Shown here piece by piece: positions 1 to 64,000 of a stretch of 64,000 nucleotides of DNA. The notes below the pieces were generated by a model. The model saw only the letters and a program-made list of their open reading frames with translations, did not search any database and was not told the origin of the DNA. This stretch comes from Pseudomonadota bacterium (GTDB lineage Bacteria > Pseudomonadota > Gammaproteobacteria > Burkholderiales > JABEVD01), in assembly GCA_021835845.1 (NCBI GenBank), contig JAKBJU010000003.1, forward strand, positions 62,001 through 126,000, written 5' to 3'. The number at the start of each line of letters is the position of its first letter. The first letter of the stretch is position 1. Both the position numbers and the translations under genes were made by a program.

Positions 1-2645
1 CGCTCGAGAACGGCGTCGAAATCGCGAAGCGCTGCAATCTGACCCTTGAAATAGGCAACAACAAGCTGCCTGCGTTTCCCACGCCGGAGCAGCAGGGGCT
101 CGACGAATATCTGCGCGGGCAGGCCGTCTCCGGCCTGTCGAAGCGCATGGCGACGCTCTATCCCGATCCGGAAGAGCGCGAGAGGCAGTATCCGAAGTAC
201 ATGGAGCGGCTGGAATTCGAGGTCGCCATGATTCACAGGATGGGATTCCCCGGCTATTTTCTGATCGTCGCCGATTTCATCAACTGGGCGAAAGGAAACG
301 GCGTGCCGGTGGGGCCGGGAAGGGGGTCGGGAGCTGGCTCTCTGGTCGCCTATTGCCTCGGCATCACCGATCTCGATCCGCTCAGGTACGATCTGCTTTT
401 CGAGCGCTTCCTGAATCCCGAACGCGTTTCCATGCCCGACTTCGATATCGATTTCTGCCAGGACGGGCGGGAGCGCGTGATCGAATACGTCAGGCAAAAA
501 TACGGCGAGGAAAGCGTTTCGCAGATCGCGACTTTCGGCACCATGGCGGCGAAAGCCGTGGTGAGGGACGTGGGGCGCGTGCTCGATCTTCCCTACGGAT
601 TCGTCGATTCGCTGGCGAAACTGATTCCTTTCGAGATCGGCATGACGCTCAGAAAGGCTCGCGAGCAGGAGCCCGAAATCAACCTGAGGGCCGAGCAGGA
701 AGAGGAGGTTTCCGAGCTTCTGGAGCTTGCAACAGCGCTGGAAGGACTGACCCGCAATGTCGGGATGCATGCGGGAGGGGTGCTGATCGCACCTGGCAGG
801 CTGACGGATTTTTGCCCCGTCTATTGCACGGAAGGGAGCGAAGCGGTGGTCAGCCAGTTCGACAAGGACGATGTCGAGAAGGTGGGGCTCGTCAAGTTCG
901 ACTTTCTGGGCCTGAGAACCCTGACCATCCTGGACTGGGCGGTGAGATATCTCAGGATGCTCGACGGGAATGAAGAGGCTTTTTCCATCGAGTCCATTCC
1001 GCTCGACGACCCCGCCACTTACAAGCTATTGAAAGCCTGCGATACGACGGCGGTTTTTCAGCTCGAATCGAGGGGAATGAAGGATCTCGTGAGGCGGTTG
1101 CAGCCGGACTGCTTCGAGGACATCATCGCGCTGGTGGCGCTGTTCAGGCCGGGGCCGCTGCAATCCGGCATGGTCGACGACTTCATCAACCGCAAACACG
1201 GCAGGGCCAGGGTCGATTATTTCCATCCGGATCTCGAAGGGGTGCTGAAGCCGACTTATGGCGTGATCGTTTATCAGGAACAGGTGATGCAGATCGCCCA
1301 GATCCTGGGCGGCTATTCCCTGGGCGCCGCAGATCTTCTTCGGCGCGCGATGGGCAAGAAGAAACCCGAAGAAATGGCGAAGCATCGCAGCATCTTCGTC
1401 GGGGGAGCGCTCGAGCGCGGTGTGGCCGAATGGCAGGCGCAGCAGCTCTTCGATCTCATGGAAAAGTTCGCAGAATACGGCTTCAACAAGTCGCATTCGG
1501 CGGCCTATGCGCTGGTCGCCTATCAGACCGCCTATCTCAAGGCGCATTATCCCGCTGCATTCATGGCGGCCACGCTTTCAGCCGACATGGACGACACCGA
1601 CAAGGTGCACAATTTTCACGACGACTGCCTGGCGAACGGCCTCGAAATGCTTCCCCCTGACATCAACAGGAGCGATTACCGCTTCTTTCCGGTGGACTTG
1701 AAGCGGATACGCTATGGCCTCGGGGCGGTGAAGGGGACGGGAGAGGCCGCTATTCTCGCCATTCTGGAAGCGCGGAAGGACGGGGACTTCAGGGACATTT
1801 TTGATTTTTGCAGACGGGTGGACAGAAGGACGGTGAACCGTCGCGTGATCGAGTCGCTGGTCCGGGCGGGCGCATTCGATGGCCTCAATCCGAACCGGAA
1901 GAGCCTGCTCGCGTCGGTCGGTTTGGCAATGGAAGGCGCCGAGCAGTCGAGCCGGGCCGCCAACCAGCATTCCCTCTTCGACGATGCAGAAGAAGAGCTC
2001 GGTCATGTCGAGATCCAGGATTTCAGCATGAAGGAGAAGCTGAGGGAAGAAAAGGCCAGCCTCGGCTTTTATTTCAGCGGACATCCTTTCGATTCGGATC
2101 TCGAAGAGGTTGCGCATTTCTGCAAGATGCGCCTCAACCAGCTGAATGTCGCGAAGGGGCCCGCAAAGCCGGTGCTGCTGGCGGGAATCGTGCTGAACGC
2201 GAGAATCCAGCAAACGAAACGGGGAAGAATGGCGATAGTGACGCTTGACGACGGCAGCGCGCAGGTCGAGGTTTCCATCTTTTCGGAATTGTTCGAGGCG
2301 AGAAGGGATCTGATCAAGGAGGACCGGATACTGATCGTCGAAGGCAAGGCGAGCTTCGACGATTATTCTGGCGGGACCCGTGTCACCGCTGAAAGTCTTT
2401 ACGATATCGCCGGGGCCCGCTCGCGATATGCGAAAGCGCTGGAATTTCATTGCGACTCGGGTTCGAACATTGCGAGGCTGATGGATCTGATTTCGCCCTT
2501 CAGGGGCGAAGGATGCCCCGCGCGAATCATTTACAGCAACGGACGGGCGAGCTGCGAAGTCGAACTCTGGCCGGTCAGGCCGGAGGATGCGCTTCTGGAG
2601 TCGCTCAAGAGCCATTTCGATGAAGTGAGGCTGGTTTATTCATGA
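1..2645 (+). CDS. dnaE: DNA polymerase III subunit alpha, C-terminal part (cut by window start)
   Basis: Replicative DNA polymerase catalytic subunit of the C-family. The frame is open from base 3, so the N-terminal PHP region lies outside the window and 880 residues remain. Visible are the polymerase active-site motif PDFDIDF (near base 435, two catalytic Asp), the later KFDFLGLRTLT motif with the third Asp (near base 890), the finger motif YGVIVYQEQVMQIA (near 1258), helix-hairpin-helix material and a C-terminal OB-fold region (VLLAGIVLNARIQQ, near 2170). The C-terminus looks complete. The TGA stop overlaps the next ATG as ATGA. The family assignment is certain; only the left end is missing. 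Confidence 0.97.
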   Translation, partial: LENGVEIAKRCNLTLEIGNNKLPAFPTPEQQGLDEYLRGQAVSGLSKRMATLYPDPEERERQYPKYMERLEFEVAMIHRMGFPGYFLIVADFINWAKGNGVPVGPGRGSGAGSLVAYCLGITDLDPLRYDLLFERFLNPERVSMPDFDIDFCQDGRERVIEYVRQKYGEESVSQIATFGTMAAKAVVRDVGRVLDLPYGFVDSLAKLIPFEIGMTLRKAREQEPEINLRAEQEEEVSELLELATALEGLTRNVGMHAGGVLIAPGRLTDFCPVYCTEGSEAVVSQFDKDDVEKVGLVKFDFLGLRTLTILDWAVRYLRMLDGNEEAFSIESIPLDDPATYKLLKACDTTAVFQLESRGMKDLVRRLQPDCFEDIIALVALFRPGPLQSGMVDDFINRKHGRARVDYFHPDLEGVLKPTYGVIVYQEQVMQIAQILGGYSLGAADLLRRAMGKKKPEEMAKHRSIFVGGALERGVAEWQAQQLFDLMEKFAEYGFNKSHSAAYALVAYQTAYLKAHYPAAFMAATLSADMDDTDKVHNFHDDCLANGLEMLPPDINRSDYRFFPVDLKRIRYGLGAVKGTGEAAILAILEARKDGDFRDIFDFCRRVDRRTVNRRVIESLVRAGAFDGLNPNRKSLLASVGLAMEGAEQSSRAANQHSLFDDAEEELGHVEIQDFSMKEKLREEKASLGFYFSGHPFDSDLEEVAHFCKMRLNQLNVAKGPAKPVLLAGIVLNARIQQTKRGRMAIVTLDDGSAQVEVSIFSELFEARRDLIKEDRILIVEGKASFDDYSGGTRVTAESLYDIAGARSRYAKALEFHCDSGSNIARLMDLISPFRGEGCPARIIYSNGRASCEVELWPVRPEDALLESLKSHFDEVRLVYS

Positions 2646-3109
2646 TCATAGACACTGATATGCTCGATTCCCTGAGCCTTTCCGCTGCGGCGTCAGGCAG
2701 GAGAAGGAAGAACCTGAATTTTCATGCGGGCGAGCTTGCGCCCTGCAACCGGCTTCTGAATGCGATCGAGCCGGATTCCTATGTCCAGCCGCATTGCCAT
2801 CTCGACCCCTCGAAGGACGAAACGATGATTCTCCTCAAGGGAAGGCTGGGCGTGCTTTGCTTTTCGGAAAGCGGGGAAATCCTCATGAAGGCCGTGCTGG
2901 ACCCCGGACGCGGCGCTTATGGGGTCGACATCCCCCACGGCACGATTCATACCGTGGTGTCCCTGCAACCCGGCACGGTATTCTTCGAGGCGAAAGCGGG
3001 GCCCTACGTCCCCATTCTTGATGCCGAGCGTGCGCCATGGGCACCCAGGGAAGGCGCTCCCGATGCTCTCTCCTATCTGGAATCGCTGAAGCAGGCTTTC
3101 GGAATCTAG
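2642..3109 (+). CDS. WbuC-family cupin-fold metalloprotein
   Basis: Protein of 155 residues with a single cupin barrel. The N-terminal half holds NFHAGELAPCNRLLNAIEPDSYV followed at once by QPHCHLDPSKDE, the usual WbuC arrangement with His metal ligands, and a second cupin motif includes the HGTIHTV segment. WbuC proteins are often found in polysaccharide loci, but their reaction is not established. Here the gene is coupled to dnaE by an ATGA overlap. The TAG stop lies in a CTAG that flanks a MITE-like element. Family likely, function unknown. Confidence 0.85.
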   Translation: MIIDTDMLDSLSLSAAASGRRRKNLNFHAGELAPCNRLLNAIEPDSYVQPHCHLDPSKDETMILLKGRLGVLCFSESGEILMKAVLDPGRGAYGVDIPHGTIHTVVSLQPGTVFFEAKAGPYVPILDAERAPWAPREGAPDALSYLESLKQAFGI

Positions 3110-3386
3110 GGAAGTCCTGAACAAGTCGCACATGAGCCGTGTTGCCGGAAAATCGAGATGATCGTGCGAAGCGCAACGCAGGTCGTAGCCGAGTCTACGA
3201 CGCACTGGCGCGCGACAAAGCGAGCGCTCGATTTCACGCAACCCTTGAGGGACGGGGTTTTGCGGGCGCTCCTCCTTGTCGCTCGATTTGCGAAGGGAAT
3301 GACCATTCGCTGCATCTCGCTTCGCGAGTTTCATCCCGCAAAGCCGACCGTCACGGCCACGCGGGACTTGTTCAGGGCTTCCCTAG
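3106..3386. mobile_element. MITE-like element A (CTAG flanks, GGAAGTCCTGAAC termini)
   Basis: Non-coding element of 273 bp (3110-3382) flanked by CTAG at 3106-3109 and 3383-3386. The termini are an 18-bp inverted repeat, GGAAGTCCTGAACAAGTC on the left and the complement of GGAAGCCCTGAACAAGTC on the right, with one mismatch. The body matches elements B, E and F (AAAATCGAGATGATCG near 3152, GCGAGCGCTCGATTT near 3219, CGAAGGGAATGACCATTCG near 3290), yet the termini differ from theirs. The left CTAG contains the TAG stop of the cupin gene. A 4-bp YTAR duplication is typical of IS5-group transposition. No transposase is encoded. Confidence 0.8.
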
Positions 3387-3492
3387 GGCGGGAAGCCCGG
3401 ATTTGCTTGCGTCATGCCTATCCGATGCGTAGTATGCATTTATGAATCGCATCGGCATCACCGGATTCCACTGCATTGCTGCGGCCTGATCT

Positions 3493-6400
3493 ATGAACGG
3501 AGCTATTGACCTGAAATACAGGGAGTTTCTTGAGGAAGCCCCCGACGCTTTCTTTGCCCACGATATGGAAGGCAGAATCAGCGACGTCAACCGCAGGGCC
3601 TGCGAGAGTCTCGGCTATTCCCGCGAGGAATTGCTGAACATGACGGTCATGGACTTCGAGCAGGATTTCGATATGGCCGCCGCGAGGGTGTTCTGGGAGA
3701 GCGCCCGATCCGGGGAAACCATGGCGTTCTCGGGGCGTCACCGGCGCAGGGATGGAACGGTCTTCCCGGTGGAGATCCACCTCAGCGTATCCCTTGTCGG
3801 CGGCAAAAAGACCCTGCTGACGCTGGCCCACGACATTACCGCACGCAAAAGGGCCGAAGGCCGTCAGGACAGGTTGACCAAACTCTACAAGGCGCTCAGC
3901 GAAGTCAATCAGGCCATCGTGCGCATGGAGACGGAATCCGATCTGTTTCCCCTGGTTTGCAGGATGGCGGTCGATTTCGGCGAACTGAAGCTGGCCACGA
4001 TCGGGCAGCTCAACGAAGCGACGGGCCTGATCGAAGCCGTGGTGACCTACGGGAGCGGCGCCGATTACCTGAAGGGCATTGCCATTTCGGCGAGCGAGTT
4101 GCTGCCTGAAGGGCAAGGCCCTGCCGGGGTCGCATTCCGTGAAAATCGCATCGTGATCGTCAACGATTATCTCGGGAACCCAATCACTCAGCCCTGGCAC
4201 AGGCAGGCTCGCCGTTTCGGATGGCAAAGCAGCGGCACCTTCCCGATTCGGCGGGGAGGCAAGCCTTTCGCCTTGCTGGGCGTGTACCATGATGTCCAGG
4301 ATGCTTTCGACGACGAAATCATCGCGCTGCTGGACGAGATGTCGCGGGACATTTCGTTCGCGCTGGACAATTTCGACCGTGAAAGGGAGCGCACATTGGC
4401 TATGGCCATGCGCTCAGAAAGCGAGCGCCATTTCCGGGCCTATTTCGAGCGCGCCATGGTCGGTATGGCCGCCACCGGCCCGGACATGCGATGGCTGGAA
4501 ATCAACGATGCAATGTGCGAGATTCTGGGATATACCAGAGATGAGCTGTTGCGCATGACCTGGGCCGAGGTGACTCACCCGGATGATCTCCCTGCCAATC
4601 TGGCCAAGTTCGATCTGCTGCTGAAAGGCAAGTTCGAGGGAGACGGCTACGTTCTGGAGAATCGCTTTGTTAGGAAGGATGGCAGGATAGTCTATGCTCG
4701 CCGCGCGGTGCGTGCTTTACGCAGGGCGGATGGCAGCGTCGACTACATCGTTGCGATAGTGGAAGACATCACTGAAAGGATGCTTGCCGAAGAAGCGGTA
4801 CGCAGGAGCGAGGAGAAGTTTTCGACCATCTTCCGCAATTCTCCCAATCCCACATCGATTACCAGGCTGGAAGACGGCACAATCATCGACGTCAACGAGG
4901 CATGGAGCCGCATTACAGGATACTCGGCGCAGGAAGCCGTCGGCAGGACAGCGCTAGAACTCGGCATATGGGGGCGTCCTGAAGACAGGCGTGCCGCCGT
5001 CGAAGCGCTGAATGAATCGGGGCGTATCAGCGCAATGGAATTTGTGTTCAAGAGCCGTGCCGGGGACGAGATTTTCTGCCTGATTTCCGCCGAGCGGGTC
5101 GACATGCAGGGCGAAGAGTGCATCATCCTCATCGCCCAGGACATCAGCGAACTCAGGCAGGCCATGGAAACCATACGGGAACAGAACAACTTCCTGAATG
5201 CCATTTTCGAGAGCGAGCCGCATTGCGTGAAGGTGGTCTCGCCCGAAGGCAAGCTGATCCAGATGAACCGGGCGGGGCTTGCCATGCTCGAGGTGGACAG
5301 TCTTGAAGAAGCGCAGCGTACCGAGTTGCAGGAATTCATCCAGCCGAATTGCAGGAAGGCCTACCTGGAATTTCATGGAAGAATCTGCAGCGGAAGCAGC
5401 GGCGTGCTGGAGTTTGCCGTCACGGGCAGAAAGGGGGGGCAGCGCTGGCTGGAAACCCATGCCACCCCGCTGCGCAAATTGAACGGGGAGATCATCGGCC
5501 TGCTCGGCGTGACGCGCGATATCACGGAGAAAAAGCGCACGGATGACTTGATCTGGAAGCAGGCCAATTTCGATTTGCTGACCGATCTGCCAAACCGGCA
5601 TATGTTCTACGACAGACTGGAACAGGAGATCAGGAAAGCGCATCGCGATGGGGAGGACCTGGCGCTGCTCTTCATCGATCTCGACCAGTTCAAGGAAGTC
5701 AACGATACGCTGGGCCACCAGGCAGGAGATGCGCTGCTGGTGGAGGCGGCAAAACGGATATCCGCCTGCATCGGCGAATCCGATATCCTGGCCCGGCTGG
5801 GCGGGGACGAATTTGCGATTCTCTCCGGGATGCACGAGACGATGCACATAGAGAATATCGCGCAGCGCATACTGGATGCGCTTGCCGAGCCCTTCGCCAT
5901 GCCAGGGAAGCCGGGGCGGATTTATGTTTCGGCGAGCATCGGCATCACGCTTTATCCCGGGGATGCCGCCGATGCCGATCAGCTGCTCAAGAATGCGGAT
6001 CAGGCACTGTATGAGGCCAAGAATGCGGGGAGAAACCGCTTCAGCTATTTCACCCAGTCGCTGCAGGAAAAGGCCCAGGCCAGGCTCAGGCTGCTCAACG
6101 ACTTGAGGGGAGCGCTTTCCGCAAACCAGTTCCTGCTCCATTTTCAGCCCATCATGAATATTGCCTCGAATCGCATCGTCAAGGCGGAAGCCCTGCTGCG
6201 CTGGAAGCATCCGGAGCGGGGGATGGTGAGTCCGATGGAATTCATTCCGCTCGCAGAGGAGACGGGGCTGATCCTGCAAATAGGCGATTGGGTTTTTAGG
6301 GAAGCCGCGAAGTGGGCGAGCCTGTGGGTCAGGCATCATCCCGATTTGGTGATCGGCGTGAATATGTCTCCGCTGCAGTTCGGAAGCGATGGCGCGAACA

Positions 6401-6858
6401 TCGGTGAATGGCTCGATTATCTGCGGAGTTTGAGCCTCCCCGGGAAGAATCTGGTGGTCGAGATCACCGAGAGCCTGCTTCTCGATGCCGATTCAGAGGT
6501 CAAGGACAAGCTGGCCGAGTTCCAGGATGCCGACATCCGGGTGGCGATAGACGATTTCGGGACGGGCTATTCGGCGCTTTCCTACCTGAAGAAATTCCGC
6601 ATCGACTATCTGAAGATAGACCGCGCATTCATCAGCAATCTGGCGCGCGATTCGAGCGACATGGCCCTGTCCGAAGCGATTGTCGTGATGGCGCACAAGC
6701 TCGGCCTCGAAGTCATCGCCGAGGGAGTGGAAACAGCGGAGCAGCGCGATCTGCTTCTTCAGGCAGGCTGCGATTACGCGCAGGGCTACCTGTATTCCAG
6801 GCCGATGCCTCCGGAGGAATTCGAGGCCCGCCTGAATGACGCCGCCGGCGTTTCCTAG
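3493..6858 (+). CDS. PAS-GAF-PAS-PAS-PAS-GGDEF-EAL protein (cyclic di-GMP turnover)
   Basis: Protein of 1121 residues. Order: PAS (about 1-120), GAF (130-300), three PAS domains (310-430, 435-555, 560-680), GGDEF (690-850), EAL (865-1115). No membrane segment is evident, so a cytoplasmic sensor is likely. GGDEF has an intact LARLGGDEF active site, but the inhibitory RxxD site reads GESD, so product inhibition is probably lost. EAL keeps EALLRW, NMSPLQF, EITES, DDFGTGYSALSYLK and AEGVET, so phosphodiesterase activity is plausible. The net direction of activity cannot be told from sequence. No clear Shine-Dalgarno precedes the chosen ATG. The TAG stop lies in the CTAG that flanks element B. Confidence 0.95.
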   Translation: MNGAIDLKYREFLEEAPDAFFAHDMEGRISDVNRRACESLGYSREELLNMTVMDFEQDFDMAAARVFWESARSGETMAFSGRHRRRDGTVFPVEIHLSVSLVGGKKTLLTLAHDITARKRAEGRQDRLTKLYKALSEVNQAIVRMETESDLFPLVCRMAVDFGELKLATIGQLNEATGLIEAVVTYGSGADYLKGIAISASELLPEGQGPAGVAFRENRIVIVNDYLGNPITQPWHRQARRFGWQSSGTFPIRRGGKPFALLGVYHDVQDAFDDEIIALLDEMSRDISFALDNFDRERERTLAMAMRSESERHFRAYFERAMVGMAATGPDMRWLEINDAMCEILGYTRDELLRMTWAEVTHPDDLPANLAKFDLLLKGKFEGDGYVLENRFVRKDGRIVYARRAVRALRRADGSVDYIVAIVEDITERMLAEEAVRRSEEKFSTIFRNSPNPTSITRLEDGTIIDVNEAWSRITGYSAQEAVGRTALELGIWGRPEDRRAAVEALNESGRISAMEFVFKSRAGDEIFCLISAERVDMQGEECIILIAQDISELRQAMETIREQNNFLNAIFESEPHCVKVVSPEGKLIQMNRAGLAMLEVDSLEEAQRTELQEFIQPNCRKAYLEFHGRICSGSSGVLEFAVTGRKGGQRWLETHATPLRKLNGEIIGLLGVTRDITEKKRTDDLIWKQANFDLLTDLPNRHMFYDRLEQEIRKAHRDGEDLALLFIDLDQFKEVNDTLGHQAGDALLVEAAKRISACIGESDILARLGGDEFAILSGMHETMHIENIAQRILDALAEPFAMPGKPGRIYVSASIGITLYPGDAADADQLLKNADQALYEAKNAGRNRFSYFTQSLQEKAQARLRLLNDLRGALSANQFLLHFQPIMNIASNRIVKAEALLRWKHPERGMVSPMEFIPLAEETGLILQIGDWVFREAAKWASLWVRHHPDLVIGVNMSPLQFGSDGANIGEWLDYLRSLSLPGKNLVVEITESLLLDADSEVKDKLAEFQDADIRVAIDDFGTGYSALSYLKKFRIDYLKIDRAFISNLARDSSDMALSEAIVVMAHKLGLEVIAEGVETAEQRDLLLQAGCDYAQGYLYSRPMPPEEFEARLNDAAGVS

Positions 6859-7133
6859 GGAACCACTGATTTAATCCCCCGTGGTGCACGTTGCTGGAAA
6901 AATCGAGATGATCGCGCGAAGCACGACGCAGGCCGTAGTTTGGTCTACGAACCAAGGAGGGCGACAAAGCGAGCGCTCGATTTGCACGCAACCCTTAAGG
7001 GACGGGGCTTTGCGGGCGATTTTCTTTGTCGTTCGGCTTGCGAATGGAATAACCATTCGCTGCGCCGTCCTTCGCGAATCTCATCCCGCGAAGCCGCGTC
7101 GTGCCCGCGTGGGAATACATCAGTGGTTCCTAG
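6855..7133. mobile_element. MITE-like element B (CTAG flanks, GGAACCACTGATTTA termini)
   Basis: Element of 271 bp (6859-7129) between CTAG copies at 6855-6858 and 7130-7133. The left terminus starts GGAACCACTGATTTAATCC; the right terminus is its imperfect complement, one C shorter. The body carries the AAAATCGAGATGATCGCGCG, GCGAGCGCTCGATTT and CGAATGGAATAACCATTCG segments shared with A, E and F. The left CTAG holds the stop of the GGDEF/EAL gene, and the right CTAG holds the stop of the convergent permease gene. Before insertion the two stops would have shared a single CTAG. Non-coding. Confidence 0.85.
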
Positions 7134-8161
7134 AACAGGGCCATCGCGAAGATTCCAGCAGCGATTCCCGAAAGTGCAACGCCTGAGGCGATCATGAGCC
7201 TGGTGCGCAGGCTGAAGACCCGGCCCAGCATGGCAAGCGAGGGCAGACTGACTGCCGGCAGCGTCATGACGAGCGCCCCCGCAGGGCCTGCGCCCAGTCC
7301 CAGCGCCAGCATCGCCTGCACGATGGGCACTTCTCCGGCCGTGGGGATGACGAACAGGGTGCCGGCAAGCGCCATGGCGACAATCCACAAAATGCCGTCA
7401 TGCGCGCCGAGCACAGGGAAAAGCCAGGCGCGAGCCGCGCCGAGAAGCAGCACGAGCACGAAATATTCCGGCACGAGACCGATGGCGAGGGTGGCGAATT
7501 CCCTGATCCAGCGCGAGAGGAATCCGCCTTCCGGGGTTTCCGGCTGGGAATCCGCTGCGGCTGCATAGGGTTCTGCGCCATAACGCTCGGCGATATGGGC
7601 GATTCCGGCTACCATCGCCAGGCCGAATGCCAGCCTGAACAGGGACCAGCCCCAGCCCAGCACGAACCCCATGAATACCAGGGTGGCCGGATTCAGCACC
7701 GGGTTCGAAAGCCACCACGCCACCACGCTTCCGACCGATGCCCGACTTTGGCGCATGCCGACCGCCACGGGCGCTGCGCAGCAGGTGCACATCATGGAAG
7801 GCAAGCCGAACAGGCCGCCGAGCGCGACATTCCTGAATCCCATGCGGCCGAGCGCCTTGCCAAGCCATTTTCCGGGCAGCAGCACCTTGATGCCGGAGCC
7901 GAGCAGGAGGCCCAGAACCAGGGCCTGCCAGATCGACTTGATGTAGGTCACGGCATAATCGAGGGCTGCGCTCCACGAAGGTGGAGGCACCGCTGCCGCT
8001 TTTCCCGAAAGTATCGAGTCGCCTATGGCATGATGGCTCTGCGCCACGAACGCCTTGGCATAGTAGGGAATCCATTTGACATAGGCGACACCGACGAGGG
8101 CGACGAGAGCGAAGAGCATCGCCTTGGCATAATACGATTTTTCTTCCGATTTGGTTTGCAT
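7130..8161 (-). CDS. YraQ/DUF318-family permease
   Basis: Integral membrane protein of 343 residues from the preferred ATG at 8161, which has AAAGG about 7 nt upstream; a longer frame reaches 8188. About eight hydrophobic segments are visible. The hallmark is a Cys-rich membrane motif, MCTCCAAPVAVG, followed by SNPVLNPATL; a second half contains PTAGEVPIVQ. This matches the DUF318 permease family, which includes ArsP-type organoarsenical exporters, though most members have no known substrate. It is the last gene of a minus-strand run after bioA and dacB. Its TAG stop sits in the right CTAG of element B. Confidence 0.85.
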   Translation of the reverse strand: MQTKSEEKSYYAKAMLFALVALVGVAYVKWIPYYAKAFVAQSHHAIGDSILSGKAAAVPPPSWSAALDYAVTYIKSIWQALVLGLLLGSGIKVLLPGKWLGKALGRMGFRNVALGGLFGLPSMMCTCCAAPVAVGMRQSRASVGSVVAWWLSNPVLNPATLVFMGFVLGWGWSLFRLAFGLAMVAGIAHIAERYGAEPYAAAADSQPETPEGGFLSRWIREFATLAIGLVPEYFVLVLLLGAARAWLFPVLGAHDGILWIVAMALAGTLFVIPTAGEVPIVQAMLALGLGAGPAGALVMTLPAVSLPSLAMLGRVFSLRTRLMIASGVALSGIAAGIFAMALF

Positions 8162-8212
8162 GACAACGCCTTTCATTTTTGACGCCATTTTGCCAGCGGA
8201 GGAGCGTTTCCG

Positions 8213-9610
8213 CTAGCCGTTCTGCTCTATCCATTCCAGAAGCGCGTCCTCGAAATGCTTCGCTTTTTTCGCTCCCGGGTCTTCGACGATGCAGACCACG
8301 ACGAACCTTTTCCCCGATTTTGCCTGGACGAGTCCCGCAATCGCCCTGACATTTTCCAGCGACCCCGTCTTGATGTAGGCGCGCCCTTTGACCTGCGTTT
8401 TCCCGAGCCGCTTTTTCATGGTGCCGTCGATTCCGGCAATGGGAAGGGACGAAAAAAAGGTTGGCATGAGGGGGCCTGCATAGGCATCCAGAAGCAGCTG
8501 GCCGAGATGCATCGGACTGATCGCAGCTTCCCTGGAAAGCCCCGATCCGTTGTCCAGAACCAGTTCGGGGAAGGAAAGCCCCTTTTCCTCCAGCCAGGTT
8601 CTGACCTGTGCGCGCGCGGATTCTTCCGTGGCGGGGGTGCTCTTCAGGGCTCCCAGGGTGAGAAAGATCTGCCTCGCCATCACGTTGTTGCTGTACTTGT
8701 TCATGTCGGTGACGAGGGAAGACAGCGGAGCGGAGCGGGTTGCGGCGAGCAGCTTCGCATCGGGCGGAACGGCGCCTTCGTGCCATCCCCCTTCGATTTT
8801 TCCGCCTGATTCGCTCCAGAGCTTGGAGAAGAGCTGGAAGAGATATTCGGAATGATCGTACGCGGCGATTTCGTCTTCCTTCTCTCCGCAGGAGGCCGGG
8901 AATTGTCCGCTCAAGGCCAGCTTCGCGCTCTTTCCGTCGCTTGCTATCTGCTCGGCTATCCCATCTTCCCAGTCGCCGCAAGGGCCTGCCGCGCTCTTCA
9001 GATGGTTGGAAACGGAAAGGCTGGGGAAGTCCGGAAGGGCGATCAGCCTGACCGAATCGCCATCCGGAACGATGCGGATGCTGTTCGCTTCGAAATTGAC
9101 CAGGAGCGCATCGGGAAGCGCATTGTAGGGGCGGTACGGTTTGCCGTCGAATTTTCCGGGATCTCCCGAGACCTGAAAATAGCGCCTGTCGAAAACCAGC
9201 CCGCCTTCGATCTCTTTCAGTCCCCTCGCCCTCAAATCGTTGACGAAAAGCCAGAGGCGCCCGATGTCGAGCTTCGGATCCCCATAGCCTTTCAGGATCA
9301 GCGGGCCTTTCAATATGCCGTTCTCGATTCTTCCTGGAATGTAAGCCTCCGTTTTCCAGGCATGGGCGGGCCCGAGAAGGGAAAGCGCTGCGTAGGTCGT
9401 GACCAGCTTCATGGTCGAAGCGGGGCTCATCGGTTCTTCGGCATGCCACGAAATCAGGGGATTTTTCTCCGAAACCTCCCTGGCGTAGATCCCGGCATGA
9501 TTGGAGGGAATGCCGGCTTTCGCCAGTGCATTCCCGAGTGCTTCAGGCAGCCCTGATGCCGGGGCCGGCAGGGAGATGGTCAGGAGCAGGAAAAAGACCG
9601 GGATTCTCAT
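8213..9610 (-). CDS. dacB: D-alanyl-D-alanine carboxypeptidase/endopeptidase, PBP4 type
   Basis: Protein of 465 residues with an N-terminal signal peptide (RIPVFFLLLTISLPAPASG). The penicillin-binding active-site triad is complete: SPASTMKL (SxxK, about residue 60), KYSNN (SxN, about 305) and YIKTGSLE (KTG, about 420). The spacing, with a long insertion between SxxK and SxN, is that of class C low-molecular-mass PBP4, a periplasmic enzyme that trims or cleaves peptidoglycan cross-links. The ATG overlaps the bioA stop as ATGA, so the two are co-transcribed. Confidence 0.95.
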   Translation of the reverse strand: MRIPVFFLLLTISLPAPASGLPEALGNALAKAGIPSNHAGIYAREVSEKNPLISWHAEEPMSPASTMKLVTTYAALSLLGPAHAWKTEAYIPGRIENGILKGPLILKGYGDPKLDIGRLWLFVNDLRARGLKEIEGGLVFDRRYFQVSGDPGKFDGKPYRPYNALPDALLVNFEANSIRIVPDGDSVRLIALPDFPSLSVSNHLKSAAGPCGDWEDGIAEQIASDGKSAKLALSGQFPASCGEKEDEIAAYDHSEYLFQLFSKLWSESGGKIEGGWHEGAVPPDAKLLAATRSAPLSSLVTDMNKYSNNVMARQIFLTLGALKSTPATEESARAQVRTWLEEKGLSFPELVLDNGSGLSREAAISPMHLGQLLLDAYAGPLMPTFFSSLPIAGIDGTMKKRLGKTQVKGRAYIKTGSLENVRAIAGLVQAKSGKRFVVVCIVEDPGAKKAKHFEDALLEWIEQNG

Positions 9611-10902
9611 AATAGCTCCAGCGTTCCCTGAACCAGGAAATCCATTTCTTCCTCCTCGATCACATAGGGCGGCATGAAATAGACCGTGTTGCCAATCGGC
9701 CTCAGCAGCAGCCCCTTCTTCAATGCGGCGAGATGGAAGCGCCTGGAGAAATCGGGCGAAGGGTCCACCACGTCGAAGGCCCAGATCATCCCGGTGTTCC
9801 TGAAATGCTCGACTTTGGGGTGCGCTGCGAGAACTTTCGCCTTTTCGGTCATGAGATTCGCTTTCTCCCGGTTTTTTGCGATCACGCCGTCGCTTTCGAA
9901 AATGTCGAGCACGGCAAGCGCAGCCCTGCAGGCGAGGGCGTTTCCCGTATAGGAATGGGAATGCAGGAAAGCCCGGGAGAGGCTGTCGTCATAAAAGGCT
10001 TCGTATATGGCCTGCCTGGACAAGACTGCAGACAAGGGAAGATAGCCCCCCGTGATGCCCTTGGAGAGGCAGAGGAAATCAGGCAGGATGTTGCCCTGCT
10101 CGCAGGCGAAAAAGGTTCCCGTCCTGCCGAATCCGACTGCGATTTCGTCCGCGATGAAGTGGACATTGTATTTGTCGCACAACTGCCGCGCCTTCGCAAG
10201 ATAGGCCGGATGGTGCATGCCCATTCCGGCCGCGCCCTGCACCAGGGGTTCGAGTATCACGGCCGCGATGCCTGGGTGATGGATTTCGAGCAGATTTTCG
10301 AGCTTTTCGGCGCAGCGCAATGCAAAATCGCAAGGGGACTCGCCCCTTTCGGCATGGCGCCAGTCCGGGGTGTCGATGCGCAGCCCTTTCGAAATCAGGG
10401 GGGAATAGGTGTCGCTGAAGATCGCAACATCGGTCACGGAAAGCGCGCCCAGCGTCTCGCCATGGTAGCCGTTTTCGAGGCTCACGAAATGCCTCTTTTC
10501 AGGTCTTCCCATGTTCTTCCAGTAATGGAAGCTCATCTTGAGGGCGATTTCCACCGCGGAGGCGCCGTCGCTTGCGTAGAAGGCATGTCCCAGTTTCGAG
10601 AGCCTGGCAAGCCTCTCGGAGAGTTCGATCACGGGCTCATGGGTGAATCCTGCCAGGATGACATGCTCCAGCTTTTCGAGCTGGTCGGTGATGGCGGAAT
10701 TGATTACGGGATTGCAGTGCCCGAACAGGTTGACCCACCAGGAGCTGATTGCGTCGAGATGGCGCCTTCCCTCGAAGTCGTAAAGCCACATGCCTTCTCC
10801 CCTGGAAAAAGGGACGAGCGGGATGGTCTCGTGCCGTTTCATCTGGGTGCAGGGATGCCATACTGACTGCAGGCTCCTCGAAACCAACTCGCTGTTTTTC
10901 AT
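9607..10902 (-). CDS. bioA: Adenosylmethionine-8-amino-7-oxononanoate aminotransferase
   Basis: Class III PLP-dependent aminotransferase of 431 residues that converts KAPA to DAPA in biotin synthesis with SAM as amino donor. Family hallmarks: the N-terminal SVWHPCTQMK, SSWWVNLFGHC near residue 55, GYHGETLGAL, ADEIAVGFGRTG and the PLP lysine in LCLSKGITGGYLPL. It is the first gene of a minus-strand run with dacB and the permease. No other biotin genes are in the window. A TATACT hexamer about 30 bp upstream of the ATG could be the -10 element, without a good -35. Confidence 0.96.
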   Translation of the reverse strand: MKNSELVSRSLQSVWHPCTQMKRHETIPLVPFSRGEGMWLYDFEGRRHLDAISSWWVNLFGHCNPVINSAITDQLEKLEHVILAGFTHEPVIELSERLARLSKLGHAFYASDGASAVEIALKMSFHYWKNMGRPEKRHFVSLENGYHGETLGALSVTDVAIFSDTYSPLISKGLRIDTPDWRHAERGESPCDFALRCAEKLENLLEIHHPGIAAVILEPLVQGAAGMGMHHPAYLAKARQLCDKYNVHFIADEIAVGFGRTGTFFACEQGNILPDFLCLSKGITGGYLPLSAVLSRQAIYEAFYDDSLSRAFLHSHSYTGNALACRAALAVLDIFESDGVIAKNREKANLMTEKAKVLAAHPKVEHFRNTGMIWAFDVVDPSPDFSRRFHLAALKKGLLLRPIGNTVYFMPPYVIEEEEMDFLVQGTLELL

Positions 10903-10971
10903 GCCGGATGCCGCCTCTGCGCTTCTCTAGTATACTTTGAATCTGGATTTTAACCGTTTTTGGAAAAGAAT

Positions 10972-12108
10972 ATGGCCGAAGAATCACTCTATGCCGTTCT
11001 CGGCGTATCGGGCGAATCCCCTCAGGAGGATATCGCGCAGGCTTTTCGCGCCCGTTCTTTCGACCGGGATGCGCTGGAAAAGGGGAACGAGGCGGAAAGG
11101 CTGCGCTATACCGCATGGGCCCATGCCTACGCAGTGCTTTCCGATTCCGGCTTGAGGGCGAAATACGACGCATCCGGGCTGGACGAATCCTTCAGGGAAA
11201 AGTTCGCTCTTGCGCTGGGACTTGCGCTCAAGGGCTATGACGACGAAATGCTTGCCGAATACCTGAGCAGGCTGTCCTTCGACGAAAAAACCATCGCAGA
11301 ATTGATGGCTGCGATTTCCCGCGTGAGGGAAGCCCCGCAGGCTGCTTCCCCCCGGCGCCAGGAGGATTTCGCAGGATACCGGAAACTCAGGGCAGGGCAG
11401 GGCTGGCAATGGGTAAAGGAAGGCTTTCTCCTCTTCAGGAAGAGCCCGCTGATCTGGATCGTGCTTTGCATGATCCTGACGGGAATAGGACTGACCCTTT
11501 CCCTGATCCCGGTAGCCGGGGAAATCGTTCTCTATCTCGCCTCTCCGCTGTTTGCAGCGGGATTGATGCAGGGCTGCAGGGATCTCGAGGGGGGCGGCGA
11601 GCTGGAGCTTGCGCATCTCTTTCTGGGATTCAGGAAGGATGCCAGCCAGCTCGTCAGGATAGGCGGGGTCTATCTTTTCGGGCAGATCCTGATTCTGGGG
11701 ATCATGGTCGCTTTCGGAGGCGACCCCATGGAGAAGCTCTTTTTCGGGACAGCCGACATCGATCCTGCGACGCTGCCTCCTGCCGAGACGAGCCGCGTGA
11801 TGCTTTCTCTCCTCGTGGGGATGGCGGTGTCCGTTCCGCTCATGATGATGATCTGGTTCGCTCCCCTGCTCGTGATTTTCAGGGGATTGCAGGCGAAGGA
11901 CGCGATGCAGTTGAGCTTCGTCGCATGCCTCGGAAACATGAGGCCTTTCCTGGTTTTCGGCAGCGTTTTCCTTTTTCTGGCATTCCTGTCCGGCATCACT
12001 TTCGGACTCGGGCTGCTCCTGATGATCCCGCTGATCTTTACCTCGACTTACGCGAGCTACCGGGACATTTTCGAAACCAGTCCGCATGTCGACATAGAGG
12101 TGGAATGA
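10972..12108 (+). CDS. Membrane protein with divergent J-like N-terminus and BPSS1780-type domain
   Basis: Protein of 378 residues from the ATG at 10972; an in-frame TTG lies 12 bp upstream. Residues 1-75 resemble a J-domain ([21 protein letters not shown] through [14 protein letters not shown]) but lack the HPD tripeptide needed to stimulate DnaK. After a linker, residues 145-370 form a polytopic membrane domain ([19 protein letters not shown], four to six hydrophobic segments) like the BPSS1780 family. It lies 1 nt upstream of hslV in the same direction, hinting at a link to protein quality control, which is inference. Function unknown. Confidence 0.75.
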
Positions 12109-12109
12109 G

Positions 12110-12646
12110 ATGGAACAATATCACGGCACGACGATACTTTCCGTGAGGCGCGGCAGCAGCGTCGCCCTCGGAGGTGACGGGCAGGTGACGCTCGGCAACA
12201 TCATCGTCAAGGCAGGCGCGAGAAAGGTGAGAAGGCTGTTTCATGACAACATCCTGGCGGGGTTTGCAGGCGGAACGGCGGATGCCTTCACCCTTTTCGA
12301 GCGATTCGAGGCGAAGCTCGAAAAGCACCAGGGAAATCTTCTGCGCTCTGCGGTGGAACTTGCCAAGGACTGGCGCACCGACAGGATGCTGAGAAGGCTG
12401 GAAGCGATGCTGGCTGTAGCGGATGTCCAATCCTCGCTCATCATCACCGGCAACGGCGATGTGCTGGAGCCGGAATACGGCATCATCGCGATAGGAAGCG
12501 GCGGCCCCTATGCCCAGTCGGCGGCGCGCGCGCTGCTGGAAAACACCGAATATTCACCGCAGGAGATCGTCAAGAAATCGCTGGAAATAGCGGGAGATCT
12601 CTGCATCTACACCAACCAGCAGCACAGAATAGAAGTTTTGGAGTAA
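12110..12646 (+). CDS. hslV: ATP-dependent protease HslVU, peptidase subunit
   Basis: Protein of 178 residues, normal for HslV. A short propeptide MEQYHG precedes TTILSVRRG; the first Thr becomes the N-terminal catalytic nucleophile after processing. Further HslV motifs are [25 protein letters not shown] and the C-terminal [10 protein letters not shown]. It forms two stacked hexamers capped by HslU in the cytoplasm. It is followed 2 nt later by hslU. Confidence 0.98.
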
Positions 12647-12648
12647 GC

Positions 12649-13953
12649 ATGTCGCAGATGACGCCTCAGGAAATCGTCCACGAACTCGACAAGCACATCA
12701 TCGGCCAGAAGGATGCCAAGCGGGCGGTTGCGATTGCGCTCAGGAACCGCTGGCGCAGGCAGCAGGTGCCCGAGCCGCTGCGCCAGGAGATCACGCCGAA
12801 GAACATTCTGATGATCGGCCCCACCGGGGTGGGAAAGACCGAAATTGCAAGGCGCCTTGCCAAGCTCGCCGACGCCCCCTTTATCAAGGTCGAGGCGACC
12901 AAGTTCACCGAGGTGGGGTATGTCGGGCGGGATGTCGATTCGATCATCAGGGATCTCGTCGAGACCGCGATCAAGGATGCGCGCCTGAACGAAACGAAAA
13001 AGGTGAGATTCAGGGCGGCGGACATTGCCGAAGAGCGCATCCTGGATATTCTCCTGCCCGGCGCCGATTCGGGCGAAGGCGCCACGCGCCAGAAATTCAG
13101 GAAGATGCTGCGGGAAGGGCAGCTCGACGACAGGGAAATCGAGATCGAGGTCGCCGCAATCCAGAGCTCGATGGAAATATTCGGCCCGCCCGGCATGGAG
13201 GATCTCACTTCCCAGATACAGGGCATGTTCCAGAACATCGGCAGCACGAAGAAGAAGGCGAGGAAGCTCAAGATTGCCGAAGCGATGAAGCTTCTCACCG
13301 AGGAGGAAGCGGGAAAGCTCGTCAACGACGAGGAACTGAAGCTTTCCGCGCTCGGGAACGTCGAGCAGAACGGCATCGTCTTTCTCGACGAGATCGACAA
13401 GATTGCGAGCCGCTCCGAGGCCGTCGGTTCCGACGTTTCGCGCCAGGGGGTGCAGCGCGATCTGCTTCCCCTTGTCGAGGGCACCACCGTTTCTACCAAA
13501 TACGGCATGGTGAAGACCGATCATATCCTGTTCATTGCGAGCGGCGCATTCCATCTGGCCAAGCCATCTGACCTCGTTCCCGAGCTCCAGGGACGGTTTC
13601 CCATCAGGGTGGAGCTCGATTCGCTCTCGGTGTCCGACTTCGAGCAGATATTGACCAATACCGATGCCTGCCTCACCGTGCAGTACCAGGCGCTTCTGGA
13701 AACCGAAGGGGTGAAGCTGGAATTTCGTTCGGACGGCATCACCGAGCTTGCGCAAATCGCCTATTCGGTCAACGAGAAGACCGAGAACATCGGCGCAAGG
13801 CGCCTCTATACCGTGATGGAGCGGCTGCTCGAGGAAATTTCCTTTGACGCCGCGAAGCTGTCGGGGCAGACCGTGACAGTCGATTCCGAATTCGTCAGGC
13901 AGCGCCTTGCCGATCTGGCGCAGAGCGAGGACCTTTCCCGGTACGTTCTTTGA
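12649..13953 (+). CDS. hslU: ATP-dependent protease HslVU, ATPase/unfoldase subunit
   Basis: AAA+ unfoldase of 434 residues, normal length. Walker A is [15 protein letters not shown] (about residue 55), Walker [10 protein letters not shown] (about 245), and the central pore motif GYVGRD is present near 90. Sensor and C-terminal elements follow ([20 protein letters not shown]). The C-terminal SRYVL is the tail that docks into HslV. It is translated with hslV. Confidence 0.98.
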
Positions 13954-13999
13954 CGGGATATGGTCTGAACTCTCGAGCGGTTTTGCTGGTCACACTGAC

Positions 14000-14557
14000 A
14001 TGAAACCCGAACGGAACAAGCGCTTTGCACTGGTTGTTGCGGCATCCCTCGCTGCGGCATGGCCCGCTTTTGCCCGGTCGGAAGGCCAAAGCCAGCCCCC
14101 GAAACCGGACGTAAGACACGCCGCCATTCATGCGAAAAAGAAGCCCGTCGCGGCAGCTTCGGGAACTGCTCGTGCCGCCAGGGTTCCTGCTGCAAAACGG
14201 AAGAAGAAGATCAGGGCCGACAAGATTTTGCTGCCTGTCCGGATAGGCGATCTGCTGCCCGAGGAGGGGAAGCAGGAGAGTGTCGTCCGTCCCAAATCCG
14301 CGATTTCCAAGGTGATGACTGACAAAAGAGCGGTCGACCTCGATATGGGGGGCGATCTGCCATGGCCGGTTCCCGACAGCCCCATGTTTTCCCCCAGAAA
14401 CAGGGATATCGGATTCCATGTCGGCGTGAACTACCATCTGGATCAGAAGTGGGATTTGACCGGGCTTGCCGGCATGGGCATGGTCGGTAACGTCGACGCA
14501 TATCCGATGAAGCCGAATGTCGAGCAGATCGGCATTCGAGCAAAATACCGCTTCTGA
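14000..14557 (+). CDS. Exported hypothetical protein with possible outer-membrane C-terminus
   Basis: Protein of 185 residues from the ATG at 14000. A positively charged start (KPERNKR) is followed by the hydrophobic stretch FALVVAASLAAAWPAFA, a good signal peptide. Then comes a Lys/Ala/Pro-rich low-complexity linker (about 30-80), and the C-terminal 70 residues have amphipathic strand-like segments ending in KYRF; a terminal Phe is common in outer-membrane beta-barrels. I do not recognise the family. The TGA stop touches a strong hairpin terminator. Confidence 0.65.
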   Translation: MKPERNKRFALVVAASLAAAWPAFARSEGQSQPPKPDVRHAAIHAKKKPVAAASGTARAARVPAAKRKKKIRADKILLPVRIGDLLPEEGKQESVVRPKSAISKVMTDKRAVDLDMGGDLPWPVPDSPMFSPRNRDIGFHVGVNYHLDQKWDLTGLAGMGMVGNVDAYPMKPNVEQIGIRAKYRF

Positions 14558-14588
14558 AGGCAAGGGCTCCGGAGGAGCCCTTGCCTTC
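14556..14588. terminator. Bidirectional hairpin terminator
   Basis: Perfect 15-bp inverted repeat (GAAGGCAAGGGCTCC and its complement) with a GGA loop, between the 3' ends of the exported protein (+) and the small membrane protein (-). No long T-tract follows, so termination efficiency is uncertain. Confidence 0.7.
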
Positions 14589-14593
14589 GTCGC

Positions 14594-14695
14594 CTAGCCG
14601 TGCTTGTGCTGATTCATGTAGCAGCTGATCAGGATGATTCCGTCGACCACGACCAGTGCGACGACTCCGAATACCATATAGCCCATGTAGTCCAT
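14594..14695 (-). CDS. Small single-span membrane protein (33 aa)
   Basis: An ORF of 33 residues starting MDYMGYMVFG, with one hydrophobic span (VFGVVALVVVDGIILIS) and a His/Lys tail ending QHKHG. The start is supported by a good Shine-Dalgarno, AAGGAG, 6 nt upstream. The 3' end abuts the bidirectional hairpin. The size and layout resemble small accessory subunits of membrane complexes, but I cannot assign it. A longer in-frame extension upstream is unlikely given the ribosome-binding site. Confidence 0.55.
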   Translation of the reverse strand: MDYMGYMVFGVVALVVVDGIILISCYMNQHKHG

Positions 14696-14792
14696 TTCAG
14701 TCTCCTTGGGGTCGGCTCTCCTTTTAGATCCGGAAATGTCCCTGTCGGGATGAATTGGCAGATGGAGTCCCTGCCTGATAGCAGTATAGACC

Positions 14793-15902
14793 ATGCCCTT
14801 CCCGACGCGTTCCCAGGGGAGGATAATTCGATTCTTCGAGGATGAAAAATTGAAGCGGGAACCCACCAAGGGTCGCGGGGCGACCCTGAAAATCGAGGGA
14901 AGATTCGAGAGCAGGGCCAGGGAGGCTTGCGATGACGGCTGGGTGCAGGAGGACTTGCCCCCTCTCGCAACGACGGTGACGGTCGAGAAGGCGAAGAGCG
15001 TCATCCGGCGGCAGGACTCTCCCGACCTGTCATTTGCACAGTCCCTCAATGCCTACCGGGGCTGCGAGCACGGCTGCATCTATTGCTACGCGCGGCCTTC
15101 GCACGGCTACCTTGACCTCTCGCCCGGACTCGACTTCGAGACCAAGCTTTTTGCAAAACCGGACGCTCCGGAATTGCTGCGCGCCGAGCTTGGAAAAAGG
15201 AACTATCGGTGCGAAGTGCTTGCGCTTGGCACCAATACCGACCCTTACCAGCCGATAGAGCGGGAATGGAAGATCACGAGACGGATACTGGCGCTGCTCG
15301 AAGAATGTTCCCACCCGGTGTCCATCGTCACGAAATCGGCAATGATCGAGCGCGATATCGATCTCCTCGCGGCGCTTTCTGAGAAGAATCTGGTCCAGGT
15401 ATTCATTTCGGTTACGACGCTCGATGCCTCTCTGGCGAGAAGAATGGAGCCGCGCGCATCTTCTCCGAAGCGGCGGCTGGAAGCTGTGAGAAAGCTCAAC
15501 GATGCCGGCGTTCCCTGCGGAGTGATGGCAGCTCCGGTCATTCCCTTTCTCACCGACTCCGAACTCGAAGCCATTTTGCAGGCCGCGAAGGACTCAGGTG
15601 CGAAAGCGGCCGGCTATTCACTACTGAGATTGCCCCATGAATTGAAGGTGCTTTTCTCGGACTGGCTGCAAACCCATTATCCCCTGAAGGCCTCCCATGT
15701 GATGAACCGCCTGAGGGAGATGCGCGGAGGGCGGGAGAACGATCCCGGTTTCGGCAGCAGGATGAGGGGAGAAGGCCTTTTTTCGGACTTGCTGGAGAAG
15801 CGTTTCGAGGTGGCCTCTGCCAGGCTCGGCTTCAACCGCAAGAGGATTTCTCTCGACACGGACCGCTTCAGGTTCCCCACCGGGCAGATGGACCTCTTTT
15901 GA
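14793..15902 (+). CDS. PA0069-family radical SAM protein
   Basis: Protein of 369 residues. The radical SAM cluster motif is CEHGCIYCYAR (CxxxCxxC, about residue 92), preceded by SFAQSLNAYRGC, which is characteristic of the PA0069/SplB-like family. The N-terminus KGRGATLKIEGRFESRAREA and the segment ALGTNTDPYQPIEREWKITR also fit. The substrate is unknown. The ATG at 14793 is taken as start; a few residues of uncertainty remain because KGRGA is usually close to the N-terminus. Confidence 0.88.
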   Translation: MPFPTRSQGRIIRFFEDEKLKREPTKGRGATLKIEGRFESRAREACDDGWVQEDLPPLATTVTVEKAKSVIRRQDSPDLSFAQSLNAYRGCEHGCIYCYARPSHGYLDLSPGLDFETKLFAKPDAPELLRAELGKRNYRCEVLALGTNTDPYQPIEREWKITRRILALLEECSHPVSIVTKSAMIERDIDLLAALSEKNLVQVFISVTTLDASLARRMEPRASSPKRRLEAVRKLNDAGVPCGVMAAPVIPFLTDSELEAILQAAKDSGAKAAGYSLLRLPHELKVLFSDWLQTHYPLKASHVMNRLREMRGGRENDPGFGSRMRGEGLFSDLLEKRFEVASARLGFNRKRISLDTDRFRFPTGQMDLF

Positions 15903-15942
15903 GGCGCGTCTTTTATCTTCGCCGCGAAGCTTGCGCCGGAGG

Positions 15943-16431
15943 CTACCTGTTACGGGAAGGCGGGACGAGCGAAATCGACTTTTCGGCGACGAGATCCTTC
16001 ACTTCGCCTGAAGTCACGATGCCGCTCTTCGAAAGGCAATCCATGCGGGCCAGGAAAGGATTCCTGCTCCTGATGTCGTCGCATTCCTTGATCACCACGC
16101 CTATTTCGTCGAAGACGTTCCCCATTTCACCCTTCCTGATGCACAGCGCGGCAACCAGAGGCGCGAACCAGTCCGACAGGAAGGGGCTTTCCTCGATCAA
16201 GTTCCGGTAAAGGACGGAAAGATCGTTGTACTGCTTGCGGCCCATCCCTTCGATGTGGCTTCCGACATGCCCTGCCTTGGGAATGAGGGCTTCCGGGATT
16301 CTTCCCCTGTTGGAAGCGATGGTCTCGGCTGCTTCCGTATAGGCTCCGCAGGTGATGTCGCCGGCCCGAACGGCAGGCGCACAGGCGATTGCGGCAGTCA
16401 GGCCCAAGACCAGCAGATGAACGATGCGCAT
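15943..16431 (-). CDS. Exported Cys-containing hypothetical protein
   Basis: Protein of 162 residues. The start at 16431 is chosen because AAAGGGG lies about 7 nt upstream and a typical signal peptide follows (MRIVHLLVLGLTAAIACAPAVRAG). The mature part has four Cys (ITCGAY, ALCIRK, KECDDI, MDCLSK), suggesting two disulfides in the periplasm. I do not recognise the family. It lies 98 bp downstream of regA on the same strand and may be transcribed with regBA. Confidence 0.6.
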   Translation of the reverse strand: MRIVHLLVLGLTAAIACAPAVRAGDITCGAYTEAAETIASNRGRIPEALIPKAGHVGSHIEGMGRKQYNDLSVLYRNLIEESPFLSDWFAPLVAALCIRKGEMGNVFDEIGVVIKECDDIRSRNPFLARMDCLSKSGIVTSGEVKDLVAEKSISLVPPSRNR

Positions 16432-16529
16432 GGATCCCCTTTCAGGTTTTTGCCGCAATTTTCCTCTTTTATGGGAATTCGTGCTGAACTTTCTCGGTTT
16501 TGGCAAACCGGATCGCGAGCAAAACAAGC

Positions 16530-17075
16530 TCAATTCCTTGCGGGTTTCTTGGCGAGCTTCCTTTGCAGCGTCCTCCTGTGCATGTTGAGGCTTCTTGCGG
16601 TTGCCGAGATGTTTCCGCCGTGCTCCGCAAGAACGCTCTGGATGTGCTCCCATTCCAGTCGGTCCACCGACATGGGGTTGGTGCTGACCGAGGCAGAGGC
16701 ATCGCCTGCGCCGTCCCGCTGCAGGGCAGCCGCGATTTCATCCGCTTTCGCCGGCTTGGCGAGATAGTGGGTTGCGCCGAGCTTGACGGCTTCCACAGCG
16801 GTAGCGATGCTGGCGTAGCCCGTGAGAACGACTATTCTCGTGGCTTCGTCGATCTCCTTCAGCTTCTTGATCAGGACGAGCCCGGAGTCCCCCGGCATCT
16901 TGAGGTCGATCACGGCGTATTCCGGGGAGTTTTCTGCTGCGAGAAGCAATGCGTTTTCGACGCAATTCGCGCACTGCACTGAAAAGCCGCGCTTTTCCAT
17001 CGCTCTCGACAGGACAGAAAGAAAGGTTTCGTCGTCGTCGACGAGAAGCAGGCCGGGTTTGTCCAGTTCGTTCAT
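16530..17075 (-). CDS. regA: RegA/PrrA-type redox response regulator
   Basis: Response regulator of 181 residues. The receiver domain (about 1-120) has LLLVDDDE, phospho-acceptor Asp in YAVIDLKMPGDSG and conserved Thr/Lys in VVLTGYAS and YLAKPA. A proline-poor linker leads to a Fis-type helix-turn-helix at the C-terminus (NISATARSLNMHRRTLQRKLAKK). This short layout without an ATPase domain, and the HRRTLQRKL helix, are characteristic of RegA/PrrA/ActR. The ATG overlaps the regB stop as ATGA. It likely controls respiratory and electron-transport genes according to redox state. Confidence 0.92.
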   Translation of the reverse strand: MNELDKPGLLLVDDDETFLSVLSRAMEKRGFSVQCANCVENALLLAAENSPEYAVIDLKMPGDSGLVLIKKLKEIDEATRIVVLTGYASIATAVEAVKLGATHYLAKPAKADEIAAALQRDGAGDASASVSTNPMSVDRLEWEHIQSVLAEHGGNISATARSLNMHRRTLQRKLAKKPARN

Positions 17076-18298
17076 TTTACCAACGGAAGGGTGACACGGG
17101 TAACCGCCCCCCCTCCTTCCCTGTTGAAAAGATGCACCTGCCCTCCCATCCGCTCTATGCTCGCATTGGCGAGAAAAAGGCCGATGCCGAAGCCTTCCTT
17201 GGTCGAGAAGAACGGCTCCCCGACACGGGCCGCGACTTCCGGAGCGAGCCCCGGCCCCCTGTCCCGGATCTCGATCGAGATTTCGGCATCGTCCCAGTCG
17301 AGCTCGATTTCAATGTTTTCGGGAGAAGCGTCTGCCGCATTGTTGAGAAGGTTGAGGATGGCCTGGGAAAGCGTCTGTTCGGCGAGAATCATGGGTGCGG
17401 GTCTTTCCGGTTTTCTGCAGGACGGGAAGGCCGAGGGGCGCATCAGCTGCCATTGATCCAGTATGCCCTCCAGAAATTCGTCTGCAGGGGCCATTCTTCC
17501 ACCTTCCGCCCGCGCATCTCCTGCGCTTGCGAGAAGCCCTGTCAGGATGCGCTTGCAGGCCCCGATCTGGGCTGAAAGGATGGCAAGGTCGCGTCCCAGC
17601 GCCGCGTCGCCGGCATGTTCCGATTCGATTTCTTCGCAGATCAGGGCCATCGTGGCGAGCGGGGTGCCGAGCTCGTGGGCCGCCCCCGCCGCGAGCGTGC
17701 CGAGCGCGACGATGCGCTCGCTCCTGAGCGCCTCCTCGCGCGCTTTGGCCAGCAGCCTGTCCCGCTCCCGGATGGATTCGCCCATCCTGACGACGAAAGA
17801 GGCGATGAGGAAGGTCGAGAATGCGAAAGTCATCCACATCGCGTAAACGTGAAGCATGAAGGTCTGCTGGTGAAGCGGCACGAAATGCTTCATCAGGAGC
17901 GTGTAGCAGGTGGCCGTGATCGCAGCCATGGCCCAGGTGTAGCGACGGGAGAGCGCAGCTGCCGAGATGATGAGCGGAATGAGATAGAGCGAGACGAAGG
18001 GATTGGTCGAGCCGCCGCTGAAATAGAGCAGGAGGGTGAGTATGGTCACGTCGAAAAGCAGCTGGAAGAAGAATTCGGCCTCGGTGACGGGGCAGGCCAC
18101 GGTCAGGCGATATCTCGTCCCCAGATTGACGAGGATGGAAAAAAGGATGGCGAGCCCCATGGGCAGCAGGGGGAGCGGGATGGCCAGAACGCGGTGCACG
18201 AAGGCAATCACGAGGCATTGGGCGAGAATCGCGATGTTGCGCATCACGAAAATGCGTTCGAGATTTCCGCCCAGCGGCCCGGTATTGGGATTTTGCAT
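17072..18298 (-). CDS. regB: RegB/PrrB-type redox sensor histidine kinase
   Basis: Membrane histidine kinase of 408 residues from the ATG at 18298; an in-frame TTG lies 15 bp upstream. Six hydrophobic segments occupy about 15-180. The loop motif GGSTNPFVS matches the quinone-sensing GGxxNPF signature of RegB. The H-box is AAGAAHELGTPLAT and the ATPase domain has NLLNNAADAS, DRGPGLA and GFGIGLFLANA. It pairs with RegA immediately downstream and diverges from a PCu(A)C gene; copper chaperones of the terminal oxidase are commonly linked to RegBA. Confidence 0.93.
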   Translation of the reverse strand: MQNPNTGPLGGNLERIFVMRNIAILAQCLVIAFVHRVLAIPLPLLPMGLAILFSILVNLGTRYRLTVACPVTEAEFFFQLLFDVTILTLLLYFSGGSTNPFVSLYLIPLIISAAALSRRYTWAMAAITATCYTLLMKHFVPLHQQTFMLHVYAMWMTFAFSTFLIASFVVRMGESIRERDRLLAKAREEALRSERIVALGTLAAGAAHELGTPLATMALICEEIESEHAGDAALGRDLAILSAQIGACKRILTGLLASAGDARAEGGRMAPADEFLEGILDQWQLMRPSAFPSCRKPERPAPMILAEQTLSQAILNLLNNAADASPENIEIELDWDDAEISIEIRDRGPGLAPEVAARVGEPFFSTKEGFGIGLFLANASIERMGGQVHLFNREGGGAVTRVTLPLVK

Positions 18299-18433
18299 CT
18301 GAGATCCGGTCAAAAGGCAATTCTGAACGATAACCGATAATGGCTTGATGAGACAAATTGTGGCTTCGGCATGGCATTCGTTTCAAGAATGTCAGCCTCC
18401 GCCGCAGTTGGCCAATTGTAAAGGTACCGAAGT

Positions 18434-18458
18434 GTGGCGGATTGCGGCAAATTGTCGC
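18434..18458 (+). promoter_or_regulatory. Two overlapping RegA-box-like sites
   Basis: GCGGCAAATTGTCGC at 18444-18458 fits the RegA/RegR box as I recall it (GNGRCRTTNNGNCGC) at all but the two central T positions. A second, weaker version, GTGGCGGATTGCGGC, at 18434-18448 is offset by 10 bp. They lie 62-86 bp upstream of the PCu(A)C start, in the region between it and regB. Confidence 0.45.
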
Positions 18459-18519
18459 GCCCAGGTTTTTGCGCCATGGTGATATGATTGGAATTTGCGG
18501 TTCATTCGGAGGAACGATT

Positions 18520-18963
18520 TTGAAAGCATTAATCGGAGCAATTCTCTGCCTGTCTTGCGGCATGGCCTTCGCGGCTGACCCTGTTGCGGTGACGCATGCG
18601 TGGGTGGCGGCTACCGCCCCGGGGCAGCAGGTGGGCGGGGCCTACATGGACATATCGAGCCAGAAGGATGCCAAGCTCGTCAGGGCGGAAAGTCCTGTTG
18701 CCGGGAAGGTGATGATCCATTCCATGACCATGAAGAACGGCATCATGGAAATGCGCAAGGTGGACGCACTCGACATTCCGGCAGGCAAGACGATCAGTCT
18801 GGAGCCTGGAAAGATGCACCTGATGCTGATGGATCTCAAGAAGCGCCTCGTTCCGGGGGAGCAGGTGCCGCTCAGGCTCACCTTTGTGCAGGATGGCAGG
18901 GAAACCGGAATCGACGTCAACGCGGCAGTGACGGGCATGTCCCGCCACATGGAAATGCCCTAA
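18520..18963 (+). CDS. Periplasmic copper chaperone PCu(A)C
   Basis: Protein of 147 residues. The start is placed at TTG 18520 because GGAGG lies 7 nt upstream and the following sequence is a clean signal peptide ([18 protein letters not shown]). The mature protein has the Cu(I) ligand set of PCu(A)[16 protein letters not shown] and, later, [12 protein letters not shown], with His and Met ligands. It delivers copper to the CuA site of cytochrome oxidase. An ATG further upstream would disrupt the signal peptide. Its TAA stop overlaps the thiG stop within CTAA. Confidence 0.9.
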
Positions 18964-19736
18964 ATTAATCCGGTGGTGGGGGAGCTGGGACTTGCGCTGT
19001 AGAGTTTCTTCGGCATCCTTCCGGCGAGATAGGCTTCGCGCCCCGCGATGACCGCTTTCTTCATGGCGGAAGCCATGAGGATCGGATTTTTCGCCGCCGC
19101 GATCGCGGTATTCATCAGTATGCCGTCGCATCCCAGCTCCATCGCGATTGCCGCATCGGAGGCGGTCCCCACTCCTGCATCGACGAGAACCGGAATATTT
19201 GCGTTTTCGATGATGATGGCGAGGTTCCATGGATTCAGAATTCCCATTCCGGAGCCGATCAGGGAGGCGAGCGGCATGACCGCAACGCAGCCGATTTCTT
19301 CCAGCTGCCTTGCCACGATGGGGTCGTCGGAAGTGTAAACCATCACCTTGAAGCCTTCCTTCACCAGGGTTTTCGCGGCATCCAGCGTTTCGACGACATT
19401 GGGATAAAGGGTCTTGGGATCCCCGAGCACTTCCAGCTTGACAAGGTCGTGGCCGTCGAGCAATTCCCGCGCCAGCATCAGCGTGCGCACCGCCTCCTTC
19501 GCGTCATAGCAGCCTGCCGTATTGGGGAGATAGGTATATTGCGAGGGCGGCAGGATGTCGAGCAGGCTGGGTTCGTCCTTGTTCTGTCCGATGTTGGTGC
19601 GGCGGATTGCAACGGTGACGATCTCGGCTCCGCTCTCGTCGACGGCAAGACGGGTCTCCCCGAAATCCCGGTACTTTCCGGTTCCCACCAGGAGGCGGGA
19701 GGAATAGGCCTTTCCCGCGATGACAAGTTCGTCCAT
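18960..19736 (-). CDS. thiG: Thiazole synthase
   Basis: TIM-barrel enzyme of 258 residues that builds the thiazole phosphate of thiamine from DXP, dehydroglycine and ThiS-thiocarboxylate. Conserved segments: [38 protein letters not shown], the Schiff-base lysine in [21 protein letters not shown] and [12 protein letters not shown]. It starts 1 nt after thiS. Its stop (TAG on the minus strand) shares CTAA at 18960-18963 with the PCu(A)C stop. Confidence 0.97.
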
Positions 19737-19737
19737 C

Positions 19738-19947
19738 TCAGCCTCCTCCCACCGCAGTCACGATTTCCATCCTGTCGCCGTTCGAGAGCAGCGTGGATTC
19801 GAACCGGCTCCTCGGCACGATTTCGCCGTTGAGCTCCACAGCGATGCGGCGATTGGCGAGGGATAGCTCGGATATCAGGGCGGATACGGACAGCGGCGCG
19901 CCGAATCGCTTCGGTTCCCCGCCGATCAGGAGTTCTATGGTTTCCAA
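19738..19947 (-). CDS. thiS: Sulfur carrier protein ThiS
   Basis: Ubiquitin-fold sulfur carrier of 69 residues ending in the required GG (IVTAVGGG). Internal features [31 protein letters not shown] match ThiS. The start is uncertain: TTG at 19947 gives the normal length, while an in-frame ATG at 19983 directly abuts the tRNA-Gly gene on the other strand. No TPP riboswitch precedes it, because the tRNA occupies the upstream region. Confidence 0.88.
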
Positions 19948-19983
19948 ATCAGGGCTAATCGGATAAAATGCCAAGTCTACCAT

Positions 19984-20057
19984 GCGGGTGTAGCTCAATG
20001 GTAGAGCAGAAGCTTCCCAAGCTTAAGACGAGGGTTCGATTCCCTTCACCCGCTCCA
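19984..20057 (+). tRNA. tRNA-Gly(CCC)
   Basis: A 74-nt cloverleaf including the encoded CCA. The acceptor strand GCGGGTG pairs with CACCCGC, the D arm is GCTCAATGGTAGAGC, the anticodon loop TTCCCAA gives anticodon CCC, and the T arm is AGGGTTCGATTCCCT. It reads GGG codons. mutY begins 8 nt after the CCA, so the two are probably co-transcribed. Confidence 0.95.
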
Positions 20058-20065
20058 GGCCTCAA

Positions 20066-21052
20066 ATGACCCAGGAATTTTCCGCTATCCTCATCGAGTG
20101 GCAAAAACGGCATGGGCGCAGGGATTTGCCCTGGCAGAAATCGAGCGATCCCTATGCGATATGGGTTTCCGAGATCATGCTGCAGCAGACCCAGGTCGTC
20201 ACCGTGATTCCCTATTACGAGAAATTTCTTTCCGCATTTCCAAATCTCGAAGCCCTCGCATCCGCTCCCCTGGACGACGTGCTTTCCCTCTGGAGCGGCC
20301 TGGGCTACTACTCCAGAGCGAGAAACTTGCACAAGGCTGCGAAAATGCTTGCGAATCTCGGGAAGTTTCCGGACAGCCCGGAAGCCCTTTCCGGGCTTCC
20401 GGGAATAGGGCGATCCACCGCTGCTGCGATTGCCGCATTCGCCTTCTCCAGGCGCGCCGCGATTCTGGACGGCAACGTGAAGCGGGTGTTTTCGAGATTC
20501 TTCGGCATCGAAGGACATCCCGGCGAAAAAGGCGTCGAGAATCGGATGTGGGAAAAGGCCGAATCGCTCCTTCCCGAATCCGAAATCGGATGCTACACGC
20601 AGGCGCTGATGGATTTGGGTGCCGGCCTTTGCTCGAGGAGAAATCCAGACTGCGCAAAATGCCCCCTCAATTCGGGCTGCATCGCCCGTCTTTCAGGCAG
20701 GGTGCACGAACTTCCCCAGCCGGCGCCGAAAAAGGCATTGCCGCTCAGAAAAACCACTTTTCTCGTTCTGGCGAGGGAGGGCAGGCTGCTTTTCGAGAGG
20801 CGCCCCGAGAAAGGGGTCTGGGCTGGGCTTCTTTGCTTTCCCGAGGCGGACCCTTCCGAATTTTCAGAGTCTGAGAAGCTTGTCGCCTTCGTGCACACCT
20901 TCACCCATTTCAGGCTGGAAATAGAAGCTGTCCTGGTCGAGACGGGGAAGCATCGGGAAGGAATCTGGCTGAGCATGGAAGAGGCGCTCGCCTCTCCCAT
21001 ACCGAATCCTGTCAGGAAGATACTGGATCGAATCCGACAGCCTTTCCCCTGA
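20066..21052 (+). CDS. mutY: A/G-specific adenine glycosylase
   Basis: Base-excision repair enzyme of 328 residues that removes adenine opposite 8-oxoguanine. The catalytic Glu is in [10 protein letters not shown] (about residue 37), the helix-hairpin-helix is [16 protein letters not shown] and the catalytic Asp is in [10 protein letters not shown]. The iron-sulfur loop is C-x6-C-x2-C-x5-C ([17 protein letters not shown]). A C-terminal NUDIX-like domain starts near 225. Its 3' end overlaps parC by 41 bp on the opposite strand. Confidence 0.97.
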
Positions 21053-23306
21053 AGGGAACGGGCCTGCCCTTTCTGGCCCGTTTGCCGATATAGGCGAGCA
21101 TGTCCTTCTCCGAGATCAGGTTGGACGACTCCTTCCCGCCTCGCCCGGAAATCCTGACGCCGATTCCGTCGTGCCGGGTCACGACGGCTGCCTTCAGCTC
21201 CTCGCCCGCATCGAGCGCCATGACGAAAATGCCTCTTCCGCCGTTCGCGAGCACCTTCATTTCTTCCATGGGGAACAGCAGCAGCCTGGATGCGCTGGAA
21301 AGCGCTGCTATCAAGAGATCGTCGTTCGGGTCGAACAGCGCCGGAGCGAGAAGCTTTTCGCCTTCTTCGAGCGTGACGAACTGCTTCCCCGACTTGGTGC
21401 GGGTCAACAGGTCTTCGAAGCCGCAAAGGAATCCGTAGCCTCCCGTCTGGGAAATGAAGACGGACTGGCCCGGCTTGCCGCTTGCCATGTGCAGGATCTT
21501 CCCTGAGAGGTCGATGAGCGTTGCAATCGGCACGCCGTTTCCGCGTCCCCCGGGAACCTGGGAGGCGGGCAGGGTATAGACTTTCCCGGTGGAAGAAAAC
21601 AGGATGATCTGGTCCACGGTCCTGCATTCCAGGGTGCAGAGCAGCTCGTCTCCTTCCTTGAAGGCGGGCGCATCCAGATTGTGCCCGGATCTCGCCCTGA
21701 TCCAGCCCTTTTCGGAAAGCGTCACGGTGACGGCTTCGTCGACGACCTGGGCGGCGAGGGCTGACTGGCTTGCAGCTTCGATCAGGGTGCGCCGCTCGTC
21801 GCCGAAGGCTTTCGCATCCGACTCGATTTCCCTGATTATTTTCTTCTTCATGTGGGACGGGTCGGAAAGGAGCTTCTCCAGTTCTTCCCGCTCGCTTTTG
21901 AGCTTCTCGAGTTCCTGCTCGATCTTGATGCCTTCGAGCTTTGCGAGCTGCCTCAGCCTGATTTCCAGGATGTCTTCCGCCTGGCGTTCGGAAAGCGCGA
22001 ACCTTTCCATGAGGTCGGTTTTCGGTTCGTCGGAGCCCCTGATGATGCGGATCACTTCGTCGATATTGAGGAATACGACCAGCCTGCCTTCCAGGATGTG
22101 CATCCTGTCGAGGACTTCCCCGAGCCTGTGGTTCGTCCTTCTTTTCACCGTCGCGAGCCGGTAATCTGTCCATTCCCGGAGGATTTCACGGATGCCCTTC
22201 TGGCGCGGCCTGCCGTCGAGGCCTATCATCACCATGTTGACGGGATGGGAGGACTCCATGCTGGTTCGGGAGAAAAGCAGGGTGGCGAATTCTTCCGCAT
22301 TCTGGCGCGAGGATTTCGGCTCGAAGACGAGCCTGACCGGTTCGCCCTTGCCCGATTCGTCCCGCACGGCATCGAGCTGGGACAGGAAAAGCTGCTTCAG
22401 TTGCACCTGCTCCTGGGAAAGCGCCTTTTTCCCCGCCCTGATCTTGGGATTGGTGATCTCCTCGATTTCTTCCAGCACCTTCTGGCTGGAAGTCATGGGG
22501 GGAAGCTCGAATATCACGAGCTGCCACTGCCCCCTTGCGAGTTCCTCGACCTTCCATCTTGCTCGCACTTTCAGCGAACCCCGCCCGGTTTTGTAGGCTT
22601 CGAGGAAATCGGTGGAGATGATTTGCCCGCCTCCCGGGAAATCCGGTCCCTTGATGTGCGTCAGGATCTCCTCTGCGGAAATGTCGGGTTTTTTGATGAG
22701 GGCGATTGCGGCGTCAGACACTTCCCTCAGGTTGTGGGGGGGGATTTCCGTCGCCATTCCGACGGCGATGCCCGATGCCCCGTTGAGCAGCACCATGGGG
22801 AGCCTTGCGGGAAGCAGGTCGGGCTCGTCGAAGGCGCCGTCGTAATTCGGAGAGAAATCCACCGTCCCCATGTCTATTTCAGAGAGCAGCAGGCTCGCGA
22901 TCGGGGTAAGCCTTGCCTCCGTATAGCGCATCGCGGCGGCGCCGTCCCCGTCCCGGCTGCCGAAATTGCCGTGGCCGTCGACGAGCGGATAGCGCATCGA
23001 GAAATCCTGGGCGAGGCGCACCATCGCGTCATACGCGGACTGGTCGCCGTGCGGATGGAATTTTCCCAGCACGTCCCCCACGACGCGCGCGGATTTGACG
23101 GGCTTCGCGGCGGGATTGAGCCCCATTTCGTTCATGGCGTAGAGGATGCGGCGCTGAACCGGCTTCTGTCCGTCCCTGAGGTCGGGCAGGGCCCGCCCCT
23201 TGACCACCGATATCGCGTAGTCGAGATAGGCTTTTTCGGCGAATCTGCCGAGATTCAGCGTATCTTCTGCCTGGGAGGGGGGCTGGAAAAGGTCGATCTG
23301 ATCCAT
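21012..23306 (-). CDS. parC: DNA topoisomerase IV subunit A
   Basis: Topoisomerase subunit of 764 residues from the ATG at 23306. The catalytic Tyr is in [10 protein letters not shown] (about residue 115), with the winged-helix motif [15 protein letters not shown] upstream. Coiled-coil tower segments lie around 360-480 and a shortened C-terminal beta-pinwheel follows ([14 protein letters not shown]). The absence of a full GyrA-box and the length favour ParC over GyrA. It would act with ParE in chromosome decatenation. Unlike in many relatives, parE is separated from it by two genes in the opposite direction. Confidence 0.94.
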
Positions 23307-23499
23307 CAATGTAAGATTCAACAGTCGGCTGCAATACCGGGATTTTAACGGTTATCCGTCTTTCTTGCCCGATTTTGTCTCGGGATTTTCAGTCCATCAA
23401 GCCATGGAGTGTTAATTGATCGATCTGGCGGCTGAAATTCAGGCGGCTGGGACTGGGTCTCGGAGGCTGTCAAACGTTGCCTGTTCGATGGATTTCTGC

Positions 23500-23527
23500 T
23501 TGCAATTGCGGACATTGCGCATAAAAT
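23500..23527 (+). promoter_or_regulatory. Putative sigma70 promoter for the DUF6883 gene
   Basis: TTGCAA at 23500-23505, a 16-bp spacer and TAAAAT at 23522-23527. A transcript starting about 7 nt downstream would begin at or next to the ATG at 23534, where no Shine-Dalgarno is visible, so the mRNA may be leaderless. Confidence 0.4.
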
Positions 23528-23533
23528 TCGCAG

Positions 23534-23866
23534 ATGAAACTTCCAAATGCGGAATCGGCCGTAATTGACATAAGCAAGCTGCGGAACTATTGTTTGAGTC
23601 AAGCGCACCCGGATGGACGGCACAAAGCGAGGGTCTTCTTCGCTGTTCTCGGGATGACTGCAGATGATGCCGAAGAGTTGCGGGCGGCCATCATCGAAGG
23701 CATCTGCCGATGCGAGATTAGGGACAAAAGCAAAACCCCGTATGGCTGCAGATATGTCGCTGATATCGCCGTAAGCCGCAGAGATAAAAACGCAATCGTT
23801 CGAACGGCATGGATAATACGGGATGGCGAGTCGGTCCCGAGACTTGTTTCCTGTTACGTGGCTTGA
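23534..23866 (+). CDS. DUF6883-like protein
   Basis: Small protein of 110 residues. It begins with KLPNAESAVIDISKLRNYCLS and continues DGRHKARVFFAVLGMTADDAEELRAAI, the layout I associate with DUF6883 proteins, then has CRYVADIAV and ends in WIIRDGESVPRLVSCYVA. DUF6883 domains occur as stand-alone genes next to DUF4926 genes and at the C-termini of polymorphic-toxin-like proteins; no activity is established to my knowledge. Here a DUF4926 gene follows after 8 nt. Base composition is more AT-rich than parC and parE on either side. Confidence 0.7.
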   Translation: MKLPNAESAVIDISKLRNYCLSQAHPDGRHKARVFFAVLGMTADDAEELRAAIIEGICRCEIRDKSKTPYGCRYVADIAVSRRDKNAIVRTAWIIRDGESVPRLVSCYVA

Positions 23867-23874
23867 GGATTGAA

Positions 23875-24081
23875 ATGAAGATACTGGATACGGTGGCACT
23901 GAAGAAGGCGATTCCCGAACAGGGTCTTCGTCCCGGACAAGTGGGGACTATCGTGGAGACATGGAAGCCGGGCATATTCGAGGTCGAGTTCAGCGACCTG
24001 TCCGGAAAAACCTATGCTTTCGCCGCTCTCGAAGATAAAGACCTGATGCCGCTTTTCCATTCGCAGGAAGAAGCTGCATAG
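23875..24081 (+). CDS. DUF4926-like protein
   Basis: Protein of 68 residues starting KILDTVALKKAIPEQGL. It has an SH3-like small beta-barrel pattern (LRPGQVGTIVETW, FEVEFSD, AFAALEDKDLMPL) typical of DUF4926. The start at 23875 is supported by GAGG upstream in the 8-nt gap after the DUF6883 stop. The pair looks like a two-gene cassette such as a toxin/immunity or toxin/antitoxin unit, but this is inference from size, order and mobility only. Confidence 0.75.
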   Translation: MKILDTVALKKAIPEQGLRPGQVGTIVETWKPGIFEVEFSDLSGKTYAFAALEDKDLMPLFHSQEEAA

Positions 24082-24098
24082 GTTTTCGCCGTGCGGCC

Positions 24099-26048
24099 CT
24101 AAATATCCGCCTCCGCTTCGTCGCCGTGCTCTTCTATCCATGAGCGCCTAGCCTGGCTCTCGTGCTTGGACATCAGCATGTTCATCCTCGAAGTCGTCTC
24201 CTCCCTCTGGTCGGAACCCACCGATATTTTCATCAGGCGCCGGGTGTCGGGATTCATGGTGGTGTCCCACAGCTGTTCCGGGCTCATTTCGCCGAGGCCC
24301 TTGAATCTCGAAATGCTCCAGTTCCTGAAGCCTTCCTTGGCGAGCCGGTCTTCTATTCCGGCGAGTTCGGATTCGTCGAGCGCGTAGTGCTTTTTCGGCG
24401 GCTTCGATTTCCCCTGGCCCTGGGTGTCTATCCTGAAAAGGGGGGGCTGGGCGACGTAAACATGGCCTTTCTCGATCAGCTTCGGGAAATGCCTGAAGAA
24501 CAGGGTGAGGAGCAGCACCTGGATATGCGCGCCGTCCACGTCTGCGTCCGCCATGATGCAGATTTTCGAGTATCTCAGGGAGGAAAGGTCGATCTCGGTA
24601 TTCGCCTCGTGCGGATCCACTCCGATCGCGACCGCGATGTCATGGATTTCGTTGTTGGCGAAAAGGCGGGAGGCTTCCTGCTCCCAGGTATTCAATACCT
24701 TGCCCCTGAGCGGCAGAATGGCCTGGAATTCCTTGTCGCGCCCCATCTTCGCAGAGCCGCCTGCAGAATCCCCCTCGACCAGGAAAAGCTCGGTTCGCGA
24801 GGCGTCCTTCGATTCGCAGTCCGTCAGCTTTCCGGGCAATACGGCGACCCCGGAGCCCTTCTTCTTTTCGATCTTCTGGGCGGACTTCAGCCTGTTCTGC
24901 GCCTGGCGGATGGCGAGTTCGGCGAGCTTCTTGCCGTATTCCACATGTTCGTTGAGCCACAGCTCGAAGGGGTCTGCAATCATGGAAGACACCAGCTTCA
25001 CCGCTTCCCGGCTGGAAAGCCTTTCCTTGGTCTGCCCCTGGAACTGCGGGTCGAGCACCTTGGCGGAAAGCACGAAGCTTGCGCGGCCGAAAAGATCTTC
25101 GGAAATCAGCTTCACGCCTTTGGGGAGCAGTCCGTGATGCTCGACGAAATTCTTCACCGCCTGGAAAACGCCCTCCCTGAGCCCGGATTCGTGCGTTCCT
25201 CCAGCGGGAGTCGGGATCAGGTTGACATAGGATTCCCGGCAGATCTGCCCTTCCTCGCTCCAGGCGATCGCCCAGGCGGCGCCCTCGCCTTCGGCGAAGT
25301 CGGAAGATTTTCCAGATGTCCGCTCCCCGCTGAAGAAGGGAATGACAGGCTCGTGTCCTTCGAGCATTTCCCCGAGATAGCCTTTCAGCCCTTCCGGATA
25401 GTTCCAGGATTTCGTCTCCCCGGTCCTTTGCACCGTGAGGAAAACGCTCACGCTGGGAAGCAGGACGGCCTTGGAGCGCAGCAGGCGCTCCAGTTCGTTC
25501 AGGGGAATGGCGGGGGAGTCGAAATATGCCGGATTGGGATGCACGTGAAGGAATGTGCCGGTTTTCTTGCCGCAGCTTCCGGTCTTGGCGAGCGGCCTTG
25601 CGACTTCGCCGTTCTCGAAAGCCATCTCGAAGATGCCGCCTTCGCGCATCACCGTGACTTCCAGGCGGGACGAGAGCGCATTGGTCACCGAAACCCCGAC
25701 CCCGTGCAGTCCTCCGGAGAAGCTGTAGGCCCCCCCCGCCTTCTTGTCGAATTTCCCGCCTGCGTGCAGCCGGGTGAAGACGATTTCCACGGTGGGGACG
25801 CCTTCTTCCGGATGGATGCCCACGGGAATTCCCCTGCCGTTGTCGGAGATCGAGACGGAATTGTCCTCGAACAGGGTGACTTCGATCTTGTCGGCAAATC
25901 CCGCGAGTGCCTCGTCGGATGCGTTGTCTATCGCCTCCTGGACGATATGGCAGGGGTTTTCCGTGCGCGTGTACATGCCGGGGCGCTGCCTGACCGGCTC
26001 AAGCCCCTTCAGGACCTTGATCGACGCTTCGCTGTACTTTTCGGCCAT
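24099..26048 (-). CDS. parE: DNA topoisomerase IV subunit B
   Basis: Type IIA topoisomerase ATPase subunit of 649 residues. The GHKL ATPase domain has AIDNASDEALAG, SISDNGRGIPVG and GGLHGVGVSVTNALS; the TOPRIM domain has LFLVEGDSAGGSAKMGRD and MADADVDGAHIQ. The C-terminus FKGLGEMSPEQLWDTTM followed by LMKISV is typical of ParE rather than GyrB. It is 9 bp downstream of prfC on the same strand. Confidence 0.96.
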   Translation of the reverse strand: MAEKYSEASIKVLKGLEPVRQRPGMYTRTENPCHIVQEAIDNASDEALAGFADKIEVTLFEDNSVSISDNGRGIPVGIHPEEGVPTVEIVFTRLHAGGKFDKKAGGAYSFSGGLHGVGVSVTNALSSRLEVTVMREGGIFEMAFENGEVARPLAKTGSCGKKTGTFLHVHPNPAYFDSPAIPLNELERLLRSKAVLLPSVSVFLTVQRTGETKSWNYPEGLKGYLGEMLEGHEPVIPFFSGERTSGKSSDFAEGEGAAWAIAWSEEGQICRESYVNLIPTPAGGTHESGLREGVFQAVKNFVEHHGLLPKGVKLISEDLFGRASFVLSAKVLDPQFQGQTKERLSSREAVKLVSSMIADPFELWLNEHVEYGKKLAELAIRQAQNRLKSAQKIEKKKGSGVAVLPGKLTDCESKDASRTELFLVEGDSAGGSAKMGRDKEFQAILPLRGKVLNTWEQEASRLFANNEIHDIAVAIGVDPHEANTEIDLSSLRYSKICIMADADVDGAHIQVLLLTLFFRHFPKLIEKGHVYVAQPPLFRIDTQGQGKSKPPKKHYALDESELAGIEDRLAKEGFRNWSISRFKGLGEMSPEQLWDTTMNPDTRRLMKISVGSDQREETTSRMNMLMSKHESQARRSWIEEHGDEAEADI

Positions 26049-26057
26049 GAATTCCTT

Positions 26058-27668
26058 TCAGCCCGGCTCCGACGCATGTTCCCTGGTGGCATGGAAGGCT
26101 ATGTCCGGCCAGCGCTCCATGGCGAGATCCAGATTCACCCGGGAAGTGGCGAAATAGGCGAGGCTTCCCCCCGCATCCCTGGCCACCTGGTTCGCCAGAG
26201 ACTTCTCGAATTCCTCGAGCTTCTTCGCATTGCCTGAGGTGACCCATCGTGCGCAGTGGATGGAAACCGGCTCGAAAACCGCATCCACGCCGTATTCGGA
26301 TTCCAGCCTGTGCGCCACGACTTCGAATTGAAGCACGCCTACCGCGCCGAGCACAAGGTCGCCCCCCGAAACCGGCTTGAAGACCTGAACCGCGCCTTCT
26401 TCCCCGAGCTGCTGCAGTCCCTTGTGCAGCTGCTTGATCTTGAGCGGATTTCTGATTCTCGCGACCCTGAAGAGTTCCGGGGCGAAATAGGGAATGCCTG
26501 TGAACCGGAGCGCTTCGCCCTCGCTGAAGCTGTCCCCGATCTGCACATTGCCGTGGTTGTGCAGCCCGATGATGTCCCCCGCATAGGCTTCCTCGACCTG
26601 CTCCCGCTGGTGCGCCATGAAGGTGATCACGTTGGATACCTTGAGGTCGCGCCCCAGCCTCAGGTGGCGAATCTTCATGCCGCGCTCGAAGCGCCCGGAG
26701 CATACCCTCAGAAAGGCTATCCTGTCCCTGTGCATGGGGTCCATGTTGGCCTGGATCTTGAAGACGAATCCGGAAAATGCGGGCTCCAGGGGGGAGACTT
26801 CCCGCGAAGTCGCGTCCCTGGGAAGCGGGGAGGGCGCCCAGTCGACCAGGGCGTTGAGTATTTCCCGTACTCCGAAATTGTTGATGGCCGAGCCGAAGAA
26901 TACCGGGGATTGGCGCCCTTCAAGGAAGGCTTCGAGGTCGAAGGGGGGAGATGCGCCCCTCACCAGCTCCACTTCCGCCCTGAGCTGGGCGACTTCCATG
27001 GGGAACAGTTCGTCCAGCCTCGGATTGTCGAGTCCCTTCAGGGTTTCGAAAGACTGCTTGGCGTCTTCCCTCCCGGCCTCGAAAAGCAGGATTTCGTCGT
27101 TCATCAGGTGATAGACGCCCCTGAAAAACTTGCCCATGCCGATCGGCCAGGTCACCGGCGCGCACTGGATCTTGAGCACCGACTCGACTTCGTCGAGCAG
27201 GGAGACGGGGTCACGCGCTTCCCTGTCCATCTTGTTCATGAAGGTGAGGATGGGGGTGTTTCTCATCCTGCAGACATTGAGCAGCTTGATCGTCTGTTCT
27301 TCCACGCCCTTTGCCGCGTCGATCACCATCAGGGCGGAATCGACGGCGGTGAGAACCCGGTAGGTGTCCTCGGAGAAATCCTCGTGGCCCGGGGTGTCGA
27401 GCAGGTTGACGATATGCTCGCGGTAGTCGAACTGCATGACCGAACTTGCGACCGAAATCCCCCGCTGCTTCTCGATGTCCATCCAGTCCGAGGTCGCATG
27501 CCTGCCGCTTTTCCTGCCCTTGACGGTTCCGGCGAGCTGGATCGCGCCGGAAAAAAGCAGGAGCTTTTCGGTGAGCGTGGTTTTCCCCGCGTCGGGGTGG
27601 GAAATGATGGCGAAAGTGCGCCGCTTCCCGACCTCGCGCGCTATCGACTTTGCAAGTTCAGTGGTCAT
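26058..27668 (-). CDS. prfC: Peptide chain release factor 3
   Basis: GTPase of 536 residues that recycles RF1 and RF2. The GTPase motifs are [14 protein letters not shown] (G1), [12 protein letters not shown] (G2), [16 protein letters not shown] (G3) and [13 protein letters not shown] (G4). The RF3-specific stretch [20 protein letters not shown] is present, as is a C-terminal [17 protein letters not shown]. No Shine-Dalgarno stands out. It is divergent from nadE with an 88-bp spacer. Confidence 0.97.
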
Positions 27669-27756
27669 TTAAGGCATTTCAGAAACGCGATAGTCTAATC
27701 AAAATCGGTCGGGAAGTCTCTACCAATCGAATCATCGGCAATGCTATGATTCGGGA

Positions 27757-29833
<2,077 letters not shown>

Positions 29834-29837
<4 letters not shown>

Positions 29838-30325
29838 CGGTATTCCACGAGATCGGAAAGCGGCATGTACTGCTTCGGGGGCTGCGGCCTGATCCGGTAG
29901 CCCAGGGGGAGAATCACCGCCACTTCGTATTCCCCGCTTTCGATCCCGAGCGCATTTTTCGCCCTGCCCTGATCGAATCCGGTGATGGGGCACGAATCTA
30001 TCCCGATTGCTGCGGCCGCCGTCATCATGTTGGCCGCGGCGATGTGGTGCTGCGAGGTTCCGGGCTCGGGTCTGAAAGCGAGGATTGCGACGGCGGCGCT
30101 GCTCGACGATATCTGCTGCGGATTGGTGCAGGCTTGCCGGAGCGCGCTTTTTGTTTCCGGATTCTTGGCGACGACGAATTTCCAGCGCGCCTCGCCTTTC
30201 GGCGAAGAAAGGCGGCCTGCGTCTAGAATGAATTCGAGATCGGCCTTGGGTATTTTCCTGGATTCGTCGAAAAGCTCGCAGTCGTGCCTGAAATAGAGCG
30301 CCCACATGAAATCTTCTTTTAGCAT
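29834..30325 (-). CDS. Short nitroreductase-family protein
   Basis: Flavin-dependent nitroreductase-fold protein of 163 residues, about 50 shorter than NfsB. Recognisable are the N-terminal LEFILDAGRLSSPKGEARWKF (FMN-binding SPS-like region), a short middle, HHIAAANMMTAAAAIGIDSCPI and VAVILPLGYR near the end. It probably dimerises and uses NAD(P)H; the substrate is unknown. A second in-frame ATG lies at 30307. Its TAG stop is in the right flank of element D, convergent with glnB. Confidence 0.82.
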
Positions 30326-30414
30326 GATCGAAATCCTGTCCAGTTGATTTCAGCGTAGACGGGGAGTCCGGAAATGCAAGCATGCCGGGTCGGACAGGCC
30401 TTTGAAATGGCGGA

Positions 30415-31032
30415 TCAGGGTGGACTCTTCAGCATCGGGGCAAGACCGTCCCAGATGTTGGACAGAACCTTGTTCTGGGCTTTCTCGGAAGGGTGCATGC
30501 CGTCCGACTGGAAGTCTCCCGGGTTTCCGGCAAAGCCTTCCAGCATGAAAGGGACGAATCCGAGCTCGCGGCGCTTTGCCAGTGCCGGAAAGACCGCGGC
30601 GAAATCCGCGGCGTATTTCGGACCATAGTTGGGCGGCAGGCGCATGCCGACGAGCAGCACGCGGGCATGATGCTTTCTGCAGGCGAGCACGATGGCGTCG
30701 AGATTTTTTTTCGTGAACTCGACCGGCTCGCCGCGCAATCCGTCGTTCGCGCCGAGTTCGAGAATGACGATTTTGGGCTTGAATCTTGCGAGGGCGGGCT
30801 CGATTCGCGCGAGCCCTCCCGAAGTGGTTTCGCCGCTGATGCTGGCATTGACGACCCGGTAGGGGGTTTTCGCGAGCTTTCGCTGCAGCAGGTCAACCCA
30901 GCTTTTGCCCGTCGGCAGGCCGTATCCGGCGGAGAGGCTGTCGCCGAAAACCATTATGGCGGCGGCATGGACGGGCTGCGTCATCAGGGCGAAAAGGGCC
31001 AAAAGAATGGCTGTATTACGGAGCTGAACCAT
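30415..31032 (-). CDS. tesA: SGNH-hydrolase, TesA-type arylesterase/thioesterase I
   Basis: Exported hydrolase of 205 residues. The signal peptide is MVQLRNTAILLALFALMTQPVHA. SGNH blocks: GDSLSAGYG (nucleophile Ser), Gly in SGGLARIE, GANDGLRG (Asn) and DGMHPS (Asp, His). It acts in the periplasm on thioesters or small esters. It diverges from ybbA, and the two start codons overlap in CATG at 31030-31033. This divergent pairing with the ybbA/ybbP exporter is conserved in proteobacteria. Confidence 0.92.
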   Translation of the reverse strand: MVQLRNTAILLALFALMTQPVHAAAIMVFGDSLSAGYGLPTGKSWVDLLQRKLAKTPYRVVNASISGETTSGGLARIEPALARFKPKIVILELGANDGLRGEPVEFTKKNLDAIVLACRKHHARVLLVGMRLPPNYGPKYAADFAAVFPALAKRRELGFVPFMLEGFAGNPGDFQSDGMHPSEKAQNKVLSNIWDGLAPMLKSPP

Positions 31033-31693
31033 GGGCAATCCCATCCTCAAGGTCGTCGATCTTAGCAAAAGGGTCGATCCAGACCTCACCATTTTGCGCA
31101 ATATCCGCTTCGATATCAATTCGGGCGAAGCGGTTGCCATTGTCGGGGCTTCCGGATCGGGAAAGTCCACCCTGCTGGGCCTGATGGCGGGGCTCGACAA
31201 TCCGACCAGCGGCAAGGTTTATATCGAAGGCACCGATCTCTTTTCCCTGGACGAGGACGGTCGCGCAAGATTGAGGGGGGATCTGATCGGATTCGTTTTC
31301 CAGTCTTTCCAGCTGCTTCCGGCGCTCACCGCGCTCGAGAACGTGATGCTTCCCCTGGAGCTTGCCGGAAAGGGCAATGCGAGGGAAGGCGCGCTCGATA
31401 TCCTGAGGCGGGTGGGCCTGGGCGGGCGGCTCGATCATTACCCCAGGCAGCTTTCGGGAGGGGAGCAGCAGCGGGTGGCGATCGCACGGGCATTCGTTGC
31501 GAAGCCGAAGATACTTTTTGCTGACGAGCCCACAGGAAATCTCGATGCGGCGACCGGTGAAAAAATCATCGAACTGATGTTCGATCTCAATCGGGAACAC
31601 GATACCACTCTGGTATTGGTGACGCACGATGCGGAAATCGCGCAGCGCTGCGGATCGAGAATCGCCCTTAAGATGGGGGAGCGGGTTGAATGA
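31031..31693 (+). CDS. ybbA: ABC transporter ATP-binding protein, YbbA type
   Basis: ATPase of 220 residues of the LolD/MacB-like class. Walker A is IVGASGSGKSTLLGL, the Q-loop is VFQSFQLLPALTALENV, the signature is LSGGEQQRVAIARAF, Walker B is ILFADEPTGNLD and the H-loop is LVTHD. It is the partner of the large permease that follows, whose TTG start overlaps its stop by 8 nt. Confidence 0.95.
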   Translation: MGNPILKVVDLSKRVDPDLTILRNIRFDINSGEAVAIVGASGSGKSTLLGLMAGLDNPTSGKVYIEGTDLFSLDEDGRARLRGDLIGFVFQSFQLLPALTALENVMLPLELAGKGNAREGALDILRRVGLGGRLDHYPRQLSGGEQQRVAIARAFVAKPKILFADEPTGNLDAATGEKIIELMFDLNREHDTTLVLVTHDAEIAQRCGSRIALKMGERVE

Positions 31694-34130
31694 CTTCCTG
31701 ATCTCGATGAGGTTCTTCCGACGCGACTGGCGTTCGGGAGAATTGACCGTGCTTTTCCTGGCCCTGCTCGTCGCCGTATCTTCGATGACGACGGTGGAAT
31801 TCTTTGCCGACAGGGTGCAAGGGGCGCTGCAGAGCCAGGCGGAGAAGATGCTCGGCGCCGATCTGGTCCTGATTTCGGACCATCCCCTGGATGATTCCTT
31901 CGCGTCCACGGCGAAAAAACGGGGAATTGCGACGACCTTTGCCGTGAAATTCCCGAGCATGGTGAGCTTCGGCGCAAGCAGCGTCCTTGCCGAGATCAAG
32001 GCGGTCGGAGCCGGCTATCCCTTGCGCGGGAAGCTGCGCCTGTCGAACGGATCGAAAGGCATTCCGGAACGGGGGACCGTATGGGTGGACAGGAAGCTTC
32101 TGAGCAGGCTGAATTTGTCGGCAGGAAGCAAGGTGGAGATAGGGGATGCGGATTTTGCCGTGGCAGCGGTGGTGGAGGAGGAGCCGGAGGCCGCCTTCTC
32201 CTTCATGAGTCTGGGCCCCGGACTCATCATGAACGCGCTCGACCTGCCTTCGACCCGATTGATCCAGGAGGGGAGCCGGGTTCACTATGTCTTCTATGCC
32301 GCAGGCAGCGTCTCTGCAATTGCTTCCTACCGGGAATGGTCGAAATCACGGCTGGGGCGCGGGCAGAGCCTGGAAGATGCGAGGGAAGGCAGCCCCCAGG
32401 TCAAGGTCATGCTTGACCGCTCGGAAGTCTTTCTCGGCATGGCTGCGCTGCTCAGCGTCGTTCTCTCTGCCGTTGCAATTGCGCTTTCCGCGAGGCGATT
32501 CGTGGAGCGCCATCTCGACGGATGCGCAGTCATGCGCGTCATGGGCGCGACAAGCGCGCGCCTTTTGCGCCTGCACTTCTATGAATTTTCGATGCTGGGA
32601 CTGCTTTCCGGGCTGATCGGCGCGGCAATCGGCTTCATTGCCCAGAACCTGCTCGCAGCCGGGCTTTCCAGCTTCATCGGGGTGGAGCTTCCCCTTCCTT
32701 CCCTGCGTCCCCTGGTCGAAGGCGGCGCGACTGCGATGCTGCTTCTGCTCGGGTTCGCCCTTCCGCCTGTTCTCGCCCTTGCCAGGGTTCCAGCGCTTCA
32801 TGTGATGCGGCGTGAGATTGAGCCGCCCAGGGGAGGCTATGCCCTGGGCGGCGCTGCGCTCGCGGCGCTTTTTCTGTGGCAGGCCGATGATGCGAAGCTG
32901 GGGCTGATCCTTTTCTGCGCATTCTGCGGCATGCTGGCCTTGTCGGGTTTTTTCACAAAGCTTCTGCTGCAGAACCTGAAAATCGACGGCATGGGATGGA
33001 AATACGGACTCGCCAGTCTCAAGCGGCGCAGCGCGGAGAGCACTATCCAGATCATCGCATTCGGCCTCGGACTGATGGCGATTCTCGTCCTGACCCTGGT
33101 CAGGGGAAATCTTCTCGAAGTGTGGCAGGAGAGCCTGCCGAGCAATGCCCCGAATCGTTTCGTGCTCAACATCCAGCCGAGCCAGCTCGATGCGTTGCCG
33201 GAATATTTCGATCGCAAGGGATTGGCGCAGCCTGAATTCTTTCCGATGGTGAAGGGAAGGCTCACCGGGATCAACGGCAAAAGCGTTTCTTCGGAAAATT
33301 ACCGGGAATTGCGCGCAAAGCGCCTCGTCGACCGCGAATTCAATCTCTCATGGGCAGGGAAGCTGCAGCCCGGCAATGAAATCGTTGCGGGGAAATGGTG
33401 GGGAAAGCATGGCAGCGGCAGGCCGGAGCTGTCCGTCGAGAAGGGACTTGCCGAGACGCTTTCGATCCACATGGGAGATGCCCTGACATTCGAGATCGCG
33501 GGACGCCGTTTTTCGGGGAGGGTAACGAGCTTGCGCAAGGTGAACTGGAATTCCTTCAGGGTCAATTTTTTCGTCCTGACCCCTCCGGGTTTGCTGGAAG
33601 ATTATCCCAGAAGCTATATCACGAGCTTCTATCTTCCGCCCGCAAACCACGCTGCCATGAACGATCTTGCCAGGGATTATCCCAACCTGCTCGTCATCGA
33701 CGTTTCATCCGTGCTGGCGAAGATGCGGAAAATGACGAACCAGGCTGCGCTTGCGCTGGAATTCGTTTTCCTTTACAGCCTCGCCGCAGGAGGCATGGTG
33801 CTGATCGCGGCTTTCTCGTCGACCCAGGACGAGAGGATGCGGGAAGCCGCGATCTTGCGCACCCTGGGGGCGAGCAGGCGCCAGATTCTGGCTGCCAACG
33901 CATCGGAGTTTCTGATTCTGGGGGGGCTTTCAGGGCTGTTCGGCGCAATGGGTGCGACCGGGGTGGACTATCTTGCATCCAGGATGCTGCTCGACCTCTC
34001 CTTCCGCTTCGATCTCGAAATCGCCCTGGCGGGCATTGCGCTGGGCTCGCTCTCCATCCTGCTGATGGGGCTCGTCTGGGCCAGGAAGGCGCTGGCGGTG
34101 CCGCCTTCCGTTTTGCTCCGCTCGCTCTAG
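31686..34130 (+). CDS. ybbP: ABC transporter permease, YbbP type (FtsX-like)
   Basis: Permease of 814 residues from TTG 31686, which has GGGGGAG just upstream; an ATG at 31707 is an alternative. The layout fits YbbP: an N-terminal span (LTVLFLALLVAVSSMTTVEF), a long periplasmic domain, two FtsX-like four-span blocks (about 245-390 and 690-810) and a second periplasmic region. The role is thought to be export of an unidentified substrate with YbbA, perhaps linked to TesA. The TAG stop lies in the left CTAG of element E. Confidence 0.92.
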   Translation: MNDFLISMRFFRRDWRSGELTVLFLALLVAVSSMTTVEFFADRVQGALQSQAEKMLGADLVLISDHPLDDSFASTAKKRGIATTFAVKFPSMVSFGASSVLAEIKAVGAGYPLRGKLRLSNGSKGIPERGTVWVDRKLLSRLNLSAGSKVEIGDADFAVAAVVEEEPEAAFSFMSLGPGLIMNALDLPSTRLIQEGSRVHYVFYAAGSVSAIASYREWSKSRLGRGQSLEDAREGSPQVKVMLDRSEVFLGMAALLSVVLSAVAIALSARRFVERHLDGCAVMRVMGATSARLLRLHFYEFSMLGLLSGLIGAAIGFIAQNLLAAGLSSFIGVELPLPSLRPLVEGGATAMLLLLGFALPPVLALARVPALHVMRREIEPPRGGYALGGAALAALFLWQADDAKLGLILFCAFCGMLALSGFFTKLLLQNLKIDGMGWKYGLASLKRRSAESTIQIIAFGLGLMAILVLTLVRGNLLEVWQESLPSNAPNRFVLNIQPSQLDALPEYFDRKGLAQPEFFPMVKGRLTGINGKSVSSENYRELRAKRLVDREFNLSWAGKLQPGNEIVAGKWWGKHGSGRPELSVEKGLAETLSIHMGDALTFEIAGRRFSGRVTSLRKVNWNSFRVNFFVLTPPGLLEDYPRSYITSFYLPPANHAAMNDLARDYPNLLVIDVSSVLAKMRKMTNQAALALEFVFLYSLAAGGMVLIAAFSSTQDERMREAAILRTLGASRRQILAANASEFLILGGLSGLFGAMGATGVDYLASRMLLDLSFRFDLEIALAGIALGSLSILLMGLVWARKALAVPPSVLLRSL

Positions 34131-34408
34131 GGAGCCACTGATTTATTCCCGCACAGACCGCGTTGCCGGGAAAATCGAGATGATCGCGCGAAGCGCGACG
34201 CAGATCGTAGCCGGGCCTACGGCATCAAGGAGCGCAACAAGGCGAGCGCTCGATTTTTACGCAACCCTATTGGGACGGGGCTTTGCGGGCGATCTTCTTT
34301 GTTACGCGGTTCGCGAATGGAATAACCATTCGACTTCGCCGCGTGCCTCGAATCTCATCTCGCAAAGTCGCGTCGCGGCCGCGCGGGAATAAATCAGTGG
34401 CTCCCCAG
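34127..34408. mobile_element. MITE-like element E (CTAG/CCAG flanks)
   Basis: Element of 274 bp (34131-34404). Its termini, GGAGCCACTGATTTATTCC on the left and the matching complement on the right, both differ from B by the same A-to-G change, so pairing is kept. The flanks are CTAG (with the ybbP stop) and CCAG, probably a decayed duplication. The body shares AAAATCGAGATGATCGCGCG, GCGAGCGCTCGATTTTTACG and CGAATGGAATAACCATTCG with B and F. Confidence 0.82.
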
Positions 34409-34410
34409 GC

Positions 34411-35529
34411 TCAATGGGCGCAAAGCACGCCCGGATCGTTCTCGCCGGTGGCGGCCATTTTTTCGAGGTTGTCGAGCACGCTCATGCTCGCCTCTTCCAT
34501 CTGGGCGATGGCCTGGACTCCCCTCTCGTAGTCTCCGGCGTAGAAATGACGGATCGCATCCTGCCCTGCCTTGTGCACCAGGATGTGAGGCGACTCGATT
34601 TCCCGGTATCCGGGGAGTGCGGAGAAGCATTCCCTGCCGTCTCCCTCGTAATACCATTTCCCCAGACGGCAAAGGGTATGGCTGCTGAAGTCCTCTTCCT
34701 TTTTTTCCGACAGCCCCATGAAAACCTTGTAGATCTCGAACTTGAACACGAGATGGTCGACCTTGGCGAGTTCGACGAAACTCCTGAGGGCTGAAGATGC
34801 GATGGCCCCTTCCATCCGGTGCGAAAGGGAGAGCAGCTGCTGCATGTTCACCGTTGCCTTGGTGCCGTCCTGGCTGAAGGCTTCCGACTGTCGGGAAAGC
34901 TCTTCCATCCCCGATTTGGTTTCCTGGGTCTCGATCTGGATCGTCGAAACGAGCCCGGAGATTTCCTGTGTGGCATTCGCGGTGCGCTCGGCGAGCTTCC
35001 TGACTTCGTCTGCGACGACAGCAAAACCCCTTCCCTGTTCCCCAGCCCTTGCCGCCTCGATTGCGGCATTCAGCGCGAGCAGGTTGGTCTGGTCGGCGAT
35101 TTCCTTGATCAGGTTGATGATCCCGCCGATCTGCGTGGCGCGCTCGCTCAGGCTTTCCACCTTGACTGCCGATGCCTGGGAATCGCTGGCGAGCCGCTGC
35201 AAATTGCCCGAGATGCTCTCGATCGATCCGCGGCTCTGGGCGGAGACGCTTGCAGCTTCGATCGCATTCATTTTTTCGTCCTTCATGGTGTTCGCCAGGA
35301 TGGACAGGCTCTGCTGTGTCTCCGAGAAGGATCGTCCGAAAGTCTGCATGTTGCTCGTGAGGGAGGTGTACATGGCGTTTTCCTTCCTGCACTGCTCCAG
35401 GCTTTCGGAAAGCGATTCTTTCTCGGCTTTGAGCGCAGCGAGTTCTTCTCTGAGCTGTCGGGCTTCTTCGGCGATCTGGGTATTTTTCGCGTGCACTTCG
35501 GAATTCTGGTTTTTTTTGCTGAAAAACAT
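34411..35529 (-). CDS. Cytoplasmic methyl-accepting chemoreceptor with C-terminal CZB zinc-binding domain
   Basis: Protein of 372 residues without membrane segments. The start at 35529 is chosen because GAGG lies 7 nt upstream; a second ATG is 12 bp earlier. After an N-terminal coiled coil ([21 protein letters not shown]) come the MCP signalling hairpin ([20 protein letters not shown], then [16 protein letters not shown]) and a CZB domain with His in [12 protein letters not shown], Cys in [10 protein letters not shown] and His residues in PHILVHKAG as likely zinc ligands. The layout is like TlpD, which senses oxidative or zinc stress. No che genes are in the window. Confidence 0.9.
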
Positions 35530-35584
35530 GGATATCCTCATTTAGATTGCTTCGTTGTCGTTTACGGCAAGAATACACCAAACA

Positions 35585-36081
35585 TTAGGAGGACGCCCTC
35601 AAAAGTACGACGAGCGCGCCGCTTCCGCCTTCCCCGGGTTTTGCTTCCGAAAATGCCAGCACTTGCGGAATCTGCACCAGCCAGTTCCTCACCTTCGATT
35701 TCAGGACCGGCTCCCCGTTCGAGCCGTGTCCCTTGCCGTGCACGATCCGCACTGCGCGCAGCCCTTCCGCTCTCGCCCAATCCAGGAAAACGACGAGCTG
35801 CTCCCTGGCCTCGACGCTCGTCATGCCGTGAAGGTCGAGCTGGGCCGCCATGGTGAATTGTCCCTTCTTCAGCTTCCTCAGGGATTGCGAAAGCCCCGGT
35901 TTGCAGAAGGCGGTTTCATCGATCGGGAAGGATGCGAAATCGGAAAGGCCGTCGGGGCGGATTTCCTCAGGATCGGCTGTCCGCTTTCTGGCGGGAGGTT
36001 TTTTCCCGGTTTCGGCGCGAGCCTCGAATTTCAGGGGGGTCGCGCCGTCCATTGCGAGCAGGAAGAGATCCCGGTCCTCCA

Positions 36082-36082
<1 letters not shown>
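35585..36082 (-). CDS. Smr-domain protein
   Basis: Protein of 165 residues with a C-terminal Smr domain (about 80-160): LDLHGMTSVEAREQLVVFL and the nuclease-like VRIVHGKGHGSNG with downstream VLKSKVRNWL. The N-terminal half is charged and resembles YdaL/SmrA-type proteins. Smr domains bind or nick nucleic acids. The start overlaps the trxB stop as TAATG, so translation is coupled. Confidence 0.9.
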
Positions 36083-37074
<992 letters not shown>

Positions 37075-37126
37075 CTAAAGCAATGGCGACTTTTTGTCGA
37101 GACGCTTTGCGAAGGGAGAACTGGGA

Positions 37127-37132
37127 TATAAT
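37127..37132 (+). promoter_or_regulatory. -10 box TATAAT upstream of ftsK
   Basis: A perfect TATAAT lies 28 bp before the ftsK ATG. The best -35 candidate is TTTGCG at 37106-37111, which is poor and 15 bp away. The region diverges from trxB, 115 bp away. Confidence 0.45.
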
Positions 37133-37159
37133 GATCCTTTCGATACCATTGCTGCCGAC

Positions 37160-39418
37160 ATGGCGAACAAATCGAACCCGATGCCTCCCAAAATAGCCGC
37201 GCTGTTGCGGGAATCCTGGTGGCTAGTGCTGGTCGCCGCCGCGATTTTCCTGGTACTGATTCTCTACACTTACGATCCGCGGGACCCGGGCTGGTCCCAT
37301 ACCGCGACCCATCCTGCCATCAGGAATGCGGGGGGATATTTCGGTGCGATTCTCGCCGACATACTGCTTTACGTTTTCGGGGTCTCAGCCTACTGGGGCG
37401 TGGTGTTTCTGCTCTACGCGATAGGCTGGGGCTACAAGCGCATCGACCAGGTCGCCCTGCTCGACGGCAGGTCCTTCCTGGTTTCGCTGTCGGGGTTTCT
37501 GGCGCTGCTTCTTTCCAGCTCTTCCCTCGAAGCACTGCGTTTTCATTCCATCCGGGCGGCCCTGCCGCTCACGCCCGGAGGGGCGATAGGCGAGATGCTG
37601 AGCGCAGTACTCGCCAGGACTTTCGGCTTCACCGGGGCGACGCTCCTGCTGCTGATGCTGATAGCCGTGGGGTTCAGCCTTTTTTCCGGATTTTCCTGGT
37701 TGGCCTTCGTGGAATGGCTGGGAGGCGCGCTCGAAGACGGCTACTTCTTCGCATTGAGAAGCTGGGAAAACTGGCAGGACAGGCGTGCCGGCGCCGTCGC
37801 GCTGGTCCAGAGGAAGGAATACGTGGAGATCGAGAAGAAGCGGATCGACACGCACCAGCCGCTCAAGATCGAGCATGTCCCCGTCGAGATACCCAAATCG
37901 GAGCGGGTCGAGATAGAAAGGCAGTCGCCGCTTTTCGACGAGCTGCCCGATTCCGACCTGCCGCCCCTGCATCTTCTCGACCAGCCCCCCAAGGATGTTC
38001 CGGTGCTCTCTCCCGAGACGCTCGAATACATTTCTAGGCTCATCGAGCGGAAGTTGATCGATTTCGGGGTCGAGGTGAAAGTCATCGCCGCCTATCCCGG
38101 ACCCGTGATCACCCGCTACGAAATCGAGCCTGCGGTCGGGGTGAAGGGGAGCCAGATCGTGAATCTGGTGAAGGATCTGGCCCGCGCGCTTTCCGTGCTC
38201 AGCATCAGGGTCGTGGAAACCATTCCCGGCAAGGCCTACATGGGGCTCGAAATTCCGAATCCAAAGCGCCAGGTGGTCTGTCTTTCCGAGATACTGAGTT
38301 CCAGGATTTACGCCGACATGGCATCTCCCCTTTCGATTGCGATGGGCAAGGACATTTCCGGAAAACCCGTGGTGGCCGACCTCGCCAAGATGCCGCATGT
38401 GCTGGTCGCAGGCACCACGGGCTCGGGGAAGTCGGTCGCGATCAATGCGATGATCCTGAGCCTCATCTACAAGGCGACGCCCGGGGAAGTGAGGCTGATC
38501 CTGGTCGACCCGAAGATGCTGGAACTTTCAGTTTACGAGGGCATTCCCCATCTGCTCTCCCCCGTGGTGACCGACATGAAGCAGGCGGCTTCCGCCCTCA
38601 ACTGGTGCGTCGGGGAGATGGAAAAGCGCTACAGGCTGATGGCTTCCCTCGGGGTGAGGAACCTTTCGGGCTACAACCACAAGATTGTCGAGGCAAGGCG
38701 CGCCGGGGAGCCGCTCACCAATCCCTTCTCGCTCACGCCGGAACATCCCGAGCAGCTCGAAACCATGCCGATGATCGTCGTGATCATAGACGAGCTCGCC
38801 GACCTCATGATGGTGGTGGGAAAGAAGGTGGAGGAACTCATCGCAAGGCTCGCGCAGAAGGCTCGCGCATCCGGCATCCATCTGATCCTCGCGACCCAGC
38901 GCCCTTCGGTGGACGTGATCACCGGCCTCATCAAGGCCAACATTCCGACCAGGGTCGCATTCCAGGTTTCGAGCAAGATCGATTCCAGGACCATCCTCGA
39001 CCAGATGGGGGCCGAGGCCCTGCTCGGCCAGGGCGACATGCTCTACCTTCCTCCCGGAACGGGTTATCCGCAGCGGGTGCACGGCGCCTTCGTCTCCGAC
39101 CAGGAAGTCCATCGCGTGGTCGATTACCTGAAGTCGCACGGCGAGCCGAATTACGTCGAGGGGATACTGGAGTCTCCCGAGGAAGGGGAGGAAATCGAGA
39201 GCGGGGGCGATGCGGAATCCGATCCCCTCTACGACGAAGCGGTGGGCATCGTGATGAAGACGCGGCGCGCATCCATTTCCCTGGTGCAGCGGCATCTCAG
39301 GATAGGCTACAACAGGGCGGCCCGCCTCATCGAGCAGATGGAAAAAGCGGGGCTGGTGTCTTCCATGCAAAGCAACGGCAACCGGGATGTCCTGGTGCCT
39401 TCGAGGGGTGGTGAATGA
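37160..39418 (+). CDS. ftsK: DNA translocase FtsK
   Basis: Protein of 752 residues from the ATG at 37160. Four N-terminal membrane spans (about 15-175) anchor it at the septum. A short linker follows, with no long Pro/Gln-rich region. The motor domain has Walker [18 protein letters not shown], Walker [16 protein letters not shown] and the downstream [12 protein letters not shown]. The C-terminal gamma winged helix [23 protein letters not shown] reads KOPS. It is coupled to lolA by ATGA. Confidence 0.97.
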
Positions 39419-40023
39419 TCAGGATATTGTTTCTGGCGGGGCTTCTTTTTTCGCTGAACGCCGAAGCTTCGGCGATCGAGAAGCTGAAGGACTTCGTCAA
39501 TCGTTCGCATGCCTTGCGCGCGCATTTCGTGCAGTCGGTCTACAACAGCAAGATGGACCGAACCCAGGAAGCGGAAGGCGAGATGATGTTCTCCCGTCCC
39601 GGCAAATTCAGGTGGACCTATGTGAAGCCCTATGCCCAGGTGCTCGTCGGGGACGGAAAGAAGCTCTGGTCCTACGACGAAGATTTGGAGCAGGTGACGG
39701 TGAGGGCGCTCGACAAGGCGATAGGCAGCAGCCCTGCGGCGCTTCTTGCAGGCGACAACGAAATCGAGAAGGGCTTCGATCTTTCCGAAGGCGGGACCAA
39801 GGAAGGCATGGAATGGCTGGAAGCCTCCCCGAAGGGCAAGGAAAGCAATTTCCAGAGCATGAAGCTGGGGTTTTCGGGAAATCTGCTCGCGGTGATGGTG
39901 CTGAAGGACTATTTCGGGCAGGTCACGATCATCCATTTCTCGAAAATGGAGGTGAATCCCAGGATTTCGCCGGATGCCTTCAGATTCACCCCGCCCAAGG
40001 GGGTGGATGTCATCGGTGAGTGA
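39415..40023 (+). CDS. lolA: Outer-membrane lipoprotein carrier protein LolA
   Basis: Periplasmic chaperone of 202 residues that shuttles lipoproteins from LolCDE to LolB. Signal peptide [20 protein letters not shown], then [33 protein letters not shown] and [13 protein letters not shown], all LolA hallmarks. The ftsK-lolA-rarA order is common in proteobacteria. Confidence 0.95.
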
Positions 40024-41323
40024 CCTTTTCCCTGCCGATCCGGCAGCGCCGCTGGCTGAGGCGCTGAGACCGAAGACGCTCTCCGAGGTCGTGGGGCAAT
40101 CCCACCTGCTGGGCGCGGGCAAGCCATTGAAGCTTGCTTTCGAAGCGGGAAAGCTGCATTCCATGATTTTGTGGGGCCCGCCGGGAGTCGGCAAGACGAC
40201 GCTCGCGCGACTCACCGCCCACGCCTTCGATTGCGAATTCATCGCGCTTTCCGCCGTGTTCTCCGGCGTCAGGGACATCCGCGCGGCCATGGAGGAGGCG
40301 GAGCGGAATCTGGCCAGGGGGCGCAAGACCATTCTTTTCGTGGACGAAATCCACCGGTTCAACAAGTCCCAGCAGGACGCGCTGCTCCCCTATGTCGAAT
40401 CGGGGCTGGTGACTTTCATCGGAGCGACCACGGAGAATCCGTCATTCGAAGTCAATTCCGCGCTGCTCTCTCGCGCCCAGGTCTATGTCCTGAATTCGCT
40501 CTCGGAGGAGGAACTGAAGCAGCTTCTCGGCCGGGCGAGGGAAAGGATGTTGTCCCATCTGCAGTTCGACGAGGCGGCAATGGATACCCTGGTGGGTTAT
40601 GCGGACGGGGACGCGAGACGCCTGCTGAATCTTCTCGAGCAGACGGAAACTGCTTCTCGCGCGCAAAAAACGGACAGGATCACGGCGGAATTCGTCCAGA
40701 ATGCGCTTACCCTGAGTACACGTCGCTTCGACAAGGGCGGAGAGTATTTCTACGACCAGATTTCCGCATTGCACAAGTCGGTCAGGGGATCGAACCCCGA
40801 CGCATCCCTTTACTGGCTTTGCAGGATGCTGGACGGCGGGGCGGACCCGAAATACCTGGCGAGGAGGATCGTCAGGATGGCCTGGGAAGACGTCGGCCTT
40901 GCCGACCCGCGCGCGATGCAGATCGTGAACGATGCGGCCGAGACCTACGAGCGGCTGGGCTCGCCCGAGGGAGAACTTGCGCTCGCGGAAGCCGTGATCT
41001 ATCTTTCAGTCGCCCCGAAGAGCAATGCCGGCTACATGGCCTTCAACCAGGCGATGGCCTTCGTGAAGGGCGACAAGTCGCGCGAAGTGCCGGTGCACCT
41101 CAGGAACGCACCCACCAAGCTGATGAAGGAACTGGGCTATGGGCACGAGTATAGATATGCCCATGACGAGCCAGAAGCCTATGCCGCAGGCGAATCCTAC
41201 CTGCCCGAAGGGATGAAGGAGCCCGGCTGGTATCGGCCCACCCCAAGAGGAATGGAAGGAAAGATTGCGGAGAAGCTCGCGCACCTGCGGGAACTGGATG
41301 AGAGGGCGAAGAAGAAAAATTGA
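40007..41323 (+). CDS. rarA: Replication-associated recombination protein A
   Basis: AAA+ ATPase of 438 residues (also called MgsA) that acts at stalled replication forks. N-terminal PLAEALRPKTLSEVVGQSHLLG, Walker A GPPGVGKTTLARL, Walker B ILFVDEIHRFNKSQQDALL, then ENPSFEVNSALLSR. The C-terminal tetramerisation domain includes SNAGYMAFNQAM. The start at 40007 overlaps the end of lolA by 17 nt and has AAGGGGG before it. Confidence 0.95.
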   Translation: MSSVSDLFPADPAAPLAEALRPKTLSEVVGQSHLLGAGKPLKLAFEAGKLHSMILWGPPGVGKTTLARLTAHAFDCEFIALSAVFSGVRDIRAAMEEAERNLARGRKTILFVDEIHRFNKSQQDALLPYVESGLVTFIGATTENPSFEVNSALLSRAQVYVLNSLSEEELKQLLGRARERMLSHLQFDEAAMDTLVGYADGDARRLLNLLEQTETASRAQKTDRITAEFVQNALTLSTRRFDKGGEYFYDQISALHKSVRGSNPDASLYWLCRMLDGGADPKYLARRIVRMAWEDVGLADPRAMQIVNDAAETYERLGSPEGELALAEAVIYLSVAPKSNAGYMAFNQAMAFVKGDKSREVPVHLRNAPTKLMKELGYGHEYRYAHDEPEAYAAGESYLPEGMKEPGWYRPTPRGMEGKIAEKLAHLRELDERAKKKN

Positions 41324-41337
41324 TCGCCTTGCCGCAT

Positions 41338-41604
41338 TCAATCCCCGAACGGGTTGAACAGCGGGACGGCGAAGCGTTCGAAATCGCGGACGTTTCGGGT
41401 GGCAATGGTGAGTTTGTGCATGAGCGCAGTGGCTGCAATCATGGCATCCTCGTAAACGGTGTTCGTCTGCCTGTGCATCAGTTTTGCCCAAAGCCGGAAT
41501 ATTGCGGCATCCATGGGCAATATGTTGTAGGTAGCGGCAACCTGATCGGCCCAGGTTTCTATTTCTGCAGCCTTGAGGGCATCCTGCTCGGGCCAGGTAT
41601 TCAT
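41338..41604 (-). pseudogene. C-terminal fragment of a PIN-domain (VapC/FitB-like) toxin
   Basis: An open frame of 88 residues matches the last two thirds of a FitB-type VapC ribonuclease: WPEQDALKAAEIETWADQ, then VYEDAMIAATALMHKLTIATRNVRDFE and VPLFNPF. The catalytic Asp/Glu of the N-terminal 45-50 residues is missing, and two in-frame TGA codons lie just before the ATG. No antitoxin gene is nearby. Element C begins 31 bp upstream of this frame. It is probably an inactive remnant; a compact functional protein is less likely. Confidence 0.6.
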
Positions 41605-41634
41605 GATTTCACCTCATCAGACCAGATAGATGAC

Positions 41635-41906
41635 TAGGGCCTGTTAACACTTTACCGATGCGTGCGAACGTGATGAATCAGGTGACAAGGCAAGGCCGGA
41701 GCGGCGCGGTTTGGTTATTCCAAACAAGCCGCGAGGAACGCGGCAATGCGCCTGATTCAACCGTTCCCTTCGGGTTGCGGCAATATGCCGCGTCAACTGC
41801 GTTGCGCGTCTTGCGAAGGGCGCAACCATTCGCTGCGCCGCGCGCCTTGTATCCATCGGCATCTTGCCGCAACGCATCCCACCGGACAAGTGTTAACAGG
41901 CCCTAG
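41635..41906. mobile_element. MITE-like element C (CTAG flanks, GGCCTGTTAACACT termini)
   Basis: Element of 264 bp (41639-41902) with a perfect 14-bp terminal inverted repeat, GGCCTGTTAACACT, between CTAG copies at 41635-41638 and 41903-41906. The termini and most of the body differ from the other elements; the shared part is CGAAGGGCGCAACCATTCGC near 41813, which matches the internal CGAA-to-TTCG hairpin of A, B, E and F. It carries its own inverted repeat, CGCGGTTTGG with a matching half near 41725. No coding content. Confidence 0.75.
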
Positions 41907-42010
41907 TTTAGTATGCGTAGCACGATGTGCAAATTCAGGATCGGCTTGCCGTTCAATAACGATTTGCCCCGCTTGGCTTCCCCGTCAGTCGAAGGGGAGG
42001 CAGAATTGCC

Positions 42011-43030
42011 TTATTTGACAGCAAGTGCCCTTGCAATCATTTGCTGGACTTCGGTCGATACATTCACCGGTGTCAGCGACACTTCAGGATGTTGAGCAGC
42101 AAATACCCTGAAAATTTCGTCAGCGAATGCCTGTCCTATTTCTTCGACTCCTGCAAAGTCAAGAACCACCGTTTTAAACTTTTCGAAGCGCGACACCAGC
42201 CTTTTGGCCTGAGAACGTGACACGAGCTTTTCGCCTTCATGACGGGCCAATCTTACCGGAACAATGGTTTTGCTGAAGGTGAATTCATCCGGTTCGGTAA
42301 ACTGATTGTAAATTGAAGTCATCGTGCGCGGGCAATCATTATCCAGCTTCAGAATGACGCTCGTCCCGGGTATATCCAGATCCGCATCGATCAGCCAGTC
42401 ATCCCGTTCGGACGACTCGTGTGAGAAATAGAGGTTATGCGAAAGAATCGTAAATGAATCGAACGACCTGGAAGTGAAGAAAATGCCTTCTCCTGAATGA
42501 CGAGCCGGATCGGTTGTGAATTTTCCTTTTGCCAGTTCGAGGATCGCTTCCCTTGGGTCATAAAGGCCTGCCAGTCGCTGAATCCGTTGAAAGATACCTT
42601 CGCCGTCGTCGGTGATCTGGACTTCGACATCGAGCGCGGTGCGAACGTAAAGGAGAGTCAGTTCCGTGCCTTCGGAATGATCAATGGCATTGTTGATCAT
42701 TTCCGTAATCCCATAATGCCAAACATCCCTCACATTCTCGGGTAAATCGGAAAGAAGGGGGGCCAGATTTTCAGTCCAAACCACATCTTCTCTCAGCCCC
42801 TGCAGCGAAAAATGCCAGGTTCTTTCTGTCAGGGGAACAATCCGGGATGTTTGGACATTTCCTTTTCCGGAGGATTCGACCTTGCCTTCATTTTCAAGCG
42901 CATGGAGATGACGGCTTGCCGCTTGCCTGGAAATGCCGAAATGACGCGCTGTTTCGGCTGCCACGTTTCGAGCCTTGTTTCTGCAAAGGCGCAAAATGAA
43001 TTCTCTGATTTCGGATGTTTTTTGTCGCAT
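42011..43030 (-). CDS. HTH - HATPase - DUF4325 (STAS-like) regulator
   Basis: Single protein of 339 residues with three parts. Residues 1-65 form a winged helix-turn-helix (NVAAETARHFGISRQAASRHL). Residues 85-215 form a GHKL/anti-sigma-type ATPase domain with N-box EMINNAIDHSEG, G1 DDGEGIF and G2 HSGEGIFFTSRSFD. Residues 260-335 are a DUF4325 STAS-like domain (KTVVLDFAGVEEIGQAFADEIFRVF). No sensor or membrane part is seen. It looks like a self-contained DNA-binding switch; partners are unknown. Base composition is lower in GC than the neighbours, which suggests transfer. Phased repeats lie directly upstream. Confidence 0.85.
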   Translation of the reverse strand: MRQKTSEIREFILRLCRNKARNVAAETARHFGISRQAASRHLHALENEGKVESSGKGNVQTSRIVPLTERTWHFSLQGLREDVVWTENLAPLLSDLPENVRDVWHYGITEMINNAIDHSEGTELTLLYVRTALDVEVQITDDGEGIFQRIQRLAGLYDPREAILELAKGKFTTDPARHSGEGIFFTSRSFDSFTILSHNLYFSHESSERDDWLIDADLDIPGTSVILKLDNDCPRTMTSIYNQFTEPDEFTFSKTIVPVRLARHEGEKLVSRSQAKRLVSRFEKFKTVVLDFAGVEEIGQAFADEIFRVFAAQHPEVSLTPVNVSTEVQQMIARALAVK

Positions 43031-43035
43031 GATAT

Positions 43036-43107
43036 CGTCAACTTTAATCGGTTATGTCGACAACTATTCTACATGAAATTGACAAAACTTCTGTCGTTTT
43101 TGACAAC
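43036..43107 (-). promoter_or_regulatory. Four phased G(A/T)CAA repeats, likely operator
   Basis: On the plus strand GTCAAC (43037), GACAAC (43059), GACAAA (43081) and GACAAC (43102) recur at 22, 22 and 21 bp, two helical turns each. All are preceded by T/C-rich and followed by A/T-rich bases. The array begins 6 bp upstream of the start codon of the HTH-ATPase-DUF4325 gene, so autoregulation is the simplest reading. Confidence 0.5.
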
Positions 43108-43146
43108 ATTCAGGCGAAAAGCTTGTTTTTCCGTGCCTGGTCTTGA

Positions 43147-44544
<1,398 letters not shown>

Positions 44545-44565
44545 TTGCTTCGGCCGGGCCGAATC

Positions 44566-45456
44566 TCAGTTGTTGAGCCTGGCGATTTTCTGCCTGATGA
44601 GGGGGATAGCGGCGAGGGCGGCTTTTTCCCCTTCCATGATCGCCAAATGCCTGTCCTCGAAGTCGGTCGAATCCATGTTGCCTATGGCGGGCCGGATCAC
44701 CACGTCGGCCTCACTGACTTCGAAGCGCGTGATCGACTGCTCCATGATGGTGAAGGTCTGCAGCAAAATGTCCATGGCGTCGCCGATCTTGGCATATTTC
44801 GGCCCGCTCGAAATGTCCACCGCGATCACGATATTCGCCCCCATGGCTTTGGCCACCCTGACCGGAACCGGGCTCACCAGTCCCCCGTCCACATAGTCGC
44901 GGCCGTTGATCCTGACCGGCTGAAAAATGCCGGGAACGCTGCTGGATGCGCGCACCGCCATGCCGGTGTTGCCGGTGCGAAATGCCACCATTTCCCCCGA
45001 CTGAAGGTCTGTCGCCACCGCCGCGAAAGGCTTTCCGAGCTTTTCCAGAGGGCGGCCGTGCACCTCGCGGTTGACGAAATTCTGCAGCGATTCTCCCTTG
45101 ATGAAGCCGCGCTCCGACAGGGTCCAGTCCCCGACGCTGCTCTCGTCCATTTTCAGGGCGATTTTCTGCAGACTGAATCCGCTGTAGCCTGCGGCATACA
45201 GGGCGCCCACCACGGCTCCCGCGCTGGTGCCGACCACGATGTCGGGATGGATTCCCGCTGCTTCGAGTGCCTTGATCACCCCGACATGGGCGAAGCCGCG
45301 CGCAGCTCCTCCGCCCAGAACTAGCGCGATTCTCGGCTGGACCGTTATTCCGGGTGCGACGGGTGCGGGTTTCACCTGGTGGTGGGGGGTCCCTGCGCAG
45401 CCTGCGAGGAAGGCTGCGGCAAGCAGCAGGAATCTGAAATTTGCGGGATGGATCAT
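44566..45456 (-). CDS. Patatin-like phospholipase lipoprotein (RssA-like)
   Basis: Protein of 296 residues with a lipoprotein signal, FLLLAAAFLAGC, putting it on a membrane facing the periplasm. Patatin motifs are complete: oxyanion GGGAARGFAHVGV, nucleophile GTSAGAVVG and catalytic Asp in YVDGGLVSPVP. A lipid hydrolase activity is likely; the substrate is unknown. It follows mltF on the same strand with a 14-bp gap. Confidence 0.9.
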   Translation of the reverse strand: MIHPANFRFLLLAAAFLAGCAGTPHHQVKPAPVAPGITVQPRIALVLGGGAARGFAHVGVIKALEAAGIHPDIVVGTSAGAVVGALYAAGYSGFSLQKIALKMDESSVGDWTLSERGFIKGESLQNFVNREVHGRPLEKLGKPFAAVATDLQSGEMVAFRTGNTGMAVRASSSVPGIFQPVRINGRDYVDGGLVSPVPVRVAKAMGANIVIAVDISSGPKYAKIGDAMDILLQTFTIMEQSITRFEVSEADVVIRPAIGNMDSTDFEDRHLAIMEGEKAALAAIPLIRQKIARLNN

Positions 45457-45470
45457 GCCGCGCATTATAC

Positions 45471-46928
45471 TCAGAAATGCATCTTGAATACCGGGACATG
45501 CGGCGATTTGTACTTGGTCAGGAGGTCGTAGTAGTTGCGTATGCTTCCGACCATGATGACCGCTTCCCCGCCTCGCGCGAATCCGTGCTGGACCGTGCCG
45601 AAATAGCCCGGCCTGCTCAGGAGCGGCAGGACGTCTTTCAGGTCCACCCACGAATCGGGATTCTTTTTCAGCCGCTTGGCGAGCTGCATCGCATCTTCCA
45701 GATGAGCCGTCCCGACGTTGTAGGCGGCAAGCGCAAACCAGGTCCTGTCGGGTTCCTTCACTCCGGGCGGGATTTCATCCTTCAGCATGGCGAGATAGCG
45801 CGCCCCGGCCATGATGCTTTGCCTGGGATTCAGCCTGTCGCTGACATTCAGCCTGTCTGCGGTGTCGCCTGTGAGCATCATGATCCCCCGCACGCCGGTC
45901 GGGGATGTTGCATGCTCGTCCCAGTGGGATTCCTGGTAGGCGAGCGCGGCGAGCAGCCGCCAGTCTATTCCCGTGACTTCCTCGGCATCTTCGAAATAGG
46001 GACGTAGGGTGTCGAGCTGACTGTCCATCTTGCCGAGAAATCCCACGATGTCGGCCTGCTCCAGCCTGTAGATATGGCCGTAATAGCGGTCGATGATGCG
46101 CGAGAGGGTGCCGTCCTTTTCGATGCCGGCGAAGAAGTCCCTTGCCTTCTGCAGCAATTCGGAGTCTGCGTTTTCCGGAAAGGCCCAGGCAAGGCGTACC
46201 GCCGGCCCGATGTCGAATGCGGTATCGATGTTCGGATAATAATGCTCGGCGATGTCGATCTGGTTGGAATAGGCGATCGCGTAATCTGCCGTCCCGTCCG
46301 ATACGGCGGAGAGCAGATCGTCGCTCGAATCCTTCTTCAATTCGCTGAAATCGACGCCCGGATAGGTCGCCTTCTGCGCCTTGAGCAAGGCATCGAGGCC
46401 GGGGGCGCTGATGTATCCGATGCGCTTGCCGGAAAGTTCGGCAAGGCTTTCTGGCTTCGGTTCCGATCGGTTGTAGGCGAGTTGGGGCTGGACCTTGAAA
46501 TAGGTCGGGCCGAATATCAGTCCGGATTCCTCTCCATCGGGGGGGGCGGCAAGTCCTGCTGCGGCAAGATGCGCCTTCCCTCTGGCGAGGGCCTGCATGA
46601 GCAGTTCCCTGTTGGCGTATACCACGAATTTCGCGCTCATCCCGAGTTTCTGCGCGAAGAGGCTGGCGAGATCGTGCTCGAAGCCCGCGAAATTGCCCTG
46701 GGAGTCTTCGAAGAAGGTGGTCGGGCCGTTAACTGTCGCGATGATGAGTTCATGGGTCGAGCCGAAGGGCGGGGCATGCCACTCGGAATTGCCGCAGCTT
46801 GCCAGCATGGCCAGGGCAACAAGCGCGCATCCCCTTGAAAAAAGCCCGGACAAGGATCTGCGGGTAAATGTCGTTACGGTCGGAATAGCCTGTCTCCGGT
46901 TTCGGCACCGGCAACAGTTTATCACCAA
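45471..46928 (-). CDS. mltF: Membrane-bound lytic murein transglycosylase F
   Basis: Protein of 485 residues in the longest frame, which starts at TTG 46928; the true start may be downstream, since the lipobox LAMLASC lies about 45 residues in. The N-terminal domain is an ABC substrate-binding fold (TTFFEDSQGNFAGFEHDLASLF), and the C-terminal domain is a SLT goose-lysozyme fold with catalytic Glu in LAALAYQESHWDEHATSPTG and GIMMLT, then AAYNVG. It cleaves peptidoglycan to 1,6-anhydromuropeptides from the outer membrane inner face. Confidence 0.93.
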   Translation of the reverse strand: MVINCCRCRNRRQAIPTVTTFTRRSLSGLFSRGCALVALAMLASCGNSEWHAPPFGSTHELIIATVNGPTTFFEDSQGNFAGFEHDLASLFAQKLGMSAKFVVYANRELLMQALARGKAHLAAAGLAAPPDGEESGLIFGPTYFKVQPQLAYNRSEPKPESLAELSGKRIGYISAPGLDALLKAQKATYPGVDFSELKKDSSDDLLSAVSDGTADYAIAYSNQIDIAEHYYPNIDTAFDIGPAVRLAWAFPENADSELLQKARDFFAGIEKDGTLSRIIDRYYGHIYRLEQADIVGFLGKMDSQLDTLRPYFEDAEEVTGIDWRLLAALAYQESHWDEHATSPTGVRGIMMLTGDTADRLNVSDRLNPRQSIMAGARYLAMLKDEIPPGVKEPDRTWFALAAYNVGTAHLEDAMQLAKRLKKNPDSWVDLKDVLPLLSRPGYFGTVQHGFARGGEAVIMVGSIRNYYDLLTKYKSPHVPVFKMHF

Positions 46929-46991
46929 AGGATGGGGAAACCCTTATTGCGCTCAACAAAGGGTCAATAAGCTGGTAGAATTGCGCACTTC

Positions 46992-47081
<90 letters not shown>

Positions 47082-47086
47082 TACGC

Positions 47087-47112
47087 AAAAAGCCCCTGCG
47101 AAGGGGCTTTTT
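47087..47112 (+). terminator. Rho-independent terminator after tRNA-Ser
   Basis: AAAAAGCCCC, six-base loop TGCGAA, GGGGCTTTTT: a GC-rich stem with a T-run, effective in both directions. Confidence 0.9.
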
Positions 47113-47235
47113 ACTTTTGAGGGATGAGAACCCTCGGGTTCGACCAGCCCTCTGACCAGTGGGATGAGGGCGCAGGACGCCCGCAGGGCGGTCCCGAAGG
47201 GATGACGGGATCGCTCCAAGGCGAGACCGGCACAG

Positions 47236-47252
47236 TCCCACCCTCTCCGCCA
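47236..47252 (+). repeat. Second copy of the tRNA-Ser 3' end (17 bp)
   Basis: TCCCACCCTCTCCGCCA at 47236-47252 repeats exactly the last 17 bases of the tRNA-Ser gene (47065-47081), 171 bp downstream. Duplicated tRNA 3' ends are typical scars of integrase-mediated insertion at a tRNA attachment site, though no integrase is present here. Between the terminator and this copy I see only GC-rich sequence without a convincing gene. Confidence 0.6.
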
Positions 47253-47345
47253 GTCATTGTAACCCATTGAATGTAGATTCAACTATTCGATTCGCGGGGG
47301 CATTTTCGCAGCCATCTAGTTCGGGCGGATTGATGGCGCGGACCG

Positions 47346-47612
47346 TCATTCGGAAAAATATCTTTTCATCCCGATGCCGTCGAATGCTCCGCTTTTCTTG
47401 CTGTACGAAATCGATAGCGTTGTCGCCTCGGTGAGCTGGTATCCCATCACCAAGCTATTGCCGGGTATTGAAGCTGTCCTGCGGTCATCGTCGGCAGCAG
47501 CGCCTTCTTTCCATCGCATCATGACATTCCATTCATTTTCCACATGCCCCGAGGTCGGATAGAATTCAGGGCGCCGGGCAACGGGGCTTTCGCCGCCGAT
47601 TGCCGAAGACAT
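47346..47612 (-). CDS. Doubtful short ORF resembling a beta-barrel C-terminus
   Basis: An open frame of 88 residues. The last 40 have alternating strands (SLVMGYQLTEATTLSISYSKKSGAFDGIGMKRYF) like the end of an outer-membrane barrel, with a near-terminal aromatic residue. The start is not supported by a Shine-Dalgarno, and no signal peptide exists. It may be the tail of a degraded outer-membrane protein gene upstream of the RND operon. Function unknown. Confidence 0.3.
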   Translation of the reverse strand: MSSAIGGESPVARRPEFYPTSGHVENEWNVMMRWKEGAAADDDRRTASIPGNSLVMGYQLTEATTLSISYSKKSGAFDGIGMKRYFSE

Positions 47613-47690
47613 CGGTGCATTCCGGAATCTCCTAATTCTAATCTAATTTTTGCTTGATATATTTCCGGGTAACGAAGCGAAGAAGCTCTT

Positions 47691-49043
47691 ATGAAATATA
47701 TCTCTATAATATTGATCGCGGCGGCAGCGACAGGCGGCTGTGCCACATACCGGAAACAGCCTCTGGACATGAAAGCCGAATGGCCCAGGGCGCTTTCCCG
47801 GCTCGAAGTCGATCCTGCCAAGATGCCCTTGCCCGAGCTTTCTTCCCACAAGTTCGACCCGGAAGACGGGCTCGACATGACGGAAGTCGCCATGATCGCG
47901 GTGGCCAACAATCCCGAGCTGAAGCTCGCCCGGGACGATGCGGGCATAGCAGGCGCGCAGGCTTTCGCTGCAGGCTTGCTGCCGGATCCGCAGATCGGTT
48001 TTTCCCCCCAGTATCCGCAGAACGGCATTCCCGGAGAAAACGTGACCGCCTTCGACCTGGGGATCACCTACAATCTGGGCGCAATCGTGACGCATTCTTT
48101 GCGCAGCGCGTCGGCCAAGGCGGATCTCAGAAAGGCGGACCTTGCCCTGCTTTGGCAGGAATGGCAGGTTGTCGGCCAGGCGCGCCTGCTGTTTGCGAGA
48201 ATATGCTCCGGGCAGAATTTGCTGGGCATCCTGAAGCAAAGCCGGGATCTCGCGGGATTGCGCTATGCAAGAGAGAAAGCTGCTCTGGATGAACATGATC
48301 TGACGCTCGATGCCGTCGCGGCGGACGAAAACGCCTTGCAGGGGATCGACAGGCAAATCAGCGATGCCGATCGTTCTATCGAGAAAGACCGGTACGCCCT
48401 CAACAAGCTGCTCGGGCTGGCTCCGGATGCCAGGCTGAATCTCGCTGGAAGCGCGGAAATCCCCGATCTGGACAAGCAGGAAACCGCGCGCAGGTTGTCC
48501 GAACTTGCCAGGATCCGCCCCGATCTCCTGGCCCTGCAGGCAGGATACGAGGCTCAGGACATGCGCCTGAGGCAGGCGATTCTTTCCCAGTTTCCGGCGA
48601 TCGGTTTCGGCCTGGTGAGGGCGAGAGACAATACCGGAATCAATTATAACGGTTTTTCCCTCAGCCTTAGCCTGCCGATCTTCAATCGAAATCGGGGCAG
48701 CATCGCGATCGAAAAGGCGACGAGAAAGCGCATGCGCGATGAATTCCAGATCAGGCTGAATCAGGCATCCAGCGATGTCCGGCAGATATTGACCGATCAG
48801 GACCTGCTCGAAGATCAGCTGCGGCGCCTGGACGAGGATGTTGCATCCCTGTCGCTGCTTGCGCGACGGGCTGAAGCTGCCTACAAGGCAGGCGACATGG
48901 ATCTGGCGGCCTATTCGAACCTGAAGCATGCCGCGCTTGCCAAGGAGGCGGAACAGATTGCCGTCGAGGAATCCATGCGCGAGGAGCGCATCGGGCTCCT
49001 CGCGCTGATCGGGGGACAGTTACCAGTCAAGGAGTCGAAATGA
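47691..49043 (+). CDS. TolC-family outer-membrane efflux lipoprotein
   Basis: Protein of 450 residues. Lipobox IAAAATGGC gives a lipid-anchored N-terminus. Two OEP repeats with long helices and strand segments are visible (VAMIAVANNPELKLARDDA; DVASLSLLARRAEAAYKAGDMDLAAY), as in CusC/TolC. It is the outer channel of the tripartite pump encoded by the next two genes; the stop overlaps the adaptor start as ATGA. Confidence 0.9.
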   Translation: MKYISIILIAAAATGGCATYRKQPLDMKAEWPRALSRLEVDPAKMPLPELSSHKFDPEDGLDMTEVAMIAVANNPELKLARDDAGIAGAQAFAAGLLPDPQIGFSPQYPQNGIPGENVTAFDLGITYNLGAIVTHSLRSASAKADLRKADLALLWQEWQVVGQARLLFARICSGQNLLGILKQSRDLAGLRYAREKAALDEHDLTLDAVAADENALQGIDRQISDADRSIEKDRYALNKLLGLAPDARLNLAGSAEIPDLDKQETARRLSELARIRPDLLALQAGYEAQDMRLRQAILSQFPAIGFGLVRARDNTGINYNGFSLSLSLPIFNRNRGSIAIEKATRKRMRDEFQIRLNQASSDVRQILTDQDLLEDQLRRLDEDVASLSLLARRAEAAYKAGDMDLAAYSNLKHAALAKEAEQIAVEESMREERIGLLALIGGQLPVKESK

Positions 49044-50059
49044 AAATCTGGCTATGTACGTTGCTTCTGGCCTGCCCGGCAGTTGCCCATGCAGACGGTC
49101 AGCCCAGCGCGCTCGTCGAAACCGCGCCCCTGCGCAAGGAAGCCGTGACCTTCAACCTGTCGGGATACGGGACGGTATTTTCCGATCCAGGAAGCACGGT
49201 CAATTTCAGCCTGCCCCGCTCCGGTCAAGTCACCCATCTCGATGTCGCGGCGGGACAGGCAGTAAGGCGGGGTGCGACGCTGTTCGGATTCGCCACCGAT
49301 CCAGTTGCCGCGAACGGATATGCCCAGGCCGAATCTGCGCTGCAGATGGCGCAAAGCGAATTTGAACACGTGAACCGGCTGTATGCCAAGCAGCTGGCGA
49401 CGAATGCCCAGCTGGCTCTGGCAAAGAAAGCGCTTTCGGATGCGCAAAGCGCAGTGCATGCGCAGAAGAAGCTCGGCGCAGGAATCACTCAGGAAGCGGT
49501 CAAGGCGTCATTCGATGGCGTCGTGACCGCCCTCTTTGCCTTTCCGGGGGACCGCCTCCAGGCCGGGAAAACGGTGCTCCAGATCGCAAGGCGAAACGCC
49601 TCGACGGCGCGGATCGGGATGCAGCCGGAAGATGCGCAGAAAATCAAGGCGGGGATGACGGTCTGGCTTTTTCCTGTTTTCGGCAAACCCGACAAGCTGC
49701 AGGGCTCGGTCAGGGAAGTCCGGGGCATGATCGATCCTCAAACCCATCTTGTCGATGTGATTGTCAGCATCGGCAGGAAGGAGGATCCGGTTCTCCTTCA
49801 GGGAATGAAATTGCGCGGAGAAATCGAAATCCCTGCAGGCGAGGCATGGGTCGTTCCGAGATCCGCGGTGCTGACCGACGGGCAGGGTGCCTACATCTTT
49901 CAGGACGACAGGGGGCGCGCCAGACGCGTCAAGGTCACGGCGACAGAGAACGGCGAGATGACTGCAATCCAGGGCAAATTCGATCCTGGCCTTCCGGTCA
50001 TCGTGCTCGGCAACTACGAATTGCAGGACGGCATGAGGCTGAGGGAAGGGAATCGATGA
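49040..50059 (+). CDS. RND efflux periplasmic adaptor subunit
   Basis: Membrane-fusion protein of 339 residues with signal peptide MKIWLCTLLLACPAVAHA. The biotinyl-lipoyl halves are FSLPRSGQVTHLDVAAGQAV and VKASFDGVVTALFAFPGDRL, separated by a helical hairpin (QMAQSEFEHVNRLYAKQL). A beta-barrel and membrane-proximal domain follow. No metal-binding His/Met-rich tail is present. It overlaps both neighbours by 4 nt. Confidence 0.92.
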   Translation: MKIWLCTLLLACPAVAHADGQPSALVETAPLRKEAVTFNLSGYGTVFSDPGSTVNFSLPRSGQVTHLDVAAGQAVRRGATLFGFATDPVAANGYAQAESALQMAQSEFEHVNRLYAKQLATNAQLALAKKALSDAQSAVHAQKKLGAGITQEAVKASFDGVVTALFAFPGDRLQAGKTVLQIARRNASTARIGMQPEDAQKIKAGMTVWLFPVFGKPDKLQGSVREVRGMIDPQTHLVDVIVSIGRKEDPVLLQGMKLRGEIEIPAGEAWVVPRSAVLTDGQGAYIFQDDRGRARRVKVTATENGEMTAIQGKFDPGLPVIVLGNYELQDGMRLREGNR

Positions 50060-53000
50060 AGTTCGGTTCCTGGATGCAAATGCATCGACGTTCGGTTCTG
50101 TTCTTTCTGCTGCTGCTTGCGCTGGCAGGCGCCTTTTCCGCATTCAAGCTGCCGGTGACGCTCTTTCCCAGCGTGGATTTTCCCCGCGTGGAGGTGACGC
50201 TCGATGCGGGGGATCGAACTGCAGAACAGATGGCGCTCCAGGTGACCATACCCGTCGAGGAAGCGGTGCGACGGGTTCCCGGCGTCATCGATGTCCGCTC
50301 TACCACCAGCCGCGGATCGGCGGAAATATCCGTGTATTTCCCCTGGGCGACGGACATGGCAATGGCCGCCTTGCAGGTCAATTCAGCCATTTCCCGGATA
50401 TTGGCTTCTCTGCCTTCCGGAACCGGCATGCTCACCCGGCGCATGGAGCCGACGGTATTTCCGATCATCGCCTACAGCCTGACTTCAGATACCGTTTCGC
50501 TGACAGCGCTTCGCGATCTGGCGCAGTATCAGTTGAAGCCGCTGCTGTCCTCAATCGAAGGCGTGGCAAGAATCCGCCCGGTCGGCGGCGCGCTGGAGGA
50601 ATATCGCGTAACCGTCGATCCTGACAAGCTGCAGGCGTACGGCATGACGATGGGCGATGTGGCAAAGGTTCTGAATTCGGCCAATGTGGTGACCGCCGTC
50701 GGGCGCATCGAGGACCACTACAAGCTCTATCTGGGGGTTTCGGACAACCGCCTTGAAAATATCGAAGACATCCGCAACACGGTCTTGCGATCCGGCGCGG
50801 ATGGCCTCGTTCAGCTCAAGAACCTCGCCACGGTCACTGAAGGCGTCGTTCCGCAGTGGATCAGGGTGAATGCGGACGGGCACGATGCGGTTTTGCTCAA
50901 TGTCTATCAGCAGCCGGGCGGAAACAGCGTGCGCATCGCGCATGATATCGAGGCCAAGCTGCGAAACTACAAGCTGCCCGCCGGGGTCAGGGTCGCCAAA
51001 TGGTACGACCAGAGCAGGCTTGTCGTCGATTCGGCTGCAAGCGTGAGGGATGCCATTCTGATCGGGGTCGCGCTGGCGGCCGGCGTTCTGCTCTTTTTTC
51101 TGCGCAACATCAAGATTACCCTGATTGCCATCATCGTGGTTCCGGCGGTGCTTTCATCGACCATCGTGATCTTGTACGCATTGGGCATGAGCTTCAACAT
51201 TATGACGCTGGGAGGGATGGCAGCTGCTGTCGGCCTGATCATCGATGATGCCATCGTGATGCTGGAGCACATCGTGAGACGATTGCGCGAATCTCACGAA
51301 GATCATCATGGAAGGGTGATGGCTGCAGCAATCGAGTTCACCAGGCCGCTTGCGGGTTCTTCGGCAGCCACTCTGGTCATATTCATTCCGCTCGCTTTCC
51401 TGGGCGGCGTGACCGGTGCCTTCTTCAAGGCGCTTTCCCTGACCATGGCTTCTGGTCTCATGCTTTCGTTTGCGATCACCTGGCTTGCGGTTCCCATTCT
51501 TGCAGATCATCTGCTCAAGGAAAAGGATGCCATGCAGGAAGAGGGGGGAAGATGGACTCGCTGGCTTCATGAAAGATATGGCGAACTGCTCCAGAAATTG
51601 CTTCGCCGCCCGATTCTGACGCTTTTCATCATCCTGCCACTGCTTGGATCGGGCTGGTTCGCATACATGGGGACCGGAACGGGATTCATGCCCGCCATGG
51701 ACGAGGGGGGGTTCACCATGGACTATCGCTCGAAACCGGGAACTTCGCTGACCGAAACAGACAGGCTGCTGCGGCAGGTAGAGGCGATCATCAAGGCCAA
51801 TCCCAACGTCGAGACCTATTCCCGCAGGACCGGGGCGCAATTGGGGGGGGGAATCACGGAGGCGAATCAGGGAGATTTCTTCATCAAGCTCAAACCCATG
51901 CCGAGACAGCCCATCGAAGAAGTGATGGACGACATCAGGCACAAGATAGAAGTCCAGGTTCCAGGGCTGGATATCGAGCTTGCCCAGCTCATGGAAGACA
52001 TGATCGGCGATCTGACTTCGGTTCCTGAGCCGATAGAGATCAAGATCTATTCGGACGGCCAATCCGAACTGGAAGCTGCAGCGGTGAAAACGGCAGCGCT
52101 GATCGGCCGCATCCGTGGCGTGGTGGATGTGAAGAACGGCATCAATCCGGCAGGAGACGCGCTGGAAATACATGTCGATCGGAAAAAGGCTGCATTCGAG
52201 GGGATGGATCCGGGCAGCGTCACCTCCATGCTCAACGGCTACATGTCGGGAATAGTGGCGACTCAGATCCAGAGCAACGTGAAAATGATCGGGGTGAGGG
52301 TCTGGATTCCCGAATCGGTGCGCAAGACCCAGCAGGATATCGGCCAGCTGATGCTGCGTGCGCCAGACGGGCATCTTTTTCCGCTAGATCGAATTGCAGA
52401 GATCAAGACTGTGAGCGGGCAACCCGAAATCAACAGGGAAAACCTGAAGCGCATGATCGCGGTGACTGCGCGCATCAGCGGGCGGGACATGGGGTCGACC
52501 ATTCGTGATATCCGTCGAGCCATGGGAAGCGGGAAACTTCTACCGAAAGATGCCTATTACGAGCTGGGCGGGCTATACAAGCAGCAGCAGATCGCCTTCA
52601 AGGGATTGATGCAGGTGTTCGCCGCAGCAGTTTCCCTGGTGTTTCTCCTGCTGCTTTTTCTTTATGAGCGCTTCCGGATCGCGCTTGCCATCATGGCGGT
52701 TCCTCTGATGTCGATATCTGCGATATTCATCGGTCTCTGGGCGACGGGAGTTGAACTCAACATATCCGCCATGATGGGCATGACCATGATCGTCGGCATC
52801 GTCACCGAGGTGGCGATTTTTTATTTCTCGGAATACCAGTTGATAGAAGAGGGCATGAACAGGGAGGCGGCACTGATCGCCGCAGGCAGGAACCGCATGC
52901 GGCCGATCGCGATGACGACGGTCGCTGCGATCCTCACCCTTCTGCCGCTGGCCTTTGCCATCGGACAGGGCTCGGCAATGCAGCAGCCGCTCGCCATCGC

Positions 53001-53109
53001 CATCATCTCGGGCCTGGTCGTGCAATTGCCGCTCGTGCTGCTCGTCATGCCGGTCATTTACAATGCGTTGCGGAAGATGGGTTCACAAGCCGCCATCGAG
53101 AATGATTAG
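50056..53109 (+). CDS. RND efflux permease
   Basis: Inner-membrane proton antiporter of 1017 residues with 12 spans and two large periplasmic loops. TM4 carries the proton-relay pair in GLIIDDAIVMLEHIVR. The TM10 lysine of AcrB is absent: the region reads MTMIVGIVTEVAIFYFSEY. The N-terminus VTLFPSVDFPRVEVTLDAGDRTAEQM and the overall layout fit hydrophobe/metal-type RND pumps, but the substrate cannot be read from the sequence. It is translated from an ATGA overlap. Confidence 0.93.
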   Translation: MKFGSWMQMHRRSVLFFLLLLALAGAFSAFKLPVTLFPSVDFPRVEVTLDAGDRTAEQMALQVTIPVEEAVRRVPGVIDVRSTTSRGSAEISVYFPWATDMAMAALQVNSAISRILASLPSGTGMLTRRMEPTVFPIIAYSLTSDTVSLTALRDLAQYQLKPLLSSIEGVARIRPVGGALEEYRVTVDPDKLQAYGMTMGDVAKVLNSANVVTAVGRIEDHYKLYLGVSDNRLENIEDIRNTVLRSGADGLVQLKNLATVTEGVVPQWIRVNADGHDAVLLNVYQQPGGNSVRIAHDIEAKLRNYKLPAGVRVAKWYDQSRLVVDSAASVRDAILIGVALAAGVLLFFLRNIKITLIAIIVVPAVLSSTIVILYALGMSFNIMTLGGMAAAVGLIIDDAIVMLEHIVRRLRESHEDHHGRVMAAAIEFTRPLAGSSAATLVIFIPLAFLGGVTGAFFKALSLTMASGLMLSFAITWLAVPILADHLLKEKDAMQEEGGRWTRWLHERYGELLQKLLRRPILTLFIILPLLGSGWFAYMGTGTGFMPAMDEGGFTMDYRSKPGTSLTETDRLLRQVEAIIKANPNVETYSRRTGAQLGGGITEANQGDFFIKLKPMPRQPIEEVMDDIRHKIEVQVPGLDIELAQLMEDMIGDLTSVPEPIEIKIYSDGQSELEAAAVKTAALIGRIRGVVDVKNGINPAGDALEIHVDRKKAAFEGMDPGSVTSMLNGYMSGIVATQIQSNVKMIGVRVWIPESVRKTQQDIGQLMLRAPDGHLFPLDRIAEIKTVSGQPEINRENLKRMIAVTARISGRDMGSTIRDIRRAMGSGKLLPKDAYYELGGLYKQQQIAFKGLMQVFAAAVSLVFLLLLFLYERFRIALAIMAVPLMSISAIFIGLWATGVELNISAMMGMTMIVGIVTEVAIFYFSEYQLIEEGMNREAALIAAGRNRMRPIAMTTVAAILTLLPLAFAIGQGSAMQQPLAIAIISGLVVQLPLVLLVMPVIYNALRKMGSQAAIEND

Positions 53110-53119
53110 GCAGGCCGGG

Positions 53120-53137
53120 TGTCTCCATATGGAGACG
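53120..53137 (+). promoter_or_regulatory. GlrR-type enhancer site 1 (TGTC-N10-GACG)
   Basis: TGTC at 53120 and GACG at 53134 enclose 10 bases; the core GTCTCCATATGGAGAC is a perfect 16-bp palindrome. The GlrR consensus as I recall it is TGTC-N10-GACA, one mismatch here. It lies about 150 bp upstream of the sigma54-type promoter. Confidence 0.45.
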
Positions 53138-53185
53138 GCCCAACATCCTGAATATACTTGATAAATTTTCATTTCGCCAATCCTG

Positions 53186-53203
53186 CGTCCCTCACCGGCG
53201 ACA
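53186..53203 (+). promoter_or_regulatory. GlrR-type enhancer site 2 (CGTC-N10-GACA)
   Basis: CGTC at 53186 and GACA at 53200 enclose 10 bases, one mismatch from TGTC-N10-GACA. It is 66 bp downstream of site 1 and 63 bp upstream of the sigma54-type promoter. Confidence 0.4.
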
Positions 53204-53265
53204 CATTCGATCCCGTATCTAGGCAGTGGATTTTCAACTTGATGAAAATTATGGTTATTTTTTCA

Positions 53266-53281
53266 TGGCACGCTATCTGCT
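53266..53281 (+). promoter_or_regulatory. Sigma54-type promoter
   Basis: TGGCACGCTATCTGCT matches TGGCACG-N4-TTGCW with one mismatch (C for the first T of TTGC). GG and GC are 10 bp apart, as required. Transcription would start near 53292, about 56 bp before the small exported protein gene. Confidence 0.6.
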
Positions 53282-53347
53282 TGTGTGATGGCGCCTCGAC
53301 AGAAAATGCTCGAGGCAACTCAATCCATCCGACATAAGGAAATTATC

Positions 53348-53566
53348 ATGAGCAAACTGTTATCGCTGCTGATTGCCGCTATTTTTGCCTCCGTATCCAT
53401 CGCGGCCGTAGCCGCCGAGGACACCGCCTCGAAGGCCAAGCACGAAGTCAAACACGATGCCAGCAAGGGAGCGAGTCACAAGGCCGGCCATGCCGCCAAG
53501 AAGAAGGCCAAGCACAAGGCCAAACACGCAGCGGCCAAGGATTCCCAGCAAGGCATGATGCATTGA
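53348..53566 (+). CDS. Small exported Lys/Ala/His-rich protein
   Basis: Protein of 72 residues. The start at 53348 is supported by AAGGA 7 nt upstream and a clean signal peptide (SKLLSLLIAAIFASVSIAAVAA). The mature 50 residues are low-complexity: repeats of KHE, KHD, HKAG, KKKAKHKAKH. Very basic and rich in His, it could buffer acid like Asr-type acid-shock proteins or bind anionic polymers or metals; this is inference from composition. It stands behind a sigma54-type promoter and is followed by a terminator. Confidence 0.75.
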   Translation: MSKLLSLLIAAIFASVSIAAVAAEDTASKAKHEVKHDASKGASHKAGHAAKKKAKHKAKHAAAKDSQQGMMH

Positions 53567-53575
53567 TGACGCTAC

Positions 53576-53607
53576 ACGGGAATGCAGGTCCATGGCATTC
53601 CCGTTGT
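53576..53607 (+). terminator. Hairpin terminator after the small exported protein
   Basis: A 10-bp stem (ACGGGAATGC with its complement) around a 9-base loop, followed by TGTTTG. It probably limits read-through from the small gene into the TPM gene. Confidence 0.7.
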
Positions 53608-53668
53608 TTGGGCATTGTCTTGATGCCGACTGCCGGAATGCGCTGTCGGGCTACACTGGAGATCTTCG

Positions 53669-54361
53669 ATGAAGATGAAATGGGGAATGGGGTTTAAGCT
53701 TGGAACTGCTGCCCTGGTCTTGCTGGCATTCTTTGCCCTGAACGATTTTTTCTACCGGGAATTGACTGTCACGCCTACCGAATCAAGGATCGCGGACTAT
53801 GCCGGTGCATTGTCCGTGCGCGAGACCGCCACGCTCATTGATGCGCTCGACGCGGTAGAGCGGGCGACCGGGGCGCAGATAGACATCCTGATCGTTCCTT
53901 CCCTGCACGGCGAGTCCGTCAGGAAGTACGGCGAGCGCGTCGCTGCGGCATGGTGGCCTGACCAGAACGAAGTCGACAAGCATGTTCTTATGGTGGTCGC
54001 GACCAACGAGAGGCGGTCCTATCTCAGGGTGGGCAGCGGCTTGGAGGAGGCGCTTCCGGCTTCGTCCGTAGCGCGCATTCTCGACGACAACGTTCAACCC
54101 GATATCCGGAAAGCGAGGATCGCCGAAGGGTTGTCTTCCGGCATCGAAGCCGTTTTTTCGGAAGTCGCGAAGGAGCGGGTGGAAGAGATATGGCCGTCCA
54201 TGCACAGGGCATTCGAAAAACCGGACAGCCTGATGGAATTTCTGGTGTATTCATCGCTGATAGTGGCGCTGGCAATGGTTCTCGGAAAATCGCTGGCCTG
54301 GGCCAGAAGGAAAGACCGGGTTGAAATGACGCGACACCGGCACGGGATCGATCTGGCCTGA
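53669..54361 (+). CDS. TPM-domain membrane-anchored protein
   Basis: Protein of 230 residues. An N-terminal span (LGTAALVLLAFFALNDFF), a periplasmic TPM domain at about 40-175 (RIADYAGALSVRETATLIDAL, DILIVPSLHGESVRKYGERVA, LRVGSGLEEALPAS) and a C-terminal span (LVYSSLIVALAMVLG) with a basic cytoplasmic tail. TPM domains occur in photosystem II repair and in YgcG-type proteins; the role here is unknown. GGAG precedes the start. The KamA-like gene follows after 51 bp. Confidence 0.82.
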   Translation: MKMKWGMGFKLGTAALVLLAFFALNDFFYRELTVTPTESRIADYAGALSVRETATLIDALDAVERATGAQIDILIVPSLHGESVRKYGERVAAAWWPDQNEVDKHVLMVVATNERRSYLRVGSGLEEALPASSVARILDDNVQPDIRKARIAEGLSSGIEAVFSEVAKERVEEIWPSMHRAFEKPDSLMEFLVYSSLIVALAMVLGKSLAWARRKDRVEMTRHRHGIDLA

Positions 54362-54412
54362 ACATTCCCCAAGCGGATATCCGCATGCAGATAATTTAAG
54401 AGAGGCACAGAG

Positions 54413-55795
54413 ATGCAAAAGGCAGCATTCGACAATTCCGGCAGCATTGCCGGAAATATGAAATATCAGTCCCTGCTGCTGCACAATTTTCGCGGCATTC
54501 CCCAGATGAAGCGCCTCTCCGAAGAACAGAAGTTCGAAATCGAGGTGGTCGGCAGCGTCCTGCCATTCAAGGCAAACAATTTCGTGGTGAACGAATTGAT
54601 CGATTGGAATGATTTCTCCAACGATCCCATCTTCACGCTGACTTTCCCCAAAAGGGAAATGCTGCTTCCGGAGCATTTCGACGAAATGGCTGGTCTTCTG
54701 AAAAAGGGCGAAGACAAGGCCACGATCAAGCGCGCCGCCGACAGAATCAGAATGCAGCTCAATCCCCATCCGGCCGGACAGGTCGACCACAACGTGCCGT
54801 TTTTTCAGGATGAGGCGCTTCATGGCGTTCAGCACAAATATCGGCAAACCGTGCTGTTCTTTCCCAGCCAGGGGCAGACTTGCCATGCCTACTGCACATT
54901 CTGCTTCAGATGGCCCCAATTCGTGGGCATGTCCGACCTGAAATTCGCGAGCCGCGAGATCGAAAAACTGGTCTCCTACCTGAAGGAGCATCCCGAAGTC
55001 ACCGATGTGCTCTTCACCGGCGGAGATCCGCTCATCATGTCGGCAAAGAATCTCGCAGCCTACATCGAGCCCCTGCTGGCAGCAGAATTGCCGAATCTCA
55101 AGCGAATCCGGATCGGCACCAAGGCGCTCAGTTACTGGCCATACCGATTCGTCAGCGACGACGATGCAGAGCCGCTGTTGATGCTTCTCGGCAAAGTCGT
55201 CAAATCGGGAAAACAGCTTGCGATCATGGCCCATTTCAACCATCCGAGAGAGCTCGAGCCGGAAATCGTGGGGCAGGCGATCGCGAAATTGCGGGCCCTC
55301 GGAGCGGAAATACGCACCCAGTCGCCGCTCCTTCGCCACATCAACGACGACCCGCGTCTCTGGATCAAGATGTGGAACGCCCAGGTTGATCTGGGATGCA
55401 TTCCCTATTACATGTTCATGGCGCGCGACACCGGCGCGCGCCATTACTTCTCCGTTCCCGTGATTCGCGCATGGGAAATCTTCAGGGAAGCTTATCAGAA
55501 TGTAAGCGGCCTCTGCCGCACGGTAAGGGGCCCCAGCATGTCCTCCAACCCAGGCAAGATTCAGGTGCTCGGAGCAGCGCAGGCGGGAGCGGAAAAGGTT
55601 ATAGTCATGCGCTTCCTGCAGGGCCGCAACCCGGACTGGGTTCAGCGTCCGTTCTTCGCCGCCTGGGACGACAAGGCCAGCTGGATAGACGAACTCAAGC
55701 CCGCTTTCGGAGAAGCGCAATTCTTTTTCGAGAAAGAGATGGAAAATCTTTACAGGGAACAATTGGCTACCGGCACGGCCGGGCATTTCGAATGA
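54413..55795 (+). CDS. KamA-family radical SAM protein (lysine 2,3-aminomutase-like)
   Basis: Protein of 460 residues. The radical SAM cluster is CHAYCTFCFRW (CxxxCxxC, about residue 158), followed by VTDVLFTGGDPLIMSAKNL and other aminomutase-like segments (RIGTKALSYWPYRF, MAHFNHPREL). Near the C-terminus, SMSSNPGKIQVLG offers a Lys in the position of the PLP lysine, so PLP binding is plausible. The length is close to lysine 2,3-aminomutases. Whether lysine or a peptide is the substrate cannot be told; no efp or epmA gene is nearby. Confidence 0.85.
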   Translation: MQKAAFDNSGSIAGNMKYQSLLLHNFRGIPQMKRLSEEQKFEIEVVGSVLPFKANNFVVNELIDWNDFSNDPIFTLTFPKREMLLPEHFDEMAGLLKKGEDKATIKRAADRIRMQLNPHPAGQVDHNVPFFQDEALHGVQHKYRQTVLFFPSQGQTCHAYCTFCFRWPQFVGMSDLKFASREIEKLVSYLKEHPEVTDVLFTGGDPLIMSAKNLAAYIEPLLAAELPNLKRIRIGTKALSYWPYRFVSDDDAEPLLMLLGKVVKSGKQLAIMAHFNHPRELEPEIVGQAIAKLRALGAEIRTQSPLLRHINDDPRLWIKMWNAQVDLGCIPYYMFMARDTGARHYFSVPVIRAWEIFREAYQNVSGLCRTVRGPSMSSNPGKIQVLGAAQAGAEKVIVMRFLQGRNPDWVQRPFFAAWDDKASWIDELKPAFGEAQFFFEKEMENLYREQLATGTAGHFE

Positions 55796-55814
55796 CGCGG
55801 TTGCCCTCGCCACG

Positions 55815-57173
55815 ATGAACGAAAAAAACGACTCCGGCGGCAAGATCCTGATCGTCGACGACGACACCGACCTTCTGCAGCTTCTTTCCATGCGCCTTTC
55901 CTTCGCGGGTTTCGAAGTCGAGCAGGCGGAATCTGCGGAAGCCGCTCTCAACCTTGTGGAGTTTTCTAGGCCGCAATTGGTCATCACGGACATGCACATG
56001 AAGGAAATGGATGGGATGGCCCTGTTCGAGCATATTCATGGCATGTCCCCGACCCTGCCCGTCATCATCCTGACTGCGCACGGCACCATCCCCGATGCCA
56101 TCGCCGCGACGCAGCGGGGCGTATTCGGTTATCTGACCAAGCCATTCGACAGCGGCGCGCTCCTCGATCAGGTCAGGCGCGCGATGAAGCTCACAGCACG
56201 GATGCCCGCCCAGGATGCGCTGTCTCTCCAGGAATGGCGTGCGAATATCCTGACGCAAAGCGCAGTCATGGAGAGTCTTCTGGCGAAGGCGCACCTCGTC
56301 GCCGAAAGCGATGCGAGCGTGGTCATCCGCGGAGAAAGCGGCACCGGAAAGGAGCTGCTGGCACGCGCCATCCACAATGCGAGCGCGCGCGCACACAAGC
56401 CTTTTGTTGCCATCAATTGCGCCGCCATTCCGGACCAGCTTCTCGAATCCGAGCTTTTCGGCTACGTCAAGGGCGCATTCACCGGGGCGATACGGGATCA
56501 TGCAGGCCTGATCCAGACCGCGGAAGGCGGAACGGTTTTTCTCGATGAAATCGGCGACATGCCGTTAATGCTCCAGTCGAAATTGCTGCGTGTCCTGCAG
56601 GAGCGGCAAGTCACTCCGCTGGGGTCCGCCAGATCGGTTGCCGTGGATGTGCGCATCCTGTCTGCAACTCATAAAAATCTGAAGAATGAAGTAGCCTCGG
56701 GCAGGTTCCGGGAAGACATGTACTATCGCCTCAATGTCGTGGAGCTGGAGATTCCTTCCCTTTCCGAGCGCCGCGAAGACATTCCGCTCCTCGCCAAGCA
56801 CTTCCTGTCCTTGTTTGCGGAAAAATATCACAAGAAAGTGAACGGGTTTTCGCCTGAGGCGATGGAAATCCTGATCAGCGCGTCCTGGCCGGGAAACGTG
56901 CGCCAACTCCAGAATATCGTCGAGCAGAGCATTGCGCTCTGCACCAGCTCGCTGATCGCGCCCGCCCTGGTGCACAAGGCGATGGACGAGGAAACGCACG
57001 CCATTTCTTTCGAAGAGGCGAAAAGACGATTCGAGCGGGAATATCTGATCCGCACGCTCAAGATTGCGGAAGGCAATGTGACGCAGGCGGCCAGAATTTC
57101 AAAACGAAACCGCACGGATTTTTACAAGCTGCTGCAAAGACACAAGATCAAGCCCGCGTCTTTCAAGAAATGA
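55815..57173 (+). CDS. glrR: Sigma54-dependent response regulator, GlrR/QseF type
   Basis: Protein of 452 residues. Receiver domain (about 10-125) with VDDDTDLLQLLSMRL, phospho-Asp in LVITDMHMKEMDG and a Lys in YLTKPF. AAA+ domain with Walker A GESGTGKELLARAIH, sigma54-contact GAFTGA, Walker B GGTVFLDEIGDMP. A Fis-type HTH at the C-terminus (NVTQAARISKRNRTDFYKLL). The receiver and HTH resemble GlrR. No GlrK kinase gene is in the window. The sites at 53120 and 53186 make the small exported protein a candidate target. Confidence 0.92.
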   Translation: MNEKNDSGGKILIVDDDTDLLQLLSMRLSFAGFEVEQAESAEAALNLVEFSRPQLVITDMHMKEMDGMALFEHIHGMSPTLPVIILTAHGTIPDAIAATQRGVFGYLTKPFDSGALLDQVRRAMKLTARMPAQDALSLQEWRANILTQSAVMESLLAKAHLVAESDASVVIRGESGTGKELLARAIHNASARAHKPFVAINCAAIPDQLLESELFGYVKGAFTGAIRDHAGLIQTAEGGTVFLDEIGDMPLMLQSKLLRVLQERQVTPLGSARSVAVDVRILSATHKNLKNEVASGRFREDMYYRLNVVELEIPSLSERREDIPLLAKHFLSLFAEKYHKKVNGFSPEAMEILISASWPGNVRQLQNIVEQSIALCTSSLIAPALVHKAMDEETHAISFEEAKRRFEREYLIRTLKIAEGNVTQAARISKRNRTDFYKLLQRHKIKPASFKK

Positions 57174-57373
57174 TCCGTCCGGCTTGCCCCGTTACGGCCC
57201 CCTGAGCTTCTTGGCGTTCTGGTGCGGGTGATTCTGTGTAAAATCGCCCAGATCATCGCATCGCGATCTGATTTCAAGCGCGCCCCTTTGTTTTCCGAGA
57301 AAAATCAGGAACAATTGGAATCCGCCATCTAAAGCAGTTCCGAATTTCCGCGATTATCGAATAGGGGAGCAGT

Positions 57374-57682
57374 ATGGTTCAGTACGTTCCGTCCGACATC
57401 GTGACTCATCCTCCCGAGAACAGGGTGATCGACAAGGTCAACCAAGTGGCCAAGGTCCATCCCGTCGAGCCCCACATGAAGCAGGCCGCGACGCAGGAAG
57501 AGGCCGGTCACTGGCACCCCGTCGGGGAGGGGCTCCGGTACGGGCAGCCCCCGCTGGAAGAACGCAGGAGCTACTGCCGGCGCATTTATCATTGGCCGGT
57601 CCTAGAAGAGCTCCGCTCGTTACTCGACCGGCGCCGCCACGATCCCGGCGGGGAAACCGGGCATGTTGACGAGGCGGTTTAG
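57374..57682 (+). CDS. Conserved small hypothetical protein
   Basis: Soluble protein of 102 residues. GGGGAG precedes the ATG by 6 nt. The N-terminal half is His/Pro-rich (HPPENRVIDKVNQVAKVHPVEPH), and the C-terminal half has RRSYCRRIYHWPVLEELRS, then DRRRHDP and a terminal HVDEAV. I have seen this C-terminal pattern in unannotated betaproteobacterial small proteins but know no function. It stands alone between glrR and the AT-rich region. Confidence 0.6.
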   Translation: MVQYVPSDIVTHPPENRVIDKVNQVAKVHPVEPHMKQAATQEEAGHWHPVGEGLRYGQPPLEERRSYCRRIYHWPVLEELRSLLDRRRHDPGGETGHVDEAV

Positions 57683-57834
57683 GCGAAGGGAAGGCCCGGG
57701 ATTTTCAGCCAATCCCCCCCGGCGTGACAGGCAGTTAGTGCAAAAACACCTCCCGGTTTTCGCGATGTTATCCACCATGCGGCAATCATTGCCGCGGAAA
57801 TGTCAATAGGCATGCTGAAATTTCGTTTCATTTC

Positions 57835-57862
57835 TTAACATGCTGTTTTGTAAAGATATAAT
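57835..57862 (+). promoter_or_regulatory. Sigma70 promoter without an adjacent gene
   Basis: TTAACA (57835-57840), 16-bp spacer, TATAAT (57857-57862). The predicted start is near 57869, 300 bp before the next start codon at 58168. Confidence 0.6.
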
Positions 57863-57944
57863 TTGTGACTAAAAAATGAGCTGCTCCGTAAAAAACCTTT
57901 TGCGCAAATGTGTTGGGAAGCGTCGCATTGCGTTGTCAACAAAC

Positions 57945-57967
57945 TTATCCACAGAAAATGTGGATTG
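57945..57967. promoter_or_regulatory. DnaA box pair (hairpin-forming)
   Basis: The consensus box TTATCCACA is followed by GAAAA and TGTGGATTG. The inner ATCCACA/TGTGGAT arms also form a 7-bp stem with a 5-base loop in RNA. Confidence 0.6.
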
Positions 57968-58167
57968 CAAAAATTAGTTATATCGATTATCGGGTTAAGG
58001 TGATTATCCGATCCGCAACATGAAATGCATCGGCTAACTTGTCATCGTGATTTCCGGCGGGAAATCCGTGGGGCGGGATGGAGGCATGCCGATGTTTCTT
58101 GAAAACGCTTCAGTTTTACCCGCCAATTGCCGTAATATAGGGCCGATTCCTTAAATATGCCGGGGCG

Positions 58168-59772
58168 ATGAAATTGGAAAGAGATCTGTCGAAACTGAAA
58201 GCTCTGGTCATCGACGACATGGGCGCCATGCGCAATTCGCTGAAAGCGCAATTGAACCAGTTGCGCATCACGGATGTCGATACAGCCTCCAATCCGGAGG
58301 ATGCGCTCGACAGGGTGAGAAGCGCCAACTACGACGTCATATTGTGCGACTACAATCTGAACCGTGCCAGTACGGGGCAGCAGTTTCTGGAATTCTTGCG
58401 CTCCCAGGATATTCTTCCAGCCCACACCCTGTTCCTGATGGTCACGGCCGAGGCCGATTACGATGCCGTGGCCACCGTTTCCGAATTTCAGCCCGACGAC
58501 TACCTGCTGAAGCCGTTCACTTCCGACAGCCTGAGGGCGAGGCTCAAACGCCTGCTGGACAAGCAGGGGGCATTGCAGCCGATCATGAACTCCCTGAATT
58601 CGAAAGATCCCGCAAAAGCCGTTCAGGAGTGCGACAGGCTTCTCGATACGAAATGGGCCATCGAGGCCCTGCGTCAAAAGGCAGCCATCCTTCTCGAGAT
58701 GGGGCGCCACGCAGAAGCGAAAGCCGCCTACGAGGCGGTGCTGCTCCAGAGGGAAGACCTGGCATGGGCGAAGCTCGGGTTGGCCAAATGCCACCTGGCT
58801 TCCGGAAATCCCGGGCAGGCCAATGCGATTGCAACCGAACTGCTGGAAAAGAACGGCAACTTCATCGCGGTTTACGATGTGCTGGCCGAGATTGCCGAAA
58901 AACAGGAAGACAAGGCAGGCGCGCTGGAGATCCTCAAGCAGGCATCGACCGTCATTCCAAGTCCGAGGCGGCACCGGATCGTCGCCGAGGTGGCCTATCA
59001 GGCCAACGACCTGGAGACTGCAAAGGCGACTTACGAGCGCGTCATCAAACATACCAGGGGATCGATGACGGAACAGTCCACGGACTTCCTTTCTCTGGCC
59101 CAGGCTCACGTGGATGCGGGAGAACCCGACAAGGCGCTGCAGGTTTTGGATACCGGGACGAAATCTTTCGGGGATACCGGGGTTTTCGCCCAGGTCAAGG
59201 CATCCGTCAAGGCGCAGGCCCATGCCGCCCTCGGCGAGACGGAACTCGCCAGAAAATTCCTGGAGCGGGCCAGAAATCTGATCCGCGATCCGCAGGGGGA
59301 CCTGGCGACGGTGACGATGGCCAAGGCTTGCCTGGCTTTGGGGGATCACGAAGAAGGGCTCAAGCTGCTTTCGCTCGCGGTGAGGGCGGATGAGAAAAAT
59401 CGCAGGATTGTCGGATTTGCCAGGAAAGCCCTCGTGGATTCCGGACTCGAAGCGCATGTCGAGGACATCGTGGATCCCGCGAAGAAGGAAATTCTGGCCA
59501 TCGTTTCGGAAGCTGCTGCGCTCATGCGCAAGGCCAAGTTTTCCGAGGCATTCGAAAAGCTGAAGGAAGCTTTCGACAGGGCGCCCGACCATGTGGAAAC
59601 ATTGATGGCCGCGGCGCAGCTCAATCTTCTCTGGATGAGCCAGAACGGCTACGACGAGGCCTATGCGCAGAAGGCTTCCGCCTATCTGGATGCGCTCGAC
59701 AGGCTGGTGCCGGGAAACGAAAGGGCGGCGAATTTCCGGCGATTCCTGGGCGAGCTTGCCAGCCGTGCCTGA
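58168..59772 (+). CDS. Response regulator with C-terminal TPR repeats
   Basis: Protein of 534 residues. Receiver domain at about 8-130: ALVIDDMGAMRN, phospho-Asp in VILCDYNLNRAST, Thr in LMVTAEADY and Lys in YLLKPF. The rest is helical TPR-like repeats (EMGRHAEAKAAYEAVLLQRED; LAWAKLGLAKCHLASGNPGQA; KAGALEILKQA). No DNA-binding or enzymatic output, so it probably works by protein contacts. The cognate kinase is unknown. It is separated from transaldolase by about 140 bp. Confidence 0.88.
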   Translation: MKLERDLSKLKALVIDDMGAMRNSLKAQLNQLRITDVDTASNPEDALDRVRSANYDVILCDYNLNRASTGQQFLEFLRSQDILPAHTLFLMVTAEADYDAVATVSEFQPDDYLLKPFTSDSLRARLKRLLDKQGALQPIMNSLNSKDPAKAVQECDRLLDTKWAIEALRQKAAILLEMGRHAEAKAAYEAVLLQREDLAWAKLGLAKCHLASGNPGQANAIATELLEKNGNFIAVYDVLAEIAEKQEDKAGALEILKQASTVIPSPRRHRIVAEVAYQANDLETAKATYERVIKHTRGSMTEQSTDFLSLAQAHVDAGEPDKALQVLDTGTKSFGDTGVFAQVKASVKAQAHAALGETELARKFLERARNLIRDPQGDLATVTMAKACLALGDHEEGLKLLSLAVRADEKNRRIVGFARKALVDSGLEAHVEDIVDPAKKEILAIVSEAAALMRKAKFSEAFEKLKEAFDRAPDHVETLMAAAQLNLLWMSQNGYDEAYAQKASAYLDALDRLVPGNERAANFRRFLGELASRA

Positions 59773-59911
59773 ATCGCCGATTGGCCGACCCCGGTTCTGA
59801 TCGCTGCAACTGAAACTATGGAGAGCCGGACTGGTCTGAGAAATGCAGGGTGTTCGCAGGAACAGACTTGCAACGAAAACGACCAATCAACCTTTCGAAG
59901 GGGGAGTCACA

Positions 59912-60859
59912 ATGAGTACGCTGCTCGAGCAATTGAAGTCCATGACCGCGATCGTTGCCGATACCGGCGATATCGAAGCCATCCGGCGCCACCATCCGGA
60001 AGATGCCACGACCAACCCATCCCTTCTGCTGAAGGCGGTGGCGCTGCCTGAATATGTTCCATTGATCGATGATGCGATTGCATGGGCCCGCACGCAAGGC
60101 GACGACCGGGAACAGCAGGTTCGCGACGCGAGCGACAGGCTGGCTGTGGATGTCGGGCTGGAAGTGTTGAAGATCGTGCCAGGTCGCATTTCCACCGAGG
60201 TGGATGCCCGTCTTTCATTCGATACGCAGGCCACGCTCGCCAGGGCCCGCAAATTGATGCGCCTCTACCATGAAGCCGGGATAGGCAGCGAGCGCGTCCT
60301 GATCAAGATCGCCTCGACCTGGGAAGGCATCAGGGCTGGCGAAATTCTCGAGCATGAGGGCATCCATTGCAACCTGACCTTGATGTTCGGGTTTGCCCAG
60401 GCGCGCGCTGCGGCGGAGGCCGGAGTCACTCTGATTTCGCCTTTCGTGGGGCGCATCATGGACTGGCACAAGTCCAGGGGCGCGGTTTTCACGCCGGAAG
60501 AAGATCCGGGTGTGCTGTCGGTCCGGAAGATTTACCAGTATTACAAGGAGCACGGCTATCCTACCACGGTGATGGGGGCCTCATTCCGAAACAGCGGCGA
60601 GATCGTCGCGCTGGCAGGATGCGATCGCCTCACCATCGGGCCGAATTTTCTGGAAGAATTGCAGAATGCGGACGGTGTTCTGGAGCGCCGCCTGCACTAC
60701 TCCGGGGAGATAAAGCCCCGTCCCGCCTCGATGACGGAAGCCGAGTTCCGCTGGGAAATGAACGAGGATGCCATGGCCACGGAAAAGCTTGCAGATGGGA
60801 TTCGCGGATTCACCGTCGATCAGATCAAGCTGGAAAAGCTTCTGGCCGATCGCCTGTAG
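59912..60859 (+). CDS. tal: Transaldolase
   Basis: Pentose-phosphate enzyme of 315 residues from the ATG at 59912, with GGGGGAG upstream. Hallmarks: [12 protein letters not shown], the Schiff-base Lys in [41 protein letters not shown] and TVMGASFRN. It has the length of TalB-type enzymes. A hairpin terminator follows. Confidence 0.97.
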
Positions 60860-60891
60860 GGGTTGTCACGCGATAGCAGTGGACTTAACCT

Positions 60892-60926
60892 GGCGCCCGA
60901 TCGCTTTCGGGTGCCGATGATTTTTT
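60892..60926 (+). terminator. Rho-independent terminator after transaldolase
   Basis: GGCGCCCGA pairs with TCGGGTGCC (one G-T wobble) around a six-base loop; a run of six T lies 5 bp later. Between here and 61024 nothing else is evident. Confidence 0.65.
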
Positions 60927-61024
60927 GTCCATGGATTGAATTATTTCTCGGCTGGTAGGAGAATCTCGCTTCCTGAGCGAGGCAAAGTGAAGCGGCATGA
61001 TTTCCTGCGAGAATTTCTGAGATA

Positions 61025-61819
61025 ATGGGTGAGCCTCTGCTACCGGATGCGCCGCCGGGTTCCGGCGCCGGGTTCGAACTGGAAAGTGCGGGTTGGGGAA
61101 GGCGTGACGTTTTTTTCAAGATACGCCTGAGCCGCAACCTGACGATCGCGATTCTGGCCTCGCTGTTGCTGCATGCGCTGGTTCTTTTCGTGACGTTCAG
61201 GCATCCCCCGATCGCGATCACGCATGCGAATACCCAGCCCCTGGCGGTGGAACTGGTTCCCCTGAAAAAGATCCAGAAGTCCGTTGTGGTGCCTCAAGTC
61301 CGGACCACGAGAAAAATCATTGCAGTGAGGCGCCCCTCCAGGAAAGCCGTGGCTATTCCCGAACAGCGCGCGCCGAACCCCACGCCACAGCCGCACATGA
61401 GCTTCCTGGATTATGTCAATGCATCCAGGGCGCGCAGGGAGGCCAGCGCCAATGAATATCCGGTTCAGCCCCAGGCGATGGGGCCTTTTCCCGACAGCGG
61501 GAAACAAAAGGAAGGCACCAGCGGCGTATTCCAGATCCTCAGGATCGATGACGAATCGGCGGAATTTTCATTTCTCGGCTGGCATTCTGAATACAGCAAT
61601 TCCCATCGCGAAGTATTCGATGTCAGTGCCGGGCCGGACGGAGACGTGCAGCATGCCGTCGTGCGCAAGATGATAGAAATCATCCGGCGCTATTACGACG
61701 GCGATTTCAACTGGAAATCCGATCGCCTGGGCCGCGAAGTCGTCCTTTCCGCCCGCCCGAAGGACGACGCGCAACTTCAGGCTTTCATGATGAAGGAATT
61801 CTTCGGCCAGGCGCCCTGA
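61025..61819 (+). CDS. TonB-like anchored periplasmic protein, function unknown
   Basis: Protein of 264 residues with a cytoplasmic N-terminus, one span (LTIAILASLLLHALVLFVTF), a TonB-like proline/basic linker (VELVPLKKIQKSVVVPQ, PNPTPQPH) and a folded periplasmic C-terminus (SGVFQILRIDDESAEFSFLGW; VVLSARPKDDAQL). No ExbB/ExbD genes lie nearby, and the C-terminal fold does not look like a standard TonB domain. Its TGA stop lies in the left CTGA flank of element F. Confidence 0.7.
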   Translation: MGEPLLPDAPPGSGAGFELESAGWGRRDVFFKIRLSRNLTIAILASLLLHALVLFVTFRHPPIAITHANTQPLAVELVPLKKIQKSVVVPQVRTTRKIIAVRRPSRKAVAIPEQRAPNPTPQPHMSFLDYVNASRARREASANEYPVQPQAMGPFPDSGKQKEGTSGVFQILRIDDESAEFSFLGWHSEYSNSHREVFDVSAGPDGDVQHAVVRKMIEIIRRYYDGDFNWKSDRLGREVVLSARPKDDAQLQAFMMKEFFGQAP

Positions 61820-62097
61820 GGAACCACTGATTTATTCCCACGCGGTCGCGACGCGACTTTGCGAGATGAGATTCGAGGCGCGCGGCGAAGTCGAATGGTT
61901 GTTCCATTCGCGAGCCGCGCAACAATGAAGATCGCCCGCAAAGCCCCGTCCCAATCGGGTTGCGTAAAAATCGAGCGCTCGCCTTGTCGCGCTCCTTGAT
62001 GTCGTAGGCCCGGCTACGATCTGCGTCGCGCTTCGCGCGATCATCTCGATTTTCTCAGCAACGCGATCTGCGCGGGAATAAATCAGTGGTTCCCTAA
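61816..62097. mobile_element. MITE-like element F (CTGA/CTAA flanks)
   Basis: Element of 274 bp (61820-62093) with GGAACCACTGATTTATTCC termini. The body is the reverse orientation of E and over 85 per cent alike by eye (GCGAGCGCTCGATTTTTACG, CGAATGGAACAACCATTCG read on the minus strand). The left flank CTGA carries the stop of the TonB-like gene; the right flank CTAA carries the stop of emrA on the other strand. Confidence 0.85.
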
Positions 62098-63242
62098 TTG
62101 CTCTCGATGATCTTCCGGGCGGACCGCTGCGCTTCCAGCATTTCATCGCGGTAAAGGGGGGTCGAATAGCTCGCGCTGTTCGCAGCCACTTCGGTCGCAA
62201 GCATGGGGAGGCTGCGGAAATTGCCGGTTTCGATTTGCACTGTGACCGACATGCCTGGCCTCAGCGGGTGCGATTTCAGCTCGGCTTGCGAGAGGCTGAT
62301 CCTGACGGGGACGCGCTCGACGATATGGATATAGTTTCCCGTGGCATTGTTGGGCGGGAACAGGCTGAAGGTGCTGCCGCCCGAAGGCTCCATGCCGATC
62401 ACTCTGCCGTGGAAGGTGAATTCGCTGCCGTAGGCGTGGGCGAGAATTCTTACCGGCTCCCCCGTCCTCACCCTGGAGAGCATGGTTTCCTTGAGGTTTG
62501 CCGTGATCCACAAGGCGTCGAGCGGCACTACCGACATCAGTCTTTGCCCCGCCTGCACCACTTCTCCCGCCTGCACGCGCCGCGCGGCCACATATCCCGT
62601 GACCGGCGAAAACAGGCTGGAGCGGTGGAAGCCGATATAGGCTTCTACATATTCTGCCCGGGCTTTCAGCACATGCGGGTTTTCGGCAACCGTGGTTCGG
62701 GAAACGAGTGCCTGTGCCTTGCGCAGCAGGGCACGGGCTTTTGCGATCTTGCCGTCGGCGATGGCGATTTCCGCTTTCGTGTCGGATACCTGCTGTGCCG
62801 AGACCGCCCCGCTTGGTTCTGCCGCTTCGTAGCGATCAAGATCGTCCGCGAGTTTTCTTCTGCCCGCTTCCAGCGTCGCGATTTCCGCAGCCTCGCCGTC
62901 TGCCTGCGCGAAAAGACTCTTCGTGTTGCGCACGGCTTCTGCGAGATTGGCCGCCGCCTTTTCCATTTTTGTCCCGGTCAGGTTCTGCTCCTCGCTCAGC
63001 AGCCATTGCCCGGTTTGCACCGCCATGCTGTTGTCCACCCCTATTTTCGAGACGATTCCGGGAACCTGTGCCTGGATCGGGATGATGTTCCCGGAAACGT
63101 AGGCGTCTTCGCTTTCGACCTCGGTCCGCAGGAAGAGGTACCACCAGGAAACGATTCCGGACAGGACGATCAGCGCGAGGGCGATGACCCCTCTCAGCCG
63201 ATGATGCCTGATTTTCGAGCGGACGACGGCATTCGGTTTCAT
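62094..63242 (-). CDS. emrA: EmrA/HlyD-family efflux adaptor
   Basis: Membrane-fusion protein of 382 residues from the ATG at 63242, which has GGAGG upstream and overlaps the preceding stop as ATGA. One N-terminal span (GVIALALIVLSGIVSWWYLFL), then the EmrA signature SEDAYVSGNIIPIQAQVPGIVSKI, a long helical hairpin, a second lipoyl half SPVTGYVAARRVQAGEVV and PLDALWITANLKET. It would join an MFS pump to the outer-membrane channel. No emrB lies downstream. Confidence 0.92.
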   Translation of the reverse strand: MKPNAVVRSKIRHHRLRGVIALALIVLSGIVSWWYLFLRTEVESEDAYVSGNIIPIQAQVPGIVSKIGVDNSMAVQTGQWLLSEEQNLTGTKMEKAAANLAEAVRNTKSLFAQADGEAAEIATLEAGRRKLADDLDRYEAAEPSGAVSAQQVSDTKAEIAIADGKIAKARALLRKAQALVSRTTVAENPHVLKARAEYVEAYIGFHRSSLFSPVTGYVAARRVQAGEVVQAGQRLMSVVPLDALWITANLKETMLSRVRTGEPVRILAHAYGSEFTFHGRVIGMEPSGGSTFSLFPPNNATGNYIHIVERVPVRISLSQAELKSHPLRPGMSVTVQIETGNFRSLPMLATEVAANSASYSTPLYRDEMLEAQRSARKIIESN

Positions 63243-64000
63243 GAAGGCCACCTCCCGAATCCGCCTCCGAGCGCGGTCGCCGTATCCGTTATGCTGTTCA
63301 GCCAGTTCAAGCTTTCCTCCATGTGCATCATTTCTTCGCGGTTCATTCTGATCTCGGCCTCCAGATAGGGCAGCCTGCCCGCTATTCCGGAGCGGAAGTC
63401 GGCTTCGGCGATTTTCTGCCGGGAGGCCTGGAGCTTGAGCGAAGCCGTCCTGTCCTCCAGTCTTTCCCTGGCGTGCTTGAGCGAAGACAGTGCGTCCGCG
63501 ATCTGGCGCGCAGCAGCGAGCAGGGTGCGGTTGTAGGCATGAACTGCCATGTCGTAGGCAGCTTCGCTTTCGTGGAGGCCGCCTTCCAGCGCGCCTCCCT
63601 CGAACAGGGGAAGATTCAGCGCGGGCCCGAAGGCATAGGTGGCGCCTCCGGGCCCCAGCAGTTTCGCGAGTCCGATGCTGTTGAAGCCGGCCAGGGCCTG
63701 GAGGTTGAGGTTGGGATAATAGGCGGCCTGCGCAGCCTTCTCGAGATGGGTTTCGCGCCTGATTTTCCAGAGGGCAGCCTGGATGTCGGGACGCTGGGAG
63801 ACGAGATCGAGGCCGATTTTTTCAGGGATGCGGAAGCGCACGGGAACTTCCATTTTCGCCGTGGCTTCCAGTTCATCCGCTGGTTCCTTCCCGAGCAGTT
63901 CGAGCAGGGCGAAATGCAGGGCCTCGGTTTTTTGCTGCAGGGCTGCGAGCGCACTCTTTTCGGCGAGCAGTTTTTCGCTGATGGCAAGGGCGGGCGAGGC
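63239..64000 (-). CDS. NodT/TolC-family outer-membrane channel, 3' part (cut by window end)
   Basis: The frame is open to the right edge, so the N-terminus is missing and about 250 residues remain. IGLDLVSQRPDIQAALWKIRRETHLEKAAQAAYYPNLNLQA is the standard OEP repeat motif, followed by FGPALNLPLFEGG and long helices. It is translationally coupled to emrA, forming a channel-adaptor unit. Confidence 0.9.
   Translation of the reverse strand, partial: ASPALAISEKLLAEKSALAALQQKTEALHFALLELLGKEPADELEATAKMEVPVRFRIPEKIGLDLVSQRPDIQAALWKIRRETHLEKAAQAAYYPNLNLQALAGFNSIGLAKLLGPGGATYAFGPALNLPLFEGGALEGGLHESEAAYDMAVHAYNRTLLAAARQIADALSSLKHARERLEDRTASLKLQASRQKIAEADFRSGIAGRLPYLEAEIRMNREEMMHMEESLNWLNSITDTATALGGGFGRWPS

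Follow-up and report, generated by a model that had tools for sequence, protein, structure and literature searches.

A one-gene regulator joining a winged HTH, a GHKL ATPase and a STAS-like domain, with a predicted operator of three direct repeats

A gene in a 64,000-nt stretch of bacterial DNA (hereafter "the window") encodes a 339-aa regulator in which a winged helix-turn-helix (HTH), a GHKL ATPase and a STAS-like DUF4325 domain are joined in one chain. Three direct repeats precede the gene, and arrays of the same geometry precede most of its closer relatives. The domains are ordinary but their arrangement is unusual, and comparison of the relatives makes the array a strongly predicted operator. 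With moderate confidence, we propose a self-contained autoregulator, transferred between genomes as one gene together with its own operator, whose DNA binding would be gated by ATP, free of phosphorylation, in a head-to-tail assembly.

Among bacterial regulatory schemes, partner switching is a classic, and the CapK/CapS and VapKSC systems have tied it to immunity, as described in the accessible text of Chambers et al. (EMBO J 2026; PMC13373217). The fused regulator raises two questions: how a partner switch works after loss of the phosphorylated residue, and why a seemingly self-only regulator gene spreads across phyla. Since the system consists of one protein and one predicted operator of compact size, measurements of ATP state, of STAS docking and of DNA binding could be combined in one tube.

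Domain organization

The gene is a complete open reading frame with an ATG start codon. Its parts are as follows, in coordinates of the window:

42011–43030, minus strand: regulator gene, 339 aa, winged HTH, GHKL ATPase and DUF4325/STAS (open reading frame, Pfam, AlphaFold2 model)
42833–43030, minus strand: winged HTH, residues 1–66 (Pfam HTH_28; VIA-align to winged-helix domains over residues 2/3–66)
42329–42829, minus strand: GHKL ATPase, SpoIIAB/RsbW-like, residues about 68–234 (Foldseek, VIA-align; conserved boxes)
42014–42283, minus strand: DUF4325, STAS-like, residues about 250–339 (Pfam; STAS-like fold)
Within the DUF4325 domain, G299-Q300-A301-F302: acceptor position

By Pfam, HTH_28 matches residues 22–49 (E = 1.2e-5; 25.7 bits against a cut-off of 25), and the recognition helix, as read from the HTH pattern, probably lies around SRQAASRH (residues 34–41). 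DUF4325 (PF14213) matches residues 274–329 (E = 5e-17; 61.7 bits against a curated cut-off of 23), making the protein a member of this family by profile. The match to HATPase_c_2 at residues 94–195 (E = 2.2e-5; 24.9 bits) misses the curated cut-off of 27.4, yet the fold match to SpoIIAB is strong. This was seen with a full-length AlphaFold2 model built on an alignment of 81 sequences (pLDDT 84.4, pTM 0.76, with residues 173–179 below 50). Foldseek and VIA-align rank SpoIIAB first and RsbW next for the ATPase domain; VIA-align of the model gave Z = 14.6 over 135 residues at 2.8 Å for SpoIIAB (1l0o) and Z = 12.8 over 102 residues for RsbW (6m36). The GHKL structural match begins at residue 65–68, i.e., straight after the HTH.

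A scan of 84,980 species genomes yielded 375 relatives of the protein, the best 80 of which (44–78% identity) were examined; with the window's protein, they make up the 81-protein set. In this set (the window plus the best 80 of 375), the N box residues E110, N113 and N114 are conserved in 79, 80 and 81 sequences, respectively. D141, G143 and G145 of the G1 box are each invariant, as are G180 and G182 of the G2 box. The regulator has intact N, G1 and G2 boxes, as in GHKL anti-sigma-type kinases (SpoIIAB/RsbW).

Because VIA-align of the whole model barely tested the STAS part, the C-terminal part was modelled separately (pLDDT 78.3). The resulting model resembles a STAS fold. Its best match is RsbS (6jhk), at a modest Z of 8.0 over 81 residues (2.8 Å), above which there is no match; most of the structural matches listed are STAS proteins or STAS-bearing transporters. 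Foldseek E-values for this part are weak (best, 0.017). The likeness is seen by fold comparison only, since a sequence profile of this part found nothing useful among solved structures. Pfam recognized no effector domain, such as a nuclease, anywhere in the protein. An earlier, sequence-only reading of this DNA had proposed that a DNA-binding domain, an anti-sigma-type ATPase with intact boxes and a STAS-like domain are combined here in one protein. The profile and fold matches bear this out: the boxes align with those of GHKL families and are conserved across the 81 sequences, and the C-terminal part matches DUF4325 well over the cut-off.

A direct-repeat array upstream of the gene

Ahead of the gene lies a three-copy array of direct repeats, which was absent from the sequence-only reading:

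43100–43106, minus strand: repeat copy 1, distal, core TTGTCAA
43079–43085, minus strand: repeat copy 2, core TTGTCAA
43057–43063, minus strand: repeat copy 3, proximal, core TTGTCGA
43066–43071, minus strand: TAGAAT, putative −10 element immediately ahead of copy 3, proposed from the sequence

The array was scored blind in the 81-protein set (best 80 of 375 relatives plus the window), allowing any 9-mer in three copies at spacings of 18–26 bp, with a maximum score of 27. Scores of at least 22 were reached by 59/81 upstream regions, 0/81 downstream regions and 0/405 dinucleotide shuffles. With spacings of 18–26 bp allowed, both were 21 or 22 bp in 73/81 upstream regions and in all 59 high scorers, versus 4/81 downstream regions. 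A second scan, with a hand-made core model and spacings limited to 20–23 bp, placed an array in 80 rows and none in one further row; the spacings were (21,22) in 52, (22,22) in 15, (21,21) in six, (22,21) in four, and others in three. The window's own array scores 21/27, which is reached by 8/405 shuffles and 4/81 downstream regions and is not significant alone; the relatives supply its support.

The copies are 21/22 bp apart and their core differs between groups. It is TTGTCRA in the window and its clade, and TTGACAA or TTTACA elsewhere; the unit is about AAGGTTGACAAT in the main clade, with core positions carrying 1.2–2.0 bits in each copy (36 sequences), and CTTTACAT in the third group. Core base 4 is T at 32/33 sites of the window's clade versus 8/195 sites of the others. 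With the window's clade excluded, core base 3 is G at 121/135 sites of proteins with Asn at residue 39, versus 32/60 sites otherwise. Both comparisons cover 76/81 rows, five with no or weak arrays being left out, and use sites picked by the hand-made core model. The repeats thus vary with the recognition helix, as expected of that helix's binding site, although the agreement comes largely from one clade, to which the first contrast is confined, and may reflect a single event.

Judged from the sequences compared, the array is a feature of the closer subfamily and is mostly unseen in more distant relatives. Among four distant relatives that could be read by script (all at 42–54% identity), the array is clear in L119; L120 keeps the geometry at a shuffle-level score, and L121 and L122 are without it. 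Five of the 17 scorable relatives on viral contigs (see below) reach at least 21 with both spacings 21–22, L201 and L204 at only 21; the corresponding shuffles reach at least 22 in 2/170 cases. Close relatives L002, L003 and L005 have TATAAT at the place of the window's TAGAAT. Because a sigma-70 consensus scan ahead of the window's gene found no complete promoter, the overlap of operator and promoter is offered as a prediction only.

Stand-alone DUF4325 proteins and the missing phospho-acceptor

DUF4325 was surveyed in 299 genomes and found in 26 of them, in 28 open frames; the E. coli control genome has a match. Seventeen frames are of 101–159 aa and encode stand-alone proteins, and 11 are of 338–533 aa, like the window's regulator. 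Twenty DUF4325 regions were fetched, 13 of them with stand-alone genes, and the upstream ORF was taken in 12 (G157 lies near a contig end). In these upstream ORFs, of 186–394 aa, the GHKL ATPase positions E, N, H, DxG and GxG are invariant (12/12); at E 0.01, six of the 12 match HATPase_c_2 and five match HATPase_c. Since a GHKL neighbor lies upstream of all 12 stand-alone DUF4325 genes for which the upstream ORF was taken, the fusion combines partners encoded separately in other loci. A function can thus be suggested for DUF4325, whose role is otherwise unassigned: it would be the STAS partner of GHKL ATPases.

In some cases the pair is followed by a further gene. L157 and L160 have a GHKL gene, a DUF4325 gene and a PIN gene, i.e., the VapKSC layout. 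In L155, L156 and L159, the third gene is of 147–219 aa and has no Pfam match at E 0.01; these genes possibly encode further effectors of VapKSC-like systems. After the pair in L154 (positions 1711–2376) comes a plasmid pRiA4b ORF-3-like protein (PF07929, E = 2.6e-52).

The acceptor position was located by alignment and from the model, in which helix 300–313 is the second of the STAS part. It is Q300-A301 in 81/81 fused proteins (window plus the best 80 of 375 relatives), a count that is partly selected because the fetch patterns included QAFADEIF (for the 80 relatives) and GQAFADE (for the viral contigs). By contrast, each of the 13 stand-alone DUF4325 domains carries Ser/Thr at one of these two positions or at both. 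Six fused relatives found by an independent protein search (L119–L124) have QA in four cases, PG or HG in the rest, and Ser/Thr in none. In these alignments, the Ser/Thr phospho-acceptor is absent from the second STAS helix of the fused relatives examined. Because the fused family has Gln-Ala where the STAS partners have Ser/Thr, a simple copy of the kinase–substrate switch is unlikely. The sequence-only reading had likened the protein to a collapsed partner-switching pathway; the gene pairs support this as regards architecture, but as chemistry it is unsupported, the residue that a kinase would target being missing in all 81 fused proteins examined.

A published two-gene analogue is CapK/CapS, which the accessible text of Chambers et al. 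(PMC13373217) describes as an ssDNA-activated kinase system. CapS is phosphorylated at a conserved Ser in its second STAS helix and controls its own promoter, and a conserved Ser/Thr in VapS is required for protection. With this two-protein precedent, the fused regulator could be CapK–CapS in one chain, the kinase phosphorylating its own STAS-like domain at a non-canonical residue (e.g., S271, S273 or T255) upon an ssDNA or damage signal, whereupon the HTH would leave the operator. The boxes are intact, S271, R272, S273 and T255 are invariant (81/81; best 80 of 375 plus the window), and S271-R272-S273 could be an alternative acceptor site. However, the invariance of S271-R272-S273 is equally explicable as structural, and the second STAS helix, on which CapS is phosphorylated, starts with Gln-Ala in all 81 proteins. 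Moreover, the fused regulator has no STAS domain between its HTH and GHKL parts, which is the site of CapK's predicted ssDNA groove. We consider a one-chain phosphorylation switch rather unlikely.

Distribution and transfer

The best 80 of the 375 relatives come from records of seven phyla. In an even draw of 398 genomes from the window's phylum, 10 had a match, seven of them substantial (the window's genome included) and three weak, in the ATPase region. Phyla are mixed in the tree of the 81 proteins, with 15 label changes against a minimum of 6 and a shuffled mean of 24.3. Among the best 80, the nearest relatives of the window's protein include those of Sulfurimicrobium, Gallionellales and Coxiellaceae bins, followed by Chlorobiota. 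Nearly all records are metagenome bins, and single phylum placements may therefore be contaminated; those of Chlorobium ferrooxidans and Aromatoleum anaerobium are among the exceptions. As far as these comparisons go, the spread of the regulator is patchy and is that of a gene acquired by transfer, moving singly between distant bacteria.

Nineteen relatives lie on predicted viral contigs. Flanking ORFs were listed for 5/19, and nine of these neighbors were scanned, with the window's protein as a tenth. L201 has a tail sheath gene two ORFs away and L208 adjoins endolysin and tail-fibre genes, a moron-like placement in both cases. The N-terminus of L213, another viral relative, looks by eye like an XRE-type HTH in place of the winged HTH; from this case, the DNA-binding part seems exchangeable.

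These viral relatives favor a moron-like gene for defence or superinfection exclusion, in which the protein would itself be the effector or trigger, and autoregulation would keep it silent until phage infection or DNA damage. VapKSC, which has the same two domain types, guards E. coli from a phage, according to the accessible text of Chambers et al. (PMC13373217). Against such a role, the protein lacks an effector domain recognizable by Pfam, and annotated phage and plasmid collections contain no match to the regulator. Furthermore, when 77 downstream neighbors were searched with PADLOC, each of the 25 families listed (of 116), mainly helicase-type, matched only one or two of them. A defence gene of this kind seems to us similarly doubtful.

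Neighboring genes and uniqueness of the array

The sequence-only reading had suggested a survey of the genomic neighbors of homologues. An all-against-all comparison of ORFs up to 10 kb around the gene found no cluster near it in more than five of 80 loci; most frequent among the near clusters is a transposase-like ORF on the opposite strand (six ORFs in 5 of 80 loci). Neighbor ORFs came from a crude caller, and three loci without a listed ORF of their own entered the tally at an assigned position, correctly so for L011 but incorrectly for L038 and L058. The nearest ORFs of at least 80 aa are random in strand: 37 same and 40 opposite downstream, 40 same and 37 opposite upstream (77 each). Pfam found no family in more than three of 77 downstream and 75 upstream neighbors, those of L073 and L081 being left out upstream; PIN domains occur in 2/75 upstream neighbors and at most 1/77 downstream. 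Where loci resemble each other in DNA beyond the gene, this seems to reflect synteny between close relatives or an insertion sequence in common. A conserved partner gene is rejected on these counts. The conserved unit, by the same comparisons, is the gene plus its upstream three-repeat array.

Forty-one whole genomes were searched with a strict pattern of two linked copies. The pattern matched at the regulator's own promoter in 37/41; G005, G433, G435 and G444 are unmatched even there, and it is for this reason that we call the pattern strict. Three linked copies occur only at the regulator's own promoter. Stray two-copy matches number 13, versus 10 for a backward-read control, and in the window's genome both two-copy matches are the gene's own array. 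Because three linked copies are found only at the gene, the array looks like an autoregulatory operator.

A regulon of three-copy arrays is rejected for the tested pattern, there being no second array in the 41 genomes. Direct repeats of 22 bp ahead of a winged-helix gene also resemble iterons. Iteron-type plasmid replication was dropped as an explanation: the relatives whose neighbors were scanned are surrounded by ordinary chromosomal genes, and nothing in the plasmid collection matched.

The two-copy pattern would miss single or diverged sites, so a regulon of such sites can be envisaged: the targets would be dispersed, would differ by host and would each have a single half-strength site, with the triple array providing feedback on the regulator's own level only. 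The TTGACA core of the main clade is the sigma-70 −35 consensus, so weak binding at many promoters is conceivable. However, no neighbor is common to more than five of 80 loci, no second three-copy array was found, and transfer of a single gene across phyla disfavors reliance on host target genes. A dispersed regulon is, in our judgment, unlikely.

Genomic setting of the window's copy

The gene has a GC content of 48.9%, versus 58.4% for the window, and the five 1020-bp windows of lowest GC start at 41901–42301. Upstream of it, on the other strand, lies serS (TIGR00414, over the cut-off); a MITE-like repeat and a PIN fragment lie downstream. The other flanking gene encodes a RarA-like AAA ATPase, the best profile matches being below their cut-offs. 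The description of the gene in the sequence-only reading, as sitting alone in a lower-GC patch, fits these data. Comparison with a sister genome delimits an extra segment:

41326–43126, no strand: segment without counterpart at the same junction in sister genome G030

Only 55 bp separate the two homologous flanks in G030 (the end of rarA and the leader of serS), whereas the same flanks are 1801 bp apart in the window. On its upstream side, the extra segment reaches 16–20 bp past the distal repeat. The segment may be more than one insertion, because it also carries the MITE-like repeat and the PIN fragment. Among seven sister loci compared, only G030 has the compact rarA–serS junction. In G033 and G028, a different stretch of ~0.9 kb separates rarA from serS; the remaining four have no rarA match within the stretch compared and hence are not informative. 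Eight other genomes of the genus (82–99% complete) have no intact copy of the regulator. One of the eight, G026, has a truncated start (L118) in which the HTH and the repeats are kept and similarity stops after about residue 56; this copy is at a different location from the window's, beside a transporter-like gene.

The MITE-like element (window positions 41636–41908; 273 bp) has terminal inverted repeats CTAGGGCCTGTTAACAC. It has seven full-length genomic copies with 94–100% identity, the window's included, and a sub-part of about 57 bp occurs in many more genomic places. The PIN/VapC fragment (41338–41604, minus strand; 88 aa) lacks the N-terminal part of the domain, covering profile positions 52–118 of 120, and lies on the same strand as the regulator, downstream of it past the MITE-like element. 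The locus could be read as a decaying remnant of a regulator–toxin pair with this same-orientation fragment as the former partner, as in VapKSC, where a PIN toxin gene follows the STAS gene (accessible text of PMC13373217), but the gene is intact and the family is kept without PIN neighbors (2/75 upstream, at most 1/77 downstream), making this reading very improbable.

Possible mechanism

In the autoregulator model that we favor, the winged HTH would bind the three direct repeats, whose spacings of 21 and 22 bp put them on the same side of the double helix. The repeats would overlap the gene's own promoter, such that binding would set the regulator's own expression, most likely by repression. 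Several members of the window's clade have a TATAAT-like element just ahead of copy 3 (TAGAAT in the window), which suggests that the bound protein would block the promoter. In turn, the nucleotide state of the ATPase part, which is SpoIIAB/RsbW-like, would control DNA binding through contact with the STAS-like domain.

With direct repeats two turns apart, identical protomers would all point the same way along one DNA face. Because the sites are direct rather than inverted repeats, we propose that each protomer contacts the next by docking its STAS domain on the neighbor's ATPase, so that a trimer would assemble head to tail along the array. The usual assembly of SpoIIAB-type domains is a two-fold dimer, which fits direct repeats poorly; this counts against the head-to-tail arrangement. 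The switch would be ATP binding or hydrolysis and not Ser phosphorylation, since with the phospho-acceptor gone, this is the simplest control that remains. The output would be a change in the level of the protein itself, probably upon DNA damage or phage-type stress. We prefer such a signal because L201 and L208 are moron-like and the two-gene cousins serve immunity. More tentatively, the family may represent a class of one-gene mobile regulators that work without phosphorylation, each forming an ATP-gated head-to-tail filament on its own operator and acting as a partner-free sensor of stress or phage.

Comparison with known systems

We found no description of an HTH–GHKL–STAS fusion in the open-access full-text literature. 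Within that literature, the remark in the sequence-only reading that signal sensing by such a protein is not established holds for the fused family; an analogue, CapK/CapS, was published in 2026 and is compared below as far as the accessible text describes it.

The fused regulator resembles SpoIIAB/RsbW and their partners SpoIIAA/RsbV in its ATPase fold (Z = 14.6 to SpoIIAB) and in the STAS-like fold of the partner. It differs in having the partner in cis, the acceptor Ser replaced and a DNA-binding domain added; no sigma factor partner was seen for it.

With VapKSC (PMC13373217, accessible text), the regulator shares a GHKL ATPase and a small STAS protein, and in L157 and L160 the STAS gene is DUF4325. 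VapKSC consists of separate genes, with a Ser/Thr in VapS and an adjacent gene for a VapC-like PIN toxin, whereas the fused regulator is one gene with an HTH added, and the window contains only the 88-aa PIN fragment and no intact PIN gene.

The likeness to CapK–CapS extends to the combination of HTH, GHKL kinase-like and STAS parts, to a resemblance to anti-sigma factors and their antagonists, and to control of the own promoter, which is shown for CapK–CapS and predicted for the fused regulator (PMC13373217, accessible text). CapK–CapS is encoded by two adjacent genes, HTH–STAS–GHKL and STAS–wHTH, whereas the fused regulator is a single HTH–GHKL–STAS chain; CapK has a STAS domain between HTH and GHKL, whereas here the GHKL part directly follows the HTH. 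CapK/CapS has a Ser acceptor and is mostly located upstream of immune operons, in contrast to the fused family, which has neither Ser/Thr at the acceptor position nor a shared adjacent operon. Finally, the operator of CapK–CapS is a palindromic TTAA, whereas that predicted for the fused regulator consists of three direct repeats, TTGTCRA, ahead of the gene.
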